From NCBI GenBank assembly GCA_944380355.1, contig CALWHJ010000003.1:1-64000 (forward strand): a DNA stretch of 64,000 nucleotides. The letters are read 5' to 3'. Under the pieces are notes generated by a model that was given only the letters and a program-made list of their open reading frames with translations, was not told where the DNA came from and made no database searches. Positions 1-64,000 of the stretch are shown in pieces; position 1 is the stretch's first letter, and every line of letters begins with the position of its first letter. This stretch comes from an uncultured Christensenellaceae bacterium. GTDB lineage: Bacteria > Bacillota > Clostridia > Christensenellales > UBA3700. A program made the translations under genes and the position numbers.

Positions 1-138
1 GCATTTAGTGTTTTAATTTGTACACTTTGCTTAGTTTGAAATAGTTTTTTACAAATTTAATTTCTTAAATTCGCCTTTTCTACTTCAACCTTCTGTTTAG
101 TTTTTAAGGTGCTTACTGCCCGCCTTTCCGCTGACAGC
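1..138 (-). other. Possible rRNA operon leader
   Basis: Read on the minus strand, this stretch follows a strong promoter and contains a segment reading CACCTTAAAAACTAAACAG at about positions 90-110. This resembles the leader sequences found just ahead of rRNA genes in many Clostridia. It contains no open reading frame. The idea that a 16S gene starts beyond the left edge is inference only, since no rRNA sequence is inside the window. Confidence 0.35.
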
Positions 139-144
139 CTACAA

Positions 145-173
145 ATAATACCACACAAAAAAAATACTGTCAA
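145..173 (-). promoter_or_regulatory. Sigma-A-type promoter reading off the left edge
   Basis: On the minus strand a TTGACA box (168-173) and a TATTAT box (145-150) are separated by exactly 17 bp. Transcription would start near position 138 and run leftwards out of the window. No gene inside the window lies downstream, which suggests an important gene or stable RNA just outside. Confidence 0.7.
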
Positions 174-721
174 CTACTTTTCAGGCTTTTTTGTAAAATT
201 TTTTCTTTTTGTCAAAACGCCTTATTTTTCCAGTATTTAAAGGCATTTTGCGCTGTCAAAAAGACCCTTTAAGATACCTCGGAAACCGCCCGATAAGACA
301 ATTTAGCTCTTTTGGTTTTTTAGAACAACCGGCGACAAGCAAACCTTTCAAGACGATAGAAAAGTGTTATTCTCGCAAACAAAATTTTTTTAGCCTCTGC
401 AAGAGCAACAAAAGAATATAAGAGTATTATTTCTATTATCCGTATTCTATTATCCTTTTATTCTGCCTTAAACTCTATTGCGCAAAAACAGCTTTACCTT
501 CCCCTCTGTGGCGAAATAAGTTAAAAGACCGCTCTGTATGACGTAGCACTTTGTTAAGTTTTTCTCGTAGTTTTTATAGTATTGATAAAGATTATAAATT
601 TTATTTTTAAATATTATAATATAGATAAAAATTACAAAAAAAATATTTACTTTTATTTAAGGTATATGATATACTTGATATGGTGTTAAATCACATACAA
701 TGATTTTGGAGGATTTATTAT
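174..721. other. AT-rich intergenic region without a convincing gene
   Basis: I see no supported gene here. A 70-codon plus-strand frame at 209-421 has low-complexity, lysine- and phenylalanine-rich content and no ribosome binding site. The right end must hold the promoter of the SDR gene: a TACAAT-like -10 lies near 691, with only a poorly spaced TTGATA ahead of it. A clear GGAGG stands 9 bases before the start at 722. Confidence 0.5.
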
Positions 722-2329
722 ATGGCAAATAAGAAGACTGTTCTCGTAACAGGCGCATCCGGCTCTATGGGAAGTCAGGTTTTGAAGTGTGTTATGGGTA
801 CCGGCAAATTCGATTGCGTAATTCTTTTGAGAAAAAAGCCCTCTAACGAAAAGTTGGCTAACAACCTCATCAAAAAGTACGCAAAACTGAACAACGGCGC
901 AAAATTGACCGTCGTATTCGGAGACTTGTCCGTTAAAGAAGATTGTGTGAAAGTTGTGGAAATGAGTGATTATGTTTTGCATTGCGCAGCAGTTATTCCT
1001 CCTATCTCCGACCACAATCCTAAGGGCGCAGAAAAGACCAACTACTACGGTGCGGTAAATCTCATCGATTCCATCAAGGAAAGCCCCAGAGCTAAAGAGA
1101 TTAAGTACGTACACGTAGGTACGATTGCAGAATACGGCAACCGCGACTGGAAACATCCTTGGGGACGCGTAGGCGACCCTCTCGTTCCCAGCGTATACGA
1201 CTTCTACGCTATCACAAAGCTCAAGGCAGAGAGATACCTGCTCGAAGCAGAGCTTCCCAACTGGGTAGTATTGAGACAATCGGGCGTTTTGCACGACAAC
1301 CTCTTCAAGAATAATATGGAAGACGGTCTTATGTTCCATACTTGCTGGAACGTACCTATCGAATGGGCTACCGCAAGAGACAGCGGTCTTGCTCTCCAGC
1401 ACCTTGTAGAATACGATTCAGAAGGCACTCTCGACCCTGCTTTCTGGCAGAATATCTATAACATCGGTAACGGCGAAACCTGCCGCGTAACCGGTTATGA
1501 GACTATGGACGCAGGCTTTTCTCTTATGGGCGCAACTCCCGAACAGTTCTTCAAGCCCAACTGGAACGCTGCAAGAAACTTCCACTGCTTCTGGTACTAC
1601 GACAGTGACGTGCTCGAGAATTATCTCCATTTCCGTACCGAGACGTGGCAAAGTTTCTGGAAGAATATGGCTAAACTCAACTGGTACTTCAAGTTCGGTG
1701 CAATCCTTCCTAAGAGCTTCTTGAGCAAAGTTACCATTCAAAAACTCTTCAAGAACTCCAACTCTCCTATGTTCTGGTATAACAACAATATCGACGGACG
1801 TATCAAGGCATTCTACGGTTCGAGAGAAAAGTTTGAAGAAATCGGTACCGACTGGTCCAAATATCAACTCTTCTGCAAAAACCAGATTAAGGACGAAAAC
1901 GGCAACGTCGTAGACTATCAGGAAAGAAGAGATATCAAGAACGCTAAAAAGTATTTGCTCAGTCACGGTTATGACGAAAGCAAGCCCGACAGCGAACTCG
2001 ATATCGAGGATATGAAGCAAGCCGCTGAATTCAGAGGCGGAAAGTGCGTAAGCACCAAGATGGAAAAAGGTAATCTCTACAAGAAGATTAAATGGCAGTG
2101 CCACAACGGTCATACTTTTGAATCTTCTCCTTTTACCATCCTCAAAGCAGGTCACTGGTGCCCTGAGTGCTGTACTCCCGCTCCTTGGAACTTCGACGAA
2201 CTTGCAAAACACGTTCCTTTCTTTGCTCAGGTTTGGTACGATACCCACGACAAGGATGAAAACAACTTCTATCCTGCCGACTGCTATATGGATATCATCG
2301 AGAAAGAAAAAGAACTTGCTAAAAAATAA
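722..2329 (+). CDS. Extended SDR (NAD-dependent epimerase/dehydratase) with C-terminal zinc-ribbon-like tail
   Basis: This 535-residue protein begins with a Rossmann fold carrying the dinucleotide-binding motif GASGSMG at residues 11-17. The SDR active-site pair is Tyr162 and Lys166 (FYAITK), so it belongs to the extended SDR / epimerase-dehydratase family. The substrate cannot be told from sequence. The unusual part is the C-terminal extension of about 200 residues. It includes a cysteine-rich segment at about 441-490 (GGKC, QCHNGHTF, GHWCPEC) that looks like a zinc ribbon. The start is fixed by GGAGG upstream. A second SDR protein follows 30 bases downstream in the same direction, so the two probably form an operon and may act on the same pathway. 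Confidence 0.8.
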   Translation: MANKKTVLVTGASGSMGSQVLKCVMGTGKFDCVILLRKKPSNEKLANNLIKKYAKLNNGAKLTVVFGDLSVKEDCVKVVEMSDYVLHCAAVIPPISDHNPKGAEKTNYYGAVNLIDSIKESPRAKEIKYVHVGTIAEYGNRDWKHPWGRVGDPLVPSVYDFYAITKLKAERYLLEAELPNWVVLRQSGVLHDNLFKNNMEDGLMFHTCWNVPIEWATARDSGLALQHLVEYDSEGTLDPAFWQNIYNIGNGETCRVTGYETMDAGFSLMGATPEQFFKPNWNAARNFHCFWYYDSDVLENYLHFRTETWQSFWKNMAKLNWYFKFGAILPKSFLSKVTIQKLFKNSNSPMFWYNNNIDGRIKAFYGSREKFEEIGTDWSKYQLFCKNQIKDENGNVVDYQERRDIKNAKKYLLSHGYDESKPDSELDIEDMKQAAEFRGGKCVSTKMEKGNLYKKIKWQCHNGHTFESSPFTILKAGHWCPECCTPAPWNFDELAKHVPFFAQVWYDTHDKDENNFYPADCYMDIIEKEKELAKK

Positions 2330-2359
2330 TAAGAAAAATATTTTATTGAGGTATAAAAA

Positions 2360-3577
2360 ATGGAAAGATATCAACAGGGTGCTTCCACTCAGAAGCATGA
2401 ATTTAAAAACGTATTTATCTGCGGCGGCACGGGATTTTTGGGTTACTACTCGGCTCTCGAGTTTATCAGAAAAGGCGCAAAAGTCGGCGTACTCGCTCTC
2501 CCCAACGAGCTTACTCTTTCGGCTGACTGGTGGCCTAAGGAAATCAAAGTCAACTATGGTATGCTCTTCAACTTGAAGCCCGGTGACACCACCCCTACCG
2601 TCACCAAAGAGGAACTTGTCAAGATGTTCACCGGCTACGACACTCTCGTATACGCTGTAGGTCCCGATGACAGAATGCACACCCCTGCGGGCGTAAGCGG
2701 TTACGATTTCTTCCACAAGTATCTTGTAGAAAAAGTCGTTCCCGTATTCGAAGCAGCTAAAGAAGCCGGCGTAAAGAAGGCAATCCTTCTCAACTCCTAC
2801 TTCGCTTATTTCGACAGAATCTGGCCCGAAAGCCATCTCGCTGAAAGACACCCTTACATCAGAGTAAGAGTAGAACAAGCAGAAGCCCTCATCAAAGTCG
2901 GCGACGGCGGCGTTGCTAACGGCGGTATGGACGTAGTAGTTCTCGAACTTCCTTACATCTTCGGAAGTATGCCCGGACGTACTCCTCTTTGGAAAGAAGT
3001 ATTCCTCGACAGATTTGCAAGTATGCCTGCAATATTCTTCCCTAAGGGCGGCACGAATATGATTCACGTTAACGGCATTGCTGAAGCAGTCGTTGCGTCT
3101 GCTTTCTACGCTCAACACGGCGACAGACTCCCTATCGGTAACAAGGACCTCAAGTTCAAGGATATGATAAATATGATTATGGAAGACATCGGCGCTACAA
3201 AGAGATATTGCGGCGTATCCGCAGGTATCGCTACTTTGGGTGTAAAGATGACTGTAATCAAAAACCTCAAGAAGCATAATCAGGACAGCGGTCTCAACTA
3301 CAACTATCTTATGAAAGACATTCAGTCCAAAGATTTGTATTATGAGGATGACGTAAAGAAGGTTCAGGAATATCTCCACTATGACGAACTCGGATATGAC
3401 GGCGGCGGCTCAATTGCAGACGGTATCAAGAAGACTGCCATCGCTTGCTACCCTCACAGATTTGACGAAAACGGCAACCTTATCGAAAAATGGAAGGGCG
3501 TTAACCCTATCAAGAAGGAAACCGCTGACAACAACGTATTCGTCAACAAAGCAAAGAAAAAGGCTGAAAAGAAATAA
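2360..3577 (+). CDS. Extended SDR / NAD(P)-binding epimerase-like protein
   Basis: This 405-residue protein has the Rossmann motif GGTGFLG at residues 22-28 and an epimerase-like body. The usual catalytic YxxxK appears as Tyr166 followed by Arg170 (YIRVR), so the lysine is replaced by arginine. It may therefore be a weak or non-classical dehydrogenase, or mainly a cofactor-binding partner. It follows the first SDR gene by 30 bases and is closed by a strong terminator. The C-terminus is lysine-rich. The reaction and substrate are unknown. NAD-dependent sugar or steroid-type modification would fit the family, but nothing here proves either. Confidence 0.75.
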   Translation: MERYQQGASTQKHEFKNVFICGGTGFLGYYSALEFIRKGAKVGVLALPNELTLSADWWPKEIKVNYGMLFNLKPGDTTPTVTKEELVKMFTGYDTLVYAVGPDDRMHTPAGVSGYDFFHKYLVEKVVPVFEAAKEAGVKKAILLNSYFAYFDRIWPESHLAERHPYIRVRVEQAEALIKVGDGGVANGGMDVVVLELPYIFGSMPGRTPLWKEVFLDRFASMPAIFFPKGGTNMIHVNGIAEAVVASAFYAQHGDRLPIGNKDLKFKDMINMIMEDIGATKRYCGVSAGIATLGVKMTVIKNLKKHNQDSGLNYNYLMKDIQSKDLYYEDDVKKVQEYLHYDELGYDGGGSIADGIKKTAIACYPHRFDENGNLIEKWKGVNPIKKETADNNVFVNKAKKKAEKK

Positions 3578-3594
3578 GCCCGTCTTAAAAGACA

Positions 3595-3628
3595 AAACAA
3601 AAGGAAGGAGCAATCCTTCCTTTTGTTT
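3595..3628 (+). terminator. Rho-independent terminator of the SDR operon
   Basis: A perfect 14-bp inverted repeat (3595-3608 with 3615-3628, 6-nt loop) follows the second SDR gene. Its right arm ends in a T-rich run. Confidence 0.85.
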
Positions 3629-3660
3629 ATTTTACCATCGAGTTTTAATTAACGCAGGGA

Positions 3661-4917
3661 CTAATCACCTTGTTGACGCGAGTTTCCTTGTTCATATTGT
3701 TGACTTTTTTGACGCTCCGCGAATTGACCCGTACAAATTGCAAATTCGGCTACGCTATCCGGTGTGCTAGCATACTTTTTTCCCGCTATTACAAAAACGT
3801 CGCAAGCACTTATATCCACATCCTCTCGCTTGGCAAATATATATTCTGAAAGAAGCTTGTCCGCCGCTTTTTCGGCTTTCTTGCCGGATATAACTTTTGC
3901 TTGGGACAGCTTTTCCACGTAAGTATTCTTCATCTTTTCAATAAGTTCGTCACGCGTAAGATTGAGTGTTACGTTTACTACGAAACTAGGTTTTCCGCAT
4001 TCCGTCGCAGTTCTTATCAAGGCTACGTTGTCCATTTTCGTTTCGCACTCCGTGCCTAAAACTTTTGCGACGTGCTTGTCTATTTCTCCATAGACATAAC
4101 CAAGTGAGTTTTCACTGTCTATATCGCCGTGAGCGGGCGCAAGCAAACCGAACCCGTACGAATTGCCCAGTTTGTTTTTTGCAATTGATTTTTTGTTATT
4201 ACGTTTGATAAAAATCAGATATCCGTCACTTGTAAATATAAATCCGTTGATACCCAAGTGATTGGACATCTGCGAATCTTCCAAATCGCTGAAAGCTTTT
4301 TTATATTCAAAAATCTTTCTTACGGTCAAACCGTTTTCCATCTCGAAATCGCACGCTCTGTTTGTTACAAGTCCTTTAAAAAAGTCTGTGCGCCCTGTTT
4401 TCAAAACTATACCCTTCTCACTCTTTTCATAGCCGTTAAGCCTTACTAATTGACTGTTGCGCACCTTAGAATGTTTGTGTGCAGAAAATAACAGATTATA
4501 GTTCTGCTTGCATACCGTCGGCAGCGAATAATCCGCCTTATTGTTGTCAATGATTTTTATCTTGTCGCTTTCGTCTATTTTGTACAACATACTTACGGGT
4601 ATGACGACGTCTTTATAACGGATGAAATTCTCTTCAGTGTATTGTTTTATAAGCTCATCGTAATTGTCATTTAGCTTTATGCTGTCCTCGAGTTTTATCT
4701 CTATAATTCTGACAATCCAGGCGATGAGCAAACCGATGATACCTGTTACCGATATACTGGCTACCATATCGAACTTTATAAACTCTCCAAGATTAACGTC
4801 ACCGCCTGTTCGGATTGCCGATATAAGAATTGCCAATATAAAAAACAGAATAACGAAAAAAAAGTATGCGTTTTTACTCTTGAATATTGCATAAACTTTC
4901 TTCTTAAACTTCTTCAT
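3661..4917 (-). CDS. Membrane protein of unknown function with two N-terminal TM segments
   Basis: I do not recognise this protein. The chosen start (4917, 418 residues) sits 5 bases after a strong AAGGGGGG ribosome binding site; an upstream in-frame ATG at 4938 lacks one. Two hydrophobic segments lie at about residues 12-33 and 48-63, followed by a soluble, probably cytoplasmic domain of about 340 residues. A stretch near residue 220 (GFIFTSDGYLIFIKR) resembles the first strands of NUDIX-like folds, but no NUDIX box follows. The gene is flanked by the terminator of the convergent SDR operon and by a NUDIX hydrolase gene upstream on the same strand. Confidence 0.6.
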   Translation of the reverse strand: MKKFKKKVYAIFKSKNAYFFFVILFFILAILISAIRTGGDVNLGEFIKFDMVASISVTGIIGLLIAWIVRIIEIKLEDSIKLNDNYDELIKQYTEENFIRYKDVVIPVSMLYKIDESDKIKIIDNNKADYSLPTVCKQNYNLLFSAHKHSKVRNSQLVRLNGYEKSEKGIVLKTGRTDFFKGLVTNRACDFEMENGLTVRKIFEYKKAFSDLEDSQMSNHLGINGFIFTSDGYLIFIKRNNKKSIAKNKLGNSYGFGLLAPAHGDIDSENSLGYVYGEIDKHVAKVLGTECETKMDNVALIRTATECGKPSFVVNVTLNLTRDELIEKMKNTYVEKLSQAKVISGKKAEKAADKLLSEYIFAKREDVDISACDVFVIAGKKYASTPDSVAEFAICTGQFAERQKSQQYEQGNSRQQGD

Positions 4918-5055
4918 TTTCCCCCCTTGTATATCCATATTCGCGCGTGCGAATATAATATATATCAGTATAATATATAGAATAAATATAATCTCTTTAT
5001 GTTGTCACTCTACAAATATGTTTAAGACTTGCTCTTTCTTTGTGTAAGCGTTTTA

Positions 5056-5598
5056 CTAACGTCGGATACCGTACGAAAGCGCGTATCTCAATATTGCCAC
5101 CACGGTCTTCGAATCGCGCAAAGTATTATTCTCTATCATTTTCAAAGCGTCAGAAAGAAGTATCCTTTTGACATTGAGAAGCTCGTGCTCGTCAAGGGAA
5201 TTTTCTCCCACCTCGAATTCGCGCGCAATAAAAATATGCAGAGGCTCGTCGGTATAGCCGGGGCTGGGATAGATTAAGCCTAAGTCCTCAAGGCTTTTTG
5301 CTTTCAGTCCTACCTCCTCTTTTAGCTCTCTTACCGCACAGTCGTAAGCACTCTCGCCTTCCTCAACTTTGCCCGCAGGAATCTCCAGCACGTTTTCTCT
5401 GTAAGGGTATCTGAACTGCTCGACAAGATAGACATATCCTTCATTGTCTACGGCAAGCACGCTGCTCCCGCCGTTGTGATGCACGTATTCGCGCTTGCTC
5501 TCGCTCCCGTCGGCAAGCGTTACTTCATCGTTATAGAGAGTGAGTATCCTGCCCTTGTAAACAAGATTTTGTTTTTTTGTATATTCTCTCGTATCCAT
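5056..5598 (-). CDS. NUDIX hydrolase, ADP-ribose pyrophosphatase-like
   Basis: This 180-residue protein carries a complete NUDIX box, with GKVEEGES followed by the REL.EE.GL core at about residues 75-97. Its overall layout matches ADP-ribose pyrophosphatases of the NudF type, which hydrolyse ADP-ribose to AMP and ribose-5-phosphate in a Mg-dependent reaction in the cytoplasm. The proline after the box (IYPSPGYTDE) fits the ADP-ribose-specific subgroup. A GAGG ribosome binding site precedes the start. It stands alone: the next minus-strand gene upstream is the lipoprotein, closed by its own terminator. Confidence 0.88.
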   Translation of the reverse strand: MDTREYTKKQNLVYKGRILTLYNDEVTLADGSESKREYVHHNGGSSVLAVDNEGYVYLVEQFRYPYRENVLEIPAGKVEEGESAYDCAVRELKEEVGLKAKSLEDLGLIYPSPGYTDEPLHIFIAREFEVGENSLDEHELLNVKRILLSDALKMIENNTLRDSKTVVAILRYALSYGIRR

Positions 5599-5746
5599 AT
5601 CAATCCTCTTATGCCTCTATAGGCTTCAAGCGTCCTGTGACACATATTATATATTATCAATATTATATAATAATACTCTTTTTTATTAATAATACTATAC
5701 TTTATAGCTTTTTGCAAGAATACTCGATAAGCAACAGATTTATACA

Positions 5747-5778
5747 AAAATAGGACGCTGAATAAAGCGTCCTATTTT
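5747..5778 (-). terminator. Terminator of the foldase-like lipoprotein gene
   Basis: A 12-bp perfect stem (5747-5758 with 5767-5778) ends in a T-run on the minus strand, 20 bases past the lipoprotein stop codon. Confidence 0.85.
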
Positions 5779-5797
5779 GTTAGCTTAAATTTAATTA

Positions 5798-8062
5798 TTA
5801 TGCAAGTTCCTCTGCGACTTTGAGAATCTGCTTGTAAATCTTGTCAACCTTGGTGGTATACGTCTTGTTGCTGAACAATCCGAGCTGCTGCAAGGTAGAT
5901 ACGTCAGAACTCATTTCGTCCTTTACGGTTTCGTCAGCATATTCTTTTATCGTCTTGGTTTCAACGGTAATGGAAGCTATCTTGCTCTTATCTTCGTTAC
6001 CGTCTTCGTCCTTAGCGTATTCGATAACAACTTCGTAGCTGTAAAGATAATCTTCGCTCTTTACATACATAGTCTTATCTTCGTCTTCGCTGTCTTTCTC
6101 AATTTGAGTGGTGATAGTACCCTTGTTATCGTCCATAGGCTTTGCGGTGAGCATTACGATATGAATACCGTAATCGTTGACGATAAAGGAGATTTCTGCG
6201 CCGCTTGCCGTAACCATAGTATATACGTCTGCGGAGATTTCTTCTACATCTTCACCTACGGAAGAAGTAAAGTTCTTCTTGTAGATTGAGAACGCGCCGT
6301 TAGCCTTTTTGAGCACTTCGGTAGTACCTGTATAAGCAGCCGTACCGCTGTTGATTACATCGCTGCCGTAATCTGCTACAGCCGTTGCGCCTACGCCTGC
6401 ATCTGTCAAAGCTCTGGCAAGTACGGTATATTCTTCAACATAGGTAGATGCCTGTCCGTCGGGCGTAACTACATAGAATTCGGAGCTGAACATTCCGGTA
6501 TCGTCGTTGACAAGATACTTCCAGTCGTCAAAAGCCTTTTGAGAAGCATATTCCTTTACAAGATATTTCTCGAGCGTGCTCATCGAATTTGCCGTAGCAT
6601 AATCGGTAGCAAGCTTGACTTTTGCCTGTATATCTTCTGCCATAGCGTAAAGTATCGTGAGATAGTCTACAGCAGGATTTGCATAAGGATTAGTCTCCGC
6701 ATCTTCTATCGTAGCATCGGTATATGCGTTTTTGAGTTCGTCTTCTTCGGCATCATAGTCGGGATTGGACACGTTTACCTTAAGTCCTATCTTTGCAAAC
6801 AACTCGAGCATATCCTTGTCAAGTCCGTCGGCAAAGCCTGTTGCCACTGCATCGCGGTATTGCTTAGCCAACGTTTCGTTTCCTGCAAAAATGGAAGTGA
6901 GCTGTTCGATACCCGTCTTCTGAGAGTCAGAGAAAGAAAGCAAAATGCTCTTTACCTGCAAATAGTCTTTATCGGGTGCAGCGTATGCAAACGTACCGCC
7001 TTCGATAGCCGTCTTATACGCGCTGTCGTCGATATAAGCCTTGATGTCAACCTGAGTATTCTTCTGAATCTTTGCGGCTGCGTTTGCAGCTACTTTTTCA
7101 GCGTCGAGCTCTTCGCCTATCTGGTCCTGATATTTCTCGACAATGTAACTCTGCATTTGCTGTACGAGATAATAATCGTAATCGGTATATTGCTCTTCGA
7201 TTGTGCTCTTGAGCGACTTGAGAGCAGCCTTCATATTATCGTACTTTTCTTTCTTCTTATCTTTAACTTCATCACTGTCTTCGCTGGTGGGAAGTTCGTT
7301 TTTGATAATAGTATTTACATAGTTGAAGAAGTACGCACTGTCTACGCTGTCTCCGAGATCAATGCCGTAAAGTTCTTCAAAATACTTTATCATTGCATCT
7401 TCGGAATTTACGTCTGCATTCTCTTCGTATTCGGAAGACTCTTCTTCTTCAGACTCTGTACGCTGAGTACGTGCGTCGAGCAAATCTTCATCTTTCGTAG
7501 TGTCTTCGTCGGTCGTTTCGTCTTCACCGTCAGTACTTTCGTTCTTGCCTGCTTCGTCCTCGAGTTCGGTAATATACTCGTTCCAACCGTCCTCGAATTG
7601 CTTGTTGGTCTGCTCGATACAATATCTGTACTCGTCAATCGTCAAAAACTTCTTGTAAGCCTCTACTTCGCCGTTTTTGCTCTTGAAGGTCTCCCACGCG
7701 CCCAAAGAGGAAAATTCACTCTTGAACGAAGAGGGAACCGCGTCGTTTTTGTAAAGGTATTCTTGCGCGTACAATACTATGAGCTTCTGCTTCGTAAGGC
7801 TGTCGTAGAAATACTCTACTACTTCTTCAGCCGTCATACCGTAATACGATATATACGCTGCGCCGTAGTTCTGTACGTAAGACAGAAGTTCTCCTTTATA
7901 AAGTACGGAAGATATCACACCGCTGTCCTTGGTATCGTAATTGATAGTAGCGACTACTTGGTGATAATCTCTGTCGCCGTCCTTCGTAAACAAGTCACAG
8001 CCCACGAAAAACGAGGAAACCATAACAAGTATGAGCAAAAGGACAATAACTTTTTTCTTCAT
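5798..8062 (-). CDS. Large PrsA/SurA-like lipoprotein (putative peptidyl-prolyl isomerase foldase)
   Basis: This 754-residue protein starts with a lipoprotein signal peptide (lipobox VGC, cysteine at about residue 22), so it should be anchored on the outer face of the membrane. Near the C-terminus the segment YGIHIVMLTAKP resembles the end of a parvulin (PPIC) domain, as in PrsA-type foldases. It is about twice the usual PrsA length (near 300 residues). It carries a very acidic, low-complexity insert at about residues 170-220. It follows mfd by 78 bases on the same strand, the place where a prsA-like gene is often seen after pth and mfd. Isomerase activity is inferred, not certain. Confidence 0.65.
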   Translation of the reverse strand: MKKKVIVLLLILVMVSSFFVGCDLFTKDGDRDYHQVVATINYDTKDSGVISSVLYKGELLSYVQNYGAAYISYYGMTAEEVVEYFYDSLTKQKLIVLYAQEYLYKNDAVPSSFKSEFSSLGAWETFKSKNGEVEAYKKFLTIDEYRYCIEQTNKQFEDGWNEYITELEDEAGKNESTDGEDETTDEDTTKDEDLLDARTQRTESEEEESSEYEENADVNSEDAMIKYFEELYGIDLGDSVDSAYFFNYVNTIIKNELPTSEDSDEVKDKKKEKYDNMKAALKSLKSTIEEQYTDYDYYLVQQMQSYIVEKYQDQIGEELDAEKVAANAAAKIQKNTQVDIKAYIDDSAYKTAIEGGTFAYAAPDKDYLQVKSILLSFSDSQKTGIEQLTSIFAGNETLAKQYRDAVATGFADGLDKDMLELFAKIGLKVNVSNPDYDAEEDELKNAYTDATIEDAETNPYANPAVDYLTILYAMAEDIQAKVKLATDYATANSMSTLEKYLVKEYASQKAFDDWKYLVNDDTGMFSSEFYVVTPDGQASTYVEEYTVLARALTDAGVGATAVADYGSDVINSGTAAYTGTTEVLKKANGAFSIYKKNFTSSVGEDVEEISADVYTMVTASGAEISFIVNDYGIHIVMLTAKPMDDNKGTITTQIEKDSEDEDKTMYVKSEDYLYSYEVVIEYAKDEDGNEDKSKIASITVETKTIKEYADETVKDEMSSDVSTLQQLGLFSNKTYTTKVDKIYKQILKVAEELA

Positions 8063-8140
8063 ATATTACTCCTTATATTATAATAATATAATATTACGCA
8101 TAATCTATTATACACAAACAATCGGGTATTGTAAACACTT

Positions 8141-11100
8141 TTAATCAAAAGTTTTTTTGCATTTGAGTAAAAAATCTTTTACACTCGCCAATTTTTGATC
8201 TACACTTCCGCTACGACAAGCAAAAACAAGTCTGGGGCAATCTTCGTAGGTGAGGTTTACGCTATCTCCGCTCTCTCCTACGGCAAGCATTACTTCCCTA
8301 TTTTTAAAGCAGCTGTCGTCTGCGAATACAAGCTGAGCAGTTCGGTTGGATATATCAACCTGCTTGACGTTGATTGTTCCCGCAAGTCTGCGGATAAGTC
8401 CCGCTTGCAACAGTCTTTCGGTATCCTGAGGCATTTTGCCGTAACTCTCTTCGATACTGTTTTTGAGTTTTTCGAGTGCCTCCTCGCTGTCGAGGTCGAG
8501 AATACTTCTGTACAAACGCATACGCATATCCTCGTCGGACACGTATTTTTTGTCGATATAGGTACTGAACGAAAAGTTGAGTTTGACTTCTTTTTCTTCG
8601 TCGCTTACCACGCCCTGTAGCTCGTCAATCGTCTCTTTGAGCAGCTTGCAATACATATCGTAACCCACCTTTTCGATATGTCCGTGCTGTTCCCTTCCGA
8701 GAATGTTTCCCGCGCCTCTGATTTCCAAATCGCGCATTGCAATCTTAAATCCGCTGCCAAGCTCCGTATAGTCGAGTATCGCGGCAAGTCTTTTGGTTGC
8801 GTCGCTCGTCAGTACGCTGTCGGGATTTACGGTAAAATAAGTATAAGCCAGTCTGTTGCTTCTGCCTACTCTTCCTCTCAACTGATACATCTGAGACAGT
8901 CCCAGCCTGTTGGCGTCGCAGATTATGAGCGTATTTGCGTCGGGGACGTCTATACCGTTTTCTATTATCGTGGTACTTACGAGCACGTTGAATTTTCTAT
9001 CGTAAAAGCCGGATATCTTGTCTTCGAGCTGTTCGGGCGTCATTCTGCCGTGCGCATAATCTACTTTTGCCTCAGGCACCAACGACGCAACTCGCCAAGC
9101 AAACTTCTCTATCCCACCAACTCTGTTGTAGAGTATAAACACCTGTCCGCCTCTTGCAAGTTCGCGGTTTACCGCATCGACAATAAGTCCGTCGCTCAAC
9201 TCACACACGTAAGTCTGCACAGGCAGCCTGTCCTTAGGCGGCGTCTCCAGTACGCTTATATCCCTTATGCCCGTCAATGCCATATTGAGCGTACGCGGGA
9301 TAGGAGTAGCGGACATAGTAAGCACGTTGACGTTTTTCTTGAGCACTTTGAGTTTTTCCTTGTGCTCCACTCCGAAACGCTGTTCTTCGTCCAATACGAT
9401 AAGTCCCAAATCCCTGAATTGCACGTCGGACGACAAAAGTCTGTGTGTTCCTACCGCGACGAGCGATTTGCCCGTAGCAAGCCTGTCCAGCGAAGCCTGT
9501 ATCTCCTTGGGCGTCTGCAGTCTGCTGATAAGTTCGACGTCGATACCGAATTCCTTAAAACGGTTTACCGCGGTATTGTAATGCTGTCTTGCAAGAATTG
9601 TCGTGGGACAGAGTATTACCGCTTGCTTATTGTGACATATCGTCTTGAATATTGCCCTCAGCGCAACCTCCGTTTTTCCGTAACCTACGTCGCCGCAGAG
9701 AAGCCTGTCCATAATGATACCTCTCTGCATATCCGACTTTATCTCCTGCACCGCCGTAACCTGGTCGGGCGTAGGAGTATAGGGAAAAGCGTCCTCGAAA
9801 TTCTTTTGCAGATAGTCGTCTTCCTGATATTTATAGCCGTGCTTTGCCTGTCTTTGAGAATACAAATCGAGCAAGTCAATCGCCATAGCCTTAATCGAAG
9901 CCTTGACGCTCTTTTTGATTTTTTCAAAGTCCTTTCCGCCTATCAGCGAAAGTCTGGGCTCGCGGTCGCTTCCGCTGTATCTCGAAAGTCTGTCCAGTTT
10001 GTCTACCGGCACGTAAAGATATTCGCTGTTGCGGTATTCGACGACAATATACTCTGCGTTTATGTCGCCCATCTCTATAAACTTAGTACCCAGACATCTG
10101 CCTATACCGTGTACTTCGTGTACGACGTAATCCCCGACTTTGGGCATTGTGAATGCCTTTGTCTTTTGCGCTTCGACTTTTTTACGGATACGCGTTACGT
10201 CCTCTCTGCCCAGTACGGCAAGCTTAGCTTTTGTATATATAAATCCCTTGGATATCTCGTCGGCAACAAGGAAAATTCCGTTTTTCTTATACTCTAAAGA
10301 TTTGACGAAACTGCAACCGACTCCGTCTTCCATAAGAGTCCTTCTCAGGTTGTTTGCAGAAACCTCGTCCCCCGTACATATAAGCACGGTATACCCCGAC
10401 TTATCGAATACCTTGAGGTCGTTGACAAGCATATCGTAATGCACGCTGTAATTGTTGAGAGGAGCGGTGTCGAGATTGAATACTTCCTCAGGAGAAAAGA
10501 GCGCGTTTGTAGAAGTCAGATAGGACAATCCTACCTTTTGACAGCCGTCAAGCTTTTGCATCAGCTCGGGTTTGTCCATCACGGATTTCGCGTGCTCTTT
10601 CAACGCTTCGCCCGTAGCAACCAGTTGTTTTACCCTCACGTAATGCTCTTTGAGATAAAGATTGATTTGTTCGTCTGCCCCCGCAGGCTCTTCGAATACG
10701 ATAACGCCGTCTTCGGGCATATAATCGAATACGGTATTCATCTTGTCGCACACAAAAGGCAACAGCCACTGCGCCTGCTGAGTGCATACCGAAGACGAAG
10801 CAAGCTGAGAATAAGTATTGAGCAAAGGCTCGCTGTTTTCCGCCGAAAGTCTGTCCAAAACCTTTCGCGCTTTCTGCAGTCCGTACTCCATTGCGTTGGT
10901 GCTGAGCAACATATCGTTGTCGGGCATCAGCTGTACGTTTTCCACAGCGCGTATTGTGGTAAGCGTCTCGGGATGAAACTCTTTGATACTCTCTATCTCG
11001 TCATCGAAAAAGGATATTCTCACGGGCATTTCGAGGTGTGCAGGGAAAATGCTGATTATGTCTCCCGCAACGCAGAAAGTGCCTTTTTCCTCCACGCTTT

Positions 11101-11584
11101 CCTCTCTCACATAGCCCGTCAGCGCGAGCCTGTCTATCAACTCGTATCGGTCGAGTTTATCTCCTACCGACAACTTGATTACGCTGTCCTTAACGTTCTT
11201 TTTGCGAGGCACGTACTGCAAAAGCGACTGAGGGGTTACGACCACACAGTCCAGCTTACCCGCAGCCCAATCGTAAAGTGTGTTTATCCTCTGAGATATG
11301 ATACTCTTGAAATAAGTTTTGCGCAAAAGCAAAAGCTCTTCGTTGGCAGGCAGCAAGCCTACTCTGTCCCCGTAATAATCCTTTAGCCTGTTGAAAACTA
11401 CCGTAGCTTTGAATGCGTCCTTTGCGACGAATAATACGAATTTGTCAAGATGAGAAGCAATATGAATTTTCTCGCCCTCGCCCGCCGAAAAGACAGCGAC
11501 GGTGCGCCCCTCCTTTACCTTGCGGTAGAGGTTGGTTAATGCAGGGTCGAGATTATAGAGTTTTAAAAGATTATCTATTTCCAT
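8141..11584 (-). CDS. mfd: Transcription-repair coupling factor Mfd
   Basis: This 1147-residue protein has the full Mfd layout. A UvrB-like N-terminal part is followed by the RNA-polymerase-interacting (CarD-like) domain from about residue 480 (VGDYVVHEVHGIGRC). The translocase motor has Walker A GDVGYGKTE near residue 630 and DEEQ near 728, with RGRVGRS in the second RecA lobe. A C-terminal TRCF domain closes the protein. Mfd removes stalled RNA polymerase at DNA lesions and recruits UvrA. It lies between pth upstream and the foldase-like lipoprotein downstream, a common Bacillota order. The length is normal for the family. Confidence 0.97.
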   Translation of the reverse strand: MEIDNLLKLYNLDPALTNLYRKVKEGRTVAVFSAGEGEKIHIASHLDKFVLFVAKDAFKATVVFNRLKDYYGDRVGLLPANEELLLLRKTYFKSIISQRINTLYDWAAGKLDCVVVTPQSLLQYVPRKKNVKDSVIKLSVGDKLDRYELIDRLALTGYVREESVEEKGTFCVAGDIISIFPAHLEMPVRISFFDDEIESIKEFHPETLTTIRAVENVQLMPDNDMLLSTNAMEYGLQKARKVLDRLSAENSEPLLNTYSQLASSSVCTQQAQWLLPFVCDKMNTVFDYMPEDGVIVFEEPAGADEQINLYLKEHYVRVKQLVATGEALKEHAKSVMDKPELMQKLDGCQKVGLSYLTSTNALFSPEEVFNLDTAPLNNYSVHYDMLVNDLKVFDKSGYTVLICTGDEVSANNLRRTLMEDGVGCSFVKSLEYKKNGIFLVADEISKGFIYTKAKLAVLGREDVTRIRKKVEAQKTKAFTMPKVGDYVVHEVHGIGRCLGTKFIEMGDINAEYIVVEYRNSEYLYVPVDKLDRLSRYSGSDREPRLSLIGGKDFEKIKKSVKASIKAMAIDLLDLYSQRQAKHGYKYQEDDYLQKNFEDAFPYTPTPDQVTAVQEIKSDMQRGIIMDRLLCGDVGYGKTEVALRAIFKTICHNKQAVILCPTTILARQHYNTAVNRFKEFGIDVELISRLQTPKEIQASLDRLATGKSLVAVGTHRLLSSDVQFRDLGLIVLDEEQRFGVEHKEKLKVLKKNVNVLTMSATPIPRTLNMALTGIRDISVLETPPKDRLPVQTYVCELSDGLIVDAVNRELARGGQVFILYNRVGGIEKFAWRVASLVPEAKVDYAHGRMTPEQLEDKISGFYDRKFNVLVSTTIIENGIDVPDANTLIICDANRLGLSQMYQLRGRVGRSNRLAYTYFTVNPDSVLTSDATKRLAAILDYTELGSGFKIAMRDLEIRGAGNILGREQHGHIEKVGYDMYCKLLKETIDELQGVVSDEEKEVKLNFSFSTYIDKKYVSDEDMRMRLYRSILDLDSEEALEKLKNSIEESYGKMPQDTERLLQAGLIRRLAGTINVKQVDISNRTAQLVFADDSCFKNREVMLAVGESGDSVNLTYEDCPRLVFACRSGSVDQKLASVKDFLLKCKKTFD

Positions 11585-11680
11585 AGTCCGTCTGTCAGAG
11601 GTTACTATGATTTTGCGCCGTACGCCGACACGCGTTTCGCGCTCTGATTTGTATATATTTCTGCTGTGTATGAGTTGACT

Positions 11681-12250
11681 TTAAGCCTGCTTTCCGTTGA
11701 GTCTGCGCATCAATGCGTCAAAGTCCCCGTCGACCATATACTGCCATATTCCCTCGGCAACCTTATCGAATACGGTATTGAGTATGCGCATCTTTTCACC
11801 GCCTACTTTGGATAATACGTAGTCTTTGAGTTCGCGGCTTCCCCGCTCGTCCCCTACGCCTATGCGCACTCTGGGAATCGACGTGGTATTGCATTCGGCA
11901 ACTATATTTTTCATACCGTTGTGACTGCCGCCCGAGCCCTCTCTGCGTACTCTCACGTTGCCCAATGGCAAATCTATATCGTCATATACGACAAGCACTT
12001 CTTCGGGTGCAAATTTGTTGGCCCCCATAAGTTCCCTTACGCTTTCTCCCGACAAGTTCATATATGTCTGAGGCTGTGCGATAACATGCTTTTTACCGCC
12101 TATGTATTCCACGCAATACTTCGCCTTGCAACCGCTTTTGTCAAGCTTTCTGCCCAGCTTTTCCAAAAGACAATCGGTTACCATAAAACCCATATTGTGT
12201 ATCGTCTTTTCGTATTGTTTACCCGGATTTCCCAATCCTACAATCAACAT
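11681..12250 (-). CDS. pth: Peptidyl-tRNA hydrolase Pth
   Basis: This 189-residue protein begins with the family signature GLGNPGKQYEKTIHNMGF, which contains the conserved Asn and the catalytic His. YDDIDLPLGNVR and GGSHNGMKNI follow in the expected places. Pth cleaves the ester bond of peptidyl-tRNAs released prematurely from ribosomes and recycles the tRNA in the cytoplasm. It lies 66 bases after tadA and 97 bases before mfd on the same strand, so the three genes may be co-transcribed. Length is normal. Confidence 0.97.
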   Translation of the reverse strand: MLIVGLGNPGKQYEKTIHNMGFMVTDCLLEKLGRKLDKSGCKAKYCVEYIGGKKHVIAQPQTYMNLSGESVRELMGANKFAPEEVLVVYDDIDLPLGNVRVRREGSGGSHNGMKNIVAECNTTSIPRVRIGVGDERGSRELKDYVLSKVGGEKMRILNTVFDKVAEGIWQYMVDGDFDALMRRLNGKQA

Positions 12251-12316
12251 ATCTCACCTCTTACAGTGCATAATATTAAACAGCATTTTATTATGCTTGT
12301 CAAGATATTTTGCGTG

Positions 12317-12838
12317 TTATTGCGATTTTTGTTTTTTATCCTTTATCTCCTGACGCTTCCTTCTGAAGTACTCTATCAGTATTCCCGCACACTCATCCTC
12401 GAGTATGCCGCCTTCCACGTTAGGACGGTGATTGAATCTGCTGTCCGCGGGCAAATCGTACATCGTCCCGCAACAGCCCGCTCTCTCGTCGTAAGCACCA
12501 AAAAAGATATTGCCTATCCGCGCATTTATCAGCGCGCCCGTACACATCGGACACGGCTCCATAGTGACGAATATATCGCAATCGTTAAGACGCCAGTCGC
12601 CTATCTTCTTGCAAGCCTTTTGAAGAGCGACTATTTCGGCGTGGTAAATACTGTCCTTCTTTTTCTCTTTTACGTTGTATCCCCTCGCTATGACCTTTCC
12701 GTCTTTTACGATAACCGCGCCGACGGGCACTTCGTTGATTAACTCCGCCTTTCGCGCCTCTTTCAAAGCAAGCCGCATATATTTTTCTTTATCCTTTAAA
12801 GGGGTATTATTGAATCTGTTGTGCTGATTTATATCCAT
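12317..12838 (-). CDS. tadA: tRNA-specific adenosine deaminase TadA
   Basis: This 173-residue zinc deaminase has the catalytic HAE motif (YHAEIVALQKA) and the zinc-binding PCPMC pair, followed by RIGNIFFGA. TadA converts adenosine 34 to inosine in tRNA-Arg. The start at 12838 has no clear ribosome binding site. An internal ATG at 12778 is preceded by AAAGGA and would give 153 residues, but it would cut the usual N-terminal helix short, so I keep the longer form. The gene stands just before pth on the same strand. Confidence 0.92.
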   Translation of the reverse strand: MDINQHNRFNNTPLKDKEKYMRLALKEARKAELINEVPVGAVIVKDGKVIARGYNVKEKKKDSIYHAEIVALQKACKKIGDWRLNDCDIFVTMEPCPMCTGALINARIGNIFFGAYDERAGCCGTMYDLPADSRFNHRPNVEGGILEDECAGILIEYFRRKRQEIKDKKQKSQ

Positions 12839-13226
12839 ATAAATATAATAACATACAATCTAACGTTTGCCAAACGATTTATCCTTTCTCGCTCAATACC
12901 GGCGGCAACCGTTGATTGAGATAAGTAACATTTGTCCTATTATTAAGTAACGGTTTACCTATTATTGCAATTAAAACAAAAAACCGATACTCCCGCCTAT
13001 AAACAAATAGCGCAAAAGGCATTCTCACAAACAGCGCATTTATGTAAAACTCAGCAATGCCGAACAGGGGTGTGAGCCAGGATGTAAGTAACGGATTTTG
13101 TGATGATTTTTGCCAAGAAGGACGAAGTAATACTTGCCGTATTACGAGGACGACGAAGCGAAAAACGCGCAAAAGACGCACTTACGGACAGCGAACACCC
13201 CTGCGAGACATTGCATATAATAAAAT
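12839..13226. other. Intergenic region between divergent tadA and M14 peptidase genes
   Basis: No convincing gene is visible. A TATAAT lies at about 13216-13221, only a few bases before the peptidase ATG, so its transcript could have a very short leader. A short plus-strand frame (13103-13234, 43 codons) and a minus-strand frame (12879-13181) exist. Neither has a ribosome binding site or a recognisable product. Confidence 0.45.
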
Positions 13227-14048
13227 ATGTATGATATTAAGGCTTTTCAGGAAGATTTGAAAGAACTTTACGCCAACGGCGCACAGGTATTCGATATAGG
13301 CTATACGTATCTCGGCAGACCTATTCCCTGCGTATTCAAAGGTAGCGAGGAAGGCAAACAAATTCTTATTCACGCCTCAATCCACGCGAGAGAGTGGGTA
13401 ACCACACCGCTTGTCATCGAGATGATGAAAGCTTATAACGGCAAATGCGGAGTATGGTGCGTGCCTATGGTCAACGTGGACGGCGTAATGCTGTGTCAAG
13501 AGGGGCTCTCGTCCATACCCGACGAAGGACTGAAAACTTTTTTGCTGGACGTCAACAACGGCTCCGAAGATTTTTCGCTTTGGAAAGCCAACGCCCGCGC
13601 CGTAGACCTCAACGTCAACTGCAACGCGCTGTGGGGAAAAGGCGCGCAAAACGTAACCTACCCCGCCCCTGCAAATTACATAGGTATGTTTCCTTTCAGC
13701 GAGCCTGAAAACACAGCTTTGCGTGCGCTTACGGAGAGAGTACAGCCCGTTGTAACCTTGAGTTACCACGCGCGCGGCAACGTGATTTACAAGGCTTTTT
13801 CCTGTCTCGACCCCTCGCCCGAGGGCGCAAAACTGATATCCGATTTGACGGGCTATCCTCTGCTTGATACATACGAAAGCACCGGCGGCTACAAGGACTG
13901 GTATATCGCAACTTTTCAGCAGTTAGGACTTACTATCGAAGTGGGAGACGACGATATCCCCTATGACAAACTTATAGATACTCTGCCCGCTATCTGCGAA
14001 CGCAACAAAGACGTGCTTAACGCTGCGTGCGAAATCGCACAAGGATAA
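13227..14048 (+). CDS. M14-family zinc carboxypeptidase
   Basis: This 273-residue protein has the M14 metallopeptidase core. The zinc ligands His and Glu come from SIHAREWVTT (HxxE), the third zinc His from LSYHARGN, and the catalytic Glu from LTIEVGDD near the C-terminus. Such single-domain bacterial M14 enzymes often act on peptidoglycan peptides as gamma-D-glutamyl-diamino acid peptidases. No signal peptide is visible, so it may act on recycled muropeptides in the cytoplasm; that role is inferred. There is no ribosome binding site before the ATG, which is unusual in this genome. It ends at a shared terminator with the convergent fumarase genes. Confidence 0.85.
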   Translation: MYDIKAFQEDLKELYANGAQVFDIGYTYLGRPIPCVFKGSEEGKQILIHASIHAREWVTTPLVIEMMKAYNGKCGVWCVPMVNVDGVMLCQEGLSSIPDEGLKTFLLDVNNGSEDFSLWKANARAVDLNVNCNALWGKGAQNVTYPAPANYIGMFPFSEPENTALRALTERVQPVVTLSYHARGNVIYKAFSCLDPSPEGAKLISDLTGYPLLDTYESTGGYKDWYIATFQQLGLTIEVGDDDIPYDKLIDTLPAICERNKDVLNAACEIAQG

Positions 14049-14112
14049 GAAAAGCATTATACCCGTTAAGCCAGAACAAACGGCAAATAAAAAAGTTATG
14101 CCGTATACGGAA

Positions 14113-14137
14113 AAAGGACGACTTGCCGTCGCCCTTT
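14113..14137. terminator. Terminator between convergent M14 and fumarase genes
   Basis: An imperfect 10-bp stem with one mismatch (AAAGGACGAC with GTCGCCCTTT) has A- and T-rich flanks. It can serve both directions. Confidence 0.65.
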
Positions 14138-14166
14138 ATAGTATAATAGTTTAATCGCTTGATAAT

Positions 14167-14697
14167 TTATTCGTTGTAGATTGTATTGCCTTGGGTATCT
14201 ATCGCGACTACCGCGGGGAAATCCTTGACTTTTATTCTTCTCACCGCTTCCGTGCCTAAGTCCTCGAAGCAGATTACTTCTGCCGCTTCGATGCACTTGC
14301 TGTATACCGCGCCCGCGCCTCCTATTGCGGCAAAGTATACGCCGCCGTTACGCTTAAAAGCCTGTATGCAATCGTCACTGCGCTTGCCCTTGCCTATCTG
14401 CGCGCACAAACCGTGGTCGAGCATATAAGGAGTATACTTGTCCATTCTGCAAGAAGTAGTAGGTCCCGCGCTCCCCAGCACTTCCCCGTCTCTCGCGGGA
14501 CAAGGTCCCATAAAATAAATCGTTTCGCCCGCATATTCAAAAGCCTGTTTTCCCTCCTGAATACTTTGGTAAAGTCTCTTGTGTCCCGCGTCTCGGAAAA
14601 CGAGCATTTCGCCCGTCAGCAAAACTCTGTCACCGACTTTCAATGTTTTTAATTCCTTCTTGTCAAAAGGAAGAGCGAGTCTTACAACGTCCTGCAT
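14167..14697 (-). CDS. Class I fumarate hydratase (or related dehydratase), beta subunit
   Basis: This 176-residue protein matches the C-terminal half of the iron-sulfur class I fumarases. It begins with a swivelling-domain segment (LKVGDRVLLTGEM) and has the GPTTSCRMDKYTP motif, which includes the family KMD-like core. With the alpha subunit it forms the oxygen-sensitive 4Fe-4S enzyme that interconverts fumarate and malate. L-tartrate dehydratase is a close relative and cannot be excluded. Its start overlaps the end of the alpha gene by 16 bases, so translation is probably coupled. Confidence 0.9.
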   Translation of the reverse strand: MQDVVRLALPFDKKELKTLKVGDRVLLTGEMLVFRDAGHKRLYQSIQEGKQAFEYAGETIYFMGPCPARDGEVLGSAGPTTSCRMDKYTPYMLDHGLCAQIGKGKRSDDCIQAFKRNGGVYFAAIGGAGAVYSKCIEAAEVICFEDLGTEAVRRIKVKDFPAVVAIDTQGNTIYNE

Positions 14698-15578
14698 ATC
14701 TCCCCCTCCTTTTTACCGTCTATTACAAACGCATCTGCCCTCGAGCAATGGCAAAGCACGTTGATTGCCACGGGCAAGGACGATATGTGCGTGGGATAAC
14801 TCTCTATGAATATTCCCAGACAACTCGTCTTTCCTCCGAAACCTTGCGCGCCTATACCGAGAGCGTTGAGCTTGTCGAAAAGTTCTTTTTCGAGCGCGTC
14901 GAGCACTGGGTCGGGATTGGAAGAGCCTATCTTCCTGAAAAGCGCGTGTTTGGACATCGACGCGGCTTTCTCGAAAGTACCGCCCAAACCTACTCCGATT
15001 ATCACGGGCGGACAGGGATTGGACGCTGCCGTCCTCACGCTTTCTACGATAAGTCTTTTGGCTTCGTCAAGACCTTGCGCAGGATTGAGCATATATATCT
15101 TAGACATATTCTCGCTGCCGAATCCTTTAAGCATAACTTCTACCTTGACATCATCCCCTTCGACGATACTCGTATGCACTACGGCGGGCGTGTTAGTCTT
15201 TGTGTTTATCCTGGATACGGGGTCGAGTACGGATTTTCTCAACGTAACGTACGCCTTCTCGACTTCTCTGTCTATCGCTTTCTGCAAAACTTCGCCTGTA
15301 AGAATTACGTTGTTGCCTATCTCGACAAATACGACTACCATACCCGTATCCTGACATACGGGACGGTGTTCTGCTGTAGCAAGGCGCGCGTTGTCTGTCA
15401 TTACCTGCAACGCAAACTTTGCCGTGGGATTATCCTCTTTAGAATACGCTTCGTTAAGAGCGGCAAGACAACTCGGCTCTATTTCGCAAGATATCTTGTC
15501 TATACTCTCTCCTATGCGTTTTGCTATCACGGAAGTATCTATTTTTATCATAACTGCCTCTTTACCATATTTTAACAC
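14682..15578 (-). CDS. Class I fumarate hydratase (or related dehydratase), alpha subunit
   Basis: This 298-residue protein is the N-terminal, cluster-binding half of class I fumarases. Cysteines expected to hold the 4Fe-4S cluster are seen in PVCQDTGM, ASNPCPPV and GKTSCLG. GVGLGGTFE and AQGFGG are further family signatures. Split alpha/beta forms are typical of anaerobic Bacillota, whereas enterobacterial FumA is one fused chain. It is the first gene of a two-gene unit transcribed away from the walJ gene. The physiological substrate is most likely fumarate; tartrate is the alternative. Confidence 0.92.
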   Translation of the reverse strand: MLKYGKEAVMIKIDTSVIAKRIGESIDKISCEIEPSCLAALNEAYSKEDNPTAKFALQVMTDNARLATAEHRPVCQDTGMVVVFVEIGNNVILTGEVLQKAIDREVEKAYVTLRKSVLDPVSRINTKTNTPAVVHTSIVEGDDVKVEVMLKGFGSENMSKIYMLNPAQGLDEAKRLIVESVRTAASNPCPPVIIGVGLGGTFEKAASMSKHALFRKIGSSNPDPVLDALEKELFDKLNALGIGAQGFGGKTSCLGIFIESYPTHISSLPVAINVLCHCSRADAFVIDGKKEGEICRTL

Positions 15579-15695
15579 ACAAATATTTGTCTATACAATA
15601 AAAATATGATAAAATATCTGTGCATAATCAGAATATGTATCAAGCTGACGAAGCTTATATAATCGTGAGATACAAAAGGAAGTTAAAGAGGTAAT

Positions 15696-16475
15696 ATGGA
15701 TTTTGTCAACATAGCGAGCGGCAGTAAAGGCAACTGCACTGTCGTATCGAGCAATAACACGACTTTGCTCATTGACGACGGAATAAATATTCGCACGCTC
15801 GAGGAAAGAGCGCGCCTGTCAAACATAGACCTCAGAAACGTAAACGCACTGCTTATAACGCACGAGCATTGCGACCATATAAAAGGCATAGCGTCTTTTG
15901 TATCCAAGTATCATATACCCGTCTACTGCCATTCCGAGAGCAGATACGGACTCGATTCTAAAACTCTGGCGTACGTACAGGACAACGATATGGACTTGCC
16001 TTTCGAAATAGGAGATATTACCGTAAAACCTTTCAGACTGCCTCACGATTCCAATTACAATCTCGGATACAGGTTGAGCGACGGCAAAAAAACGGTTACG
16101 ATTGCGACCGACCTGGGCTGTATGAACGACGCCATATTCGCAAATCTTGAGAAAAGCGACCTTGTTATGCTAGAATCCAACCACGATATTCAAATGCTCA
16201 AAAACGGGTCCTATCCTTTTCTTTTGAAACAGCGAATACTGGGGAAAAACGGACACCTCTCAAACGACGAATGCGCCGACACCGTACTCAAGTTGTCCAA
16301 AGCCGGCACAAAGCATTTCGTACTCGCGCATCTCAGTCAGGACAACAATACTCCCGAACTGGCATTCGAGTGTACGGAAAAAACGCTCGACAAACAAGGC
16401 GTAAAAGAAGGTATTGACGCATACGTGGATATCGCCCTGCAATTCAGGACGATGCAAAAAATACATCTGGAATAA
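15696..16475 (+). CDS. walJ: WalJ/YycJ-type metallo-beta-lactamase-fold hydrolase
   Basis: This 259-residue protein opens with the MBL-fold strand IASGSKGNC and carries the metal-binding THEHCDHIKG motif. Further metal ligands are seen in PHDSNYNLGY, TDLG and LAHLSQDNN. Its length and order match WalJ/YycJ, a putative 5' exonuclease linked to the WalKR cell-wall regulon and DNA replication in Bacillota. Here no walKR genes are next to it. It is instead followed 12 bases later by a CPBP protease and then rlmH. In many Bacillota walJ and rlmH also lie close together, which supports the assignment. Confidence 0.88.
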   Translation: MDFVNIASGSKGNCTVVSSNNTTLLIDDGINIRTLEERARLSNIDLRNVNALLITHEHCDHIKGIASFVSKYHIPVYCHSESRYGLDSKTLAYVQDNDMDLPFEIGDITVKPFRLPHDSNYNLGYRLSDGKKTVTIATDLGCMNDAIFANLEKSDLVMLESNHDIQMLKNGSYPFLLKQRILGKNGHLSNDECADTVLKLSKAGTKHFVLAHLSQDNNTPELAFECTEKTLDKQGVKEGIDAYVDIALQFRTMQKIHLE

Positions 16476-16487
16476 AGGAGAAAGCTT

Positions 16488-17813
16488 ATGAGCGATACTC
16501 AGAAAACTTTCAAAAACTTCCTTAAGAAAAAAACTCCTACATTGGAATTTTATGACGCAAGCGCGATGTTTATCGTGCAGTATATCCTGCAATTTATGCT
16601 GCAACTCATTTTTATGGTCGTGGCATATATTCTCATTGCCGATATGCTTAAGGTAGAGACTTCCACGCAAGACGGTCTCGAAGCCGTAACGAATAAATTT
16701 TCGCTCTTTACCGCTTCCACAGCCGGTATCATAATTATTACGCTAATCAACGAAGCGACTATGATTCTCTCTCCCCTTGCATACTGGAAGGTCAAAAGCT
16801 TTAACGTATTCGAAGGAATAGGTTTCAAACGCAAGGTCAACGGCGGACAAATCGCAATGACGCTTCCTATCGCCTGTCTGTTGCTGGCGGGATTTATGCC
16901 CGTAGCAAATCTTTTCGTTACGCTTGTATATAAGACGGGATACGAATATACGGGAGCAAATATAGTCGTTGACAGTTTCGGCAAACTCGTACTCTTTTTG
17001 ATTGTTACCGCCGCTCTGCCCGCCGTGTGCGAAGAAATCTTGCACAGAGGTATGATAGCGCGCGCCGGCAGTAAAATATCCTTTATTGCGGGACTTTTGC
17101 TGAGCAGTACGATTTTCGCTTTTATGCACGGCTCCCCCATACAACTCGTACATCAGTTTTTCGTAGGCGTGGTATGCGCGCTTGTATATTTTATGACGGG
17201 AAGTATATGGATACCCGTGCTTGTACACTTCTTCAACAATGCTGTTACGCTAATCGCAAGCTATATCAACTTTGTCGTCAATGACGGCGCGACTACCATC
17301 TCGATACCTTGGTGGCTGCTCCTTATAATGTGCATCGTAGGTATAGGCGGTTTGGCAGGATGTCTTTACGCTATGTACGTGATAAGTTACAGAAAACGCA
17401 AAAAGGAAGACTTGGCGGCAGAAAGCGCAACCGAAAACGTCGAGTCCGACGCCCTTAATATCGCCGCGCCCGACAATATAGCTAATGACGAAACAGCACC
17501 TTCTGCACAAGACTCGGATACCTCGAGCGAGGTCGTATACGTAGACAAGCGCAAGAAAAAGCCCATCAAAGTTTTCCAAGAAAAACTCGCATACCTCTTC
17601 ACCTCACCCGAGCAAATCAAAAAGCAGAAAGAAGAACAGGCAAAACTCGACGAGCAACTTGCCGAATACAGTCCCGAAAAGCGTGAAGTGTTCTACTCTA
17701 TGCAGAATGACGATAAAGTGGAAATAAAAAAGAAAAACAGCAGAGGTATCATATTCGCTCTCGTCATAGTCTTCGTGATATGGCTCATCAATACAATCGG
17801 AGGCTACCTATGA
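16488..17813 (+). CDS. CPBP-family intramembrane metalloprotease (CAAX protease-like)
   Basis: This 441-residue protein has about eight hydrophobic segments. It carries the three CPBP signatures: EEILHRG near residue 180, FAFMHG near residue 205, and HFFNN near residue 247, which form the Glu/His metal site in the membrane. Family members cleave prenylated or other small membrane-associated substrates, and some give bacteriocin self-immunity. The C-terminal part (about residues 300-420) is a charged cytoplasmic tail rich in Glu, Lys and Asp, and a last membrane segment ends the chain. The ribosome binding site is AAAGGAGA. It overlaps rlmH by 4 bases. Confidence 0.88.
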   Translation: MSDTQKTFKNFLKKKTPTLEFYDASAMFIVQYILQFMLQLIFMVVAYILIADMLKVETSTQDGLEAVTNKFSLFTASTAGIIIITLINEATMILSPLAYWKVKSFNVFEGIGFKRKVNGGQIAMTLPIACLLLAGFMPVANLFVTLVYKTGYEYTGANIVVDSFGKLVLFLIVTAALPAVCEEILHRGMIARAGSKISFIAGLLLSSTIFAFMHGSPIQLVHQFFVGVVCALVYFMTGSIWIPVLVHFFNNAVTLIASYINFVVNDGATTISIPWWLLLIMCIVGIGGLAGCLYAMYVISYRKRKKEDLAAESATENVESDALNIAAPDNIANDETAPSAQDSDTSSEVVYVDKRKKKPIKVFQEKLAYLFTSPEQIKKQKEEQAKLDEQLAEYSPEKREVFYSMQNDDKVEIKKKNSRGIIFALVIVFVIWLINTIGGYL

Positions 17814-18283
17814 TAAACGTACGTATCGTGTGCGTAGGCAAGCTCAAGGAAAAGTATCTCAAAGAGGGGATAGACGAATATCTCAAAAGGCTGCAACGAT
17901 TTTGCAAAATCGAAATAATCGAGGTAGCAGAAGAGTTGTGCCTCGACCCCTCCCCCGCTAATCTTATCAAAGTCAAAAGCGCGGAAGGCGAAAGAATAAT
18001 AAAAAATCTCAAAGGCTATTGCATATCGCTCGACCTCAAAGGACAGATGCTCTCGAGCGAAGAACTCAGCGCGAAAATCTCGTCTTTAAAAAGCGATGGC
18101 GTCTCGACGGTGAGTTTCGTCATAGGCGGTTCTTACGGACTCGACAAAAGCGTTACTTCAAAATGCGATATGTCGATTTGTTTCGGAAAGTTTACCTATC
18201 CGCACCAACTTATGCGCCTTATGCTGACAGAACAAATATACCGCTGTTTTATGATTGAGGAAGGCAGCGCGTATCACAAATAA
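17810..18283 (+). CDS. rlmH: 23S rRNA pseudouridine-1915 N3-methyltransferase RlmH
   Basis: The start at 17810 gives 157 residues. It overlaps the upstream stop in an ATGA arrangement and has GGAGG seven bases ahead; a longer frame from 17780 lacks these signs. The sequence is a clear RlmH (SPOUT methyltransferase): KLKEKYLKEGIDEYLKRL at the N-terminus, FVIGGSYGLD in the knot, and FPHQ-like TYPHQLMRLMLTEQIYR near the C-terminus. It methylates pseudouridine 1915 in helix 69 of 23S rRNA on assembled 70S ribosomes. Confidence 0.97.
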   Translation: MINVRIVCVGKLKEKYLKEGIDEYLKRLQRFCKIEIIEVAEELCLDPSPANLIKVKSAEGERIIKNLKGYCISLDLKGQMLSSEELSAKISSLKSDGVSTVSFVIGGSYGLDKSVTSKCDMSICFGKFTYPHQLMRLMLTEQIYRCFMIEEGSAYHK

Positions 18284-18363
18284 ACGAGTACGGTTATATT
18301 TTTGACATACAATTATCTCCTTTAAAATCCAAACCATTTCAAAATACGATTATACAATTAAAA

Positions 18364-18385
18364 AAGCGGCGCAATCACGCCGCTT
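18364..18385. terminator. Terminator shared by rlmH and the GPH symporter
   Basis: A perfect 8-bp stem (AAGCGGCG with CGCCGCTT, 6-nt loop) is flanked by an A-run on the left and a T-rich stretch on the right. It fits termination in both directions, best on the minus strand. Confidence 0.8.
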
Positions 18386-18445
18386 CTTTTGCTATATACT
18401 TTTATAAGTTGACTTTGGGCTGTAACTGTAACAATTCGGATACCG

Positions 18446-20263
18446 TTATTCTGCTTTGCCCTCTTTTGTTTCGTCTGCGTCTTTAACTGCGCTGTCCGTT
18501 GACTGAGTATCCTGCATCTGACTCATAAGAAGTGTCTGCTCTTCGTGCAGTTGCTCCGACGCGTCTTCTTCCGTCTGAGCTTCCATTACCGAAGCAAATC
18601 CCATTTCCAGTGCCTGTTCTCTCGTAAGAACGCCGAGCTCTACTGCTTCTTTTACATTCTCTTCGTCGAGTTCGCCTTTCTCAAGGTCGTTGGTATAAGC
18701 TTTAATCTTCAAGTCCCTTGCCATTTCCAATTGTTTCTTTTCCGTCAGATTCCAGAAGAAGAAAGGTATCATCGCAAGTACACCGCATACTATACCCAGT
18801 ACGCACCATATTATGAAAGCACTGCGCATTACTTCGGGGTTAGCGTAATCGGCAGATTCGTTTGCGCCGTACTTTTTGAGAAAGAAGACAACAATCGCGC
18901 CCGACCCTAAACCGCATATGGTCGTAATAACCTGCGAATACTGCGACATATAGCCGTCAAGACGGTCACCTGTCTTCCACTGCTGATATTCGCAATAGTC
19001 TGCCGTCATAGCGGGGGAAGTAACCGTCCACAATGCTGCAAAGACATTGTGCAGGAAAATTCCTACAAAAATCAGATAAGGAGTTGCTCCCCAATTATAC
19101 GCAAACAATACCAGCATTAAGATAAGGACGGATAGGGCTGCCGAGCCTCCGAAGGACAACAGCGTCATATTCTTCTTGCCCATATATTTCTGTATTATAG
19201 GAGAGAACAACATTCCGGGCACGAATCCTACCGCCATCAATGTCGGAACGATTCCGCGAAGATTGCCGCCCAGGTCGCCGCCTATCATATAAGCGCATAC
19301 GTAATTGACCGACGCGAACAACGTAATTCTGCCAAACGCAAGCACCGAAGATAAGTTGAAAAGCCAGAAGTATTTGTTTTTGAAACTCTTTTTTATACCC
19401 GACCAGAAGCCTACGCTTGCCTTTGCCTTTTTCTCTTTTATTATTCTTTCTTTCGTTCCGAAGAACATTACCAGCGCAAGCGCAACGCATATACAACCAA
19501 CTATCGGAAAAATAATCTGATAGGTATATATGTTTTCCATACCGAATCCCAAACCCATTTCGCTAATCTGCTCTGCTGTCAATTCGCCGTACTTATCCTT
19601 ATACACAAGACCCATTTGACCGTATACGCCGTTGGCAATAAAAGGGAAAAGCATTTGCACGATAGAGGGACCGAGTGAATCTATTACTCCGCCGACGGAA
19701 TAGAGCTTTGTTCTTTCGTTGGTATTAGGCGTGATAACCTGCGACAATCCTACTCTTCCGAAAGCGAAAAGACTGTATACGGTAAGCGCTATAAAGTATA
19801 TGAGTTGATAAGAGCCTATTACCAGCCATTTACGCGTAGTTGTGTATTCCTGACCTTCGCCCGGCATAAATATATTGGGTATGAATGCCAACAGCCAGAA
19901 GCACGCTACGCTTGCAAAGCCTGCCCACAACAAATAGGGACGGTATCTGCCCCATTTTGAATTGGTGTTGTCGATAAGCCAGCCGACCAAAGGCGCACGG
20001 AAAAGCGAAAGTATCGCCATAATCCACGTTGTGTACAATACAATCATCTGGTCGAAGTTGTAAACATACGCGAGATGCACACCCATATTAATAGCAAAGT
20101 ACTGCGTGAGAATACCCATTCCCTGAACGCCCATACCGCCTACTGAGTATGCCATAAATTCTTTGTTGGAAAGATAATATCCTTCTTTTGCCGGGATGTT
20201 CCAATGCTTAAAAAAATCTTTGACTAAAAATCCGGCTTTTTGAAAAATGTTTTGTTTTTTCAT
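18446..20263 (-). CDS. GPH-family (MFS) sugar:cation symporter
   Basis: This 605-residue protein has twelve predicted membrane segments. It has features of glycoside-pentoside-hexuronide symporters: an early arginine-containing loop FRAPLVGWLIDNTNSKWGR, the second-half signature DYCEYQQWKTGDR, and a long C-terminal cytoplasmic tail of about 100 residues rich in Glu. Such carriers import glycosides or uronides with Na+ or H+. The gene is monocistronic, with its own promoter and terminator and no catabolic gene beside it, so the substrate is unknown. The tail is longer than usual and may be regulatory. Confidence 0.85.
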   Translation of the reverse strand: MKKQNIFQKAGFLVKDFFKHWNIPAKEGYYLSNKEFMAYSVGGMGVQGMGILTQYFAINMGVHLAYVYNFDQMIVLYTTWIMAILSLFRAPLVGWLIDNTNSKWGRYRPYLLWAGFASVACFWLLAFIPNIFMPGEGQEYTTTRKWLVIGSYQLIYFIALTVYSLFAFGRVGLSQVITPNTNERTKLYSVGGVIDSLGPSIVQMLFPFIANGVYGQMGLVYKDKYGELTAEQISEMGLGFGMENIYTYQIIFPIVGCICVALALVMFFGTKERIIKEKKAKASVGFWSGIKKSFKNKYFWLFNLSSVLAFGRITLFASVNYVCAYMIGGDLGGNLRGIVPTLMAVGFVPGMLFSPIIQKYMGKKNMTLLSFGGSAALSVLILMLVLFAYNWGATPYLIFVGIFLHNVFAALWTVTSPAMTADYCEYQQWKTGDRLDGYMSQYSQVITTICGLGSGAIVVFFLKKYGANESADYANPEVMRSAFIIWCVLGIVCGVLAMIPFFFWNLTEKKQLEMARDLKIKAYTNDLEKGELDEENVKEAVELGVLTREQALEMGFASVMEAQTEEDASEQLHEEQTLLMSQMQDTQSTDSAVKDADETKEGKAE

Positions 20264-20297
20264 TTTAAATTTTCCCCTACGAAGCGTTATCTATTCT

Positions 20298-20327
20298 ATA
20301 ATATCATCATTGCTATTTACGAGTCAA
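20298..20327 (-). promoter_or_regulatory. Promoter of the GPH symporter gene
   Basis: On the minus strand TTGACT (20322-20327) and TATTAT (20298-20303) are 18 bp apart. They lie about 35 bases before the symporter start. Confidence 0.65.
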
Positions 20328-20402
20328 TGAATATTGTTTCTTTTATTATGATAATTGAATAAAAATTGTCTGAAAACAACGATTTACATACAGTTCAACG
20401 AC

Positions 20403-20431
20403 TTGACAAAAATCTTAGTATAAAATATTAT
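20403..20431 (+). promoter_or_regulatory. Promoter of the HAD hydrolase gene
   Basis: TTGACA (20403-20408) and TATTAT (20426-20431) are separated by 17 bp and lie 25 bases before the ATG at 20456. This promoter overlaps the extended open frame starting at 20366, which is one reason to reject that earlier start. Confidence 0.75.
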
Positions 20432-20455
20432 ATAATCGTAAATCGAGAGGGTAAT

Positions 20456-21118
20456 ATGAAAAAGCTTAAAGACATAAAAGGATTTATATTCGACCTCGAC
20501 GGCACATTGCTGGATTCTATGGCGGTATGGATGAAGATATACGAGAGTCTTTTTACCGAGCACGGCAAGCAAATGCCCGAGGGATATCTTTATCACGTAA
20601 ACCATCTGAGTATGGCGGAAGGCGCAAAGTATACCGCAAACAACACCGATATAGGGCTTGACGAAGACAGCATTGCCGCTTTCTGGAAGGCAAACGCACA
20701 AGTCAAATACGCTAGCGAGATACAACTCAAACCCTATGCCCGCGAGATACTGGAATTACTTCACAAGCGCGGGGTGCTTCTGGGAGTAGCTACGGCTTCT
20801 AACAAACAAAACGTAACGCCCTGCCTTATAAACAACGGCATATACGAGTTGTTCCATTCCATAACTTCGGTAGACGAAGTCGCACGAGGAAAAGACTTTC
20901 CCGACATATACCTTAAACAGTGCGAAAAATTCCCGCTAGCCTATGAGGATTGCGCGGCAGTAGAAGACAGCTATGTAGGCGCGTTGAGTGCGAAAAACGG
21001 CGGACTGCTCTCCATTGGCACTTATGACGAATCGGGCAGACTGCACAATGCCGAACTCAAACAAAACTGCGATATCTATTTCCAAACGCTGAAAGAACTT
21101 TACGAAGCTTTGCTCTGA
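20456..21118 (+). CDS. HAD-superfamily hydrolase, beta-phosphoglucomutase-like subgroup
   Basis: The start at 20456 (220 residues) follows GAGAGGG. The first HAD motif, DLDGTLLDS, carries the nucleophile Asp and the acid/base Asp. A helical cap follows, then motif II ATASNK, a conserved lysine in ARGKDFPDIY, and the acidic motif VEDSYVGA. This is the layout of beta-phosphoglucomutase-like or phosphoglycolate phosphatase-like enzymes. The substrate is not evident. It is transcribed alone from a good promoter and followed by a multi-hairpin intergenic region. Confidence 0.88.
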   Translation: MKKLKDIKGFIFDLDGTLLDSMAVWMKIYESLFTEHGKQMPEGYLYHVNHLSMAEGAKYTANNTDIGLDEDSIAAFWKANAQVKYASEIQLKPYAREILELLHKRGVLLGVATASNKQNVTPCLINNGIYELFHSITSVDEVARGKDFPDIYLKQCEKFPLAYEDCAAVEDSYVGALSAKNGGLLSIGTYDESGRLHNAELKQNCDIYFQTLKELYEALL

Positions 21119-21183
21119 AAAGGCAAAGCTTTTTCAATGTTTTGATTTATGCTTTAATATATTATTATATATTTATTATTTAG

Positions 21184-21278
21184 TTATATATACAATTTAC
21201 CTAAGGCTTAAATTGTATATATAAGCGATATCTGCGCAATATCCGCTTGCCTGTATTCCTGTCCGTCAGGCAATTTTT
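21184..21278 (+). ncRNA. Intergenic multi-hairpin element ending in a terminator (candidate small RNA or 3' UTR)
   Basis: A perfect 15-bp inverted repeat (21184-21198 with 21210-21224, 11-nt loop) is followed by a second hairpin (21223-21248) and a third with T-run (21247-21253 with 21267-21273, then TTTTT). A possible promoter (TTGATT, 17 bp, TTATAT) lies just upstream. It may be the 3' end of the HAD transcript, an operator, or a stand-alone small RNA. I do not recognise a known class. Confidence 0.45.
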
Positions 21279-21311
21279 CTTTAATTAAGTCCTATTGAAT
21301 TTTCCGCATTG

Positions 21312-21340
21312 AAAAAGACCGCCGTTTGACGGTCTTTTTT
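21312..21340. terminator. Bidirectional terminator
   Basis: The stem AAAAAGACCG with CGGTCTTTTT has A-run and T-run flanks. It lies 24 bases past the minus-strand reductase stop, so it mainly serves that operon. Confidence 0.8.
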
Positions 21341-21363
21341 GCGTGTGTATAAGCCTTGCTTAC

Positions 21364-22512
21364 TCAACCCTTGGGAACTATTATTTCCATATTGGAATCG
21401 GGATAAGAACAGCAAGGATGGAAGTATCCGAACTTTTCGTCGGCAAGTCTTCTCTTGTCTGCGCCTGCAATAGAGAACTTACCCTTTACAAGCTTTGAGT
21501 GGCAGAATCCGCAACCGCCTGCTCTGCACTTGGAAGGCACCTTGAGTCCCGCTCTCTCGAGCGCAACGAGTACGGTTTCTTCCGCCTTTGCTTTTACCTC
21601 GTACGTTTCGTCCTGAATATGCACTGTTATCTTGTAATTCTTGGGCGCAACGTCGCGGTTACCTATGCAATTTGCTTCGTGCTTGACGAATTTACCTTTA
21701 ACTCCCAAAGCGTCGAGTTCCTTATCTACAAAAGAGTACATTGCCTGAGGTCCGCAAAGCATAGCCGTGTATTGCTCGGGAGCATACTTTTGAATTATCT
21801 CCTTAGTGATAAATCCGCTTTCGTAACCTCTTACCTTTTCGTCGCTGAGTACGTAAACAATTTTGAAGTTGTCGCTCTGCAAATCTTCGAGTGCGTCTCT
21901 GAAAATGATATCTTTGCGGGTCTTAGCTCCGTATATCAAAGTCATATTGAAGTTTTCATTGCCCTCTTTGAGCGCCTGAGCCATACTGTAAAAAGGCGTA
22001 ATACCGCTTCCGCCGGCAATGGCTACGATATTCTTGCTGTCTTTCAAAGCCTCGTAATAGAAGTTGCCCGAGGGGTCTCCCAATGTGAATTTGTCCCCTG
22101 CTTTGGCATTGTCAAACATCCAGTCGCTGAAGAAGCCTGCCTTTTTGATTGTAACGGAAAGCTTGCCTTCGTTGAGCGCCGTCAAAGGAGAGGAAGATAT
22201 CGCGTAAGGACGAGTTACTTCGCTTTCTCCTACCTTAGCCGTAACGGTGATATACTGTCCTGCTCTGAAAATCATTTTTTTAGATAGCGCAAATACGTAC
22301 GTTTTTGTATCTGCTGTCTCAGTAATCACTTCTGCAAGCTTGACGTCCTGCTTGCCGGGATGAAGTATCTTTGCCGTTTCGTTGACTGTGTACGTTGAGG
22401 GCAAAGGAGTTGCGGGAGCCGTTTCGAGTTTTTCTCTGCGCTTTGCAACCATTTTCTTAAATCTCAGTAAATCCATAAATCCGAAGATTTGTTTCTTAAA
22501 ACGATATGCCAT
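21364..22512 (-). CDS. Flavin-dependent NAD(P)H oxidoreductase with C-terminal 2Fe-2S ferredoxin domain
   Basis: This 382-residue protein has an N-terminal leader region of about 75 residues. A ferredoxin-NADP reductase-like FAD domain follows (TRPYAISSSPL, with the RxYS-type flavin motif), then an NAD-binding domain (AIAGGSGITPFYSMA). A plant-type 2Fe-2S domain completes it, with cluster cysteines in CRAGGCGFC and a fourth in YFHPCC. It should pass electrons from NAD(P)H through FAD to the iron-sulfur cluster and on to a partner. Its gene starts 2 bases after the FAD oxidoreductase gene, so that protein is the likely partner. The TetR gene heads the operon. Confidence 0.88.
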   Translation of the reverse strand: MAYRFKKQIFGFMDLLRFKKMVAKRREKLETAPATPLPSTYTVNETAKILHPGKQDVKLAEVITETADTKTYVFALSKKMIFRAGQYITVTAKVGESEVTRPYAISSSPLTALNEGKLSVTIKKAGFFSDWMFDNAKAGDKFTLGDPSGNFYYEALKDSKNIVAIAGGSGITPFYSMAQALKEGNENFNMTLIYGAKTRKDIIFRDALEDLQSDNFKIVYVLSDEKVRGYESGFITKEIIQKYAPEQYTAMLCGPQAMYSFVDKELDALGVKGKFVKHEANCIGNRDVAPKNYKITVHIQDETYEVKAKAEETVLVALERAGLKVPSKCRAGGCGFCHSKLVKGKFSIAGADKRRLADEKFGYFHPCCSYPDSNMEIIVPKG

Positions 22513-22514
22513 AA

Positions 22515-24044
22515 TCAGCCCTCCTTCTTTATGTCGCCTACTGTCTGACGTCCCGAGATATCACCCGAGAAATATGCGCTCGAATAGCCCGACAATCTCA
22601 TTGCGTATCCGCCTGCAAAACGCAAGCCCTTGATGTTTCTCTCTTCCTGGTCCTCGCCCATCATAAGAAGTCTGGGAGTCAATCCGTCCCAATACTGCGA
22701 TTCGTAACCGTAGATATCTCCCTGAGGATGCAGACAGTATCTTGCATACGTCATAGGAGTAGCAATGGATATTTCTTCGATACTGTCGCTAATCTTACAG
22801 CCCGTATCCTGCTCGAAACGCTCTATCATACGTTTTGCTACGTCCTCCTTGGTGGCAACGTAATCTTCAGGTTTTACGTTAGCCCAGTCGTCGGACATAT
22901 AAAGCGTGGTAAAATACATCATCGTGGTACCTTCGGGAGAACATTCGGGATAAGCTCTGTTGAGACATACCGTCGCCTGAACTTCGTTGGTAGCGATTTT
23001 CTTCATAATGTCATACTGCTTAGCGGTATCCATCGTATCGTACAGGAAGTAGTTGTGATTTGTTATACCCAACTCGTCGGGAGATTTGTTGAGTCCCAAA
23101 AACATAGTATAGCCTCTGCCTGCGAATTTTCTTGCATTGACTGCGCGAACGATTTTTTCGGGTACGTTGTCTATCATACTGCCGAATACCGTATGAGGAG
23201 AACAGTTGGCTACTACGTGCTTGGTAGCTATTTTCTTGCCGCCTTTGAGTACTACTCCGCATACTCCGTTTTCGTCGGTGAGAATCTTCTCAGCCTGAGA
23301 ATTGAACCATACGTCACCGCCCAGTTCTCTTATTCTCTCTACCATAGCGAGTGAAATTTCGTGAGAACGCATCTTGGGCATAGCCGCGCCTTTCGTAATG
23401 TATCTGTACACCATCGAAGCGTAGTGAATAAAACTCAGATCGTCGCAATGCGCGCCGAGATAACACCAGTAAGCATTGAGGATATCCCTCGCTTTTTTAG
23501 GCATCTTGATTGCCTTCAACACTTCGTTGACTGAGTAGGAGCCTACGCGCACAAAATTGGAATACTCCGAAAGCATAATCTTTTGGTCAGTCTTGCCGTT
23601 GACGGAATTGCTGTATGCCTGCGCCGCGTGAATTTCCTTGCAAAGCGCAAAGAACTTTTCCATCGAAGGACGGCTGTCAGGTACGTAACTCACCATTTTG
23701 TCAATAAACTCTTCTACGCCGAAAGGCATAGTAGCGTCGAGTTTTTCCTCACGCGAGATTACTCTGTAAGCCTCGGGAATCTGCAACCATTCTATTTTAT
23801 CGGTTACCCCCAGCGAGTCAAACAAATCTCTTACGTCGCCGCTGTTTTCTTTGGTACCGAAGTCGTTGAGCTCGTGCAACGAAGCTTCAAACTCAAATCT
23901 GCCTCTTTTAAAACTCGTTGCAAATCCGCCGGGAATGTTGTGCTTTTCCACAAGCAATACCTTGTATCCGCCCTGCAACAGTCTGATAGTGGCAACCAAA
24001 CCGCCGTTACCTGCGCCGATAACGACCGCATCATACTTTATCAT
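22515..24044 (-). CDS. FAD/NAD(P)-binding oxidoreductase of the phytoene desaturase / retinol saturase type
   Basis: This 509-residue protein begins with a Rossmann FAD-binding motif (VIGAGNGGLVATIRL) and GGFATSFKRG, typical of the CrtI/retinol saturase-like amine-oxidase superfamily. A C-terminal FAD-binding segment (LRFAGGYAMRLSGYSS) closes the fold. No other carotenoid genes are nearby, so a role in carotenoid synthesis is not supported. With the downstream flavin and 2Fe-2S reductase it may form a two-component system that saturates or desaturates a lipophilic substrate. TetR control suggests the substrate or a related compound is sensed. Confidence 0.82.
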   Translation of the reverse strand: MIKYDAVVIGAGNGGLVATIRLLQGGYKVLLVEKHNIPGGFATSFKRGRFEFEASLHELNDFGTKENSGDVRDLFDSLGVTDKIEWLQIPEAYRVISREEKLDATMPFGVEEFIDKMVSYVPDSRPSMEKFFALCKEIHAAQAYSNSVNGKTDQKIMLSEYSNFVRVGSYSVNEVLKAIKMPKKARDILNAYWCYLGAHCDDLSFIHYASMVYRYITKGAAMPKMRSHEISLAMVERIRELGGDVWFNSQAEKILTDENGVCGVVLKGGKKIATKHVVANCSPHTVFGSMIDNVPEKIVRAVNARKFAGRGYTMFLGLNKSPDELGITNHNYFLYDTMDTAKQYDIMKKIATNEVQATVCLNRAYPECSPEGTTMMYFTTLYMSDDWANVKPEDYVATKEDVAKRMIERFEQDTGCKISDSIEEISIATPMTYARYCLHPQGDIYGYESQYWDGLTPRLLMMGEDQEERNIKGLRFAGGYAMRLSGYSSAYFSGDISGRQTVGDIKKEG

Positions 24045-24083
24045 AGACGCCTCCTTTTAATATTTTATATAATATGTTTTTTA

Positions 24084-24650
24084 TTAATTTTTATACGGTT
24101 TTTCCCCGTAATTATTCAATAACCCTTTGAATACGTCGCTAAGCATACGGTTGACGTCCTCTTGCTCGAATTGCGCCGTATCGGTGGCTGTCATTGTGGC
24201 AATACCGTGCGCAAATAACCACATCTCTCGCATAACGATACGCGAGCACTCTCTGTCCATTACGCTCTGCGTATTGAGCGCATCGAGAATAAACGGTATT
24301 TGCTCTATGGAAGATAGTACGTCTCTTCCGTTATTGTCGCTCATAAACAAGGCTTTGAAGAGTTGCTTTTGCTCTTTTGCGAATCTTATATAGTTTATGC
24401 CTATTGCCTTGTAAGGATTTGCGCCCTCTGCTCCGCTTTTCAGATATTCGATAAAAAGACTGTCGGCACTCTCAAGCACGACTTTTCTTATCTCATCCAT
24501 ATTTTCATACTGCCAAAACAGCGGCTGGGTCGAACATTTGAGTTGCTTTGCCAAATTCTTTGCACTGAGTGCGCTTATCCCCTCACGCTTTACAAGTTCA
24601 AAGGCTCCTTTAGCTATCATTTCTCTTGAAACTTTGGTCTTCGGGGGCAT
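24084..24650 (-). CDS. TetR-family transcriptional regulator
   Basis: This 188-residue protein has an N-terminal TetR helix-turn-helix (GISALSAKNLAKQLKCS, then LFWQYENMDEIRK) and a C-terminal helical ligand domain. It heads the operon with the two redox genes, 39 bases downstream. Its own promoter contains a dyad GTTATGTAAC between the -35 and -10 boxes, so it is probably an autorepressor released by a ligand related to the redox enzymes. The ligand is unknown. Confidence 0.88.
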   Translation of the reverse strand: MPPKTKVSREMIAKGAFELVKREGISALSAKNLAKQLKCSTQPLFWQYENMDEIRKVVLESADSLFIEYLKSGAEGANPYKAIGINYIRFAKEQKQLFKALFMSDNNGRDVLSSIEQIPFILDALNTQSVMDRECSRIVMREMWLFAHGIATMTATDTAQFEQEDVNRMLSDVFKGLLNNYGEKPYKN

Positions 24651-24675
24651 AATTACCTCATTGTTTACTAATTAT

Positions 24676-24704
24676 ATAATACCCGTTATGTAACAAAAAG
24701 TCAA
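24676..24704 (-). promoter_or_regulatory. Promoter and likely operator of the TetR-redox operon
   Basis: TTGACT (24699-24704) and TATTAT (24676-24681) are 17 bp apart on the minus strand. An interrupted palindrome (GTTA-TG-TAAC, 24685-24694) sits in the spacer, a usual place for a TetR-family operator. Confidence 0.7.
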
Positions 24705-24831
24705 TAGTATTGTGAAATAATTAACAAAATTTAAACTTTACTTAAAATACTCGAATAATATTATTAATATTATCGCTATACGAAAGGATTATATTCAACC
24801 CTAAACAAAATTACACCCAAGTAATGTAAAT

Positions 24832-24858
24832 AAAAAAACCGCTTCCCGAAGGAAGCGG
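24832..24858 (-). terminator. Terminator of the pilin operon
   Basis: An 8-bp GC-rich stem with a UUCG loop on the minus strand (CCGCTTCC, TTCG, GGAAGCGG) is followed by seven T residues, 24 bases after the last pilin gene. Confidence 0.92.
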
Positions 24859-24882
24859 CGTTGTTTTCGAAATTTAATGCCG

Positions 24883-25347
24883 TTACACCAGCGTGTCTTG
24901 TCTGTATTCGGGCACTTCCGCACCGTCGCGATAGAAATAAACGGTAATCATTCCGTCTCCGCCCGCATAGACGACAATCATATTCTGAGTACCCGCAACA
25001 AAGTCCTCGTTTTGGCTTGCCACTTGGTCAACAGTAGGCACTGCCGCATTGTCGTTGATATGGTATACGGGATAAGGGAATGACGAATTGACAAGGTATT
25101 CGTCGTTGATGATGTCGACTACCGCAGAAGACGTGACGGGGTAGTCCGCCGTATTAAGTTCCGTTACAGCCAATCTCGCCTGGCTCAAAATGTCTTCCGT
25201 ATAGGATTTTTCCGCCTGCTCGTTGGTCGAACCGAGATATTGAATGGTAGATGGTACGGCAATAGCCGCCAAAATACCCATTATGGCTATTACTACCAAC
25301 AATTCAATCAGCGTAAAACCCTTTTTTGATTTGATGATTCTTTTCAT
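24883..25347 (-). CDS. Type IV prepilin (pilin-like protein)
   Basis: This 154-residue protein has a short basic leader ending in KKGFTLIELL, the prepilin peptidase site (cleavage after Gly, mature Phe1 and Glu5). A hydrophobic helix follows (VVIAIMGILAAIAVPS). The rest is a soluble globular domain without cysteines. It is the last gene of the pilB-pilin unit and 16 bases after the preceding pilin gene. Whether it is a structural or minor pilin is unknown. Its leader helix differs from that of the two upstream pilins, so it is not a recent copy of them. Confidence 0.9.
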   Translation of the reverse strand: MKRIIKSKKGFTLIELLVVIAIMGILAAIAVPSTIQYLGSTNEQAEKSYTEDILSQARLAVTELNTADYPVTSSAVVDIINDEYLVNSSFPYPVYHINDNAAVPTVDQVASQNEDFVAGTQNMIVVYAGGDGMITVYFYRDGAEVPEYRQDTLV

Positions 25348-25362
25348 GTTTCCCCCAGCGTA

Positions 25363-25809
25363 TTATGCCAAAGCCCAGACTTCCTCGTCATCGGGTACGA
25401 AAGTAAACGACGTTTCCGTTCCTTCGCCCCAACTCAACTTGAAAACGGAATATTCAAAAGATTGTTCCGAACTTGCCAAATCGCCTGCTTTGACGGTTAC
25501 TTTGAGTTTTGTAGCGCCGTCCTGAGATATGGTCACTTCTGTGACCTGCTCGGTTTCGGGCATCTGGTTGACAAGCACTTCTTTGATGGTGTCCTTGGCT
25601 ACTCTGCCTTCCTTCTCGGCGGCAATGAGCGTGAAACTCTCGGTGATTGTATTCATCAGACTCAGCACTTCCTGCTCGGCTACCGCCACTTTTGCCTTGT
25701 TGACGTAACTTATGGTAGTAGGTACGGCAACGGCGGCGATAATTGCGATAATCGCTATTACTACAATAAGCTCTACCAAGGTAAAGCCCTTTTTCCTGCC
25801 CCTAATCAT
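25363..25809 (-). CDS. Type IV prepilin, paralogue of the upstream pilin
   Basis: This 148-residue prepilin has the leader RGRKKG and the mature start FTLVELIVVIAIIAIIAAVA with Glu5. Its first 50 or so residues are nearly identical to those of the pilin gene upstream (25907-26431), including TTISYVNKAK, while the C-terminal domains have diverged. That is the usual result of tandem pilin duplication, with the surface-exposed part changing faster. It is separated from the upstream copy by a strong RNA hairpin. Confidence 0.9.
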   Translation of the reverse strand: MIRGRKKGFTLVELIVVIAIIAIIAAVAVPTTISYVNKAKVAVAEQEVLSLMNTITESFTLIAAEKEGRVAKDTIKEVLVNQMPETEQVTEVTISQDGATKLKVTVKAGDLASSEQSFEYSVFKLSWGEGTETSFTFVPDDEEVWALA

Positions 25810-25836
25810 AACACTCCCCCTTAATAAATACCTAAT

Positions 25837-25863
25837 GCACTTGCGGTCTAAGACCGCAAGTGC
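25837..25863 (-). terminator. Intercistronic hairpin between two pilin genes
   Basis: A perfect 12-bp GC-rich stem with a 3-nt loop lies between the stop of the first pilin gene and the start of the second. It lacks a T-run. It could be a partial terminator or, more likely, a 3' stabiliser that keeps the first pilin message abundant. Confidence 0.6.
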
Positions 25864-25906
25864 CGGATATTTGATTCTTATATTGCTATATCAATCAAAT
25901 TATTAT

Positions 25907-26431
25907 TCAGCCTGCGTCGCCGCTGCCGACAGTATTTGCGGTCCAGCCATCAGCACCAAGTGTGAAGGTGGCTTCGGTGATGCCGTTTACGCCGATGCCC
26001 ATATTGGTCCAGTTGAATACCTTAACTGCGCCTACTTTTCCGCCCAAGGATGCATCGCTGTAAGCAGTATCGTCATCGGGAGCATCAACGCCAGTAATAA
26101 CAGTAATTTTAACTGCATCGAGATCGGTCGCATTAACTACAACTGACTCAACATGTTCAACTTCGGGCATAACACTGTCAAGCAATTCTTCCAAATCCGT
26201 TGTGGTTACACCGCTCGAAGGCGCGTTGAGAGCCAAATCGGTCATTGCGGTATTGAGAGTGTTCATAAGTTCGGTTGCTTCTTGGTCAGCGGTGCTGATC
26301 TTCGCTTTGTTTACGTAGGAGATGGTGGTAGGAACCGCTACTGCCGCGATAATTGCGATAATTGCGATAACGACTATCAATTCAACCAGCGTAAAGCCTT
26401 TTTTCTTGTTCTTTTTCAAATTAGCTATCAT
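25907..26431 (-). CDS. Type IV prepilin, candidate major pilin
   Basis: This 174-residue prepilin has a KKNKKKG leader and the mature start FTLVELIVVIAIIAIIAAVA with the conserved Glu5. The C-terminal domain is rich in Asp, Thr and Val and has no cysteine. It is the first gene after pilB and is followed by a strong stabilising-type hairpin. This position suggests it is the major subunit; that is inference. The ribosome binding site GGAGGG stands ahead of the ATG. Confidence 0.9.
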   Translation of the reverse strand: MIANLKKNKKKGFTLVELIVVIAIIAIIAAVAVPTTISYVNKAKISTADQEATELMNTLNTAMTDLALNAPSSGVTTTDLEELLDSVMPEVEHVESVVVNATDLDAVKITVITGVDAPDDDTAYSDASLGGKVGAVKVFNWTNMGIGVNGITEATFTLGADGWTANTVGSGDAG

Positions 26432-26502
26432 AATATCCCTCCATATTTGAAAATAAATTTTTTTATTTTATATCCGCTTAGTGTATAAGCGATTATAATC
26501 AA

Positions 26503-28197
26503 TCAGGTTACCGTATAAATAATACGTTTGTACTCGTCAAGGCTGGTAACACCCTTTCTGACAAGTTCCCTCAAGCTGTCTGCAAGGAATTTTGCGCCGT
26601 TCTTTACTGCCACGGCACGGATTTCGTCAGTTCCCTTGCCCGCGGTGATCATCTTTTTCATTGCATGATCGAGTTCTACTATCTCGTATACCGCGATACG
26701 TCCGCTATAACCGGAGTTATTGCACTCGGGACAGCCTACGGGCTCGTATATATCTTTTATCGTCATATCCTCAAGCAAGCCTTGATCGGTATTCTCTGCG
26801 TCACGTCTCTTCTTGCAGTAAGGACACAATCTCTTGACAAGTCTCTGCGCTATGATTGCGTTGACGGAAGCGGATACCAGATAAGGAGGTATTCCCATAT
26901 CTATCAGACGTACAATCGTAGCAATTGAATCGTTGGTGTGCAACGTGGACAATACCAAGTGACCCGTAATAGCCGCACGGGTAGCGATTTCTGCCGTCTC
27001 GTAGTCACGAATCTCACCGACCATTATTACGTCGGGGTCCTGACGCAAAAGCGAACGGAGCGCACTTGCAAAGGTAAGTCCCGCTTTGGTATTCGTCTGT
27101 ACCTGATTGACGCCCATCATTTGTTTTTCGACAGGGTCTTCGACAGTCGTAATATTGATGTTAGGCTGTCTTAACTTATTGAGCACCGCATACAAAGTCG
27201 TTGACTTACCCGAACCGGTAGGACCCGTAACGAGAATAATACCGTTGGGGGCGCTCAATATGTGGTTGAATTTCTCAATGTTCTCCTTGCTCATACCGAG
27301 TTGTTCGAAAGACAAAAGGTTTTCGCCGCCGGTGTTGAGCAAACGCATAACGCACTTTTCTCCGTAAATAGTAGGCAACGTGGATACACGAAGATCTACT
27401 TTGAACGAGTCCGTTATGTACGCGAATCTGCCGTCCTGAGGAACACGCTTTTCCGCTATATTCATACCCGACAAAATCTTGATACGGGATATGATGCTGT
27501 TTAGTGAGCTTGCGGCAAGTCTCATACTTTCTACCAGGTCGCCGTCAATACGCATACGTATAATGACTTCCTTCTCGAAAGGCTCGATATGTATATCCGA
27601 TACCTGCCTCATATAAGCCTGATGTACCAAGTTGTTGACCAGCTTAACGACAGGAGTGTTGTTTACGCTGGACTCAATCTCGTCCATCTTTTTGTTGGTA
27701 TCCGCAGACATCATATTGATGGCACTCGCTACGTCTTCTTTTTCTTCGTGATAGAAGAGTTCGACGTTTTTGTAATACCTGTCAATAGCATTGAGGATAC
27801 GTTCCTGAGTAGACAAGACTACGACGGTCTCCATTTTGGAGCTCATCTTGATGTCTTCGAGGACGCCCATTTCCTCTGGATTTGATATAGCAACTACTAT
27901 TTTGTTGCTTCTTATATCTATAGGCATCAACTCGTATCTGCGAGCAAGCGTCTCGGGAACGAGTTTTAATACTTCGGGACGCTTTACTACCAACTCTTTG
28001 TTGATAAACTGAACGTCCATTCGCTGTGCGTACGCCTCAAGAAGCTGGTCTTCGTTGAGGATACCGCGGGATATAAGTATCTGACCTATTTCTTCGTCGG
28101 GATGACTTCTCTGCCAACGTTTTGCATCGTTGAGTTGTTCTTGTTTGATAACCTTATTATTGAGAAGTATCTCCCAAATCGCTGAATTGTTGTCCAC
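26503..28197 (-). CDS. pilB: Type IV pilus assembly ATPase PilB
   Basis: This 564-residue cytoplasmic hexameric motor powers pilin polymerisation. The N-terminal GspE/PilB domain is followed by Walker A GPTGSGKSTT at about residues 325-334. The Asp-box segment ITTVEDPVEK, Walker B DPDVIMVGEIRD near 389, and a tetracysteine zinc site (CPYC near 455, CPEC near 490) complete it. The zinc site is the mark of PilB/GspE rather than PilT. The gene has its own perfect promoter and heads a unit with three pilin genes. No PilT-type retraction ATPase is in the window. Confidence 0.96.
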   Translation of the reverse strand: MDNNSAIWEILLNNKVIKQEQLNDAKRWQRSHPDEEIGQILISRGILNEDQLLEAYAQRMDVQFINKELVVKRPEVLKLVPETLARRYELMPIDIRSNKIVVAISNPEEMGVLEDIKMSSKMETVVVLSTQERILNAIDRYYKNVELFYHEEKEDVASAINMMSADTNKKMDEIESSVNNTPVVKLVNNLVHQAYMRQVSDIHIEPFEKEVIIRMRIDGDLVESMRLAASSLNSIISRIKILSGMNIAEKRVPQDGRFAYITDSFKVDLRVSTLPTIYGEKCVMRLLNTGGENLLSFEQLGMSKENIEKFNHILSAPNGIILVTGPTGSGKSTTLYAVLNKLRQPNINITTVEDPVEKQMMGVNQVQTNTKAGLTFASALRSLLRQDPDVIMVGEIRDYETAEIATRAAITGHLVLSTLHTNDSIATIVRLIDMGIPPYLVSASVNAIIAQRLVKRLCPYCKKRRDAENTDQGLLEDMTIKDIYEPVGCPECNNSGYSGRIAVYEIVELDHAMKKMITAGKGTDEIRAVAVKNGAKFLADSLRELVRKGVTSLDEYKRIIYTVT

Positions 28198-28219
28198 TAA
28201 TATCCCTCCTTGTATATAA

Positions 28220-28248
28220 ATTATATTACAATTTATTTACAGTGTCAA
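28220..28248 (-). promoter_or_regulatory. Consensus promoter of the pilB-pilin unit
   Basis: TTGACA (28243-28248) and TATAAT (28220-28225) are both perfect consensus boxes with exactly 17 bp between them, 23 bases before the pilB ATG. This is the best promoter in the window. It lets the ATPase and pilins be expressed above the rest of the pilus genes. Confidence 0.9.
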
Positions 28249-28321
28249 TATGCAATTTTTATTTTTGCCTGTTTTTTAACATTGTTTTGGGCTAAAATCC
28301 ATAATGCATTAACTGTTAGTT

Positions 28322-29335
28322 TTAGAATATAAGATTTGTATAACCTTTTATTATTAAATCGCCCAAATAAACCGTAATTAAAGTTGCCAAAGCTATGAAC
28401 GGTCCGAAAGGAATTGCCTTGGAAGGCACGTCGTCTTCGCCTTCTTCGGCGTCTTCGTCATTCTGAGCGCCGTCGATACTCTGCGAGTTGTCCCCGAATT
28501 CTTCGCTCTGCGCACTTTCGGCAACGGTTTCCGTACCCGCCGCCTTATCCTCCTCGGCTTGCCCGTCGACAGTCAGTTTTGCCTGAGAGAGATCCGCCTT
28601 ATCCGAGATATTTTCCTCCAAGGCGTCTGCCGACACATTCTCATCTTCGGCGGACTGTCCGTCTTCGAGTGTTTCCTCGCCTTCATTACGCTTGCGCACC
28701 GCCATGAATATTAAGGACGCAACCGCGCCTATGACTACGGATATAAGGAATATCACCAATACCTTCTGCCAGCCGAAAAGAAGTCCGAGCACAAAGAAAA
28801 GTTTGACATCGCCGAGCCCCATACCGCCGAACAACGCGATTATGAAAAGCGGAACGCTTATGCATACGCAACCGATAAGTTTGGATTGCCACGATACGCC
28901 CGAGATAGGGAAAAACGTAATAAGTCCCAAAAGCAATATCGTCACGTTGGAAGAATCGGGTATTTCGAAAGTATCGAAGTCTATCATTGCGACAACTATC
29001 AGTACCGACACGAGAATATCGTATATAATCGTCATCCAGCTTATGCCGTATACGGCAAAATTGACGACCCACAGAATACAGTTTAAAGCCTCAATCAAAG
29101 GATAGCGGGGAGATATTGACGCGTGACAATTGCGACATTTCCCCTTCAGAATCAAATAGCTTATCACGGGAATATTGTCATAAGCCTTTATCGGAGCGCC
29201 GCAATTAGGACAAAACGAACGCGCTTTTGAAAAAAACGTGCCCTTTGGCAGGCGATAGATTACAACGTTGAGAAAACTGCCTATAGCCAATCCTGCAAGA
29301 GCACTGAAAATATACAAAGTTATCGTCAAAGCCAT
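28322..29335 (-). CDS. pilD: Prepilin peptidase / N-methyltransferase PilD with acidic insert
   Basis: This 337-residue membrane protein processes all the prepilins of this locus. The N-terminal domain has the GSFLNVVIYRLP motif and two CxxC pairs (CPNC, CRNC) that bind zinc and are linked to methyltransferase activity. The catalytic aspartates are in MIDFDTFEIPD and GMGLGDVK. The odd feature is a low-complexity acidic stretch of about 90 residues (about 216-304) between the penultimate and last membrane segments, rich in Glu, Asp, Ala and Ser. Family members normally have a short loop there. The gene follows the minor pilin gene by 9 bases. Confidence 0.93.
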   Translation of the reverse strand: MALTITLYIFSALAGLAIGSFLNVVIYRLPKGTFFSKARSFCPNCGAPIKAYDNIPVISYLILKGKCRNCHASISPRYPLIEALNCILWVVNFAVYGISWMTIIYDILVSVLIVVAMIDFDTFEIPDSSNVTILLLGLITFFPISGVSWQSKLIGCVCISVPLFIIALFGGMGLGDVKLFFVLGLLFGWQKVLVIFLISVVIGAVASLIFMAVRKRNEGEETLEDGQSAEDENVSADALEENISDKADLSQAKLTVDGQAEEDKAAGTETVAESAQSEEFGDNSQSIDGAQNDEDAEEGEDDVPSKAIPFGPFIALATLITVYLGDLIIKGYTNLIF

Positions 29336-29344
29336 ATATCACCG

Positions 29345-29986
29345 TCAAACGTAATAGCAAATCTGAGTGTAGCCGTCGACAGCGTACTCTACGTTGTTGC
29401 CGAGTCTTTCGACGTTCATGAGTGTAAACGACTGTCTGCCGCGTGCAATGACTTTATCGGGTTCGGACGTCGCATATACGGTAGCCTGCACTCTCAATGC
29501 AACGCAGGAACCGTCGCTTACGTTGACCAAAGGCATAAAAGAAAGCTTTACGCCGTATTTGTCGTAAGCGTCTTCCGAAAGAAGCGGAACGCTTCCGGCA
29601 GGCAATCCGTTTTCATCGTATTCGATTACGCCGTCCAATACGCTCGGCAGATAATACGCTCGTCCGTTGCAGCTGAAAACTGCATGGTGCTCCTTAATGA
29701 TATTGACGTCAATCGCGCCGCCCTCTCCGATATGATTAAATTCGGAATCGAGTACGATATCGTCTTTTGAATAGAGATTTTTCTTGACGAGCGCCAATAC
29801 GAGGTCCTTTACGTCGTCGGCTTTTATACTGTCGGTACCCTTGGCAAACGTCCTGCTTGCCGAATTCGTGATTGCAAATACGGATACCGTAAGTATGCTC
29901 ATTATGACAATGGCAACGAGAAGTTCTACGAGAGTAAAACCTTTCTTATGCCATTTTTTAGATTTTCGCATTTTGTTTATCAACAT
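29345..29986 (-). CDS. Minor type IV prepilin
   Basis: The start at 29986 (213 residues) has AGGTG six bases upstream and lies next to the stop of the previous gene; a GTG three codons earlier is possible. The leader KWHKKG is followed by FTLVELLVAIVIMSILTVSV, with Glu5 of the mature form. The body of about 180 residues is larger than in the other pilins. It lies among the PilX-like and PilV-like genes, where minor pilins that prime assembly usually are. Confidence 0.85.
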   Translation of the reverse strand: MLINKMRKSKKWHKKGFTLVELLVAIVIMSILTVSVFAITNSASRTFAKGTDSIKADDVKDLVLALVKKNLYSKDDIVLDSEFNHIGEGGAIDVNIIKEHHAVFSCNGRAYYLPSVLDGVIEYDENGLPAGSVPLLSEDAYDKYGVKLSFMPLVNVSDGSCVALRVQATVYATSEPDKVIARGRQSFTLMNVERLGNNVEYAVDGYTQICYYV

Positions 29987-29987
29987 A

Positions 29988-30392
29988 TCAATCACCTACG
30001 AATATGCAATATTTGACGTTGGAGTCCCTGAGCTGATAAATATAGTAGGTACCTTCTTTTGTCTCTCTCTTGAAAATCTGATTGTTTTTGTCGCTGAGTT
30101 CGATAGTGAGCGACTGATACTCGTACTCACCGCCGATCGAATCTTTATTTATCACGGTAACGGTAACGTCGGAAGTATCACCCGTCTCGATTGCCTCAAC
30201 GAGACGTTCTCTGTCGCTGTCGTATGCAAGAGACATATTGACCATTTTGGTCGACGTGAACATAAACGTGGAAAACATTACTGCCATAAGAGCAAACAAT
30301 GCCACGCTCACAATCGATTCGAGCAACGTGAATCCTTTTTTGCTTCTGAGTCTTATCTTTGAGACTCTCTTTTTCGTTCTGTCTTTTCTCAT
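29988..30392 (-). CDS. Minor type IV prepilin (PilV/PilW-like)
   Basis: The start at 30392 gives 134 residues and follows the stop of the giant PilX-like gene by 2 bases; an ATG nine codons earlier would overlap that gene. The leader is strongly basic and ends RSKKG. The mature start FTLLESIVSVALFALMAVMF has Glu5. The soluble domain is short. The gene overlaps or abuts both neighbours, so translational coupling is likely. Confidence 0.85.
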   Translation of the reverse strand: MRKDRTKKRVSKIRLRSKKGFTLLESIVSVALFALMAVMFSTFMFTSTKMVNMSLAYDSDRERLVEAIETGDTSDVTVTVINKDSIGGEYEYQSLTIELSDKNNQIFKRETKEGTYYIYQLRDSNVKYCIFVGD

Positions 30393-30394
30393 AA

Positions 30395-33300
30395 TCAATA
30401 ATACCCCAGGAATAACCATACTTTTTCGCCCATCTGTCCGAAGTCGCCGTATACGATATCGGTGTCGGTGATAATAGGCGCGGTTACGTGATTGTATACG
30501 CTGTATCTGTATCTCTCGATATATCTGCTGTAATCCGCTCTCTCGGCATTTTCGGTGCTCTCGTCTTTATCGGGATTGTCATAATCGCCTGTCTGCTCGT
30601 CGAGATCGGCATTCATGATATGGTTGTGAACCGCCATACAGCCGTCGAGAATATTCCTGCCGTTTTCCGCGCTGTCTGCGCCGAGTACGTCAGCGTATGC
30701 TTTGGGAGCATAGATGTAACCTTGGAGATTCATATTGCGTCCCATGCGTATCGTAATATCGTCGTTGGAAATGAAGTAGATACTGTCTGCTCTGTAATCG
30801 ACGCCTACCATTTCCTCGATGATACCGATATCGCAATTGCTGCCAAATGTCAATTCGGGCGAGGTGACTCCGTCTCCGCCGGATACGTATACAAAGGTCA
30901 TATTGCCGCCCGTGAGTATTACGTCGACGTTGTTGCCGAAATCAACGCCCTTGTTGAATTTGAGATGTATATTATCCTCATAAGAATTGAATTTTACGGT
31001 GTAACCGTTGAAGGATACGCGGAAATCGAACTCTGCGCTCTTCTTGAATTCAATGACCCTGTTGACCATATCGACAGTCGCTACGTCGGTTCTGCCGTAA
31101 ATCTCTATTGCCGTTGCGATATCTACGGCTTGGGGTATCTTGTGATAATATATGCCTTCGCCCAGTTCGGTCTCAGTCAAAAGCGCCTTGGGAGCAGTCC
31201 ACTCCTGAGGAGTGATTTTCTTTTCTTCCCAAATCGTGGGGAAGAAATAGTCTGCCCAAAGATTAAGACGCTGCTCGCTTTCGAAATGAATTGCCTCCGG
31301 ACCGACGAATGTGGCAAACTTTTCATTCATATGCGCAAATACATAATCGTTGGCGCCATCGAAATTCGTGCCGGTATAGCCCGTCGAGAATCCGAATCCT
31401 CCCAGCCAGGTACCTATTATGGAAGGATTTAACTCTACCGAGAAATCGACACCGGTGAGTATATTGATCAAGCCGCCGTTGTAAATGGTACCCGCCTTGA
31501 TTGTGTTTCCTTTTATAAGACCGTATTTGCCTTCTATCTTGTTGCCGCTGGTAGTATAGATGTTGTCAAAATAAATATGAGTAGCTTCCGACGTCGCCCA
31601 CCATTGGCTTTGCAGAATTTGAAGCTTTTTAGTGAATATCGTTCCGTTGACGTCAATTTTGTTGTCTCTTATCGCAAACCAAGTATCATCTTCTCCGTTT
31701 CCGTAAAGCCAAATATCTTTATAGTTGTGGCTTTCGTATTTGAGGTTGAACTCCAAGAAACCGTCACAGAAAACGTTGCCGTAATAATCGGTCGACGAAC
31801 CCAAACCCCACTTGGTAACCCATATCTTGGTATTGACTCCCGAATAGAGAGAAGACATTACCGAAGAGTTGTTGATATTGGCGCCGATAGAATTCTCGTT
31901 CAAATAGCTGTTCGTTTCATCGGTGCTCGGAGTTTCGCAATCTGCATTCAGACCCGCAATTACGAGATTGCCGCCCGGGCAGCTCTGAGTAATTCCGCCG
32001 CCGTCCTTAAATCTCAACGTGCCGGAAGTAATCGCAGAATAGTCCATTACGAAATCGTTGCCTCTGAAATATACGTTGCCGTATATGGTGCTGTCGAGAA
32101 TGGTGAGGCTGTCGCCGTTGCAATATATATCTCCGTATATCGTGGAGTTGGCAATATACAAATCGCCCTGTACCATGATATCGCCGAAGATGGATACCGA
32201 ATCCTTATGTACCCTCGTATCGCCGCTGCCGCCTTGATAGATGTAGCCGTCAATAGTAAGGTTTTTGTTGGCATAAATATTGTTTTTTATACCCTGATAT
32301 GCATTGAATGTGTTGATGGAGTCGAAGTTTTCGATTCGCGTATCTTCCCAGAGATACATATCTCCGTTGATACGGAAAGTTGTGCTCTCCGCAGGGATTT
32401 TACCGTTGTCGTGGTCGAAGAATACGTCGGTACCGAATCCGTGCTCAAAATAAGAGCCGAGTCCGGAATCCCCTGATGCCTTATAATCGTCATTATAATA
32501 GTTCCAATATTCACGGGCATATGCTCCGTCTCTGTAAAACTGCCAGTTTTTCTTATCGCCGGCATCCTTGTCCCAAAGACCTATGAGAGCGCGCGACTCC
32601 ACATAGAGGTCGCCGTTGATAGCCGTATAGTTTCTGGGATATTCGATTGCTCCTGCAAGGTAATCCTGAGGGAGGCTGTTGCCGCCCATCGTTGCGCCGT
32701 CTCCGGTATAATCGAAGTCAGAACTTCTGATATCGCCGTAGCCGGTGCTTCTGTAATCGGAGAACATATAGAGTTCTACCCAGTCGTTGTAGTAAATGAC
32801 TTCTCCGGGATTGGAGTACCACTCGCCATGGAATACGCTGGTAGTGCTGCCGCTTATGCCGCTGTAAGGACTGTCGCTTCTGAGAGTCTGTCCCTCGACT
32901 GCGAGAGGCTCGTTGTTGATATCGAAAGGCTTTGTATGTCCGTAAACGACTCTCTGCGATTCGCCTTCCGCAATCTTGAAATCTATATTACCGTATACGT
33001 GGTCGCGCAGATACTTGTTGTATACGACTACGGGATTGCTGTCGGGAGAATTGATAATCTCGCCGTCTGCATTTCTGATATACTGACCTGCCGTGCCTGC
33101 ATAACCGTTGTAATATCCGCTTACTTCGAGAGATTGAAGCACGGTGTTATAAACGGACGCTGCATTGGAAACATCGTCTGCGCTCGCATATACCACTGGC
33201 TGAGCGATATGTACGTTGCCCGTTGTCTCCGCGGCAACCAAACACGTCAAAGGCGACGACCAATAGAACGCATTAGAGAATATCTTGGCTATTTCCTCCG

Positions 33301-33835
33301 CGCCCGGATTGGCCTCGGCTATACGCATGCGGACGCTTTCGGTATAGCCCTTGTACGTAGCGGTCGCTTCGAGACTCATTTGATTCTGTTTTTCGTTGAG
33401 GAAACGTACCCTGACTTTACAAGTACCCATTACGTCCTTGAAAATACCCGAATCCTCGATGATGGAAGGGCCGGCATCGCCCACCGCAATAGTACCCGAT
33501 CCGCCAATTTCGCCTACCGTACAGTATATAGAAGTGACGTCGACGTCGGGATCCAGCACTTGTTGCGCCTGCACTTTTGCTACCAAAGCGTCTTTTATTG
33601 TTGACAAAGACTCGGTATCGCTGTAAATAAGATCGTAAAGCGCCTTTACGCTGGATTCTGCGGTGTAATAAGCCTGCTGTTTGCAAAGTTGAGAGTATGA
33701 ATAGTTAAAAGAGCGCAATGCCACGGACGTGAAAAGCGTACCCATGACTACGAGCATAGCCGTGGACACGATTACAACGACAAGCGACATACCTCTCTTT
33801 CGATTTTTGAATAATTTCTTAAATCTCTTCAACAT
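30395..33835 (-). CDS. Giant PilX-like pilus protein with repetitive beta-rich body
   Basis: This 1146-residue protein starts with a basic stretch and a prepilin-like hydrophobic helix (GMSLVVVIVSTAMLVVMG, then QQAYYTAESS), the pattern of PilX/GspK-type minor pilins. PilX proteins normally have 150-250 residues, so this is about five times longer. The region from about residue 540 to 850 shows repeating short strands with polar turns (GDIMVQGDLYIANSTIYG, GDIYCNGDSLTI), suggestive of a beta-solenoid. Glu5 after the processing site is not obvious. It may be a tip adhesin. A strong AAGGAGGAAGG ribosome binding site precedes the start. Confidence 0.75.
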   Translation of the reverse strand: MLKRFKKLFKNRKRGMSLVVVIVSTAMLVVMGTLFTSVALRSFNYSYSQLCKQQAYYTAESSVKALYDLIYSDTESLSTIKDALVAKVQAQQVLDPDVDVTSIYCTVGEIGGSGTIAVGDAGPSIIEDSGIFKDVMGTCKVRVRFLNEKQNQMSLEATATYKGYTESVRMRIAEANPGAEEIAKIFSNAFYWSSPLTCLVAAETTGNVHIAQPVVYASADDVSNAASVYNTVLQSLEVSGYYNGYAGTAGQYIRNADGEIINSPDSNPVVVYNKYLRDHVYGNIDFKIAEGESQRVVYGHTKPFDINNEPLAVEGQTLRSDSPYSGISGSTTSVFHGEWYSNPGEVIYYNDWVELYMFSDYRSTGYGDIRSSDFDYTGDGATMGGNSLPQDYLAGAIEYPRNYTAINGDLYVESRALIGLWDKDAGDKKNWQFYRDGAYAREYWNYYNDDYKASGDSGLGSYFEHGFGTDVFFDHDNGKIPAESTTFRINGDMYLWEDTRIENFDSINTFNAYQGIKNNIYANKNLTIDGYIYQGGSGDTRVHKDSVSIFGDIMVQGDLYIANSTIYGDIYCNGDSLTILDSTIYGNVYFRGNDFVMDYSAITSGTLRFKDGGGITQSCPGGNLVIAGLNADCETPSTDETNSYLNENSIGANINNSSVMSSLYSGVNTKIWVTKWGLGSSTDYYGNVFCDGFLEFNLKYESHNYKDIWLYGNGEDDTWFAIRDNKIDVNGTIFTKKLQILQSQWWATSEATHIYFDNIYTTSGNKIEGKYGLIKGNTIKAGTIYNGGLINILTGVDFSVELNPSIIGTWLGGFGFSTGYTGTNFDGANDYVFAHMNEKFATFVGPEAIHFESEQRLNLWADYFFPTIWEEKKITPQEWTAPKALLTETELGEGIYYHKIPQAVDIATAIEIYGRTDVATVDMVNRVIEFKKSAEFDFRVSFNGYTVKFNSYEDNIHLKFNKGVDFGNNVDVILTGGNMTFVYVSGGDGVTSPELTFGSNCDIGIIEEMVGVDYRADSIYFISNDDITIRMGRNMNLQGYIYAPKAYADVLGADSAENGRNILDGCMAVHNHIMNADLDEQTGDYDNPDKDESTENAERADYSRYIERYRYSVYNHVTAPIITDTDIVYGDFGQMGEKVWLFLGYY

Positions 33836-33918
33836 TTCCTTCCTCCTTATCCTTACCGTACTCCCTCTTATTACCTTCTAAAAAACTTGTTACACTTTCC
33901 CTTAATTAAATGCTTCGG

Positions 33919-33947
33919 GCTCCGTCGGGTATAAATCCCGACGGAGC
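33919..33947 (-). terminator. Intercistronic hairpin between pilO and the PilX-like gene
   Basis: A perfect 11-bp GC-rich stem (33919-33929 with 33937-33947, 7-nt loop) lies 15 bases after the pilO stop and about 85 bases before the giant gene. No T-run follows on the minus strand, so it is more likely an attenuator or processing site than a full stop. Confidence 0.55.
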
Positions 33948-33962
33948 ATTGTTTTGATTTTA

Positions 33963-34937
33963 TCAGCCGAACGTAACCGTTACGTAAGGCACGGTGTTGT
34001 TGAGAGGAGACTTGAAGTAGCCTGCGCTCTTATCGCCGATTGCTCTTACTACTATATTCTGCGTTCCGGTAGCGGCGCTTGCACTCAAAGTATATTCGAG
34101 TGCGCCGGTATTAGTGCCGGGCTTGAACGTAGCGATAGGCTTTTCGCTGTAATATCTGTTGCCGTCAACTCCTTCCGTGAAGGTGTAGAACTCATAACTT
34201 ACCGCATTTTCGACAGCCGCAAAAGATATAGTCAATCCGTTGTTGGGACTTACCTGAATACGGTCGGTATTGGGCAAGAGTGCAGGTATGTTTGCCGTAT
34301 CGATATCTACCTGCATGGTAAATCTCAACGTAAAGCTTCCGCTGTAAGTCGTCACGGGGACTTCTATTTCGGGAGTATCGGGATTGCCGTCATCGTCAAC
34401 GCTCTCCGTCGTCTCCGTAATCGTAAACGTCAATCTCGTAAGCTCCATGCTGTAATCCGCTCTTACTCTGTCGATAAAAGTGTTGACAGCGTTGGGATCG
34501 TCTGCCTTGAAAGAAGTGGTACAATCGATATAATTTACCGAATATACTACCGCCTGTCCGTCCCACATAGCGCTCATATTGACTTTTTGCACGGGATACC
34601 ATCCGCTTGATGAGTAACCGCTGAGTCCGCACTCTTCGAACAACGTAAACATCTTCTCGTCGATGTCGGTGTTTTCCATAGGATCGTCGAGCACGCTGTT
34701 GTTGTTGGCGTAATAGTATTCGAGAAGTTCGTCGTACTTTTTGTTGATAGAGTTCATATTGACTGCCATCAATCTGTCGTTGAGGGCGTCTACTTCGCTT
34801 TGCTTAGTCTTAATAGTCGCTTCGGACGCGTCGAGCGCATCGTTGGCAGGTACTATTCCGTACATATAGAATACAGCTACGAATATTACTATCGCCAATA
34901 CGACGAGCATCATTTTATCTTTATTAGTCAATGTCAT
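33963..34937 (-). CDS. pilO: Type IV pilus inner-membrane assembly protein PilO-like
   Basis: The start at 34937 gives 324 residues, overlaps the pilN stop in an ATGA arrangement, and has a G-rich ribosome binding site. One membrane segment lies at about residues 8-28, followed by a coiled-coil stretch (ATIKTKQSEVDALNDRL) and a periplasm-like domain, the PilO layout. The C-terminal part from about residue 215 is an extra beta-rich domain of about 110 residues with fibronectin-like features, which standard PilO lacks. PilO pairs with PilN to link PilM to the pilus base. Confidence 0.75.
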   Translation of the reverse strand: MTLTNKDKMMLVVLAIVIFVAVFYMYGIVPANDALDASEATIKTKQSEVDALNDRLMAVNMNSINKKYDELLEYYYANNNSVLDDPMENTDIDEKMFTLFEECGLSGYSSSGWYPVQKVNMSAMWDGQAVVYSVNYIDCTTSFKADDPNAVNTFIDRVRADYSMELTRLTFTITETTESVDDDGNPDTPEIEVPVTTYSGSFTLRFTMQVDIDTANIPALLPNTDRIQVSPNNGLTISFAAVENAVSYEFYTFTEGVDGNRYYSEKPIATFKPGTNTGALEYTLSASAATGTQNIVVRAIGDKSAGYFKSPLNNTVPYVTVTFG

Positions 34938-35575
34938 ACAAATGCCCCCCAATTTACGTTAAATGTCAAGGAAAACGCTATTCCGTATTCTGCACCTACG
35001 TCTGCCGGCAAACCGGGATAATTTGCTTCTACGTTAGAGAAATAAAGCAAATTCTGTCTGGATTCGTCGGTATCGAGTCTGCCCGCCAGGAATCTTACGA
35101 ACTGCCAAGCGTCCTCGTGATTATTGGTCGCACAGGTGAGCGACACTTCCGTTCCGGACAAAGTATACGAACTTATCTTTACGGCAGGATTGCCTTCGTG
35201 GTCCTGATTATCGGCAGCATATCCGAATACTATGTTGTAGAACGTGGAACTTATCTTTTTCGCCTGAGTTGCCGTAAGGTTGGGATATACCGCGCCGATT
35301 ACGGCAGAAATTTTGCTTGCATACTCGTTCTGAGCATTGATATACTCCTGTTCGAGTTGTGCTACTTCGTCCTCTTTTGCCAGCTGATTGTCCAAATCGG
35401 CGATTATCTCGTTGTTTTTGGACGTCTGCACCTTTGCACTTGCGAACAAGAATACCATCGCGCCGATGAGCACTATTATCGCTACCGCGAGAACGGCCGT
35501 CATGCTCGACGAACTCTTTTTCTTGTTCGATTGATTTAAACTCTCTAAGAGATTTATATCTCGTTTCTTTGCCAT
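34934..35575 (-). CDS. pilN: Type IV pilus assembly protein PilN-like
   Basis: This 213-residue protein has the PilN plan. A short cytoplasmic N-terminus (RDINLLESLNQ) is the peptide that docks into PilM. One membrane helix follows at about residues 22-45, then a coiled coil and an extracellular domain. It lies between pilM (11 bases upstream) and pilO (4-base overlap), the conserved order of the pilMNO alignment complex. Confidence 0.88.
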   Translation of the reverse strand: MAKKRDINLLESLNQSNKKKSSSSMTAVLAVAIIVLIGAMVFLFASAKVQTSKNNEIIADLDNQLAKEDEVAQLEQEYINAQNEYASKISAVIGAVYPNLTATQAKKISSTFYNIVFGYAADNQDHEGNPAVKISSYTLSGTEVSLTCATNNHEDAWQFVRFLAGRLDTDESRQNLLYFSNVEANYPGLPADVGAEYGIAFSLTFNVNWGAFV

Positions 35576-35585
35576 ATTACCCTCC

Positions 35586-36512
35586 TTACACCTTCAACAC
35601 AGACAAATCCATCAGTCCGCCTATCGAACAGAAGAAATCGTTGTATTCTTCCAAGCCTACGCTCTCAACGTTGTCAGGCAACTCGAGCTGCAATACGTTG
35701 ACTCCGTACTTCTCCGAAGCAGGCTTTCTCAAAAGTTCGAGTTTCTCTTCTCCGCCCGAAAGCACTATGTCTCTCAAATCGTTCTCGGGGAAACGCTTCT
35801 TGTAAAGGTCTATCGCACTTCTCAAAGTATTGAGAGCGTCGTTGACAAAATACATCTTGTCGTTTTTGAACTTCATCGACTGCATGGAAATTACGCTCTT
35901 GGACATAGAGTACTTGAACTTTTTATCTACGATAAAGCTTATTACAATCGCACTCTCTCTTATCTCTACGAACAAGTAGTTGTCGGGAAGAGTATCCTGT
36001 ATATATGCAAGGTGCTTGAGCGTGCAGTTCTGTCCTATATCTATGGATACGAGATTGCACATAAGCGTCTTTGCCATCTTCTGCATATCGCTCAGTATCT
36101 TGTTGTCAACGTACGTAACGAATACCTTAGACTGCTTGAGTCCGTCAACTTTGTTCTCGTCAACTATGTAATCAACTGTATTGTTACGAGCAAGTTTGTC
36201 GTCGCTGAATATCTCGTTTTTGATGAGCGCGACGGTCTTCTGCCTGTTGAGAGTAGGCACAAGCATCTCTCTAAAAGATATATTGATATTATCCAATATA
36301 ATCTTGACTTTTTTATTCTTTACTTCCTCGCCGAGTTCTCTCAGCGCGTTGATGACTACCGATTCGAGTTTTTCATAACCCTTATCGTCAGGCGAATCGA
36401 GATAGTCGCTGGGGGTAGCTATCGAATAAAGGCTGTTGATTACGACCTTCTTCTTGTTTGCCGAGCCCTCGAGTATTTTCACGGTATCACCGCTCAAATG
36501 CAAAACATACAT
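35586..36512 (-). CDS. pilM: Type IV pilus actin-like assembly protein PilM
   Basis: This 308-residue cytoplasmic protein has the divergent actin/FtsA-like fold of PilM. Visible parts include an N-terminal phosphate-1-like strand pair (VLHLSGDTVKILEG), VSIDIGQNCT in the middle, and DIVLSGGEEKL near the C-terminus. PilM binds ATP and the N-terminal tail of PilN and connects the membrane complex to the motor. It is slightly shorter than Gram-negative PilM (about 350 residues). It lies between pilC and pilN on one transcript. Confidence 0.88.
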   Translation of the reverse strand: MYVLHLSGDTVKILEGSANKKKVVINSLYSIATPSDYLDSPDDKGYEKLESVVINALRELGEEVKNKKVKIILDNINISFREMLVPTLNRQKTVALIKNEIFSDDKLARNNTVDYIVDENKVDGLKQSKVFVTYVDNKILSDMQKMAKTLMCNLVSIDIGQNCTLKHLAYIQDTLPDNYLFVEIRESAIVISFIVDKKFKYSMSKSVISMQSMKFKNDKMYFVNDALNTLRSAIDLYKKRFPENDLRDIVLSGGEEKLELLRKPASEKYGVNVLQLELPDNVESVGLEEYNDFFCSIGGLMDLSVLKV

Positions 36513-36532
36513 CTATTTTTTTCCTCCTTGTC

Positions 36533-37732
36533 TTAACCGATTGTTTCGTACAACGTAAACATAGGCATCATTACGCCCATAAGAACGAAACCTACTACTA
36601 CCGCCATTACCATCATCATCGCAGGCGATATCATTCCTATAAGTCTCTTGATTGCGTTGCCTGATTCCTCTTCGAAGTATCTGGCGGTCTGCATAAGTAT
36701 CTCGTCGAGTGCGCCCGACTGCTCGCCTACGAACGTCATCGTCATAAGCATAGGGTCAAATGCGTCTACGTGTGCAAACGCTTCGGCTATCGACGAACCC
36801 TTTCTGATTTCTACTACCGCTTCTCTTATTCTCATTTCGACGTACTTGTTGGTAATAATTTCCGCACCCATCGAGATTGCGTCGAGAAGAGGTATACCGG
36901 TCGCGTACAAAGTAGCAAGCGAACGTGCAAAAGTTGACGTGTAAATCATCTTTTGCAACGAACCGATTTTGGGTATCTTTATTATCATTTTACCTGTGAA
37001 AACCGCAACTTGAGGAATTCTCTTAATAATAGGAATAATTGTAATAAGTACTAATGCAATCATAGCAACTACATACCATTGATTGATAATAAAGTCTTTG
37101 ATTGCCATCAATACCTGTGTAGGCAAAGGCATCGGCGTGCCCTCAGGCATCATCTTTGTCATCTGAGGCATTACGAACACGCTCATTACGATAACGACGA
37201 GGAAACATACTACCAACAAAATGATAGGATAGCTCATCGCGCCTTTAATCTGGTTTTTCTGTTTTTGCTCTTTTTCGAAGTAAGTAGCAAGAGTGGTCAG
37301 CGATTCGTCGATTTTACCGTTCATTTCGCCTGACTTTACCATACTGATGTACATCGCAGGAAAAGTATTGTCCATCTTTGCCATTGACGAAGCGAGCGAT
37401 TCGCCCTTTTGCAGTTGTTCGAACAAATTGGCAAGTACCGCTCTCAGACGTTTTTTCTTTTTCTCAGTACGTTCGTAGAGCATTTTCATACTCATACTGA
37501 GGTCAAGACCGGCTCGCAGCATTGAAGACAACTGACTGCTGAATGCAATCAAGTCGCCCGTCTTCAAAGGCTTGGTGCGGGCTTGCTTTGCCTGATTGAC
37601 GATACTGTAATCAAAACAACGCAATCCCTGCTCGTGCAAAAGGTCTCTGAAATTCTTGTCGTCGGCGGCGACCATAGTGCCTTTGGTAACCTTGCCTTCG
37701 GCGTCGATTGCTTTGTAAGTATATTTTTGCAA
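36533..37732 (-). CDS. pilC: Type IV pilus platform protein PilC
   Basis: This 399-residue membrane protein has the two T2SSF/GspF domains and three membrane helices (about 165-190, 215-240 and 370-395). Signatures include FSSQLSSMLRAGLDL, and MVKSGEMNGKIDESL in repeat one with its counterpart FVGEQSGALDEIL in repeat two. PilC is the membrane platform that couples PilB ATP hydrolysis to pilin extraction. It heads the pilCMNO unit and has a good promoter about 35 bases upstream. Confidence 0.95.
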   Translation of the reverse strand: MQKYTYKAIDAEGKVTKGTMVAADDKNFRDLLHEQGLRCFDYSIVNQAKQARTKPLKTGDLIAFSSQLSSMLRAGLDLSMSMKMLYERTEKKKKRLRAVLANLFEQLQKGESLASSMAKMDNTFPAMYISMVKSGEMNGKIDESLTTLATYFEKEQKQKNQIKGAMSYPIILLVVCFLVVIVMSVFVMPQMTKMMPEGTPMPLPTQVLMAIKDFIINQWYVVAMIALVLITIIPIIKRIPQVAVFTGKMIIKIPKIGSLQKMIYTSTFARSLATLYATGIPLLDAISMGAEIITNKYVEMRIREAVVEIRKGSSIAEAFAHVDAFDPMLMTMTFVGEQSGALDEILMQTARYFEEESGNAIKRLIGMISPAMMMVMAVVVGFVLMGVMMPMFTLYETIG

Positions 37733-37767
37733 GTTTATCCCCCCTATTTTTTTACAATATCAAACAT

Positions 37768-37796
37768 ATTATAACACAGCAATTTTACGATTGCAA
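37768..37796 (-). promoter_or_regulatory. Promoter of the pilCMNO operon
   Basis: TTGCAA (37791-37796) and TATAAT (37768-37773) are 17 bp apart on the minus strand, 35 bases before pilC. Confidence 0.75.
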
Positions 37797-38650
37797 TATT
37801 AAATTTTTTGCGGCAAGTGCTCGAAATACGTCTTAAAAGGGTTGCTCTGCTCCCTACCGAGAGCTTAATTTTAAAAAATTTTGCATTTTATTGACGTATT
37901 TTTTATATTTTTTTAATTTATAACTATTAGATTAGGACGGGTTTTTGTAGCTGAAAATTTTACAAAAAAACCCTATTCTCGCGGTATCTGTTTAACGTAG
38001 TTTTAAGTAATTTTTGTCTATCGAGAACATTTTTGTCTTTAAGCTGAGGATCTTGAGAATATAATGATAGCGTATCGGACGCAAAGCTCCGGCATGCCAT
38101 CGCATAGCAATGCGCGAGATAACAACTTGCAGGATAGCAACTGACAAAACGGCAATTTTCAATCTGCGATACTTATGCGACTTGCATAATCTTTATCGCG
38201 CAGCTCACGCGGCAAACAAGATTTCGGCTTGTCCTTCTCCCATCCGCTTGCAAGCACAAAAAAATACTCTCGATATTTTCTTGTGCAACAACTTTTCACT
38301 TCTGTTTCTGCTCAACTTTCCACCTAGCGCACCTCTCGATTTCAACTCAGAATCATAAGCTTTTCGGATTGCGATTTTCAATGCAAAAAAACTCTGCCGC
38401 ACATTAAATTTTACTATTCCGAACGAGTAAAAAATTCCTCGATTTTCCGCGTTTTTTCGATGTGCGTTTTTTCGTATTTTCGCGACTGTTTTTTGCCATT
38501 TTTCGCACCTCGATTTTTAACTTTTTTTTACTGTTTTCGAAGGCAAATTTTTTAGCGTTTTTTGGGCGAAAAAAATATGCGATTAGCGGGCTAGAGCACC
38601 CTTTTTTCCGTACTTTTGAGCAAGCTTAATTTTTTCTTTAAAATTTACTG
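37797..38650. other. Long AT-rich non-coding stretch
   Basis: No supported gene lies in these roughly 850 bases between divergent pilC and the membrane protein gene. Visible items are an imperfect inverted repeat (GGGTTTTTGT with ACAAAAAAACCC, about 37937-37972), a small hairpin ACAAG/CTTGT near 38216-38235, and recurrent TCGATTTT-like motifs (about 38270-38520). The middle part (38060-38260) is richer in GC than its flanks. It may hold a decayed gene or regulatory RNA. Confidence 0.5.
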
Positions 38651-38679
38651 TTGACAAATCATTTAAATTGATATATTAT
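38651..38679 (+). promoter_or_regulatory. Promoter of the 553-aa membrane protein gene
   Basis: A perfect TTGACA (38651-38656) and TATTAT (38674-38679) are spaced 17 bp apart, 49 bases before the ATG. Confidence 0.85.
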
Positions 38680-38728
38680 AGTTGTATTACCAAACCAAAT
38701 AAAAAACCAAAAAAAAGGCGAAAAGATT

Positions 38729-40390
38729 ATGGAAAAAAAGAATACGAAAAATACAACAAATTCCTTCGTCTATACGACTAAGGACCCGGCTATTACGAGA
38801 GTTGTTTACACGTTGTTTATCGTGGTTATGTTGTTGACTCTCGCCGTTAACGTAGCTTCCATTATGTTGACTTCTTCCGCTAACCAACACAACGGTATGT
38901 TTTTCTCGGGCGGTCAGTATTACGTAGCTTGCGACGGCAACACGGACGGCGCACCCGGCGCAGTATTCCAGCAACAGTCTTCCTACTCAAGCGGTGATAA
39001 AGTAGGTTATGTATATTTTGACAGTAAGGGTATCGCTAAGGTTACCGTTTGCCAGATTTCTTCCGAAACCGACGGCAAGTATGACTTGCTTACCACCACC
39101 GGAGGAGAATTCAAAACCGGCGTAGAGAAAAATCAGATTCTCGGAAAATTCGTCAAAACTATACCTCAGATGACCGTTGACTTTGTATCCAACAACAACG
39201 GATTTATCTTCCTCAGTATCGCTTTAGTCGGTCTTACGATTGTAATGGGACTCATCTACTTCCTCGTATCACCCAGAGGTGCAAAGAAATTCGAAAAGAA
39301 AGACGAAGAGAAAAAAACAAGCTCTACTTCCGCAACCGTTGTTACAGACAACGCTCAGTTGCTTATGAAGTACATCTCTACCGACGATAATATCGAACCT
39401 CTCGAACTCGGCGAAAACGAAGTTACCGCTAACCTTAACGTCAACTATTATAACTCTGTTAAGTTGCACAGCGGTGAAGTTTATACCGTCGTCAAGAAGT
39501 ATCCCGAGGCTGTCAGAACCCTCGAAGAATACGGCGCAGCCGATATGGATATTATCAAGATGAATATGATAGGCAATACCGAATTCGAAAAGCTTATCCT
39601 CTCCTCCCACAAAGAAAAGACAATGTCTTTGCAGGATATAATTGATTTCACGAGCGCGCTTCCAGGCGTATACTGCGTAAAGAAACGCGGCGTACTCAAC
39701 TGGTCATTCAAGTATAAATCCAAGACCGTCATTATCGTAAAACAAGACGAAGACAACGACGGCTTCAAGGTTGCTGTCAAGGTTTATCCCGACGCCGCTA
39801 CCAAACTGAATATTATATACAAGGCTCTCGAAGATTCCACCTTCCCTATCGGACCTTTCTGGTATATGTTTAACAATTTCAGAAACCTTCCCGGCAACGT
39901 TATCAAATGGTTGATTAACGAGTCGCTCAAGATTTCCAAGTGGCAACAGATTAAGGCAGACATATTCAGAGATACGCCTACTCTCGAAAGTATGCAGGTT
40001 GATAAACTCGCTATCCGCAACGCAATTCTCTCCGGTACGAAAGAAACCAAAATGGATAAGTTTACCGTCATCACTCAAATTGCAGATAAGGACAGCGTAA
40101 AATACGACACCGTACTCAAGACAGGCTTTGGCAAACTGGATATGAACGACTACACCAAGGAAGTGACTATGCTCGTTCCTAACACCAAGAATTTGCAATT
40201 CAGTATTCTTACCAAGAAGACTATGGGCGATGCGCTTCTCACCTCCTTGTGTAACGAACTCGAAGATTTGTGCACGCCTCCTGCGGATTACGTAGCACCT
40301 GCCGCATCCGAACCCGAGGCGGCTCCTGCAAAACCCGTTGCAACTAAATCCGCTTCCGGTGCGAAAGTAGTAAAACGTATCAAAAAATAA
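38729..40390 (+). CDS. Membrane protein of unknown function, 553 aa
   Basis: I do not recognise this family. There are two membrane segments, at about residues 25-52 and 153-173. Between them is a domain of about 100 residues, probably outside the cell. After the second segment comes a lysine- and glutamate-rich linker (KKFEKKDEEKKTS) and a cytoplasmic domain of about 310 residues. The C-terminus is a Pro/Ala-rich tail (EPEAAPAKPVATKSASG) ending in KRIKK, which looks flexible and basic. The gene is monocistronic, with a strong promoter and its own terminator, and starts close to the pilus locus on the other strand. Codon use is like that of strongly expressed neighbours. Confidence 0.7.
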   Translation: MEKKNTKNTTNSFVYTTKDPAITRVVYTLFIVVMLLTLAVNVASIMLTSSANQHNGMFFSGGQYYVACDGNTDGAPGAVFQQQSSYSSGDKVGYVYFDSKGIAKVTVCQISSETDGKYDLLTTTGGEFKTGVEKNQILGKFVKTIPQMTVDFVSNNNGFIFLSIALVGLTIVMGLIYFLVSPRGAKKFEKKDEEKKTSSTSATVVTDNAQLLMKYISTDDNIEPLELGENEVTANLNVNYYNSVKLHSGEVYTVVKKYPEAVRTLEEYGAADMDIIKMNMIGNTEFEKLILSSHKEKTMSLQDIIDFTSALPGVYCVKKRGVLNWSFKYKSKTVIIVKQDEDNDGFKVAVKVYPDAATKLNIIYKALEDSTFPIGPFWYMFNNFRNLPGNVIKWLINESLKISKWQQIKADIFRDTPTLESMQVDKLAIRNAILSGTKETKMDKFTVITQIADKDSVKYDTVLKTGFGKLDMNDYTKEVTMLVPNTKNLQFSILTKKTMGDALLTSLCNELEDLCTPPADYVAPAASEPEAAPAKPVATKSASGAKVVKRIKK

Positions 40391-40407
40391 CAAGCCTTAC
40401 AGCAAAC

Positions 40408-40433
40408 AAAAGCCCGATATCAATCGGGCTTTT
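40408..40433 (+). terminator. Terminator of the 553-aa membrane protein gene
   Basis: A perfect 11-bp stem (AAAAGCCCGAT with ATCGGGCTTTT, 4-nt loop) ends in a T-rich run, 18 bases after the stop codon. Confidence 0.9.
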
Positions 40434-40751
40434 ATTTGACTTTTTGTTGTGCTTTTGCGCTGTTTTGTTGCGATTATCAATGCGTTTCCTCACGCAAACA
40501 CCCACACCCTGCTATAACTCAGAACAACCGCACCTTTGCAAAAAATTTGAATCAAACGCTCAATTGTGTGATAAGTTGTCAATCTTACGATATATGCCTT
40601 GCGCATTACTGCATGCACCGTTAAATTTTTTTGCTATTTGACAAAATATCAATCAATTCAACTTATGCAAAAACTCTTTTATTCTAATCGCTCGCTTTAA
40701 CTCACCTTACATAATTCAATAAGACAGCTACTCTTATCGCGGGATATAAAA
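40434..40751. other. Intergenic region between convergent genes
   Basis: I see no gene, promoter or notable repeat in these roughly 320 bases. Two overlapping 62-65-codon frames here share the same DNA in different frames and have no ribosome binding site. Confidence 0.5.
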
Positions 40752-40773
40752 AAGCACGGCATTTGCCGTGCTT
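40752..40773 (-). terminator. Terminator of the lipoprotein gene
   Basis: A perfect 9-bp stem (AAGCACGGC with GCCGTGCTT, 4-nt loop) is followed by a T-run on the minus strand. Confidence 0.9.
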
Positions 40774-40798
40774 CATATTTGCATTTATCAATTTCGGT

Positions 40799-41737
40799 TT
40801 ACGCGATATTCTGCAATTCCTCGGCGGTTATCTCTGCATCACCGTAGGTATATACGCTTTCACATACCTGCTCGCAGTTTATCGTAAGAACACCTTTGTA
40901 TTTTCCGCTGTAGATTTCCGTTCTTCTCCAGGCTACAAACTGCATAGCTCCGTCAATTTCCTTTATTGCAAAGTCTAATACCACAACGTCGTCCTTGATA
41001 GCAAATCCTTCCTCGTCGGCACCCGTTTGATTGAGGAAGTCGTCGAGAGCTACTCTGAACTCCGTCTGCATCATCTCGGGAGTACAGTTGAGCGACATCG
41101 AGCAGTAATAGGTATCTCCGACCTTATAAATTTTATCGTCGTGCTTGGGAGACAAGTTCTCTTTTTTGAAGAAGTTGTAAGTTGTAAGCTGGTCTTTATA
41201 AAGATAATTCTCTTGCTCAACGTCTCCCTCGAAAGCTACAAAGTCTTCCCATTTTTCAGTCATGAACTCGTCGGTTTCGCGGTTGTATTTTACCGACGTT
41301 CTTCTGCTGAAGCCTTTATCGTCGGAGTTATAGTTGGATTCGAACGCGTTTGCGCCGTCAAAATAATACTTCTTCGCGCAGCTGCCCTTATCTTCACCCG
41401 TACCGACTATTATTTCCTGAGAGTATATCTTATCGTCGACAATCTTTCTCGTAAGCTTTGTTTCTCTCGTAGCAAAATCCAATGCTCCGTTGAAAGCTTT
41501 GAATGAAAATCTCTCTTGTCTTGTATAATTGGTGCTGGCTATCCAGTTGTTGTAGGCCTCTACTATCAAATCGTGTGCACCGCTGTCCTGTGCGACGGTA
41601 GTGCTATCGTATTTTGCAAAGTTTTCGTCTTCAATCAATATCAGCTGAGTGATATCTCTTTCCTGACAACCCGCAAATGCGAATGCGCCTACAATTAAAG
41701 TAACTACTAGTAAAATTGAAACACATAATTTTTTCAT
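40799..41737 (-). CDS. Putative lipoprotein of unknown function
   Basis: The start at 41737 gives 312 residues and is preceded by GGAGG; the frame runs further upstream without a ribosome binding site. The N-terminus is a lipoprotein signal peptide (KKLCVSILLVVTLIVGAFA, lipobox FAGC), so the protein should be tethered outside the membrane. The mature part of about 285 residues is acidic, with alternating strands suggested by the hydrophobic pattern. I find no domain I can name. It is transcribed alone between its own terminator and an upstream gap of about 150 bases. Confidence 0.7.
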   Translation of the reverse strand: MKKLCVSILLVVTLIVGAFAFAGCQERDITQLILIEDENFAKYDSTTVAQDSGAHDLIVEAYNNWIASTNYTRQERFSFKAFNGALDFATRETKLTRKIVDDKIYSQEIIVGTGEDKGSCAKKYYFDGANAFESNYNSDDKGFSRRTSVKYNRETDEFMTEKWEDFVAFEGDVEQENYLYKDQLTTYNFFKKENLSPKHDDKIYKVGDTYYCSMSLNCTPEMMQTEFRVALDDFLNQTGADEEGFAIKDDVVVLDFAIKEIDGAMQFVAWRRTEIYSGKYKGVLTINCEQVCESVYTYGDAEITAEELQNIA

Positions 41738-41890
41738 ACTTTCCTCCAAAGTACGCATAGCGTACAATTCTATTAAACATAAATTTGGCCTTGTTGTCAA
41801 TAATTTAGCCGCTTTATCGGCATAAATATCTGTCAAAATAAAAGGCAAGTCGTGCGACTTGCCTTAATTGTTGCTATCTTTGCTAAAAGA

Positions 41891-43843
41891 TTAACGCTCT
41901 GCCTGTTCGATAAGACATTCGAAAGGACTAAGATTTATCTTGCCGTATTTGACGTTTGTATCGTTGTGATTGATAATAAATCTTATACTGTCCTTGCCTT
42001 CGCCTCTCTCTATGACTTCTACGCCGCAAGGCGAATCGACAGTCTTTATTTGCGCCGATTCGAGAATATCTTTTACGAGCAAGGGCATAAGCCCGTCATC
42101 GAGCGAGGTACCGAGGTACCAGACGTTTCCTTTGCCGCAGGAGTTTTTGAGTACTGCCGAGCAATCGTTGTAAAACTCGTCGCCGTAACGGAAAAGAGAT
42201 TGCGCTTTATCCGCCACGAGCATATCTCTGAAAACGCCCGCGCGCCCGCTTTTGCCTTGATAATCTCCCTGTCCTTCGAGTACGAAGCCGTCCTCGTCCT
42301 CCACGCTTTCGCATTCGCGCACATAGCCGCCAATCAAATCGTCAAGTCCTACGGGAATTACTTTGCCTAAAGTCAGATTGTTGTTCATATCCTTGACGGA
42401 CGTTCGGTATGTCATAATAACGCTGCCGCCGTCATTGACGTAATCCTTAATCCTCTTTCTCAACGTATCGTCGCATACAGTCAGCGCGGGGATTATCAGC
42501 AATTTGTAATTTTGCCACTCCCTTTCGGCGGGTATTACGTCAACGGGTACGTTATAATCGAAAAACGCCTTATAGAGTTTTTTCATTTCCTTTTGATTGT
42601 CATAGCTTATACTCTGCGGTTGCAACCTCATAGAGGCTAGCGAATCGAAAGAGTAAATCATTGCGCATTCACTCTTGAAAGGCGTAGCGAGAATTTCTCC
42701 GTATCCTTTAATTTCCTTAAAGAAGGACTGTGCTTCGTAGAATTTTCTTCTCGGTACGTTGTCGCAGTCGATTATGCCGTAACAAAACTGCTCCGCTCCC
42801 TTGGCTCCCTCTCTGTATCTGAAGTAAAGCAAACCGTCTGCGCCTCGCGCCACACTCTGATAGCTCCACATCTTTGCCTGATTGGGACGGGGCAAAAAGC
42901 CGTTGACGTTGTGCCCCTGCGCACCCATTATGGCTTCGGTGATAATTATGTTTTCGCCTTTGAGTCCGCGGGCATAGTCCAGACCGAAAGCTATTTCGTG
43001 AGGAGGCAACGGACGCATCTGTCCGCCCCATACGGGATAGTTGTTGTAAGCTACTTTGTCGATATGTTTTGCCGTATCGGAATAATCCACGCTCTTGTCA
43101 AGCCCTCCGCCCGGAAAATCGTGCAACACTACCGCATCGGGAATTACGCTTTTTATTATCTCCGCCTGTACTTTGATAAAATCGACGATATTCTGACTGC
43201 AAAATCTCTCGTAATCCAGTCTTAAAGACGGATTGTGCGTTGTTATAGTATTGTAGGGCAAAGGCACTTCGTCAAAAGAATTGTATTCCTGACTCCAGAA
43301 TGCCGTACCGTACGCATCGTTGAGTTTGTCTGTATCCTTGTACTTTTGGGCAAGATATGCGTCAAACTTGTTTTTGCATTTGTCGCACCAGCATACGTCG
43401 CTGCCCTCGTGTCCGAGTTCGTTGTCTATCTGCCACGCGATTATGTTTGCTTCGTTTTTGTAATGCTCGGCAAGCGCGCGCACTATCTTTTTGCAGTATT
43501 CTATATAAATTTCGCTGCTGAAACAATAGGTATGTCTGCCGCCGAAAACACGCTTCCTTCCGTATTCGTCCGTCTGTATGATATCGGGATGCTTATGGAT
43601 AAGCCACGCGGGAGGAGTAGCCGTAGGAGTACCTATGATTACTCTTAGCTCCCTTGCCTTTGCCTTGGCAATTATGTCGTCAAAATACGAAAAATCGTAC
43701 TCCCCCTCTTGCTTTTCCATTCTGTGCCACGAAAACTCGCCTATTCTTATGACGTTGCATCCCAGCTCGCAAATACGGTCAAGGTCGCCGTCAGTCATTA
43801 GATTATCCCATTGCTCGGGATAATAATCAACACCCAAAAGCAT
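41891..43843 (-). CDS. Beta-galactosidase, glycoside hydrolase family 42
   Basis: This 650-residue enzyme opens with the GH42 signature LGVDYYPEQWD. The acid/base glutamate is in AWQIDNELGHE and the nucleophile glutamate in IIITEAIMG. Four cysteines near residues 150-160 (CWCDKCKNKF) and CFSSEI upstream match the zinc cluster of this family. A trimerisation domain and a C-terminal small domain follow. It lacks a signal peptide, so it hydrolyses imported beta-galactosides in the cytoplasm. A GPH symporter gene 51 bases upstream on the same strand is the obvious partner for uptake. Confidence 0.93.
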   Translation of the reverse strand: MLLGVDYYPEQWDNLMTDGDLDRICELGCNVIRIGEFSWHRMEKQEGEYDFSYFDDIIAKAKARELRVIIGTPTATPPAWLIHKHPDIIQTDEYGRKRVFGGRHTYCFSSEIYIEYCKKIVRALAEHYKNEANIIAWQIDNELGHEGSDVCWCDKCKNKFDAYLAQKYKDTDKLNDAYGTAFWSQEYNSFDEVPLPYNTITTHNPSLRLDYERFCSQNIVDFIKVQAEIIKSVIPDAVVLHDFPGGGLDKSVDYSDTAKHIDKVAYNNYPVWGGQMRPLPPHEIAFGLDYARGLKGENIIITEAIMGAQGHNVNGFLPRPNQAKMWSYQSVARGADGLLYFRYREGAKGAEQFCYGIIDCDNVPRRKFYEAQSFFKEIKGYGEILATPFKSECAMIYSFDSLASMRLQPQSISYDNQKEMKKLYKAFFDYNVPVDVIPAEREWQNYKLLIIPALTVCDDTLRKRIKDYVNDGGSVIMTYRTSVKDMNNNLTLGKVIPVGLDDLIGGYVRECESVEDEDGFVLEGQGDYQGKSGRAGVFRDMLVADKAQSLFRYGDEFYNDCSAVLKNSCGKGNVWYLGTSLDDGLMPLLVKDILESAQIKTVDSPCGVEVIERGEGKDSIRFIINHNDTNVKYGKINLSPFECLIEQAER

Positions 43844-43894
43844 AAAAGCCTCCTTTTATCTCAACTAAATCTCAAATCGCCGCATATTGCGGTA

Positions 43895-45412
43895 TTAAAG
43901 TTTATCGTCGCTTGCGTCGGAATTGTCTTGCTTGTCATCCTGCACAGTCTTGTCTGCAAGTCCTTCGTAAGCGTCGTGCTCTGCCTGCGTATTGACAGGC
44001 TCGTCGCCCGCATATACAGCCTCAGCCAAACCTTGCTCTACAGAAGCCGTTTCGGCTTCCTTACGCTCTTTCAGCTCGTCCATTATCTGCTTGTAATATT
44101 TGTTCTTGAGTTTGTATTTCTTAAGATAAATCACAAGACACAACAGCGAGAATATCGCGGGGATAATTATCATTATTATTCTCATACCCGCTACCGTTTT
44201 ACTGCTCTGCGTTTCGTTGGCTACAAAGCCTATAAGCTTCAGTCCTACGCCAGAGATAAGCGCACTGAAAGCTCCCGCGAATTTTACGACAAACGTCTGC
44301 GTGGAAAAGAGTACGCTTTCGTTACGCGATTTGAATTTGTATTCGCCGTAGTCCACGACTTCCGAAAGAATTACGGTTACTATTACAAGCATAAATCCTA
44401 TTCCTATATTCACTATCGCACTGCAAAAACCTACGAATACCGCGCTCGTGGGAGCTACGTAGCCCGCCAAAAACAAAAGTGCAAAACCTACTACGGGGAA
44501 TAGACAAGCAAGCATAAACAAAATCGTCTTGTTTATCTTTATTCTCAAAATAGGGAAAAGGAAAAGCGCGCCTATCTGCGCTATGCCGGCAACAGCCGTG
44601 TATACGGAAAACAAACTTTCCTTTACACCGCATACATACTCGAAATAATAAAGCGCAAAACTGTTGGACAACTGGTATGCCAGATTGAAAAACAACGCTA
44701 TCATCAATACAACCAAAACTTGGTCGTTTTTAAACAGTACCTTAAGCATCTTCTTGACACTTGTCTTCTCTCCCGTGCCTACCGTAGCTATTACCCTTTC
44801 TTTGGTATTGAATACGGTTATCGCGGAAGTGATAACGAATACTACGCTTATGATAAACGCAAACCACGCAAAGCCCTTTATCTGGTCGCCTCCGCCTAAG
44901 CCCTTGACTATATAAAGTCCGCCGGAGCCTACTATCAGCCACGCAAAACTCGCAAACAGTCTGGGTATCGCGCTTATCTGGTTACGCTCGTTCTCGTTGT
45001 TGGTAAGCGCAGGCACCATGCTCCAATAGGGGATATCCATAAGAGTATAGGTCATGCCCCAAAGCACGTACATAAAGCCGATATACACCGCATACTTGAC
45101 GCCCGATATGTCTACGTTGAGATACAACAGTATAAGCACTACTGCATTGAGCAACGTACCTATCAGTATCCAGGGTCTGAATTTACCCCAACGCGTGCGG
45201 GTATTGTCTACAATGTAACCCATCGCCGTATCGTTGACAGCGTCCCATATCCTCGCAACCGCAAAAAGCACGCCTACGAAAGCCGCGTCTACCAGCCTGA
45301 CGTCTGTCAGGTACTTCATAAGAAAAGTAGATACTATCGCGTACACCAAGTCCTTACCGAACGCTCCGAGTCCGAAACTCAGCTTTGAACGCCACGAAAG
45401 TTTCTCGTCCAT
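43895..45412 (-). CDS. GPH-family sugar:cation symporter, probably for beta-galactosides
   Basis: The start at 45412 (505 residues) follows AGGAGGAAATT; the frame extends upstream without a ribosome binding site. The protein has twelve membrane helices and the MelB-like motifs LGAFGKDLVYAI, NDTAMGYIVDNTRTRWGKFRPW and VDYGEYKFKSR. A C-terminal acidic tail of about 60 residues follows. It is co-directional with the GH42 gene and probably co-transcribed, which supports a beta-galactoside or similar substrate. It resembles the symporter at 18446-20263 in family but not closely in sequence. Confidence 0.9.
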   Translation of the reverse strand: MDEKLSWRSKLSFGLGAFGKDLVYAIVSTFLMKYLTDVRLVDAAFVGVLFAVARIWDAVNDTAMGYIVDNTRTRWGKFRPWILIGTLLNAVVLILLYLNVDISGVKYAVYIGFMYVLWGMTYTLMDIPYWSMVPALTNNENERNQISAIPRLFASFAWLIVGSGGLYIVKGLGGGDQIKGFAWFAFIISVVFVITSAITVFNTKERVIATVGTGEKTSVKKMLKVLFKNDQVLVVLMIALFFNLAYQLSNSFALYYFEYVCGVKESLFSVYTAVAGIAQIGALFLFPILRIKINKTILFMLACLFPVVGFALLFLAGYVAPTSAVFVGFCSAIVNIGIGFMLVIVTVILSEVVDYGEYKFKSRNESVLFSTQTFVVKFAGAFSALISGVGLKLIGFVANETQSSKTVAGMRIIMIIIPAIFSLLCLVIYLKKYKLKNKYYKQIMDELKERKEAETASVEQGLAEAVYAGDEPVNTQAEHDAYEGLADKTVQDDKQDNSDASDDKL

Positions 45413-45620
45413 AATTTCCTCCTCATTTCTAATTACTCCCTTATTATTAGCAAAAAAACCTTTTCTAAAATACCGCCTAAGGCATTTTGCGATTTCAGTA
45501 CTCTTGCCAACCGGTTTTATTATCCTTCCTTTGAGTGTCAATGTAAATACCGAATTTTGAAAATCGTACAAAAAAGAGGATTTTTGACCGCCAAAACATA
45601 ACATAATCTTAAAATCTTTA

Positions 45621-45641
45621 GTTTTAAGGTTGTTTTAAGGT
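45621..45641. repeat. Tandem direct repeat in a divergent promoter region
   Basis: GTTTTAAGGT occurs at 45621-45630 and again at 45632-45641, one helical turn apart (11 bp). It lies between the symporter/beta-galactosidase unit and the acyltransferase gene. Such spacing is typical of sites for dimeric regulators binding in tandem. Confidence 0.5.
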
Positions 45642-45694
45642 AAATCGCTTTTGTATAATTTGTCTAAAGTTTATATACATTTGGAAAAAACATA

Positions 45695-45723
45695 TTGTCT
45701 TTTACGCTTTTATACTATATAAT
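45695..45723 (+). promoter_or_regulatory. Promoter of the acyltransferase operon
   Basis: TTGTCT (45695-45700) and TATAAT (45718-45723) are 17 bp apart, about 20 bases before the ATG at 45744. Confidence 0.75.
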
Positions 45724-45743
45724 TAGAGCGTAGGAGATTTTTT

Positions 45744-47027
45744 ATGCAAAATTCAATGTTCGATAAAGAATGGTTCAGACTGGACAACGCCGCTAAGATT
45801 TATCCCGCGGCGAGAAGTAACCGTTGGAACAACGTCTTCAGAATGTCCGTCGTACTCAAAGAAGAGGTCAAACCCGAAATCCTCCAGCAAGCATTAGAGG
45901 ATATAATCGACCGTTTCCCTTCGTTCAGAGTTACTCTTAAAAAAGGCTTTTTCTGGTACTATTTCCAGTTTGTTACGTCCAAGCCCAAAATTCAGGAGGA
46001 AAAGGCTTTCCCCTGCACTATGATGCGCCTTAAAGGCAAGGGCTATATATTCAGAGTGCTCTATCACTCTCACCGCATCTCCGTGGAAGTCTTCCACTCT
46101 ATCACGGACGGTACGGGGAATATCACTTTCCTCAAAACACTCGTAGCAAGATACTGCGAACTCTGCGGTGCTAAAATCGCCGACTACGGCGACGTGCTTC
46201 ACTATGACGACGACCCTACTCTCGAAGAAGTCGAAGACTCATTCGCAAGATACGTCGACAAAAGCAAAGGAACTATAGGCAGAAGCGAACCTACCGCTTA
46301 TCAAATTAAAGGTCAGAGAGAAAAAAGAGGCGTTCTTAACGTTACGCAAGGCAGTATGCCTTTCGAACAGCTTCACAAAGTCGCTAAGTCTTACGGCTGT
46401 ACTATCAATACCTATCTCTCCAGCGTAATCGCTTACGTTTACCTAAGACGTCAGCTGTACGAGAATAAGTCAAAGAAAAAACCCGTAAAAATTCAGATTC
46501 CTATCAACCTCAGAAAAATTTTCCCTTCTGTTACGATGAGAAACTTCGCGGGCTTCTTCAATACCTCACTATCACCCGAAGAGCAAACCTTCGAGGAAGT
46601 ATGCAAAGAGATGAGCAGACAAATCAAAGACTTCGTTACTCCCGAGTACTGCCAGAAGTTTATCAACTCCAACGTATCTCTGGAACAAGTCCCCCTCATC
46701 AGAATCGCACCCAGATTTTTGAAGACTTTCTTTATGAATATGTCCTTCAGAGCAGTAGGCGAAAGACTTATGTCGATTTGCCTTTCCAACGTAGGTAACG
46801 TCGTTATGCCCAAAGAACTTGACGATTATATCGACCGCTTCGAATTCCTTATCGGTCCTCAGAAATTCATCGACCACGCGATGACTGCTATATCTTTCAA
46901 CGGAAAAACGCTCGTATCCTTTACGCGTACCATCAAAAATTCTACGGTCGAAAGAGACTTTTTCAAAGTGCTGGTCGAACACGGTATCGACGTCACTATC
47001 AATACTAACAGGGGGTATGACGTATGA
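45744..47027 (+). CDS. Condensation-type acyltransferase (alcohol acetyltransferase-like)
   Basis: This 427-residue protein belongs to the CoA-dependent acyltransferase / condensation superfamily. The catalytic HxxxDG is seen as HSITDG at about residue 117, where His acts as base. The late part has the expected layout (KIQIPINLRKIFPS, SFNGKTLVSF). Relatives transfer acyl groups to alcohols, sugars or peptides; the substrate here is not evident. It overlaps the next gene by 4 bases (ATGA), so the two products probably work together. A TAGGAG ribosome binding site and a clear promoter precede it. Confidence 0.8.
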   Translation: MQNSMFDKEWFRLDNAAKIYPAARSNRWNNVFRMSVVLKEEVKPEILQQALEDIIDRFPSFRVTLKKGFFWYYFQFVTSKPKIQEEKAFPCTMMRLKGKGYIFRVLYHSHRISVEVFHSITDGTGNITFLKTLVARYCELCGAKIADYGDVLHYDDDPTLEEVEDSFARYVDKSKGTIGRSEPTAYQIKGQREKRGVLNVTQGSMPFEQLHKVAKSYGCTINTYLSSVIAYVYLRRQLYENKSKKKPVKIQIPINLRKIFPSVTMRNFAGFFNTSLSPEEQTFEEVCKEMSRQIKDFVTPEYCQKFINSNVSLEQVPLIRIAPRFLKTFFMNMSFRAVGERLMSICLSNVGNVVMPKELDDYIDRFEFLIGPQKFIDHAMTAISFNGKTLVSFTRTIKNSTVERDFFKVLVEHGIDVTINTNRGYDV

Positions 47028-47695
47028 AACATCAGTGTCGTAAATGCGGAGTGTACGTAGAAGACGGACTCAAAAACTGTCCCCTCTGCGGTGCGTTTAT
47101 CTCCGACGAAGAAGGAACAAATATCTATGAGTTTCCCAAAATCAAACTCAAAACCGCCAGATGGCTGTTTTTCAAAATAGTGCTGTTTATATCAATCTTT
47201 ACGGTTGCGACGGTGCTTGCAATCGACCTCGCGGTAAATAAAACCGTTTCGTGGTCGCTCCACGTAATATTCCCTATTGCGCTGTTGTGGATTACCGTTG
47301 GCCGCTCTATTATAAAAGGCTTTAATCCGAGAAAACACCTCGCTTGGGACTTTGCAGGCCTTATAGCGCTGTTTTTCTATATCGAGCACTTTACCAACAC
47401 CGCAAGCCGCCACTGGGCATTTACCCTTGCCGCTCCTATCGCGGTGCTCGTATGGGCGACGGTACTCGAAATTCTCTATTTCGCACACCGTTCGAGCAAG
47501 GACGACTATCAGGTCGCGCTGACAAGACTCTTCTTTATCTCTGCAATCTGCATAGGCATCTCTTTCCTCTGGCTCAAAACCTGTAACTGGGGCTGGTACG
47601 TATGTACCGCAAGAGGTCTTGTCGACGTCATCGCAATGTCGCTCTTTGACAGAGAATCCTATGCCAACACCCTAAGACAAAAACTGCATCTTTGA
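47024..47695 (+). CDS. Zinc-ribbon membrane protein (DUF6320-like)
   Basis: This 223-residue protein starts with a zinc ribbon (CRKCGVYVEDGLKNCPLCG) and continues with about six hydrophobic segments. I recall zinc-ribbon membrane proteins of this kind (DUF6320) encoded next to condensation-type acyltransferases, as here. The assignment is from general appearance and context. The function is unknown; it may be a membrane partner of the acyltransferase. Translation is coupled by a 4-base overlap. The transcript ends at a hairpin that merges into the first, degenerate CRISPR repeat. Confidence 0.75.
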   Translation: MKHQCRKCGVYVEDGLKNCPLCGAFISDEEGTNIYEFPKIKLKTARWLFFKIVLFISIFTVATVLAIDLAVNKTVSWSLHVIFPIALLWITVGRSIIKGFNPRKHLAWDFAGLIALFFYIEHFTNTASRHWAFTLAAPIAVLVWATVLEILYFAHRSSKDDYQVALTRLFFISAICIGISFLWLKTCNWGWYVCTARGLVDVIAMSLFDRESYANTLRQKLHL

Positions 47696-47706
47696 TAAAT
47701 AATCTA

Positions 47707-47728
47707 AAAAGCTCCCTCGGGAGCTTTT
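47707..47728 (+). terminator. Terminator overlapping the degenerate CRISPR repeat
   Basis: The stem AAAAGCTCC with GGAGCTTTT (4-nt loop) lies 12 bases after the zinc-ribbon gene. Its right arm and short T-run form part of the degenerate first repeat of the CRISPR array. Confidence 0.8.
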
Positions 47729-49201
47729 GTTGTTTGGTATGGTATAATCTTCTTAATAAATACAACGAGGTGAATAAAGTTTTAGTTCCCTTTTGTTGTT
47801 TGGTATGGTATAATCGAAGACAAAATTAATTGACCGCTTTTGACGTTTTAGTTCCCTTTTGTTGTTTGGTATGGTATAATCTGTTTCCATTTAGGATAAG
47901 CGAGTCGATGGTTTTAGTTCCCTTTTGTTGTTTGGTATGGTATAATCCATCGGCAAACAAGGGCATTATACCACTTGTTTTAGTTCCCTTTTGTTGTTTG
48001 GTATGGTATAATTTTGCGTAAAGAGCAAGCGCAACTCAATAGGTTTTAGTTCCCTTTTGTTGTTTGGTATGGTATAATGACACCTCATTTTTTTTATCGG
48101 TGTCAACGGTTTTAGTTCCCTTTTGTTGTTTGGTATGGTATAATTTCGATTATATATTTAAAAATCTGATTTATAGTTTTAGTTCCCTTTTGTTGTTTGG
48201 TATGGTATAATTAAGCGAATGAAGTTTCAGGAACGATTCTGGTTTTAGTTCCCTTTTGTTGTTTGGTATGGTATAATTGATACAAGCGGTAGTTTTTCTC
48301 GGCTATCGTTTTAGTTCCCTTTTGTTGTTTGGTATGGTATAATAATCGCTGGTATTTACTCTATGCCTATATGGTTTTAGTTCCCTTTTGTTGTTTGGTA
48401 TGGTATAATTGTACTTACATAGTATGATAGACTCACTAGTTTTAGTTCCCTTTTGTTGTTTGGTATGGTATAATCGCTCTTTTCGCTGAGATTCGATTTT
48501 CTCTGTTTTAGTTCCCTTTTGTTGTTTGGTATGGTATAATAAGACCGATTGCAAGGGATATGCCGGCAAAGGTTTTAGTTCCCTTTTGTTGTTTGGTATG
48601 GTATAATTAAACAGAATAATATAAACGGGGAAGGCTAGTTTTAGTTCCCTTTTGTTGTTTGGTATGGTATAATTCATTAGGCTTTTGCAAAGAAAAGAAA
48701 AAAGTTTTAGTTCCCTTTTGTTGTTTGGTATGGTATAATGTAACGTGTCTGAAATGACGGTGCGATACGGTTTTAGTTCCCTTTTGTTGTTTGGTATGGT
48801 ATAATATTCGCTCTTTGAGTTTGTTTGTTGTATCTGTTTTAGTTCCCTTTTGTTGTTTGGTATGGTATAATGCGCTGACAAGTGGCTTAAGGAATACAAA
48901 CGTTTTAGTTCCCTTTTGTTGTTTGGTATGGTATAATAGTACAAAGGCGATATGCCAACACGGAGGAGTTTTAGTTCCCTTTTGTTGTTTGGTATGGTAT
49001 AATCTTCTTCGGGCGTTATAGGGTATTCTTGCTGTTTTAGTTCCCTTTTGTTGTTTGGTATGGTATAATTCTGCGATTATCGGCTTTATCTCTCGCCTGG
49101 TTTTAGTTCCCTTTTGTTGTTTGGTATGGTATAATTATGGAGGATTTATGAAAAGAGCAGACATTGTTTTAGTTCCCTTTTGTTGTTTGGTATGGTATAA
49201 T
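47724..49201 (+). CRISPR. Type II-C CRISPR array, 22 identical repeats plus one degenerate repeat
   Basis: Twenty-two identical 36-nt repeats run from 47779 to 49201. They begin GTTTTAGTTCCC and end GGTATGGTATAAT. One degenerate repeat at the left end keeps only its last 25 nt (47724-47748). The 22 spacers are nearly all 30 nt, with two of 31 (48145-48175, 48541-48571) and one of 29 (48410-48438). Each repeat ends in TGGTATAAT, a perfect extended -10 promoter. This is the arrangement known from Neisseria and Campylobacter II-C arrays, where crRNAs start inside repeats. The transcribed strand is inferred as plus, facing the cas genes. The degenerate end suggests the oldest spacers are on the left. 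Confidence 0.98.
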
Positions 49202-49216
49202 AGAGGAACAAAAAGA

Positions 49217-49258
49217 ACAAGGATATATGTCAAATAAACGGCATATATCCTTGTTTTT
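49217..49258. terminator. Terminator between the CRISPR array and cas2
   Basis: A perfect 13-bp stem (49217-49229 with 49242-49254, 12-nt loop) is followed by TTTTA on the plus strand, and the minus strand is also T-rich past the stem. It can end both crRNA transcription from the last repeat and the cas operon. Confidence 0.85.
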
Positions 49259-49331
49259 ACAGTTTAAATGGAAAACGAATTTTTTAAAAAATGACCAAAA
49301 TTTTATTTTTTTTAATTGCAAAAACCGTTTT

Positions 49332-49652
49332 TTAGAAAAACGATAATTGATAATATTCTGCTTTTTGTTCTTCGCATTTGACTTTACCTCGCACTATATA
49401 CATATTAGCATATTGTTTTTCCGTAACGACCATTACTCTTACAGAGCCTTCCTCGGGCGCATAGTTGGCAAGCCTTCGGCAGTGCATCTGAGCATTGTCG
49501 AAGTTATTGCAAAGCCTTCCGTACACGGAAAACTGTATCATATAGTACCCGTCGTCTATCATAAACTTTCTGAAGTCCGTAGCAATCTTTCGTTGTGCTT
49601 TTGTCATAACGGGCAAATCAAAGAATACTATTATCCTCATAAACTTACTCAT
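49332..49652 (-). CDS. cas2: CRISPR-associated endoribonuclease/adaptation protein Cas2
   Basis: This 106-residue protein has the ferredoxin-like Cas2 fold. The first strand carries the usual aspartate (RIIVFFDLPVMT), and YYMIQFSVYGRLC and VRVMVVTEKQY follow in the expected places. Cas2 forms a dimer that bridges two Cas1 dimers in the spacer integration complex. The gene overlaps cas1 by 4 bases (ATGA) and is the last gene of the cas9-cas1-cas2 operon. Length is typical for type II systems. Confidence 0.96.
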   Translation of the reverse strand: MSKFMRIIVFFDLPVMTKAQRKIATDFRKFMIDDGYYMIQFSVYGRLCNNFDNAQMHCRRLANYAPEEGSVRVMVVTEKQYANMYIVRGKVKCEEQKAEYYQLSFF

Positions 49653-50542
49653 AGATATTCGTGCGACTTAATCTCTTGCATAATCGGCAATTTAAGTTTG
49701 TTGACGCCTTGCTCTAAAGAGGTCATATAACTGTCTATGCATATCTCGATACTCCTCGGCAAAACCTGATTGGCATTGTCAATCGACACGTCCGTGTTAT
49801 TAAGATTAAAAAGCAACTTCTTCGCATCGCTATCGAGAGTGCTGAGCGAAAATTTACTAACCGTCCTATCTACGATAGCGCGGTAAGGCTCTATAAAATC
49901 GTCGGCAAGGTTAAAAGCGTTCAGCTCGCTGGCGTGGTGAATTCCCAAAAATGCGCTAAATCCGCGTGCCGCTAAAGTGCGGGCAATAAGTCCTCGCACA
50001 ATCGCATAGCCGTAATTCAGACAAGCGTTGATACCGTTGTCGCTGCGCCTGTCAAAATCTTTTCCGAAAAGCTCCTTAAAATAAATACGTGCCGCCGTTG
50101 CTTCTAAATTTGACGTATCGTCGCTAAGCACCGTTTGGGATAATGCAAACAGTTTATCCGCGCCAACGCTCTTGCCTTCCAATCTCAAACATTCCGCTTG
50201 ATTTGCTATTTTGCGTGATACGATACTCTGCCACATTTGCTTGACAAGAGGTTTCTTGACTTGAGTCTGCAATCTGAATACTCTCAGATGAGCAAAATAC
50301 TGTCCGTAGGGCATCAATATCGCTGTAGGTATATGCTTTTGGTCGCATACAAATACCGCGACTCCCTCTTTTGCAAGCCTTGACAAAAGACTTATGCTGA
50401 CAGAACATTGCAAGTTGTCTATCATAACGCAATTTATATCCTCAATGGCAAATCGCGCCTCTTTTTCGCCTGAGAGTATAAGCCCGCTGCTATCAAGCGA
50501 GAGTTTGCAATACGAACTCACAAAGATATTTATGTAGCCCAT
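49649..50542 (-). CDS. cas1: CRISPR-associated integrase Cas1 (type II)
   Basis: This 297-residue protein is the integrase that inserts new spacers with Cas2. The metal-binding residues are visible as Glu in RIYFKELFG, His in LGIHHASELN, and an acidic group in LADDFIEPYR. The N-terminal beta domain (VSSYCKLSLDSSGLIL) is also standard. The gene starts inside the cas9 stop codon (TAATG, 1-base overlap) and overlaps cas2 by 4 bases, so the three are translationally coupled. No csn2 or cas4 is present, which makes this subtype II-C. Confidence 0.97.
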   Translation of the reverse strand: MGYINIFVSSYCKLSLDSSGLILSGEKEARFAIEDINCVMIDNLQCSVSISLLSRLAKEGVAVFVCDQKHIPTAILMPYGQYFAHLRVFRLQTQVKKPLVKQMWQSIVSRKIANQAECLRLEGKSVGADKLFALSQTVLSDDTSNLEATAARIYFKELFGKDFDRRSDNGINACLNYGYAIVRGLIARTLAARGFSAFLGIHHASELNAFNLADDFIEPYRAIVDRTVSKFSLSTLDSDAKKLLFNLNNTDVSIDNANQVLPRSIEICIDSYMTSLEQGVNKLKLPIMQEIKSHEYL

Positions 50543-53500
50543 TATCTTTTCTTTTTAAGCTCAAGCGGCAATCTCTTTTCGCTCTTTACTTCACTGTAAT
50601 TGCCCAATACGTCTACAGTGTATTTTTTGAATTGCTGCAAAGTAGTTATGCCCACTCTTGATTTATAGCAGTTATCTATATCCGTCACACCTATCGTACA
50701 AACACTTCTGTCAAACCCTTCAAAATAGAGAATATCTTTGAAAACTATTTTGTTTTTGGGCAAACTACTTCTTAGACTATCATTTATTTTATCTAGTTTA
50801 AATCCTCTTTTATTTTCAATATATACCAAATCATCCTTATGTAAAGTAAACAAGAATTGATAGCTATCGTCAATTTGTGGCCATTCTTCCTCGTTTTTGC
50901 CAGCCGTTGCAACTTTATTAGGCAAAACTCCTTTATATAAATCTGCGACATATATAGGCACGGCATAATATTTTCCGCATTTTGTAAATATATCTATGCG
51001 TATCATAGCGTCGTTGCCTACAAGCGCATTAGTCTTGTCAATAAGCATACCGCTTGTGCTGGTGTCTTTGATTTTTACGCTTCTGACGATAGGACCTTGC
51101 CTTCCGTCCTTTGTGGGCTTGTATACGGGCTCTGCAAAAGCTTTTTGAGCATTGCCGTCAAATTCCTTGAGACGCGACAAAAGAAGGTTGTAAAGCTTAA
51201 TATCGGACGATTTGTCATAGTAACCCGTTATTTCATCTTTCTTCTTGTCGTAAGAGAGTTTTGTCAAAGGCGTTTTTACCGTTACGAAACCTTCGTCGAT
51301 GTGCTTTGCACTCATATAAGTTGCCGCGTGCATAGTGCCGATTGCCTTACGTCTGGGCATACGGCTGACAAAGACGGGTTTGACTGCTTCTATCTGCTCT
51401 TGCGTGTATCCTATGGCCTGCAAAGCGTCTACCATAGAATCCTTGTCGGGCAAACATCTTATTCTAAGCTCCTCCACAAAATCTTTGTAAGGCTGCTTTG
51501 CGCCCCTCTTAAGCAAAATTGCAACTTCCTTATAACCGAATACTTCTCCCGTCTCTTCGTCGGTATATTCGCCTCCTCCCAACTTGACGTTTTCTTTCAT
51601 CTTATAAAATTCTGTAAGGTTTTTGATTACTCCGCTATCCATAACCGCGATAATAGCCGCGTCGACAGCGTGATGCAAATCCCCGTCCTCTCTCACTTTG
51701 TTTATGCCCCACACGCGTCTTAACGTAGCAGTCATCTTGCCCTTGACGGCATATACGGTACGCTTTACCTTTTTAAGCGGCGTAAAGTATAAATAATCTT
51801 GCAAAAGATTCTGCACAAATCTCGAAAGATAAGACGTATCGTTGAGCGCTCTGTTTTTCCACTCAGTTTCGTCAATCTTTTCTTTTAGCAGTTTTTCTCG
51901 TTTTGCGGGATTATCCTTATACAATGCATATACAAGCGCTCTGTACTCCTTTTCTCGTCCTTTTCGTATCTGATATGCCATAGCCGTATCGTTACGTTTG
52001 TCTTGGTTCTCTTTTGTCAAGACAAGGACTTTATTGCTAAAGCTGTCGTCAAAGCTCTTGCTGTATGGCAGTATATGGTCTACTTGAGCATAGTCTTCGT
52101 CTTTGAAAAGTCTGTCTGCGTCAATCACTTTGTCGCTATATGGACATTTGCCGCCTTGCTCCTCATAGAGTTTGTATTTGATAAACTCGCTTGCTTTGGG
52201 GTCTCTGCCGAAAGTATCTTTGAACGCAGCCCTCAATTTATTATTGCTTTCTTCGCGCTCTTTGTTGTCCTTTTCTATTTTCTTGCGCTCCTCGAATGTC
52301 TTGGACATTTCTCTCGCCAGCTCGATATTAATGGCTACCGGTGAGCCGTATTCGCGTATAAGTGCATTTATGACCTTTACAGCCTGACTCACCGAGCGTT
52401 TTACGACAGGCGAAGTGATTTCGTCTATTCTCGCCCTCATATCTTCGCCCTGCAAAAGCACCGACTTTTCGCCGTCTTTGTCTGCACTGATATCCGCTTT
52501 TTCCATAGCTTCGCTGTATTTAAAACCTTGCTCGAGATAAGGCTCAATCGCTTTAAGCGCACTTAAAGAAAGATTGGACGTCTTTGTGCAATCGAGTTGT
52601 AAAATGTTCAGCACTTCTTCTTCACCGAGAGAATTAAGCAAAGAATTGTCGGATATCTGTTCTCTGATACGCTCTTCGCTCTTGTTGAATAAAAGTATTT
52701 TTGCTACTTCGTCTATAATATCCCTGTTACGATGCTCATCTGACAACGCTTTTGCTATTGTCGTACTGTTTTTCATCGTGACGAAAACCTTGTCTTCGGC
52801 TTTCTTTATAATCTCTTCAAGCGTAATTTCTTTTTCCTCTTCCCCTTTCTTTTTGGGCGCCTGATAGGATATGTTGAATATATATTCGGCTTCTAGCGCG
52901 AGCAGCTTTCTTAAGTCCTTATATTTAATTTCCGTTTTTTTGTTCAACAGCTCTCTGACCGACGCTCTTTCTTCGTTGCTCAAAAATCTCTCTTCGCCGT
53001 TGCCCTGAATTTTAAGATTGTTGATTTTTTGCAAAGCGTTGGAATAATCTACTGTATAGCTATACTTGGGAGCGCGGTATTCCCCGTTGAACATACCTAC
53101 TGCAAAGTTACTTGAATAGGGACTACCTTTTCCGGGTCCTTCGTCAAAGCTTCTCTGACGCGTAAATATCTCTATGAATTTTTCTTCTGTATTTTCATCG
53201 GCAAGAGTATTTCCCAGCTCACGCTGTTTTGCAAACAATATCTTTGCTTCTTCTATAAGCCTGTCTCTAGACACCGTTTTAGAATAGTCTCCGCCTTTAT
53301 TGCGCATACAACAAAGCTTATTGCCGTTAGGGTCAGTACTCGCGTAATGCTTATACAGCATCTCACCTACGGTACGATAACTGTTGTCTTGCATTATTAT
53401 ATCGTTCTGCTTGGTAGCAGCAAGCAATTTTCCGTCCTCTTTGGAAGAGGTGTTTTTGCGGTTGCTTTTAAATCCTCTATGCTTTGCTATAGAATAAAGT

Positions 53501-53835
53501 ACACGGGCAAAATCACGCTCGCTTATTTTCTCGTCCAGCGCGGCGCATCTCAATTCATTGACGTCACGCTCGCCTATTTTGCGCGACATATCCTCTTGCC
53601 CCAAAAGCTTTCGCAAGTCGTCAAGACGCAAAACTTTGCGCCTAATTCTTCTCCTCAGCCCTCTTGCCAGTCTTCTGCCTTCGGCAAGACTTGCGCCCGT
53701 CTTAGGCACTTCCGCTTTGTCAAAAGTACGCGAATGAAGACTGAGTATTCTCTTGGCTTGTCCGCTCTCGTCAACTTCGACAGCAGCCGCTCCGCATGAT
53801 GCAATACCTAAATCAAGTCCTATTTTGTAAAACAT
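50542..53835 (-). CDS. cas9: CRISPR-associated endonuclease Cas9, type II-C
   Basis: This 1097-residue protein is close in size to NmeCas9 and GeoCas9. RuvC-I has Asp8 (KIGLDLGIASCG). An arginine-rich bridge helix spans about residues 48-75, and HRGFKSNRK lies near 119-127. RuvC-II has Glu505 (INIELAREM). HNH has His587 in VDHILPYS, with Asn601 and Asn610 nearby. RuvC-III has HHAVDA at 721-726. All catalytic residues are present, so it should be an active RNA-guided nuclease. The C-terminal third holds the wedge and PAM-interacting domains; the PAM cannot be read from sequence. A GAGAGGG ribosome binding site precedes the start, and the tracrRNA gene ends about 45 bases upstream. Confidence 0.98.
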   Translation of the reverse strand: MFYKIGLDLGIASCGAAAVEVDESGQAKRILSLHSRTFDKAEVPKTGASLAEGRRLARGLRRRIRRKVLRLDDLRKLLGQEDMSRKIGERDVNELRCAALDEKISERDFARVLYSIAKHRGFKSNRKNTSSKEDGKLLAATKQNDIIMQDNSYRTVGEMLYKHYASTDPNGNKLCCMRNKGGDYSKTVSRDRLIEEAKILFAKQRELGNTLADENTEEKFIEIFTRQRSFDEGPGKGSPYSSNFAVGMFNGEYRAPKYSYTVDYSNALQKINNLKIQGNGEERFLSNEERASVRELLNKKTEIKYKDLRKLLALEAEYIFNISYQAPKKKGEEEKEITLEEIIKKAEDKVFVTMKNSTTIAKALSDEHRNRDIIDEVAKILLFNKSEERIREQISDNSLLNSLGEEEVLNILQLDCTKTSNLSLSALKAIEPYLEQGFKYSEAMEKADISADKDGEKSVLLQGEDMRARIDEITSPVVKRSVSQAVKVINALIREYGSPVAINIELAREMSKTFEERKKIEKDNKEREESNNKLRAAFKDTFGRDPKASEFIKYKLYEEQGGKCPYSDKVIDADRLFKDEDYAQVDHILPYSKSFDDSFSNKVLVLTKENQDKRNDTAMAYQIRKGREKEYRALVYALYKDNPAKREKLLKEKIDETEWKNRALNDTSYLSRFVQNLLQDYLYFTPLKKVKRTVYAVKGKMTATLRRVWGINKVREDGDLHHAVDAAIIAVMDSGVIKNLTEFYKMKENVKLGGGEYTDEETGEVFGYKEVAILLKRGAKQPYKDFVEELRIRCLPDKDSMVDALQAIGYTQEQIEAVKPVFVSRMPRRKAIGTMHAATYMSAKHIDEGFVTVKTPLTKLSYDKKKDEITGYYDKSSDIKLYNLLLSRLKEFDGNAQKAFAEPVYKPTKDGRQGPIVRSVKIKDTSTSGMLIDKTNALVGNDAMIRIDIFTKCGKYYAVPIYVADLYKGVLPNKVATAGKNEEEWPQIDDSYQFLFTLHKDDLVYIENKRGFKLDKINDSLRSSLPKNKIVFKDILYFEGFDRSVCTIGVTDIDNCYKSRVGITTLQQFKKYTVDVLGNYSEVKSEKRLPLELKKKR

Positions 53836-53878
53836 ATCAATCCCTCTCTTATATATAATTTTTTATAGTTTAGTTTTT

Positions 53879-53981
53879 AAAAAAGATGTCCCGAGGTTAT
53901 CGGGACAGAGCTTTTCGGGATAAAACCCTTATTTTGGTAACCTATTTGTTGTTTGGTATGGTATATTTGTTCAGTTACCTT
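53879..53981 (-). ncRNA. tracrRNA
   Basis: On the minus strand the anti-repeat is complementary to the CRISPR repeat. The plus strand matches repeat positions 14-34 exactly at 53945-53965, and the rest of the repeat pairs with bulges down to 53931. Next come a short GGG/CCC hairpin (53917-53928) and a 7-bp terminator stem (53888-53894 with 53900-53906), followed by six T residues (53884-53879). A promoter with 17-bp spacing lies just upstream, giving an RNA of about 103 nt. The order anti-repeat, short hairpin, terminator hairpin fits II-C tracrRNAs. It points in the same direction as cas9. Confidence 0.93.
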
Positions 53982-54105
53982 AGTTATAGATTATCACATA
54001 ACTTTTGTTTAGTCAATATCACTTCTGGAAAAATTTATATAATTTTTTGCAAATTTTGTCGATTTCAGAAGTTTATATACTATATGTCCAAAATATTGTA
54101 CATGT
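53970..54105 (-). repeat. Duplicated regulatory segment, copy 1 (tracrRNA side)
   Basis: This segment aligns without gaps to 55393-55528. Exact islands are a 13-mer CACATAACTTTTG (53995-54007), GTCAATATC (54012-54020) and a 20-mer starting GTCCAAAATATTG (54086-54105). The parts between are partly conserved. The distal island holds an imperfect dyad TGTCCAAAA-TATTGTACA (54085-54102). Confidence 0.85.
53988..54016 (-). promoter_or_regulatory. tracrRNA promoter
   Basis: TTGACT (54011-54016) and TAATCT (53988-53993) are 17 bp apart on the minus strand, placing the transcript start near 53981. The same boxes occur in register 1423 bp to the right, ahead of the small-ORF cluster. Confidence 0.75.
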
Positions 54106-54215
54106 TAGGCTAATATAAGTCATTTATTGGCTAGATTATTAATATTTCAGCACTTTCTTGAATAATTATTTTTTTAAAAGTTGAGTTGCCTTGATTTGAT
54201 TAATACTTGTTAGAT

Positions 54216-54473
54216 TTAGTCTATCATATACATTGCAAAATTCATTTCACCGTGTATGTCGCCAAATCTGTGTTTCCATTTTTCCATTACTTCTTTGCCG
54301 TAATCGTTAAGCTCTCCGTATTCGTCAAGCATACTGTAAAAATCAGAGACTTCTACCCACCTGTCTATTGATTTTTTAGTTACGCCGTACTGCTCAAATA
54401 TTTTACGAAGATTTGATTGCGCCTTTTCAAAAGGAATTTTCAGTCTTTCACTTATAATGTCCTTATTATACAT
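54216..54473 (-). CDS. Small hypothetical protein, 85 aa
   Basis: I do not recognise this protein. It is 85 residues, predicted all-helical, and has neither a membrane segment nor a signal peptide. Positive and negative charges are mixed, with aromatic residues in the C-terminal half (FYSMLDEYGELNDYG). A strong AGGAGGGG ribosome binding site precedes the ATG. It is the last of four small genes on the minus strand between tracrRNA and the structured RNA candidates. The gap to the previous gene is 72 bases. Confidence 0.65.
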   Translation of the reverse strand: MYNKDIISERLKIPFEKAQSNLRKIFEQYGVTKKSIDRWVEVSDFYSMLDEYGELNDYGKEVMEKWKHRFGDIHGEMNFAMYMID

Positions 54474-54545
54474 CTATTGCCCCTCCTTTATATTTCACTA
54501 AATTTAGAACTTATTGAGTTGTTTTTGACTTTTTATAATCCAACA

Positions 54546-54794
54546 TCAGAATTTTAATCTGGATTCTAACTTTTCTTCGTCAAATACGAGTCCTACAACT
54601 TCTGTATAAAATTCTTGTTCTTCGATTTTCTTTTTTGCTAAATCAGTCATATAAGCAAGTGCCTTATCCTTATCATTGCAACAACAAATAGAATGCAAAG
54701 TTTCTTCTATTACGAAATCGGAATAATTTGTCATTTTACATATCTCTGTAAATTTGTCTGCTTTGTTTCCCAAAATTTCTTTTATAGTCGCCAT
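54546..54794 (-). CDS. Small hypothetical protein, 82 aa, paralogue of the 55059-55358 product
   Basis: The function is unknown. The 82-residue product is helical and soluble, with a CCC cluster (HSICCCNDKDKAL). Its second half aligns with the protein encoded at 55059-55358: both have a hydrophobic residue plus Glu, then DK.KAL.Y..D.A, then E.EF...V..L..DE, and end R.KF. The two are therefore paralogues from a local duplication. An AGAGGA ribosome binding site precedes the ATG. It lies 26 bases after the previous small gene. Confidence 0.7.
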   Translation of the reverse strand: MATIKEILGNKADKFTEICKMTNYSDFVIEETLHSICCCNDKDKALAYMTDLAKKKIEEQEFYTEVVGLVFDEEKLESRLKF

Positions 54795-54820
54795 ATTATC
54801 CTCTTCTGTGGAACAGTTTT

Positions 54821-55039
54821 TTAGAAGTCTAATGACATAGCGTAAGCCTTACCACTTGGCGATACTTGGTCCTTTCCGCTTCTTAAACTAACTCTTACCC
54901 CTATCCAATAACTTTCTTCTATTTCTTTCTCGTGTTCTTTGAGATATTGGTCTACCTCTTCTTTGGGATAAGCCCTACAATCTCTTCTGAAAGATTTCTC
55001 TACCGCCTCTTTATACTCTTTAAGTGTCATTATTTCCAT
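54821..55039 (-). CDS. Small hypothetical protein, 72 aa
   Basis: The start at 55039 has GGAGG six bases upstream; a longer frame from 55114 would overlap the previous gene and has no such site. The 72-residue product is strongly charged in its first 45 residues (LKEYKEAVEKSFRRDCRAYP, then a Lys/Glu-rich helix). A short segment follows (YWIGVRVSLRSG). I see no known domain. It is third from last in the four-gene cluster. Confidence 0.6.
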   Translation of the reverse strand: MEIMTLKEYKEAVEKSFRRDCRAYPKEEVDQYLKEHEKEIEESYWIGVRVSLRSGKDQVSPSGKAYAMSLDF

Positions 55040-55058
55040 ATCATACCTCCGTGTCTTG

Positions 55059-55358
55059 CTACTCTTCGTCAAGCGGTTTGGATACTTGGACCAGTTCTGC
55101 CACTCCGCCGTCACCGAACTTAAATCTCATACGTTCAGTCTTCTCGTCCATTGTCAAATCCATTACCGCACCGAAAAATTCGGATTCACTTACTCCTCTC
55201 CTTGCAAAGTCAAGAAGATAATCCAGTGCGGCTTCTTTATCTTTCTGAATACTTATATCTATTGCCGCTTTCTCTACTATATCCCGACTATAACCTGCTC
55301 TTTTTGCAAGTCTTCCTAATTCTCCAAGTTTATTTTTGTAATCCTCACTTACCCTCAT
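55059..55358 (-). CDS. Small hypothetical protein, 99 aa, first gene of the small-ORF cluster
   Basis: The function is unknown. The 99-residue product is helical, with a basic N-terminus (KNKLGELGRLAKRAGYSRD). A middle part shared with the 82-residue paralogue follows (QKDKEAALDYLLDFARRG, SESEFFGAVMDL), and the tail is acidic. The GGAG before the ATG is only one base away, which is unusually close and may mean weak or regulated translation. The promoter 53 bases upstream is a copy of the tracrRNA promoter region. Confidence 0.65.
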   Translation of the reverse strand: MRVSEDYKNKLGELGRLAKRAGYSRDIVEKAAIDISIQKDKEAALDYLLDFARRGVSESEFFGAVMDLTMDEKTERMRFKFGDGGVAELVQVSKPLDEE

Positions 55359-55392
55359 ACTCCGTATTCTTTTTATCTGTATCGCATATACG

Positions 55393-55528
55393 TTTGGTTA
55401 TCTCAACTATAAAGTAGCACATAACTTTTGCCGCGTCAATATCGCCCTAAGCATAAAATGCACGATTTTTTGTAAAATTTTGCGTTTTTAGAATAATAGA
55501 TGCTAATTGTCCAAAATATTGTACATGT
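55393..55528 (-). repeat. Duplicated regulatory segment, copy 2 (small-ORF side)
   Basis: This segment aligns gap-free with 53970-54105. It shares CACATAACTTTTG (55418-55430), GTCAATATC (55435-55443) and the 20-mer starting GTCCAAAATATTG (55509-55528). The distance between the 13-mer and the 20-mer is 91 bp in both copies. Weaker similarity continues into the region that corresponds to the tracrRNA 5' end and anti-repeat. Confidence 0.85.
55411..55439 (-). promoter_or_regulatory. Promoter of the small-ORF cluster (copy of the tracrRNA promoter)
   Basis: TTGACG (55434-55439) and TACTTT (55411-55416) are 17 bp apart. Both sit exactly 1423 bp from the equivalent boxes of the tracrRNA promoter. 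The start would be near 55404, giving a leader of about 46 nt. Confidence 0.65.
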
Positions 55529-55652
55529 AGTTTTTTAATCAGCTGTTTTTTAAGCATACAATGATTTTGATTTTAGTTGTAAGCAATAAAAATTTTTTAA
55601 TTTTAAGTCTATATCGTTTGACTATTTAGGCTTTTCACTTTATAATAACTAT

Positions 55653-55803
55653 TAGGTAAACGGCTTTTATGCGCGCTTACACCTGCCGCGCGACTGTCGC
55701 GGAATTGCCCCGAGTGGTTAATCTCGGGGACATTTTAAGAGTTGCTTTAACCTTGATTTATCAAGGCACTAAGCCGGAAGGGCGGAATTGCAACTCTTTT
55801 TTT
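55653..55803 (+). ncRNA. Candidate structured ncRNA 1 (about 150 nt)
   Basis: A promoter (TTGACT 55618-55623, 17 bp, TATAAT 55641-55646) leads to a region with many helices. They include CCGCG/CGCGG, a 7-bp stem CCCCGAG/CTCGGGG (55708-55714 with 55723-55729), and an inner stem CCTTGA/TCAAGG (55751-55766). A 9-bp closing stem AAGAGTTGC/GCAACTCTT (55737-55745 with 55790-55798) runs into seven T residues. CGGCTT (55661-55666) can pair with AAGCCG (55771-55776) as a pseudoknot. No coding frame is visible. The class is not recognised; Rfam families of Clostridia such as raiA RNA are possibilities I cannot test. Confidence 0.75.
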
Positions 55804-55982
55804 ATTGTTGTAAATTACGTTTGACTTTTTTATATCTTAGCTTTATAATATACCAGATAGATGAAATATGAAGTCAAATACTTTCCATCGGCGGCATCTG
55901 CTTTGACAAATCGCTTACGAAGTTCGTCTCTCTTTTTTATACTCACTTGACAGTAAATATTATCTTGTGGTATAATCATATT

Positions 55983-56178
55983 GTTGGAAAGGTTTCGTTC
56001 GCCAAAAGGCTTGAACGGGCGTAAAAACGAATTAAGTTTCGGTTCGCGACCTTTCTATTTCCAACAACTAGAGCGTAGCCGACTATTAAGGCAAGTGTAA
56101 AGATTGCCATGGCAAGCGCAAACATTGGCCACCCGTATGGGGACACGCGGTTTGTTGAAATACAGGCCGCATTTTTTT
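55983..56178 (+). ncRNA. Candidate structured ncRNA 2 (about 196 nt)
   Basis: The promoter is TTGACA (55947-55952), 18 bp, then an extended -10 TGGTATAAT (to 55976). The first domain is closed by GTTGGAAA/TTTCCAAC (55983-55990 with 56058-56065) and contains a GTTC/GAAC hairpin. The second domain has two tandem hairpins of the same form, GGCAAGTGTAAA...TTGCC (56090-56108) and GGCAAGCGCAAA...TTGGCC (56111-56130). A terminator GCGG/CCGC (56147-56170) with seven T residues ends it. No coding frame is credible. It is not a tmRNA, RNase P or SRP RNA by any motif I can see. Confidence 0.75.
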
Positions 56179-56353
56179 ATTAATAATACCTTATAGGTTA
56201 GTGTCGGATTTAATTCTACTGCGCATACAAAAGGCGGTATATGCCGTTTTTTCATTTTGCCATACAGTAATTTGTACGCAAGCGCGACGGCTTCAGACAG
56301 ATTGTATACAATGTCTGATATCTTGACTTCTAAAAAACACAAGCTTTATTAAA

Positions 56354-56431
56354 TTTGCGACGTCGGGGTATTCCGACCAGACATTCTAAGTCTATTCGCA
56401 ACTGGCGGACAACTTCGGTTGTCCGTTTTTT
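56354..56431 (+). ncRNA. Candidate structured ncRNA 3 (about 78 nt, three-way junction)
   Basis: A possible promoter (TTGACT 56323-56328, 17 bp, TTATTA 56346-56351) precedes it, with a perfect 12-bp palindrome ATTGTATACAAT just upstream (56301-56312). The RNA has a closing stem TTGCGA/TCGCAA (56355-56360 with 56396-56401). This encloses two hairpins, GTCGG/CCGAC and AGAC/GTCT. A terminator stem with a UUCG loop (56406-56425) and six T residues follows. It ends before the convergent iolG gene, so it is stand-alone and not a riboswitch for a plus-strand gene. Confidence 0.65.
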
Positions 56432-56442
56432 ATTACAATAAA

Positions 56443-56468
56443 GAGGGAGTTCCTTTCGAAACTCCCTC
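56443..56468 (-). terminator. Terminator of the inositol operon
   Basis: A 9-bp stem (GAGGGAGTT with AACTCCCTC) lies about 50 bases after the iolG stop and is followed by TTTATT on the minus strand. Confidence 0.85.
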
Positions 56469-56519
56469 GGTGAATTATTGCGCCTGCCATAAGGCGGACG
56501 TCTTACTTTGACGAATTGA

Positions 56520-57530
56520 TTAGCAAATCTCGCTGAGTTTTACGGGTCTGCCCTCTTGCAAAGACTTCTTTGCGGCTACGCCTATTACGACTGCCTGCAA
56601 GCCGTCCTCGATGCTGACAGGTACGGGCTTATCGTTGACGATACAGTCTATAAACTGACTGACTTCATTTACGTATGCCTGCATATATCTCTCAAGGAAG
56701 AAGAGTAAAGGCTTTTCTGCCGTTACGCCGTCGGCGTTGGATATTACGGCGTTGGACGCGCTGTCGTTGGCAATTGCCACCTGACCGAGTTCGCCGAAAG
56801 CTTCCGCTCTTTGGTCATAGCCGTAGCTTGCACGTCTGCAATTGTCTATTACTGCAAGTGCGCCGCTCTTGAGACGCATAGTTATCACTGCGGTGTCGAT
56901 GTCGCCCGCCTCGCCGATTGCCTTATCTACCATTACTCCGCCCATAGCGAATACGCTCTCTACCTCTTCGCCGGACAAGTATCTTACCATATCGAAATCG
57001 TGAATGGTCATATCGAGGAATATTCCTCCGCTGACTTTAATATAGGATACGGGAGGAGCTGCGGGGTCTCTGGAGCAAATCTTAAGTACGTTGAGCTTGC
57101 CGATTTTACCAGCTTCTACGGCGTCTCTTACCGCCTTGAAGTTGTGGTCGAAACGACGGTTGAAACCTACCTGATATTTTACCTTGGAATTTTCTAGAGC
57201 CTTCTTGACTTCGAGAATTTTGTCTATATCGTGGTCAACGGGCTTTTCGCAGAATACGTGCTTGCCCGCCTTGATAGCCTCGATGGATATAGGCGCGTGA
57301 GTGTCGGTAGAAGAGCAAATCAGGACAGCGTCGATAGACTTGTCATTAAGTATGTCGTGATAGTCCTTGCTTGTCTTTTCTACGCCCATACCCTTGAGCC
57401 ACTTTTCGGTGTCTTCGTTCATAAAGGGGTCAGCTACGGACTTTACCGTCGCGCCCTTGACGTAACACATAATTGATTCGCAGTGTACCTTGCCGATACG
57501 ACCTGCGCCGATGATACCTATGTTTATCAT
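56520..57530 (-). CDS. iolG: Inositol 2-dehydrogenase IolG (Gfo/Idh/MocA family)
   Basis: This 336-residue enzyme has the N-terminal Rossmann motif GIIGAGRIGKVHCES and the family motif CEKPVDHD, where Lys is catalytic. In the C-terminal domain, GGIFLDMTIHDFDMVRYL supplies the conserved Asp and His. IolG oxidises myo-inositol to scyllo-inosose with NAD, the first step of the pathway. Its place as the last gene of an iolCBDE-mmsA operon supports inositol rather than another sugar as substrate. It lies 106 bases after the mmsA stop. Confidence 0.93.
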   Translation of the reverse strand: MINIGIIGAGRIGKVHCESIMCYVKGATVKSVADPFMNEDTEKWLKGMGVEKTSKDYHDILNDKSIDAVLICSSTDTHAPISIEAIKAGKHVFCEKPVDHDIDKILEVKKALENSKVKYQVGFNRRFDHNFKAVRDAVEAGKIGKLNVLKICSRDPAAPPVSYIKVSGGIFLDMTIHDFDMVRYLSGEEVESVFAMGGVMVDKAIGEAGDIDTAVITMRLKSGALAVIDNCRRASYGYDQRAEAFGELGQVAIANDSASNAVISNADGVTAEKPLLFFLERYMQAYVNEVSQFIDCIVNDKPVPVSIEDGLQAVVIGVAAKKSLQEGRPVKLSEIC

Positions 57531-57636
57531 AATTTACCTCTTATTATACAGTTTTGATTAAATATATTTTGCAGTTTGCTTTGCGCACCGATTGTCGGTA
57601 CGCAAAGATGTGATTGTTTGCTGTTGTCGGTACGCC

Positions 57637-59145
57637 TTAAATCGTACCGTCCCAAGTGGAAACCCTGGTAGACTTAGCTTCGTGCTCGTCAAACCAGTGC
57701 GTGGTAACGGTCTTGCTGTCGGTATAGAACTTGAAGCTGTCTCTTCCCAGGCAGTGCAAATCACCGAAGAAGGAATTCTTGTGACCGGTAAAGGAGAATA
57801 CGCCTACAGGTACGGAAATACCTACGTTTACGCCTACCATACCGCCGTCGGTGTTGCGTACGAATTCTCTTGCGTAATAGCCGTTCTGTGTGTAGATTAC
57901 CGAGCCGTTTGCAAAAGGATTTGCGTTCATAACGGCAAGACCTTCTTCAAAAGTCTTGACTCTCTTGATACAGAGTACGGGTCCGAATATCTCTCTCGTG
58001 CCTACGGTCATTTCGCTTGTTACGTTGTCGAGAATCGTGGGTCCGAGATAGAAGCCCTTTTCATAACCCTTTACAACGGTATTTCTGCCGTCGAGTACGA
58101 GTTTTGCACCCTCGTCGATACCTTTCTGTATCCAGTCGCTTACGCTCTTCTTGTGCTCTGCACTATATACGGGACCGAGCTTGGTCGTCTTATCGTAAGC
58201 GGGTCCGACTTTGATATCCTTGGCAAGTTCTACGAGTTTAGCTACGAGTTTGTCAGCTATACTCTCCTGTACTACCGCTACGGGAAGAGCCATACATCTC
58301 TCGCCCGCACAGCCGTAAGTTGCGTTGATAATGCCTGCGGCGGTTCTGTCGAGCGCGGCGTCTTCGAGTACGAGAGCGTGGTTTTTAGCTTCGCACAAAC
58401 ACTGTACTCTCTTGCCGTACTTGGCTGCCGTTTCGTAAATATATCTTCCTACGGTCGTGGAGCCTACGAAAGTAATACCCACTACCTTGGGATTAGCTAT
58501 AAGTTCCTGAGTATCGTTACGGTCGCAGCTTACGATATTGAGTACGCCGTCGGGAAGTCCCGCTTCTCTGTACAACTCTGCAATTCTCAAAGACGTCATA
58601 GGCGTTGCGCCCGCTACCTTGAGTACGATTGCGTTGCCGCAAGCAATACATACGGGAGCCATCCAGCCCATAGGAATCATTGCGGGGAAGTTGAAAGGCG
58701 CGATGCCTACGAATACGCCCATAGACTCGCGGTAAAGTACCGTATCGTAGCCCGTAGACGCGTCCATAAGGCTTTCGCCCTGCAATAGCGAAGGCATTGA
58801 AAGCGCAAGCTCGGTACCCTCCTTTGCCTTGAGAATATCGCCCTTGCTCTCCTCCCAGTTCTTGCCGTGCTCGGTAGCACAAAGTTCTGTGAGTTCGTCC
58901 ATATGTTCGACAAGCAAATCTCTCAATTTGTAAAGTACCTGTACTCTCTTGATTACGGGTACTCTCGACCATTTCTTGTAAGCTTCTTGCGCATTGTCGA
59001 TAACCTTGCTTACTTCAGCCGTGGTACATCTGGGCATCTGCGCGATTTGTTCGCCCGTAGAAGGATTGAATACGGGATAATATTTATCCGTAGTGGATTG
59101 TACGAATTGGTTGTTCGTAAAATATCCTAGTGTCTTGATTGCCAT
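57637..59145 (-). CDS. mmsA: Methylmalonate-semialdehyde dehydrogenase (CoA-acylating), IolA/MmsA
   Basis: This 502-residue aldehyde dehydrogenase has the catalytic cysteine in GCAGERCMALPVAV and the NAD-binding segment ITFVGSTTVGRYI. The GERCMA form and the lack of the usual general-base Glu are typical of methylmalonate-semialdehyde dehydrogenases. In inositol breakdown it converts malonate semialdehyde to acetyl-CoA and CO2. It lies between iolE (39 bases upstream) and iolG, so IolA is the best reading. Length is normal. Confidence 0.94.
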   Translation of the reverse strand: MAIKTLGYFTNNQFVQSTTDKYYPVFNPSTGEQIAQMPRCTTAEVSKVIDNAQEAYKKWSRVPVIKRVQVLYKLRDLLVEHMDELTELCATEHGKNWEESKGDILKAKEGTELALSMPSLLQGESLMDASTGYDTVLYRESMGVFVGIAPFNFPAMIPMGWMAPVCIACGNAIVLKVAGATPMTSLRIAELYREAGLPDGVLNIVSCDRNDTQELIANPKVVGITFVGSTTVGRYIYETAAKYGKRVQCLCEAKNHALVLEDAALDRTAAGIINATYGCAGERCMALPVAVVQESIADKLVAKLVELAKDIKVGPAYDKTTKLGPVYSAEHKKSVSDWIQKGIDEGAKLVLDGRNTVVKGYEKGFYLGPTILDNVTSEMTVGTREIFGPVLCIKRVKTFEEGLAVMNANPFANGSVIYTQNGYYAREFVRNTDGGMVGVNVGISVPVGVFSFTGHKNSFFGDLHCLGRDSFKFYTDSKTVTTHWFDEHEAKSTRVSTWDGTI

Positions 59146-59184
59146 AATAAATTCTCCTTTATCTGTATATGTGTTGTAATAATT

Positions 59185-60078
59185 TTAAATTTTTGCCGTT
59201 TTTCTTATATACTCTCTCGCCTTGAGCGCGTATTCCAAAGGATTTGCCTTGGCGGGGTCTTGCTCTGCCTCGACAATCATCCAGCCCTCGTAGCCGCTCT
59301 TGTCAAGCTCGTCGAATACGGGAGCGAAATCTATCGAGCCGTCGCCCGGTACGGTAAACGCGCCCGCTCTCACGCCTTGCAAGAAAGAGAGTTTTTCTTT
59401 CTTTACTTTTTCTACTACCTCGGGACGAATGTCCTTGAGATGCACGTGCGCTATGCGCTTGGCGTACTTCTTTAGTACGGCAAGATAATCCTGTCCGCAA
59501 TAAGCTAGGTGTCCCGTGTCGTACAAAAGCGCGAATTTGTCGGGGTCGGTCATATCCATCATTCTGTCGATTTCCTCGGCAGTCTGCACTACCGTGCCCA
59601 TATGGTGATGATATACGAGCTTTATGCCCATGGAATTGGCTATATCGCCCAGTCTGTTCATTCCCTTGGCAAACTTATCCCATTCCCCGTCATTCATCAC
59701 GTATTTTGCGTCGAATACGGGGGTATTCATTTGCCCCTGTATGCTAAAGCTTTGCTCGGACGCGCCTATTCTCTTCGCGCCCATCGCTTTCAAAAATTCA
59801 CACTGCGCGATGAAGTCCTTTTCTACCTTTTCCATAGGCTGGGTGAGAACGAAAGACGAAAACCATTGGTTTGCTATCTGAAGTCCTCTCATATCGAGCG
59901 CTTTTTTGAGCACTGCGGTATCCTTGGGATATTTGTTGCCGACTTCGCAACCCTCGAAGCCTGCAAGTGCCATTTCGCTCACGCATTGTTCAAAGGTGTT
60001 TTCACTGCCCAAATCGGGCATATCGTCGTTGGTCCACGCTATAGGCGCGATACCCAGTTTGATTTTGTTCTTGTCCAT
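59185..60078 (-). CDS. iolE: Inosose dehydratase IolE
   Basis: This 297-residue TIM-barrel protein belongs to the xylose isomerase-like superfamily. IolE signatures include LGIAPIAWTNDDMPDLG at the N-terminus and LVYHHHMGTVVQT in the middle. LLYDTGHLAY, RIAHVHLKD and GWMIVEAEQDP supply metal-binding residues. It dehydrates scyllo-inosose to a trihydroxycyclohexane-dione. It stands between iolD (18 bases upstream) and mmsA. Confidence 0.95.
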   Translation of the reverse strand: MDKNKIKLGIAPIAWTNDDMPDLGSENTFEQCVSEMALAGFEGCEVGNKYPKDTAVLKKALDMRGLQIANQWFSSFVLTQPMEKVEKDFIAQCEFLKAMGAKRIGASEQSFSIQGQMNTPVFDAKYVMNDGEWDKFAKGMNRLGDIANSMGIKLVYHHHMGTVVQTAEEIDRMMDMTDPDKFALLYDTGHLAYCGQDYLAVLKKYAKRIAHVHLKDIRPEVVEKVKKEKLSFLQGVRAGAFTVPGDGSIDFAPVFDELDKSGYEGWMIVEAEQDPAKANPLEYALKAREYIRKTAKI

Positions 60079-60096
60079 AATTTTCCGCCTTTTATA

Positions 60097-62019
60097 TTAA
60101 TATCTTCTCGCTTTCGCAAGCATATCCTGTTTTGTCTTCAACGCATCTTTCTGCGCGTTGTTTCTGGGGTTTTGCGTAACGCCTATGTTCCACCAGCCGT
60201 CATAGCCGTGCGTCATCGACTTAGGCAATACCTTGATGTCGATAAGTACGGAATTTTCCTGTTTCAAGCTGTCCTCGATAGCAGCTCTCAATTCCTCTTC
60301 GTTGTGAGCCGTATAGGTCGTAAATCCGTAGCCCTTTGCACTCATTGCATAGTCTATATTCATAAACTTACCCTTGCGTATAGGCGCGTTGCCGTTGCGG
60401 TAGCGAAGCTCCGTGCACAAGCTGTCTACGCCCTGTCCCATCTGAAGATTGTTGATACAACCGAAAGACGCGTTGTCGAAGAGCATTACGTTGATTTTAA
60501 GCCCTTCCTGCAATGCCGTAACCATCTCGGTATGCATCATAAGATAGCTGCCGTCGCCTACCATTGCATATACTTCTCTTTCGGGGAAAGCGATTTTACA
60601 GCCGAGGCTGCCTGCTATTTCGTAACCCATACACGAATAGCCGTATTCCATATTGTAGCTGTCTATGCAATCGCTCGTCCACATTCTCTGCAAATCTCCG
60701 GGAAGACTGCCCGACGAGCCGATAACGATAGCGTCATCGGGTATCGTCTCTCTTATGATGCCGATTGCCGTAGTCTGCGCCATTGCGCCGCCGTGTTCCT
60801 TGATAAAGTTCTGCACGACGTCGGGCATATGCTCGTCGATTTCGGGTTTGTAGTCCTTGCCTACGCTGATATGCGTAAGTCTGTCCATCTCCTTAGCCCA
60901 CGCTTTTTTAGCCTTTTCTATTTCGCTCTTGTACGCGGTAACGTATCCGTCGAGTTTTTTGTCCAAAGCTTCTATTCCCGCTTTAGCGTCGCCTACCGCC
61001 TTTACAGCGTCTAGCTTGCCCGCGTGGAAAGAAGACATATTCAAAGTCACTACCTTTTTATCAGCATAAAGCGACTTCGACGCCGTCGTAAAATCCGTAA
61101 ATCTCGTGCCTACGGCTATAATCAAATCGCACGCTTTCGCAAGCGTATTGGCACTGCTGTTGCCCGTAACGCCGAGACCGCCGACATTGAGCGCGTGAGA
61201 TGACTTGATTGCCGTCTTACCTGCCTGCGTTTCGCAGAAAGGTATATTGTGCTTTTCACAAAAAGCCGCTACGCTCTCGCCCGCCTCACTGTATTTCACG
61301 CCGCCGCCGACGATAAGCAAAGGCTTCTTGCTTGCCTTTATAATATCCGCAAGGTCGTTGAGTTCTTCTTCAACGGGTACGGGACGTGTAATTCTGTTGA
61401 CCTTCTTTTTGAAAAAGTCTACGGGATAATCGTAGCACTCGCCCTGTACGTCCTGAGGAAGCGCAAGCGCAACCGCTCCCGTATGTGCAGGGTCGAGCAA
61501 AACTCTCATCGCGTTGATGAGCGCGCTCATAACCTGCTCGGGACGGTTGATTCTGTCAAAATATCTCGTAACCGCCTTGTATGCGTCGTTGGTGGTTATC
61601 ATCGGATTGTAAGTATGCTCTATCTGCTGAAGTACGGGGTCGGGCTGTCTGGTCGCAAACGTGTCGCCGCACAGCAACAGAAGAGGTATGTTGTTTGCCG
61701 TAGCCGTGCCTGCCGCCGTAACCATATTTGCAGAGCCGGGACCTATAGAAGATACGCAGGGCATTATCTTGCGTCTGTTGTTTTGCTTTGCATACGCAGT
61801 AGCCGCCTGCGCCATTCCTTGCTCGTTTTTACCCTGATACACCTTCAGAGAATGTTTACCCATAGACAAAGCTTCGCCTACGCCGAGTACGCAGCCGTGT
61901 CCGAATATAGTGAATACGCCTTCGATAAACTTCTCTTCCTTGCCGTCGAATTCTACGTATTGATTATCCAAAAATCTGACGATTGCCTCGCCAACGCTCA
62001 TTCTTTCCGTCTTTATCAT
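60097..62019 (-). CDS. iolD: Trihydroxycyclohexane-1,2-dione hydrolase IolD (ThDP-dependent)
   Basis: This 640-residue protein has the three-domain plan of thiamine-diphosphate enzymes. The catalytic Glu is in the N-terminal domain (GHGCVLGVGEAL region), and a central domain (LLIVGGGVKYSEAG) follows. The ThDP/Mg motif is GDGSYLMMHTEM with the closing Asn in MLFDNASFG. IolD opens the ring of the dione to give 5-deoxy-glucuronate. The family is normally near 640 residues, so this is complete. It follows iolB by 16 bases. Confidence 0.95.
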   Translation of the reverse strand: MIKTERMSVGEAIVRFLDNQYVEFDGKEEKFIEGVFTIFGHGCVLGVGEALSMGKHSLKVYQGKNEQGMAQAATAYAKQNNRRKIMPCVSSIGPGSANMVTAAGTATANNIPLLLLCGDTFATRQPDPVLQQIEHTYNPMITTNDAYKAVTRYFDRINRPEQVMSALINAMRVLLDPAHTGAVALALPQDVQGECYDYPVDFFKKKVNRITRPVPVEEELNDLADIIKASKKPLLIVGGGVKYSEAGESVAAFCEKHNIPFCETQAGKTAIKSSHALNVGGLGVTGNSSANTLAKACDLIIAVGTRFTDFTTASKSLYADKKVVTLNMSSFHAGKLDAVKAVGDAKAGIEALDKKLDGYVTAYKSEIEKAKKAWAKEMDRLTHISVGKDYKPEIDEHMPDVVQNFIKEHGGAMAQTTAIGIIRETIPDDAIVIGSSGSLPGDLQRMWTSDCIDSYNMEYGYSCMGYEIAGSLGCKIAFPEREVYAMVGDGSYLMMHTEMVTALQEGLKINVMLFDNASFGCINNLQMGQGVDSLCTELRYRNGNAPIRKGKFMNIDYAMSAKGYGFTTYTAHNEEELRAAIEDSLKQENSVLIDIKVLPKSMTHGYDGWWNIGVTQNPRNNAQKDALKTKQDMLAKARRY

Positions 62020-62035
62020 AAATTGCTCCTTTTGA

Positions 62036-62806
62036 TTATTTCTCCCAGTATTCGTATCTGGGGTCTACTATTCTCGTCTTATCCCAAGGATTGCCGTCGA
62101 GATGTCTTATCATCCAGCAGCAGTACATAGGGTATCCCGGTGCGGTAACCTGTACGTGCGTCTTTCCGCCGGGGAAACAACCTACGCTGCCGTCCACAAT
62201 CGTATGAGGTTCCATCTCGCCTATAAAGCACGCGCCGAAAGCCTCGGGCGTGGGCATCTTGTAATAATATACCTCGGGTTGAGGATGCGAGTGAGGAAGA
62301 TAACTCCACCATCTGCCCTGCCTTGCAAGCACCTCGCCTACAACAAGATTGGAATAGGGCGCATTGGAATAATCGAATATCGTATTGACGTCTCTGACTG
62401 CGGTATTCTCCCACAATCCCTCGCAGGACACGCTGCGAATAACGTCCTGTTTATCGTAGAATTTTGCAGGGAAAACTGTGTTGTTGGTCGTAGCGAGATA
62501 AATTATTTCGCTGTCCTTGAAAGCTTTGACCGTCAGCGTATTTCCCTTGCATACGTGCATACATACAGGCAAGTCGTCGAATACTCCGCTTCTCTCTCCC
62601 TTGCCTATAAGGTCGCCGCAACTCATTTCCACGCCGCCCTCGGTAAGAAGTACGCACATTTCCTTGTCCTTTTCGCTGTAGCTTACACTTTTGCCCGCCG
62701 CAATCTTTACGACGAGTATATCCATAAGCATATCTTTGTTTTTGCCGTCCATTTTGGTCAGGGTCTTGACTCCCTGCTTATTGAATTTGGGATAATTGAA
62801 TGCCAT
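62036..62806 (-). CDS. iolB: 5-deoxy-glucuronate isomerase IolB
   Basis: This 256-residue bicupin protein has the metal-binding motif in SHPQPEVYYYKMPTPEAF and the second cupin with HTIVDGSVGCFPGGKTHVQV. IolB converts 5-deoxy-glucuronate to 5-dehydro-2-deoxygluconate, the substrate of IolC. It lies 86 bases after iolC and 16 bases before iolD. Length is a little under that of Bacillus IolB (271 residues) but all core motifs are present. Confidence 0.93.
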   Translation of the reverse strand: MAFNYPKFNKQGVKTLTKMDGKNKDMLMDILVVKIAAGKSVSYSEKDKEMCVLLTEGGVEMSCGDLIGKGERSGVFDDLPVCMHVCKGNTLTVKAFKDSEIIYLATTNNTVFPAKFYDKQDVIRSVSCEGLWENTAVRDVNTIFDYSNAPYSNLVVGEVLARQGRWWSYLPHSHPQPEVYYYKMPTPEAFGACFIGEMEPHTIVDGSVGCFPGGKTHVQVTAPGYPMYCCWMIRHLDGNPWDKTRIVDPRYEYWEK

Positions 62807-62892
62807 TATATCCGCCTCCTGACTCCGCGCCGCCGCACGGATAATTCCGTATTGATTTAATGCAAAAAGTGTTTGTTTCTATGCTTACTTAC

Positions 62893-63909
62893 TCAGCCTC
62901 TCGCAATCATATCGCCGAATTGTTTTTTCTCGTCAGCGATAAACTTTTCGAGTTCTTCTACCGTAGGCATAAACTCCGAACAGCCGTGTGCCGATACCAG
63001 CATAGACGCCGAAGCAGAGCCGAGTTCGAGACAGTCCATAATCTCCTTGCCGTCAAACAATCCGTAGAGGAATGCCGAGCCGTAACCGTCTCCGCCGCCA
63101 AAAGACTTGAACGCCGTAACTGGAAAAGGCTTGATATTGTATTTCTGTCCGTCGAAGGTGTGCGCAGTGCTGCCCTTCTTGCCGTGCTTGATAATGACGA
63201 TTTTCGCACGCTTGGAAAACCAATATTTTGCAGTCTGTTCGTCATTCATCTGAGGCGCAAAGATTGCCTGCGTAAGGTCATATTCTTCTCTCGAGCCCAT
63301 AATAATATCTGCGTGCTCCGCTACCGCCGTATAATATACCGCGATTTCGTCATTGCTCTTCCAGTTATAAGGTCTGTAGTCTATGTCAAAAATTATTCTC
63401 GTGTTATTCTTTTCCGCAAGCTGCATAGCCTTTAAGCAAGCCTCTCTCGAGGGACTTTGAGCAAGTGCCGTACCGGATATCAAAAGTGCCTTTGCGCTTG
63501 CTACGTACTCCTCGTCCACGTCGTCGGGACTGAGCATAAGGTCAGCTATACCGTCGCGGTACATCAATATGCTGCTCTCCGTAGGAGAAAGAATTTCCGT
63601 AAAAGTCAAACCGAGTTTCTCCCCGTTTTTTGCTCTCGTAACGTGAGATACGTCGATGCCCTCGTCGGCAAAGAATTTGGTAACGTAATCTCCGAACCGG
63701 TCGTCAGACACCTTGCCTATAAAGCCGACTTTTTTGCCTAGTCTTGCAAGACCTACCGCTACGTTAGCGGGCGAACCGCCGAGATACTTGCGGTATTCCT
63801 TGCTCTCGGACAAAGGTTTGAAGTAATCGAGAGGATTGAAGTCAATGGCAATTCTGCCAACTGCTATCAAATCGAGTTTTCTGTTGTTTTCAAAGGTAAC
63901 GTATTGCAT
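62893..63909 (-). CDS. iolC: 5-dehydro-2-deoxygluconokinase IolC (PfkB family)
   Basis: This 338-residue PfkB-family sugar kinase has the N-terminal glycine-rich motif YLGGSPANVAVGLARLG. Near the C-terminus is the anion-hole/catalytic motif FGGGDGYGSAFLYGLF, with the base Asp. In this operon it phosphorylates 5-dehydro-2-deoxygluconate. The product is normally split by the aldolase IolJ, whose gene is not in the window. GAGGTG precedes the ATG. It is the first inositol gene seen, but the operon could start further right. Confidence 0.93.
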   Translation of the reverse strand: MQYVTFENNRKLDLIAVGRIAIDFNPLDYFKPLSESKEYRKYLGGSPANVAVGLARLGKKVGFIGKVSDDRFGDYVTKFFADEGIDVSHVTRAKNGEKLGLTFTEILSPTESSILMYRDGIADLMLSPDDVDEEYVASAKALLISGTALAQSPSREACLKAMQLAEKNNTRIIFDIDYRPYNWKSNDEIAVYYTAVAEHADIIMGSREEYDLTQAIFAPQMNDEQTAKYWFSKRAKIVIIKHGKKGSTAHTFDGQKYNIKPFPVTAFKSFGGGDGYGSAFLYGLFDGKEIMDCLELGSASASMLVSAHGCSEFMPTVEELEKFIADEKKQFGDMIARG

Positions 63910-64000
63910 TTTTCACCTCATAATATTCCCTTATCGGGCTACAGTCTTATTTATTGATTTATGTATATACGCGGTTAAGCCCGCTCGGATGATATCTCCT
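63910..64000 (-). other. Upstream region of iolC at the window edge
   Basis: The minus strand contains GAGGTG before iolC and an AGGAGATATC-like site at the very edge. The edge site could be the ribosome binding site of another frame or the end of an upstream gene. I see no clear -35/-10 pair, so the operon promoter may lie outside the window. Confidence 0.35.

Follow-up and report, generated by a model that had tools for sequence, protein, structure and literature searches.

A predicted tracrRNA control region with a conserved distal dyad, duplicated ahead of a cassette of small genes in a Christensenellaceae bacterium

The stretch immediately upstream of a tracrRNA gene recurs ahead of four small open reading frames in the window analysed here, 64,000 nucleotides of a contig from an uncultured Christensenellaceae bacterium of the gut. 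Does this second copy place the small genes under the control that governs the CRISPR-Cas unit, or is it a remnant of duplication? To our knowledge, little is known about how type II-C systems are switched on. Sharing of the control region by a second gene set would indicate functions that go together with CRISPR activation, and a conserved site known from this CRISPR locus alone, next to a weak promoter, would be a direct handle on its regulator.

The CRISPR-Cas unit consisted of the following features:

53881..53981, minus strand: tracrRNA, with the anti-repeat at about 53931-53967 and a terminator at 53907-53887
50542..53835, minus strand: Cas9 of type II-C, 1097 aa (TIGR01865, 700 bits; HNH_4 and RuvC domains)
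49649-50542, minus strand: cas1 (Pfam Cas_Cas1)
49332-49652, minus strand: cas2 (Pfam CRISPR_Cas2)
47708..49202, plus strand: CRISPR array with the 36-nt repeat GTTTTAGTTCCCTTTTGTTGTTTGGTATGGTATAAT, 22 spacers and a degenerate first repeat at 47708

Cas9 with its HNH and RuvC domains, Cas1, Cas2, the absence of Csn2 and Cas4 and the position of the array directly after cas2 identified the system as type II-C. The tracrRNA had an anti-repeat, 3' hairpins and a terminator (TGTCCCG...CGGGACA-T6). Perfect complementarity to the array repeat extended over 21 nt of the anti-repeat with a duplex energy of -37 kcal/mol, while the remainder formed a bulged lower stem. A search of Rfam with 47.5-57 kb gave no match even at E 0.5. 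The cas9 start was located about 50 nt past the tracrRNA terminator, and the distance from the anti-repeat to the cas9 start was 115-136 nt in four relatives from other families, as it is here, and about 283 nt in two. Because of these distances we infer that the promoter of copy 1 probably serves the whole tracrRNA-cas9-cas1-cas2 unit by read-through. An earlier note on this DNA had assigned to copy 1 the control of the Cas9 guide cofactor; that it holds the tracrRNA promoter stands, but its reach is probably not limited to the tracrRNA.

Every array repeat ended in TGGTATAAT, an extended -10 box and thereby a candidate for the crRNA promoters that type II-C systems carry within their repeats. 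In the outermost repeat (47708-47749; L017 852-893; L018 1855-1896) one half was replaced by a terminator hairpin, and the half with the extended -10 box was kept. This degenerate repeat was conserved in all three species with the locus and, by its sequence, could still start the first crRNA. At the other end, the tracrRNA 5' leader (53945-53980) can pair by its GGTAAC with GTTACC of its own anti-repeat, as judged by eye. By the same inspection the relatives from other families have AGTAAC and GTTACT. Both sides changed and the pairing was kept, which suggests a hairpin at the 5' end whose loop exposes the anti-repeat. Cas9 itself was a mosaic (50542-53835; L017 4590-7862; L018 4557-7850): identity to the sister genome G016 was 97-100% at residues 101-800 and 59-79% at residues 801-1098, and the latter segment resembled that of a second sister genome, G008 (92-95% up to residue 1000). 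It looks as if the C-terminal, PAM-reading part had been swapped between sister species.

The duplication and the elements predicted within it were as follows:

53956..54105, minus strand: control region copy 1, which comprises the predicted promoter of the tracrRNA-cas9 unit, its upstream element and its 5' leader
55379..55528, minus strand: control region copy 2, ahead of the small-ORF operon
55379..55410, minus strand: 5' leader of copy 2, with remnants of the tracrRNA leader and of about the first 10 anti-repeat nucleotides (TATGCGATAC in place of TATACCATAC)
54016-53988, minus strand: predicted copy 1 promoter, -35 TTGACT, 17 bp, extended -10 TAATCT, with the conserved 13-mer (53995-54007) in the spacer
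55439-55411, minus strand: predicted copy 2 promoter, -35 TTGACG, 17 bp, -10 TACTTT, with the conserved 13-mer at 55418-55430
54085..54102, minus strand: 18-bp imperfect dyad TGTACAATATTTTGGACA of copy 1, a putative operator centred near -112
55508..55525, minus strand: the same 18-mer in copy 2

Copies 1 and 2 were ungapped homologues at an offset of 1423 with 106 of 150 positions identical. The next best ungapped match to copy 1 on the same strand of the window reached 71/150, and in blastn against the whole 1.6-Mb genome copy 2 had an E value of 2e-14, the third match one of 0.018. The gapless alignment reported in the earlier note is thus real. Also present in both copies were the 13-mer CACATAACTTTTG (53995/55418), the 9-mer GTCAATATC (54012/55435) and the distal 20-mer TGTCCAAAATATTGTACATG (54085/55508) named there, the last being part of an identity that actually spans 21 positions, and the -35 and -10 boxes fell at matching positions as claimed, both pairs lying on the minus strand and having 17 bp between the boxes. 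The homology extended slightly beyond the segments described in that note, into the tracrRNA leader.

This extension bears on the direction of copying. Past the -10 box, 22 of 32 positions of copy 2 still agreed with the tracrRNA leader, a match expected by chance with a probability of about 4e-5; among them were 8 of the first 10 anti-repeat bases, where the likeness ended. Such letters are meaningful only in a tracrRNA, which indicates that the copying ran from the tracrRNA to the small ORFs and that copy 2 is derived from a tracrRNA gene. Judged by its divergence, the copy is old. In a comparison of four copies (copy 1 of this window, here W1, copy 2 of the window, G016 and G008; all genomes compared are metagenome assemblies, copy 2 having been found in a single one of these) the interval from the dyad to the -35 region of copy 2 was equidistant from W1 (37/63), G016 (38/63) and G008 (36/63), while W1 and G008 shared 42/63. 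Copy 2 may therefore have split off before these species, have come from a further relative or have changed faster.

The islands were kept in copy 2 despite the divergence of this interval. The distal dyad, with 14 of its 18 positions symmetric and its centre about 112 bp ahead of the predicted start, agrees with the imperfect dyad about 110 bp upstream that the earlier note had described. It was identical in every pair of the four copies (18/18) and stood at a constant distance from the promoter, while the interval was conserved at 36-42/63 (57-67%) in all pairs but W1-G016 (57/63). Over the whole 150 bp copy 1 matched G016 at 141 and G008 at 120 positions without gaps, and the four copies had no indel. 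The longest invariant run was 19 columns, P = 0.001 when columns were shuffled given the overall conservation. An alignment of relatives had been expected to show islands above the background, and the dyad did so; G016 and G008, whose lack of the islands would have spoken for a neutral leftover, both keep it 18/18.

Among the matches listed for 46 genomes of the family, the exact 18-mer occurred only at this CRISPR locus, and none was found in IMG/VR viral contigs. A dyad-like match near the type II-A locus of G024 was located inside csn2 and was rejected as chance. The other Cas9 loci of the family belonged to unrelated II-A-like systems, and none had a similar control region. Elsewhere in this genome the near-matches examined (up to 3 mismatches) all fell within open reading frames, so that no wider regulon of the dyad was visible here to back the idea of a shared regulator. 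No regulator gene for the dyad was found.

The promoters beside the dyad were weak. At related Cas9 loci of other families (n = 5) the tracrRNA promoters had a 17-bp spacer, 11 of the 12 sigma-70 consensus positions and no dyad, while all four copies in this clade matched at 8 of 12 and had the dyad. The distance from the -35 box of copy 1 to the anti-repeat was 49, equal in G325, G016 and G008. A weak sigma-70 promoter with a predicted conserved operator at a fixed distance upstream resembles an activator-dependent promoter. Thus the promoter of the clade is probably regulated and dependent on an activator. For the regulator itself an activator is more likely than a repressor, the alternative being repression by looping.

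What follows copy 2 is an operon of four small genes in the order P4, P3, P2, P1, with gaps of 19, 26 and 72 nt:

55059..55358, minus strand: P4, 99 aa, first gene of the operon, a paralogue of P2 (32% identity)
54821..55039, minus strand: P3, 72 aa, with a homologue in G029 (83% identical)
54546..54794, minus strand: P2, 82 aa, with homologues in G040 (77%) and G029 (59%), a predicted helical bundle
54216..54473, minus strand: P1, 85 aa, an orphan between P2 and copy 1

Clear ribosome sites preceded P3 and P2; that of P4 was poor, with GGAG only 1 nt from the start codon. For P3 a comparison with its homologue yielded dN 0.08 and dS 0.66 (dN/dS about 0.12), and for P2 dN was 0.14 with dS saturated. 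By this pattern P2 and P3 are real proteins under purifying selection, though orphans, and they occur as well in genomes that lack this Cas9. The dS of P3 was below the core-gene dS between the two genera (1.5-2.0, measured on G040), which fits horizontal exchange of P3 and suggests it. In G029 the homologues of P2 and P3 were found at an unrelated site, an aromatic-biosynthesis junction. In G040 the P2 homologue immediately followed iolG, at the position corresponding to that of this window, and there was no CRISPR; that genome had no detectable Cas1 and no close Cas9, which speaks against a function of the P2/P4 family tied to this Cas9. Searches of 390 other genomes from the class, of IMG/VR, of phages and of plasmids did not detect the family. 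Searches of Pfam, PHROGs, padloc and NCBIfam with P1-P4 gave nothing reliable (best PHROG E 0.009, for P1), and no HTH partner was recognised. The predicted fold of P2 (pLDDT 86) had no match in the PDB, and that of P1 was of low confidence. Profile matches of P2/P4 to designed dTor proteins were discounted as covering 25 residues of repeated helix only. The G040 gene beside the P2 homologue (L041 8348-8731) begins with DWREEEHPRDKDGKFTDKG, which we take to resemble linkers of phage head (MuF-type) proteins; Pfam gave nothing reliable for it. Such a likeness may point to a polymorphic-toxin or immunity origin of the cassette.

Of 16 further genomes of the genus, only G016 and G008 had this Cas9, with 90% and 87% identity, and in both the site lies between the same neighbours, iolG and the tracrRNA-cas9 unit. 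These two genomes keep the tracrRNA control region with its dyad and lack copy 2 and the small ORFs:

54103..56470, no strand assigned: block of 2.4 kb found in this genome, where G016 and G008 have about 83 other bp instead

The CRISPR locus was thus found in three species and copy 2 in this genome only. The edge of the insertion at 54103 coincided with the outer edge of the dyad. In G016 other small ORFs (89, 82 and 49 aa; L017 893-1739) form a cassette that separates the degenerate repeat from the array; either end of this CRISPR locus thus receives small-ORF cassettes. On the plus strand of the block, 55600-56440 held at least four structured, probably non-coding elements, three of them with near-perfect sigma-70 promoters (55618, 55821 and 55947; 11-12/12) and some with terminators. 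The cluster had no match in Rfam, and single modules of it were dispersed in further genomes of the family (G040, G022, G003, G012, G006, G007 and G004).

Could copy 2 be a neutral leftover, a promoter fragment left by recombination beside the tracrRNA, with islands that survived by chance and small ORFs that are silent or use another promoter? The occurrence of the duplicate in one genome only, the dyad lying exactly at the edge of the 2.4-kb insertion, the poor ribosome site of P4 and a locus prone to recombination all agree with it. On the other hand, the interval of copy 2 has drifted to 36-38/63, yet the dyad is intact at 18/18 together with ATATTGAC and the 13-mer, P2 and P3 are under purifying selection, and the sister species keep the same dyad without any duplicate. 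We regard such a leftover as unlikely, though it deserves some weight. It is considerably less probable that the 18-mer is not an operator but the recombination or integration site of a mobile cassette that inserts beside the tracrRNA. The insertion boundary at the dyad edge, the dyad on both sides of the small-ORF block and the low dS of P3 to another genus (0.66 against 1.5-2.0 for the core, measured on G040), which suggests horizontal movement, would be expected of it. However, the homology covers 150 bp of promoter and not the dyad alone, the spacing from dyad to -35 box is constant in four copies including those of species without the insert, the sequence outside copy 2 is unlike the empty site of G016 or G008, and the homologous cassettes in G029 and G040 have no copy of the dyad.

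The small ORFs might also be anti-CRISPR genes, or accessory genes of Cas9, that took over the CRISPR promoter for expression in step with Cas9. A small orphan operon adjoining tracrRNA-cas9 with the same control region is what this would produce. Yet the P2/P4 family occurs in G040, which lacks a detectable Cas1 or close Cas9, and at the unrelated site in G029, and neither relatives from phages, plasmids or IMG/VR, nor a padloc match, nor a recognised HTH partner came to light, so that we consider this role improbable.

Taken together, we favor, with a probability of roughly 0.6, a weak-promoter CRISPR control region with its dyad, an old copy of which was captured by the small-ORF cassette and probably answers to a shared signal. 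In this mechanism 53956-54105 would control the tracrRNA and then, with probable read-through, cas9-cas1-cas2, by a weak extended -10 sigma-70 promoter and the 18-bp dyad about 112 bp upstream, to which a dedicated regulator, likelier an activator than a repressor, probably binds. An old copy of the region, cut just inside the tracrRNA anti-repeat, would have been captured by the lineage-specific cassette of four small-protein genes at the variable spot between iolG and the tracrRNA. Copy 2 retained the putative operator, its spacing and the promoter core, and the signal that governs the CRISPR unit probably also drives expression of the small-ORF operon, so that both would be switched together. 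That one regulator serves both units is our best inference, at roughly even odds. A terminator scan found no minus-strand terminator between P1 and copy 1, and for this reason transcription of the small ORFs may run on into the CRISPR unit. More speculative, and doubtful as it stands, is the proposal that tracrRNA, cas9, cas1 and cas2 of the clade obey one dedicated activator, that the cassette joined this regulon by capturing the whole control region, and that its proteins are made only when CRISPR is on, modulating CRISPR or sharing its trigger.

Regulators of CRISPR modules with a tracrRNA are known from other types. CvkR is a MerR-type repressor of the type V-K CAST, encoded within the module, that acts directly on Pcas12k and PtnsB (PMC9938897). 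The regulator proposed here would likewise be dedicated to its CRISPR module, but this locus contains no such regulator gene. Type II-A cas genes are autoregulated by tracr-L acting as a natural single guide (PMC11417352, PMC12216829). Control of cas9 through the tracrRNA region would be common to both cases; here, in contrast, the tracrRNA strand showed no repeat-like segment upstream, and the spacers of three arrays had at most an unconvincing 11-nt seed match to the control regions when compared with 53.8-56.5 kb. Anti-CRISPR operons with Aca regulators are likewise made up of small orphan ORFs and have a dyad at their promoter (PMC9410906). Unlike those, the P1-P4 locus has no recognised HTH gene and no phage or plasmid relatives, and carriage by a mobile element was likewise not found; its dyad also occurs in species without the operon. 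In the type II-A system of Streptococcus agalactiae CovR represses the distal cas promoter P2cas by overlapping the start site and leaves Ptracr unaffected (PMC12216829). That system differs in type and has no duplication onto other genes. In both, however, a transcription factor, here a putative one, would set the level of Cas9 at a promoter adjoining tracrRNA and cas9.
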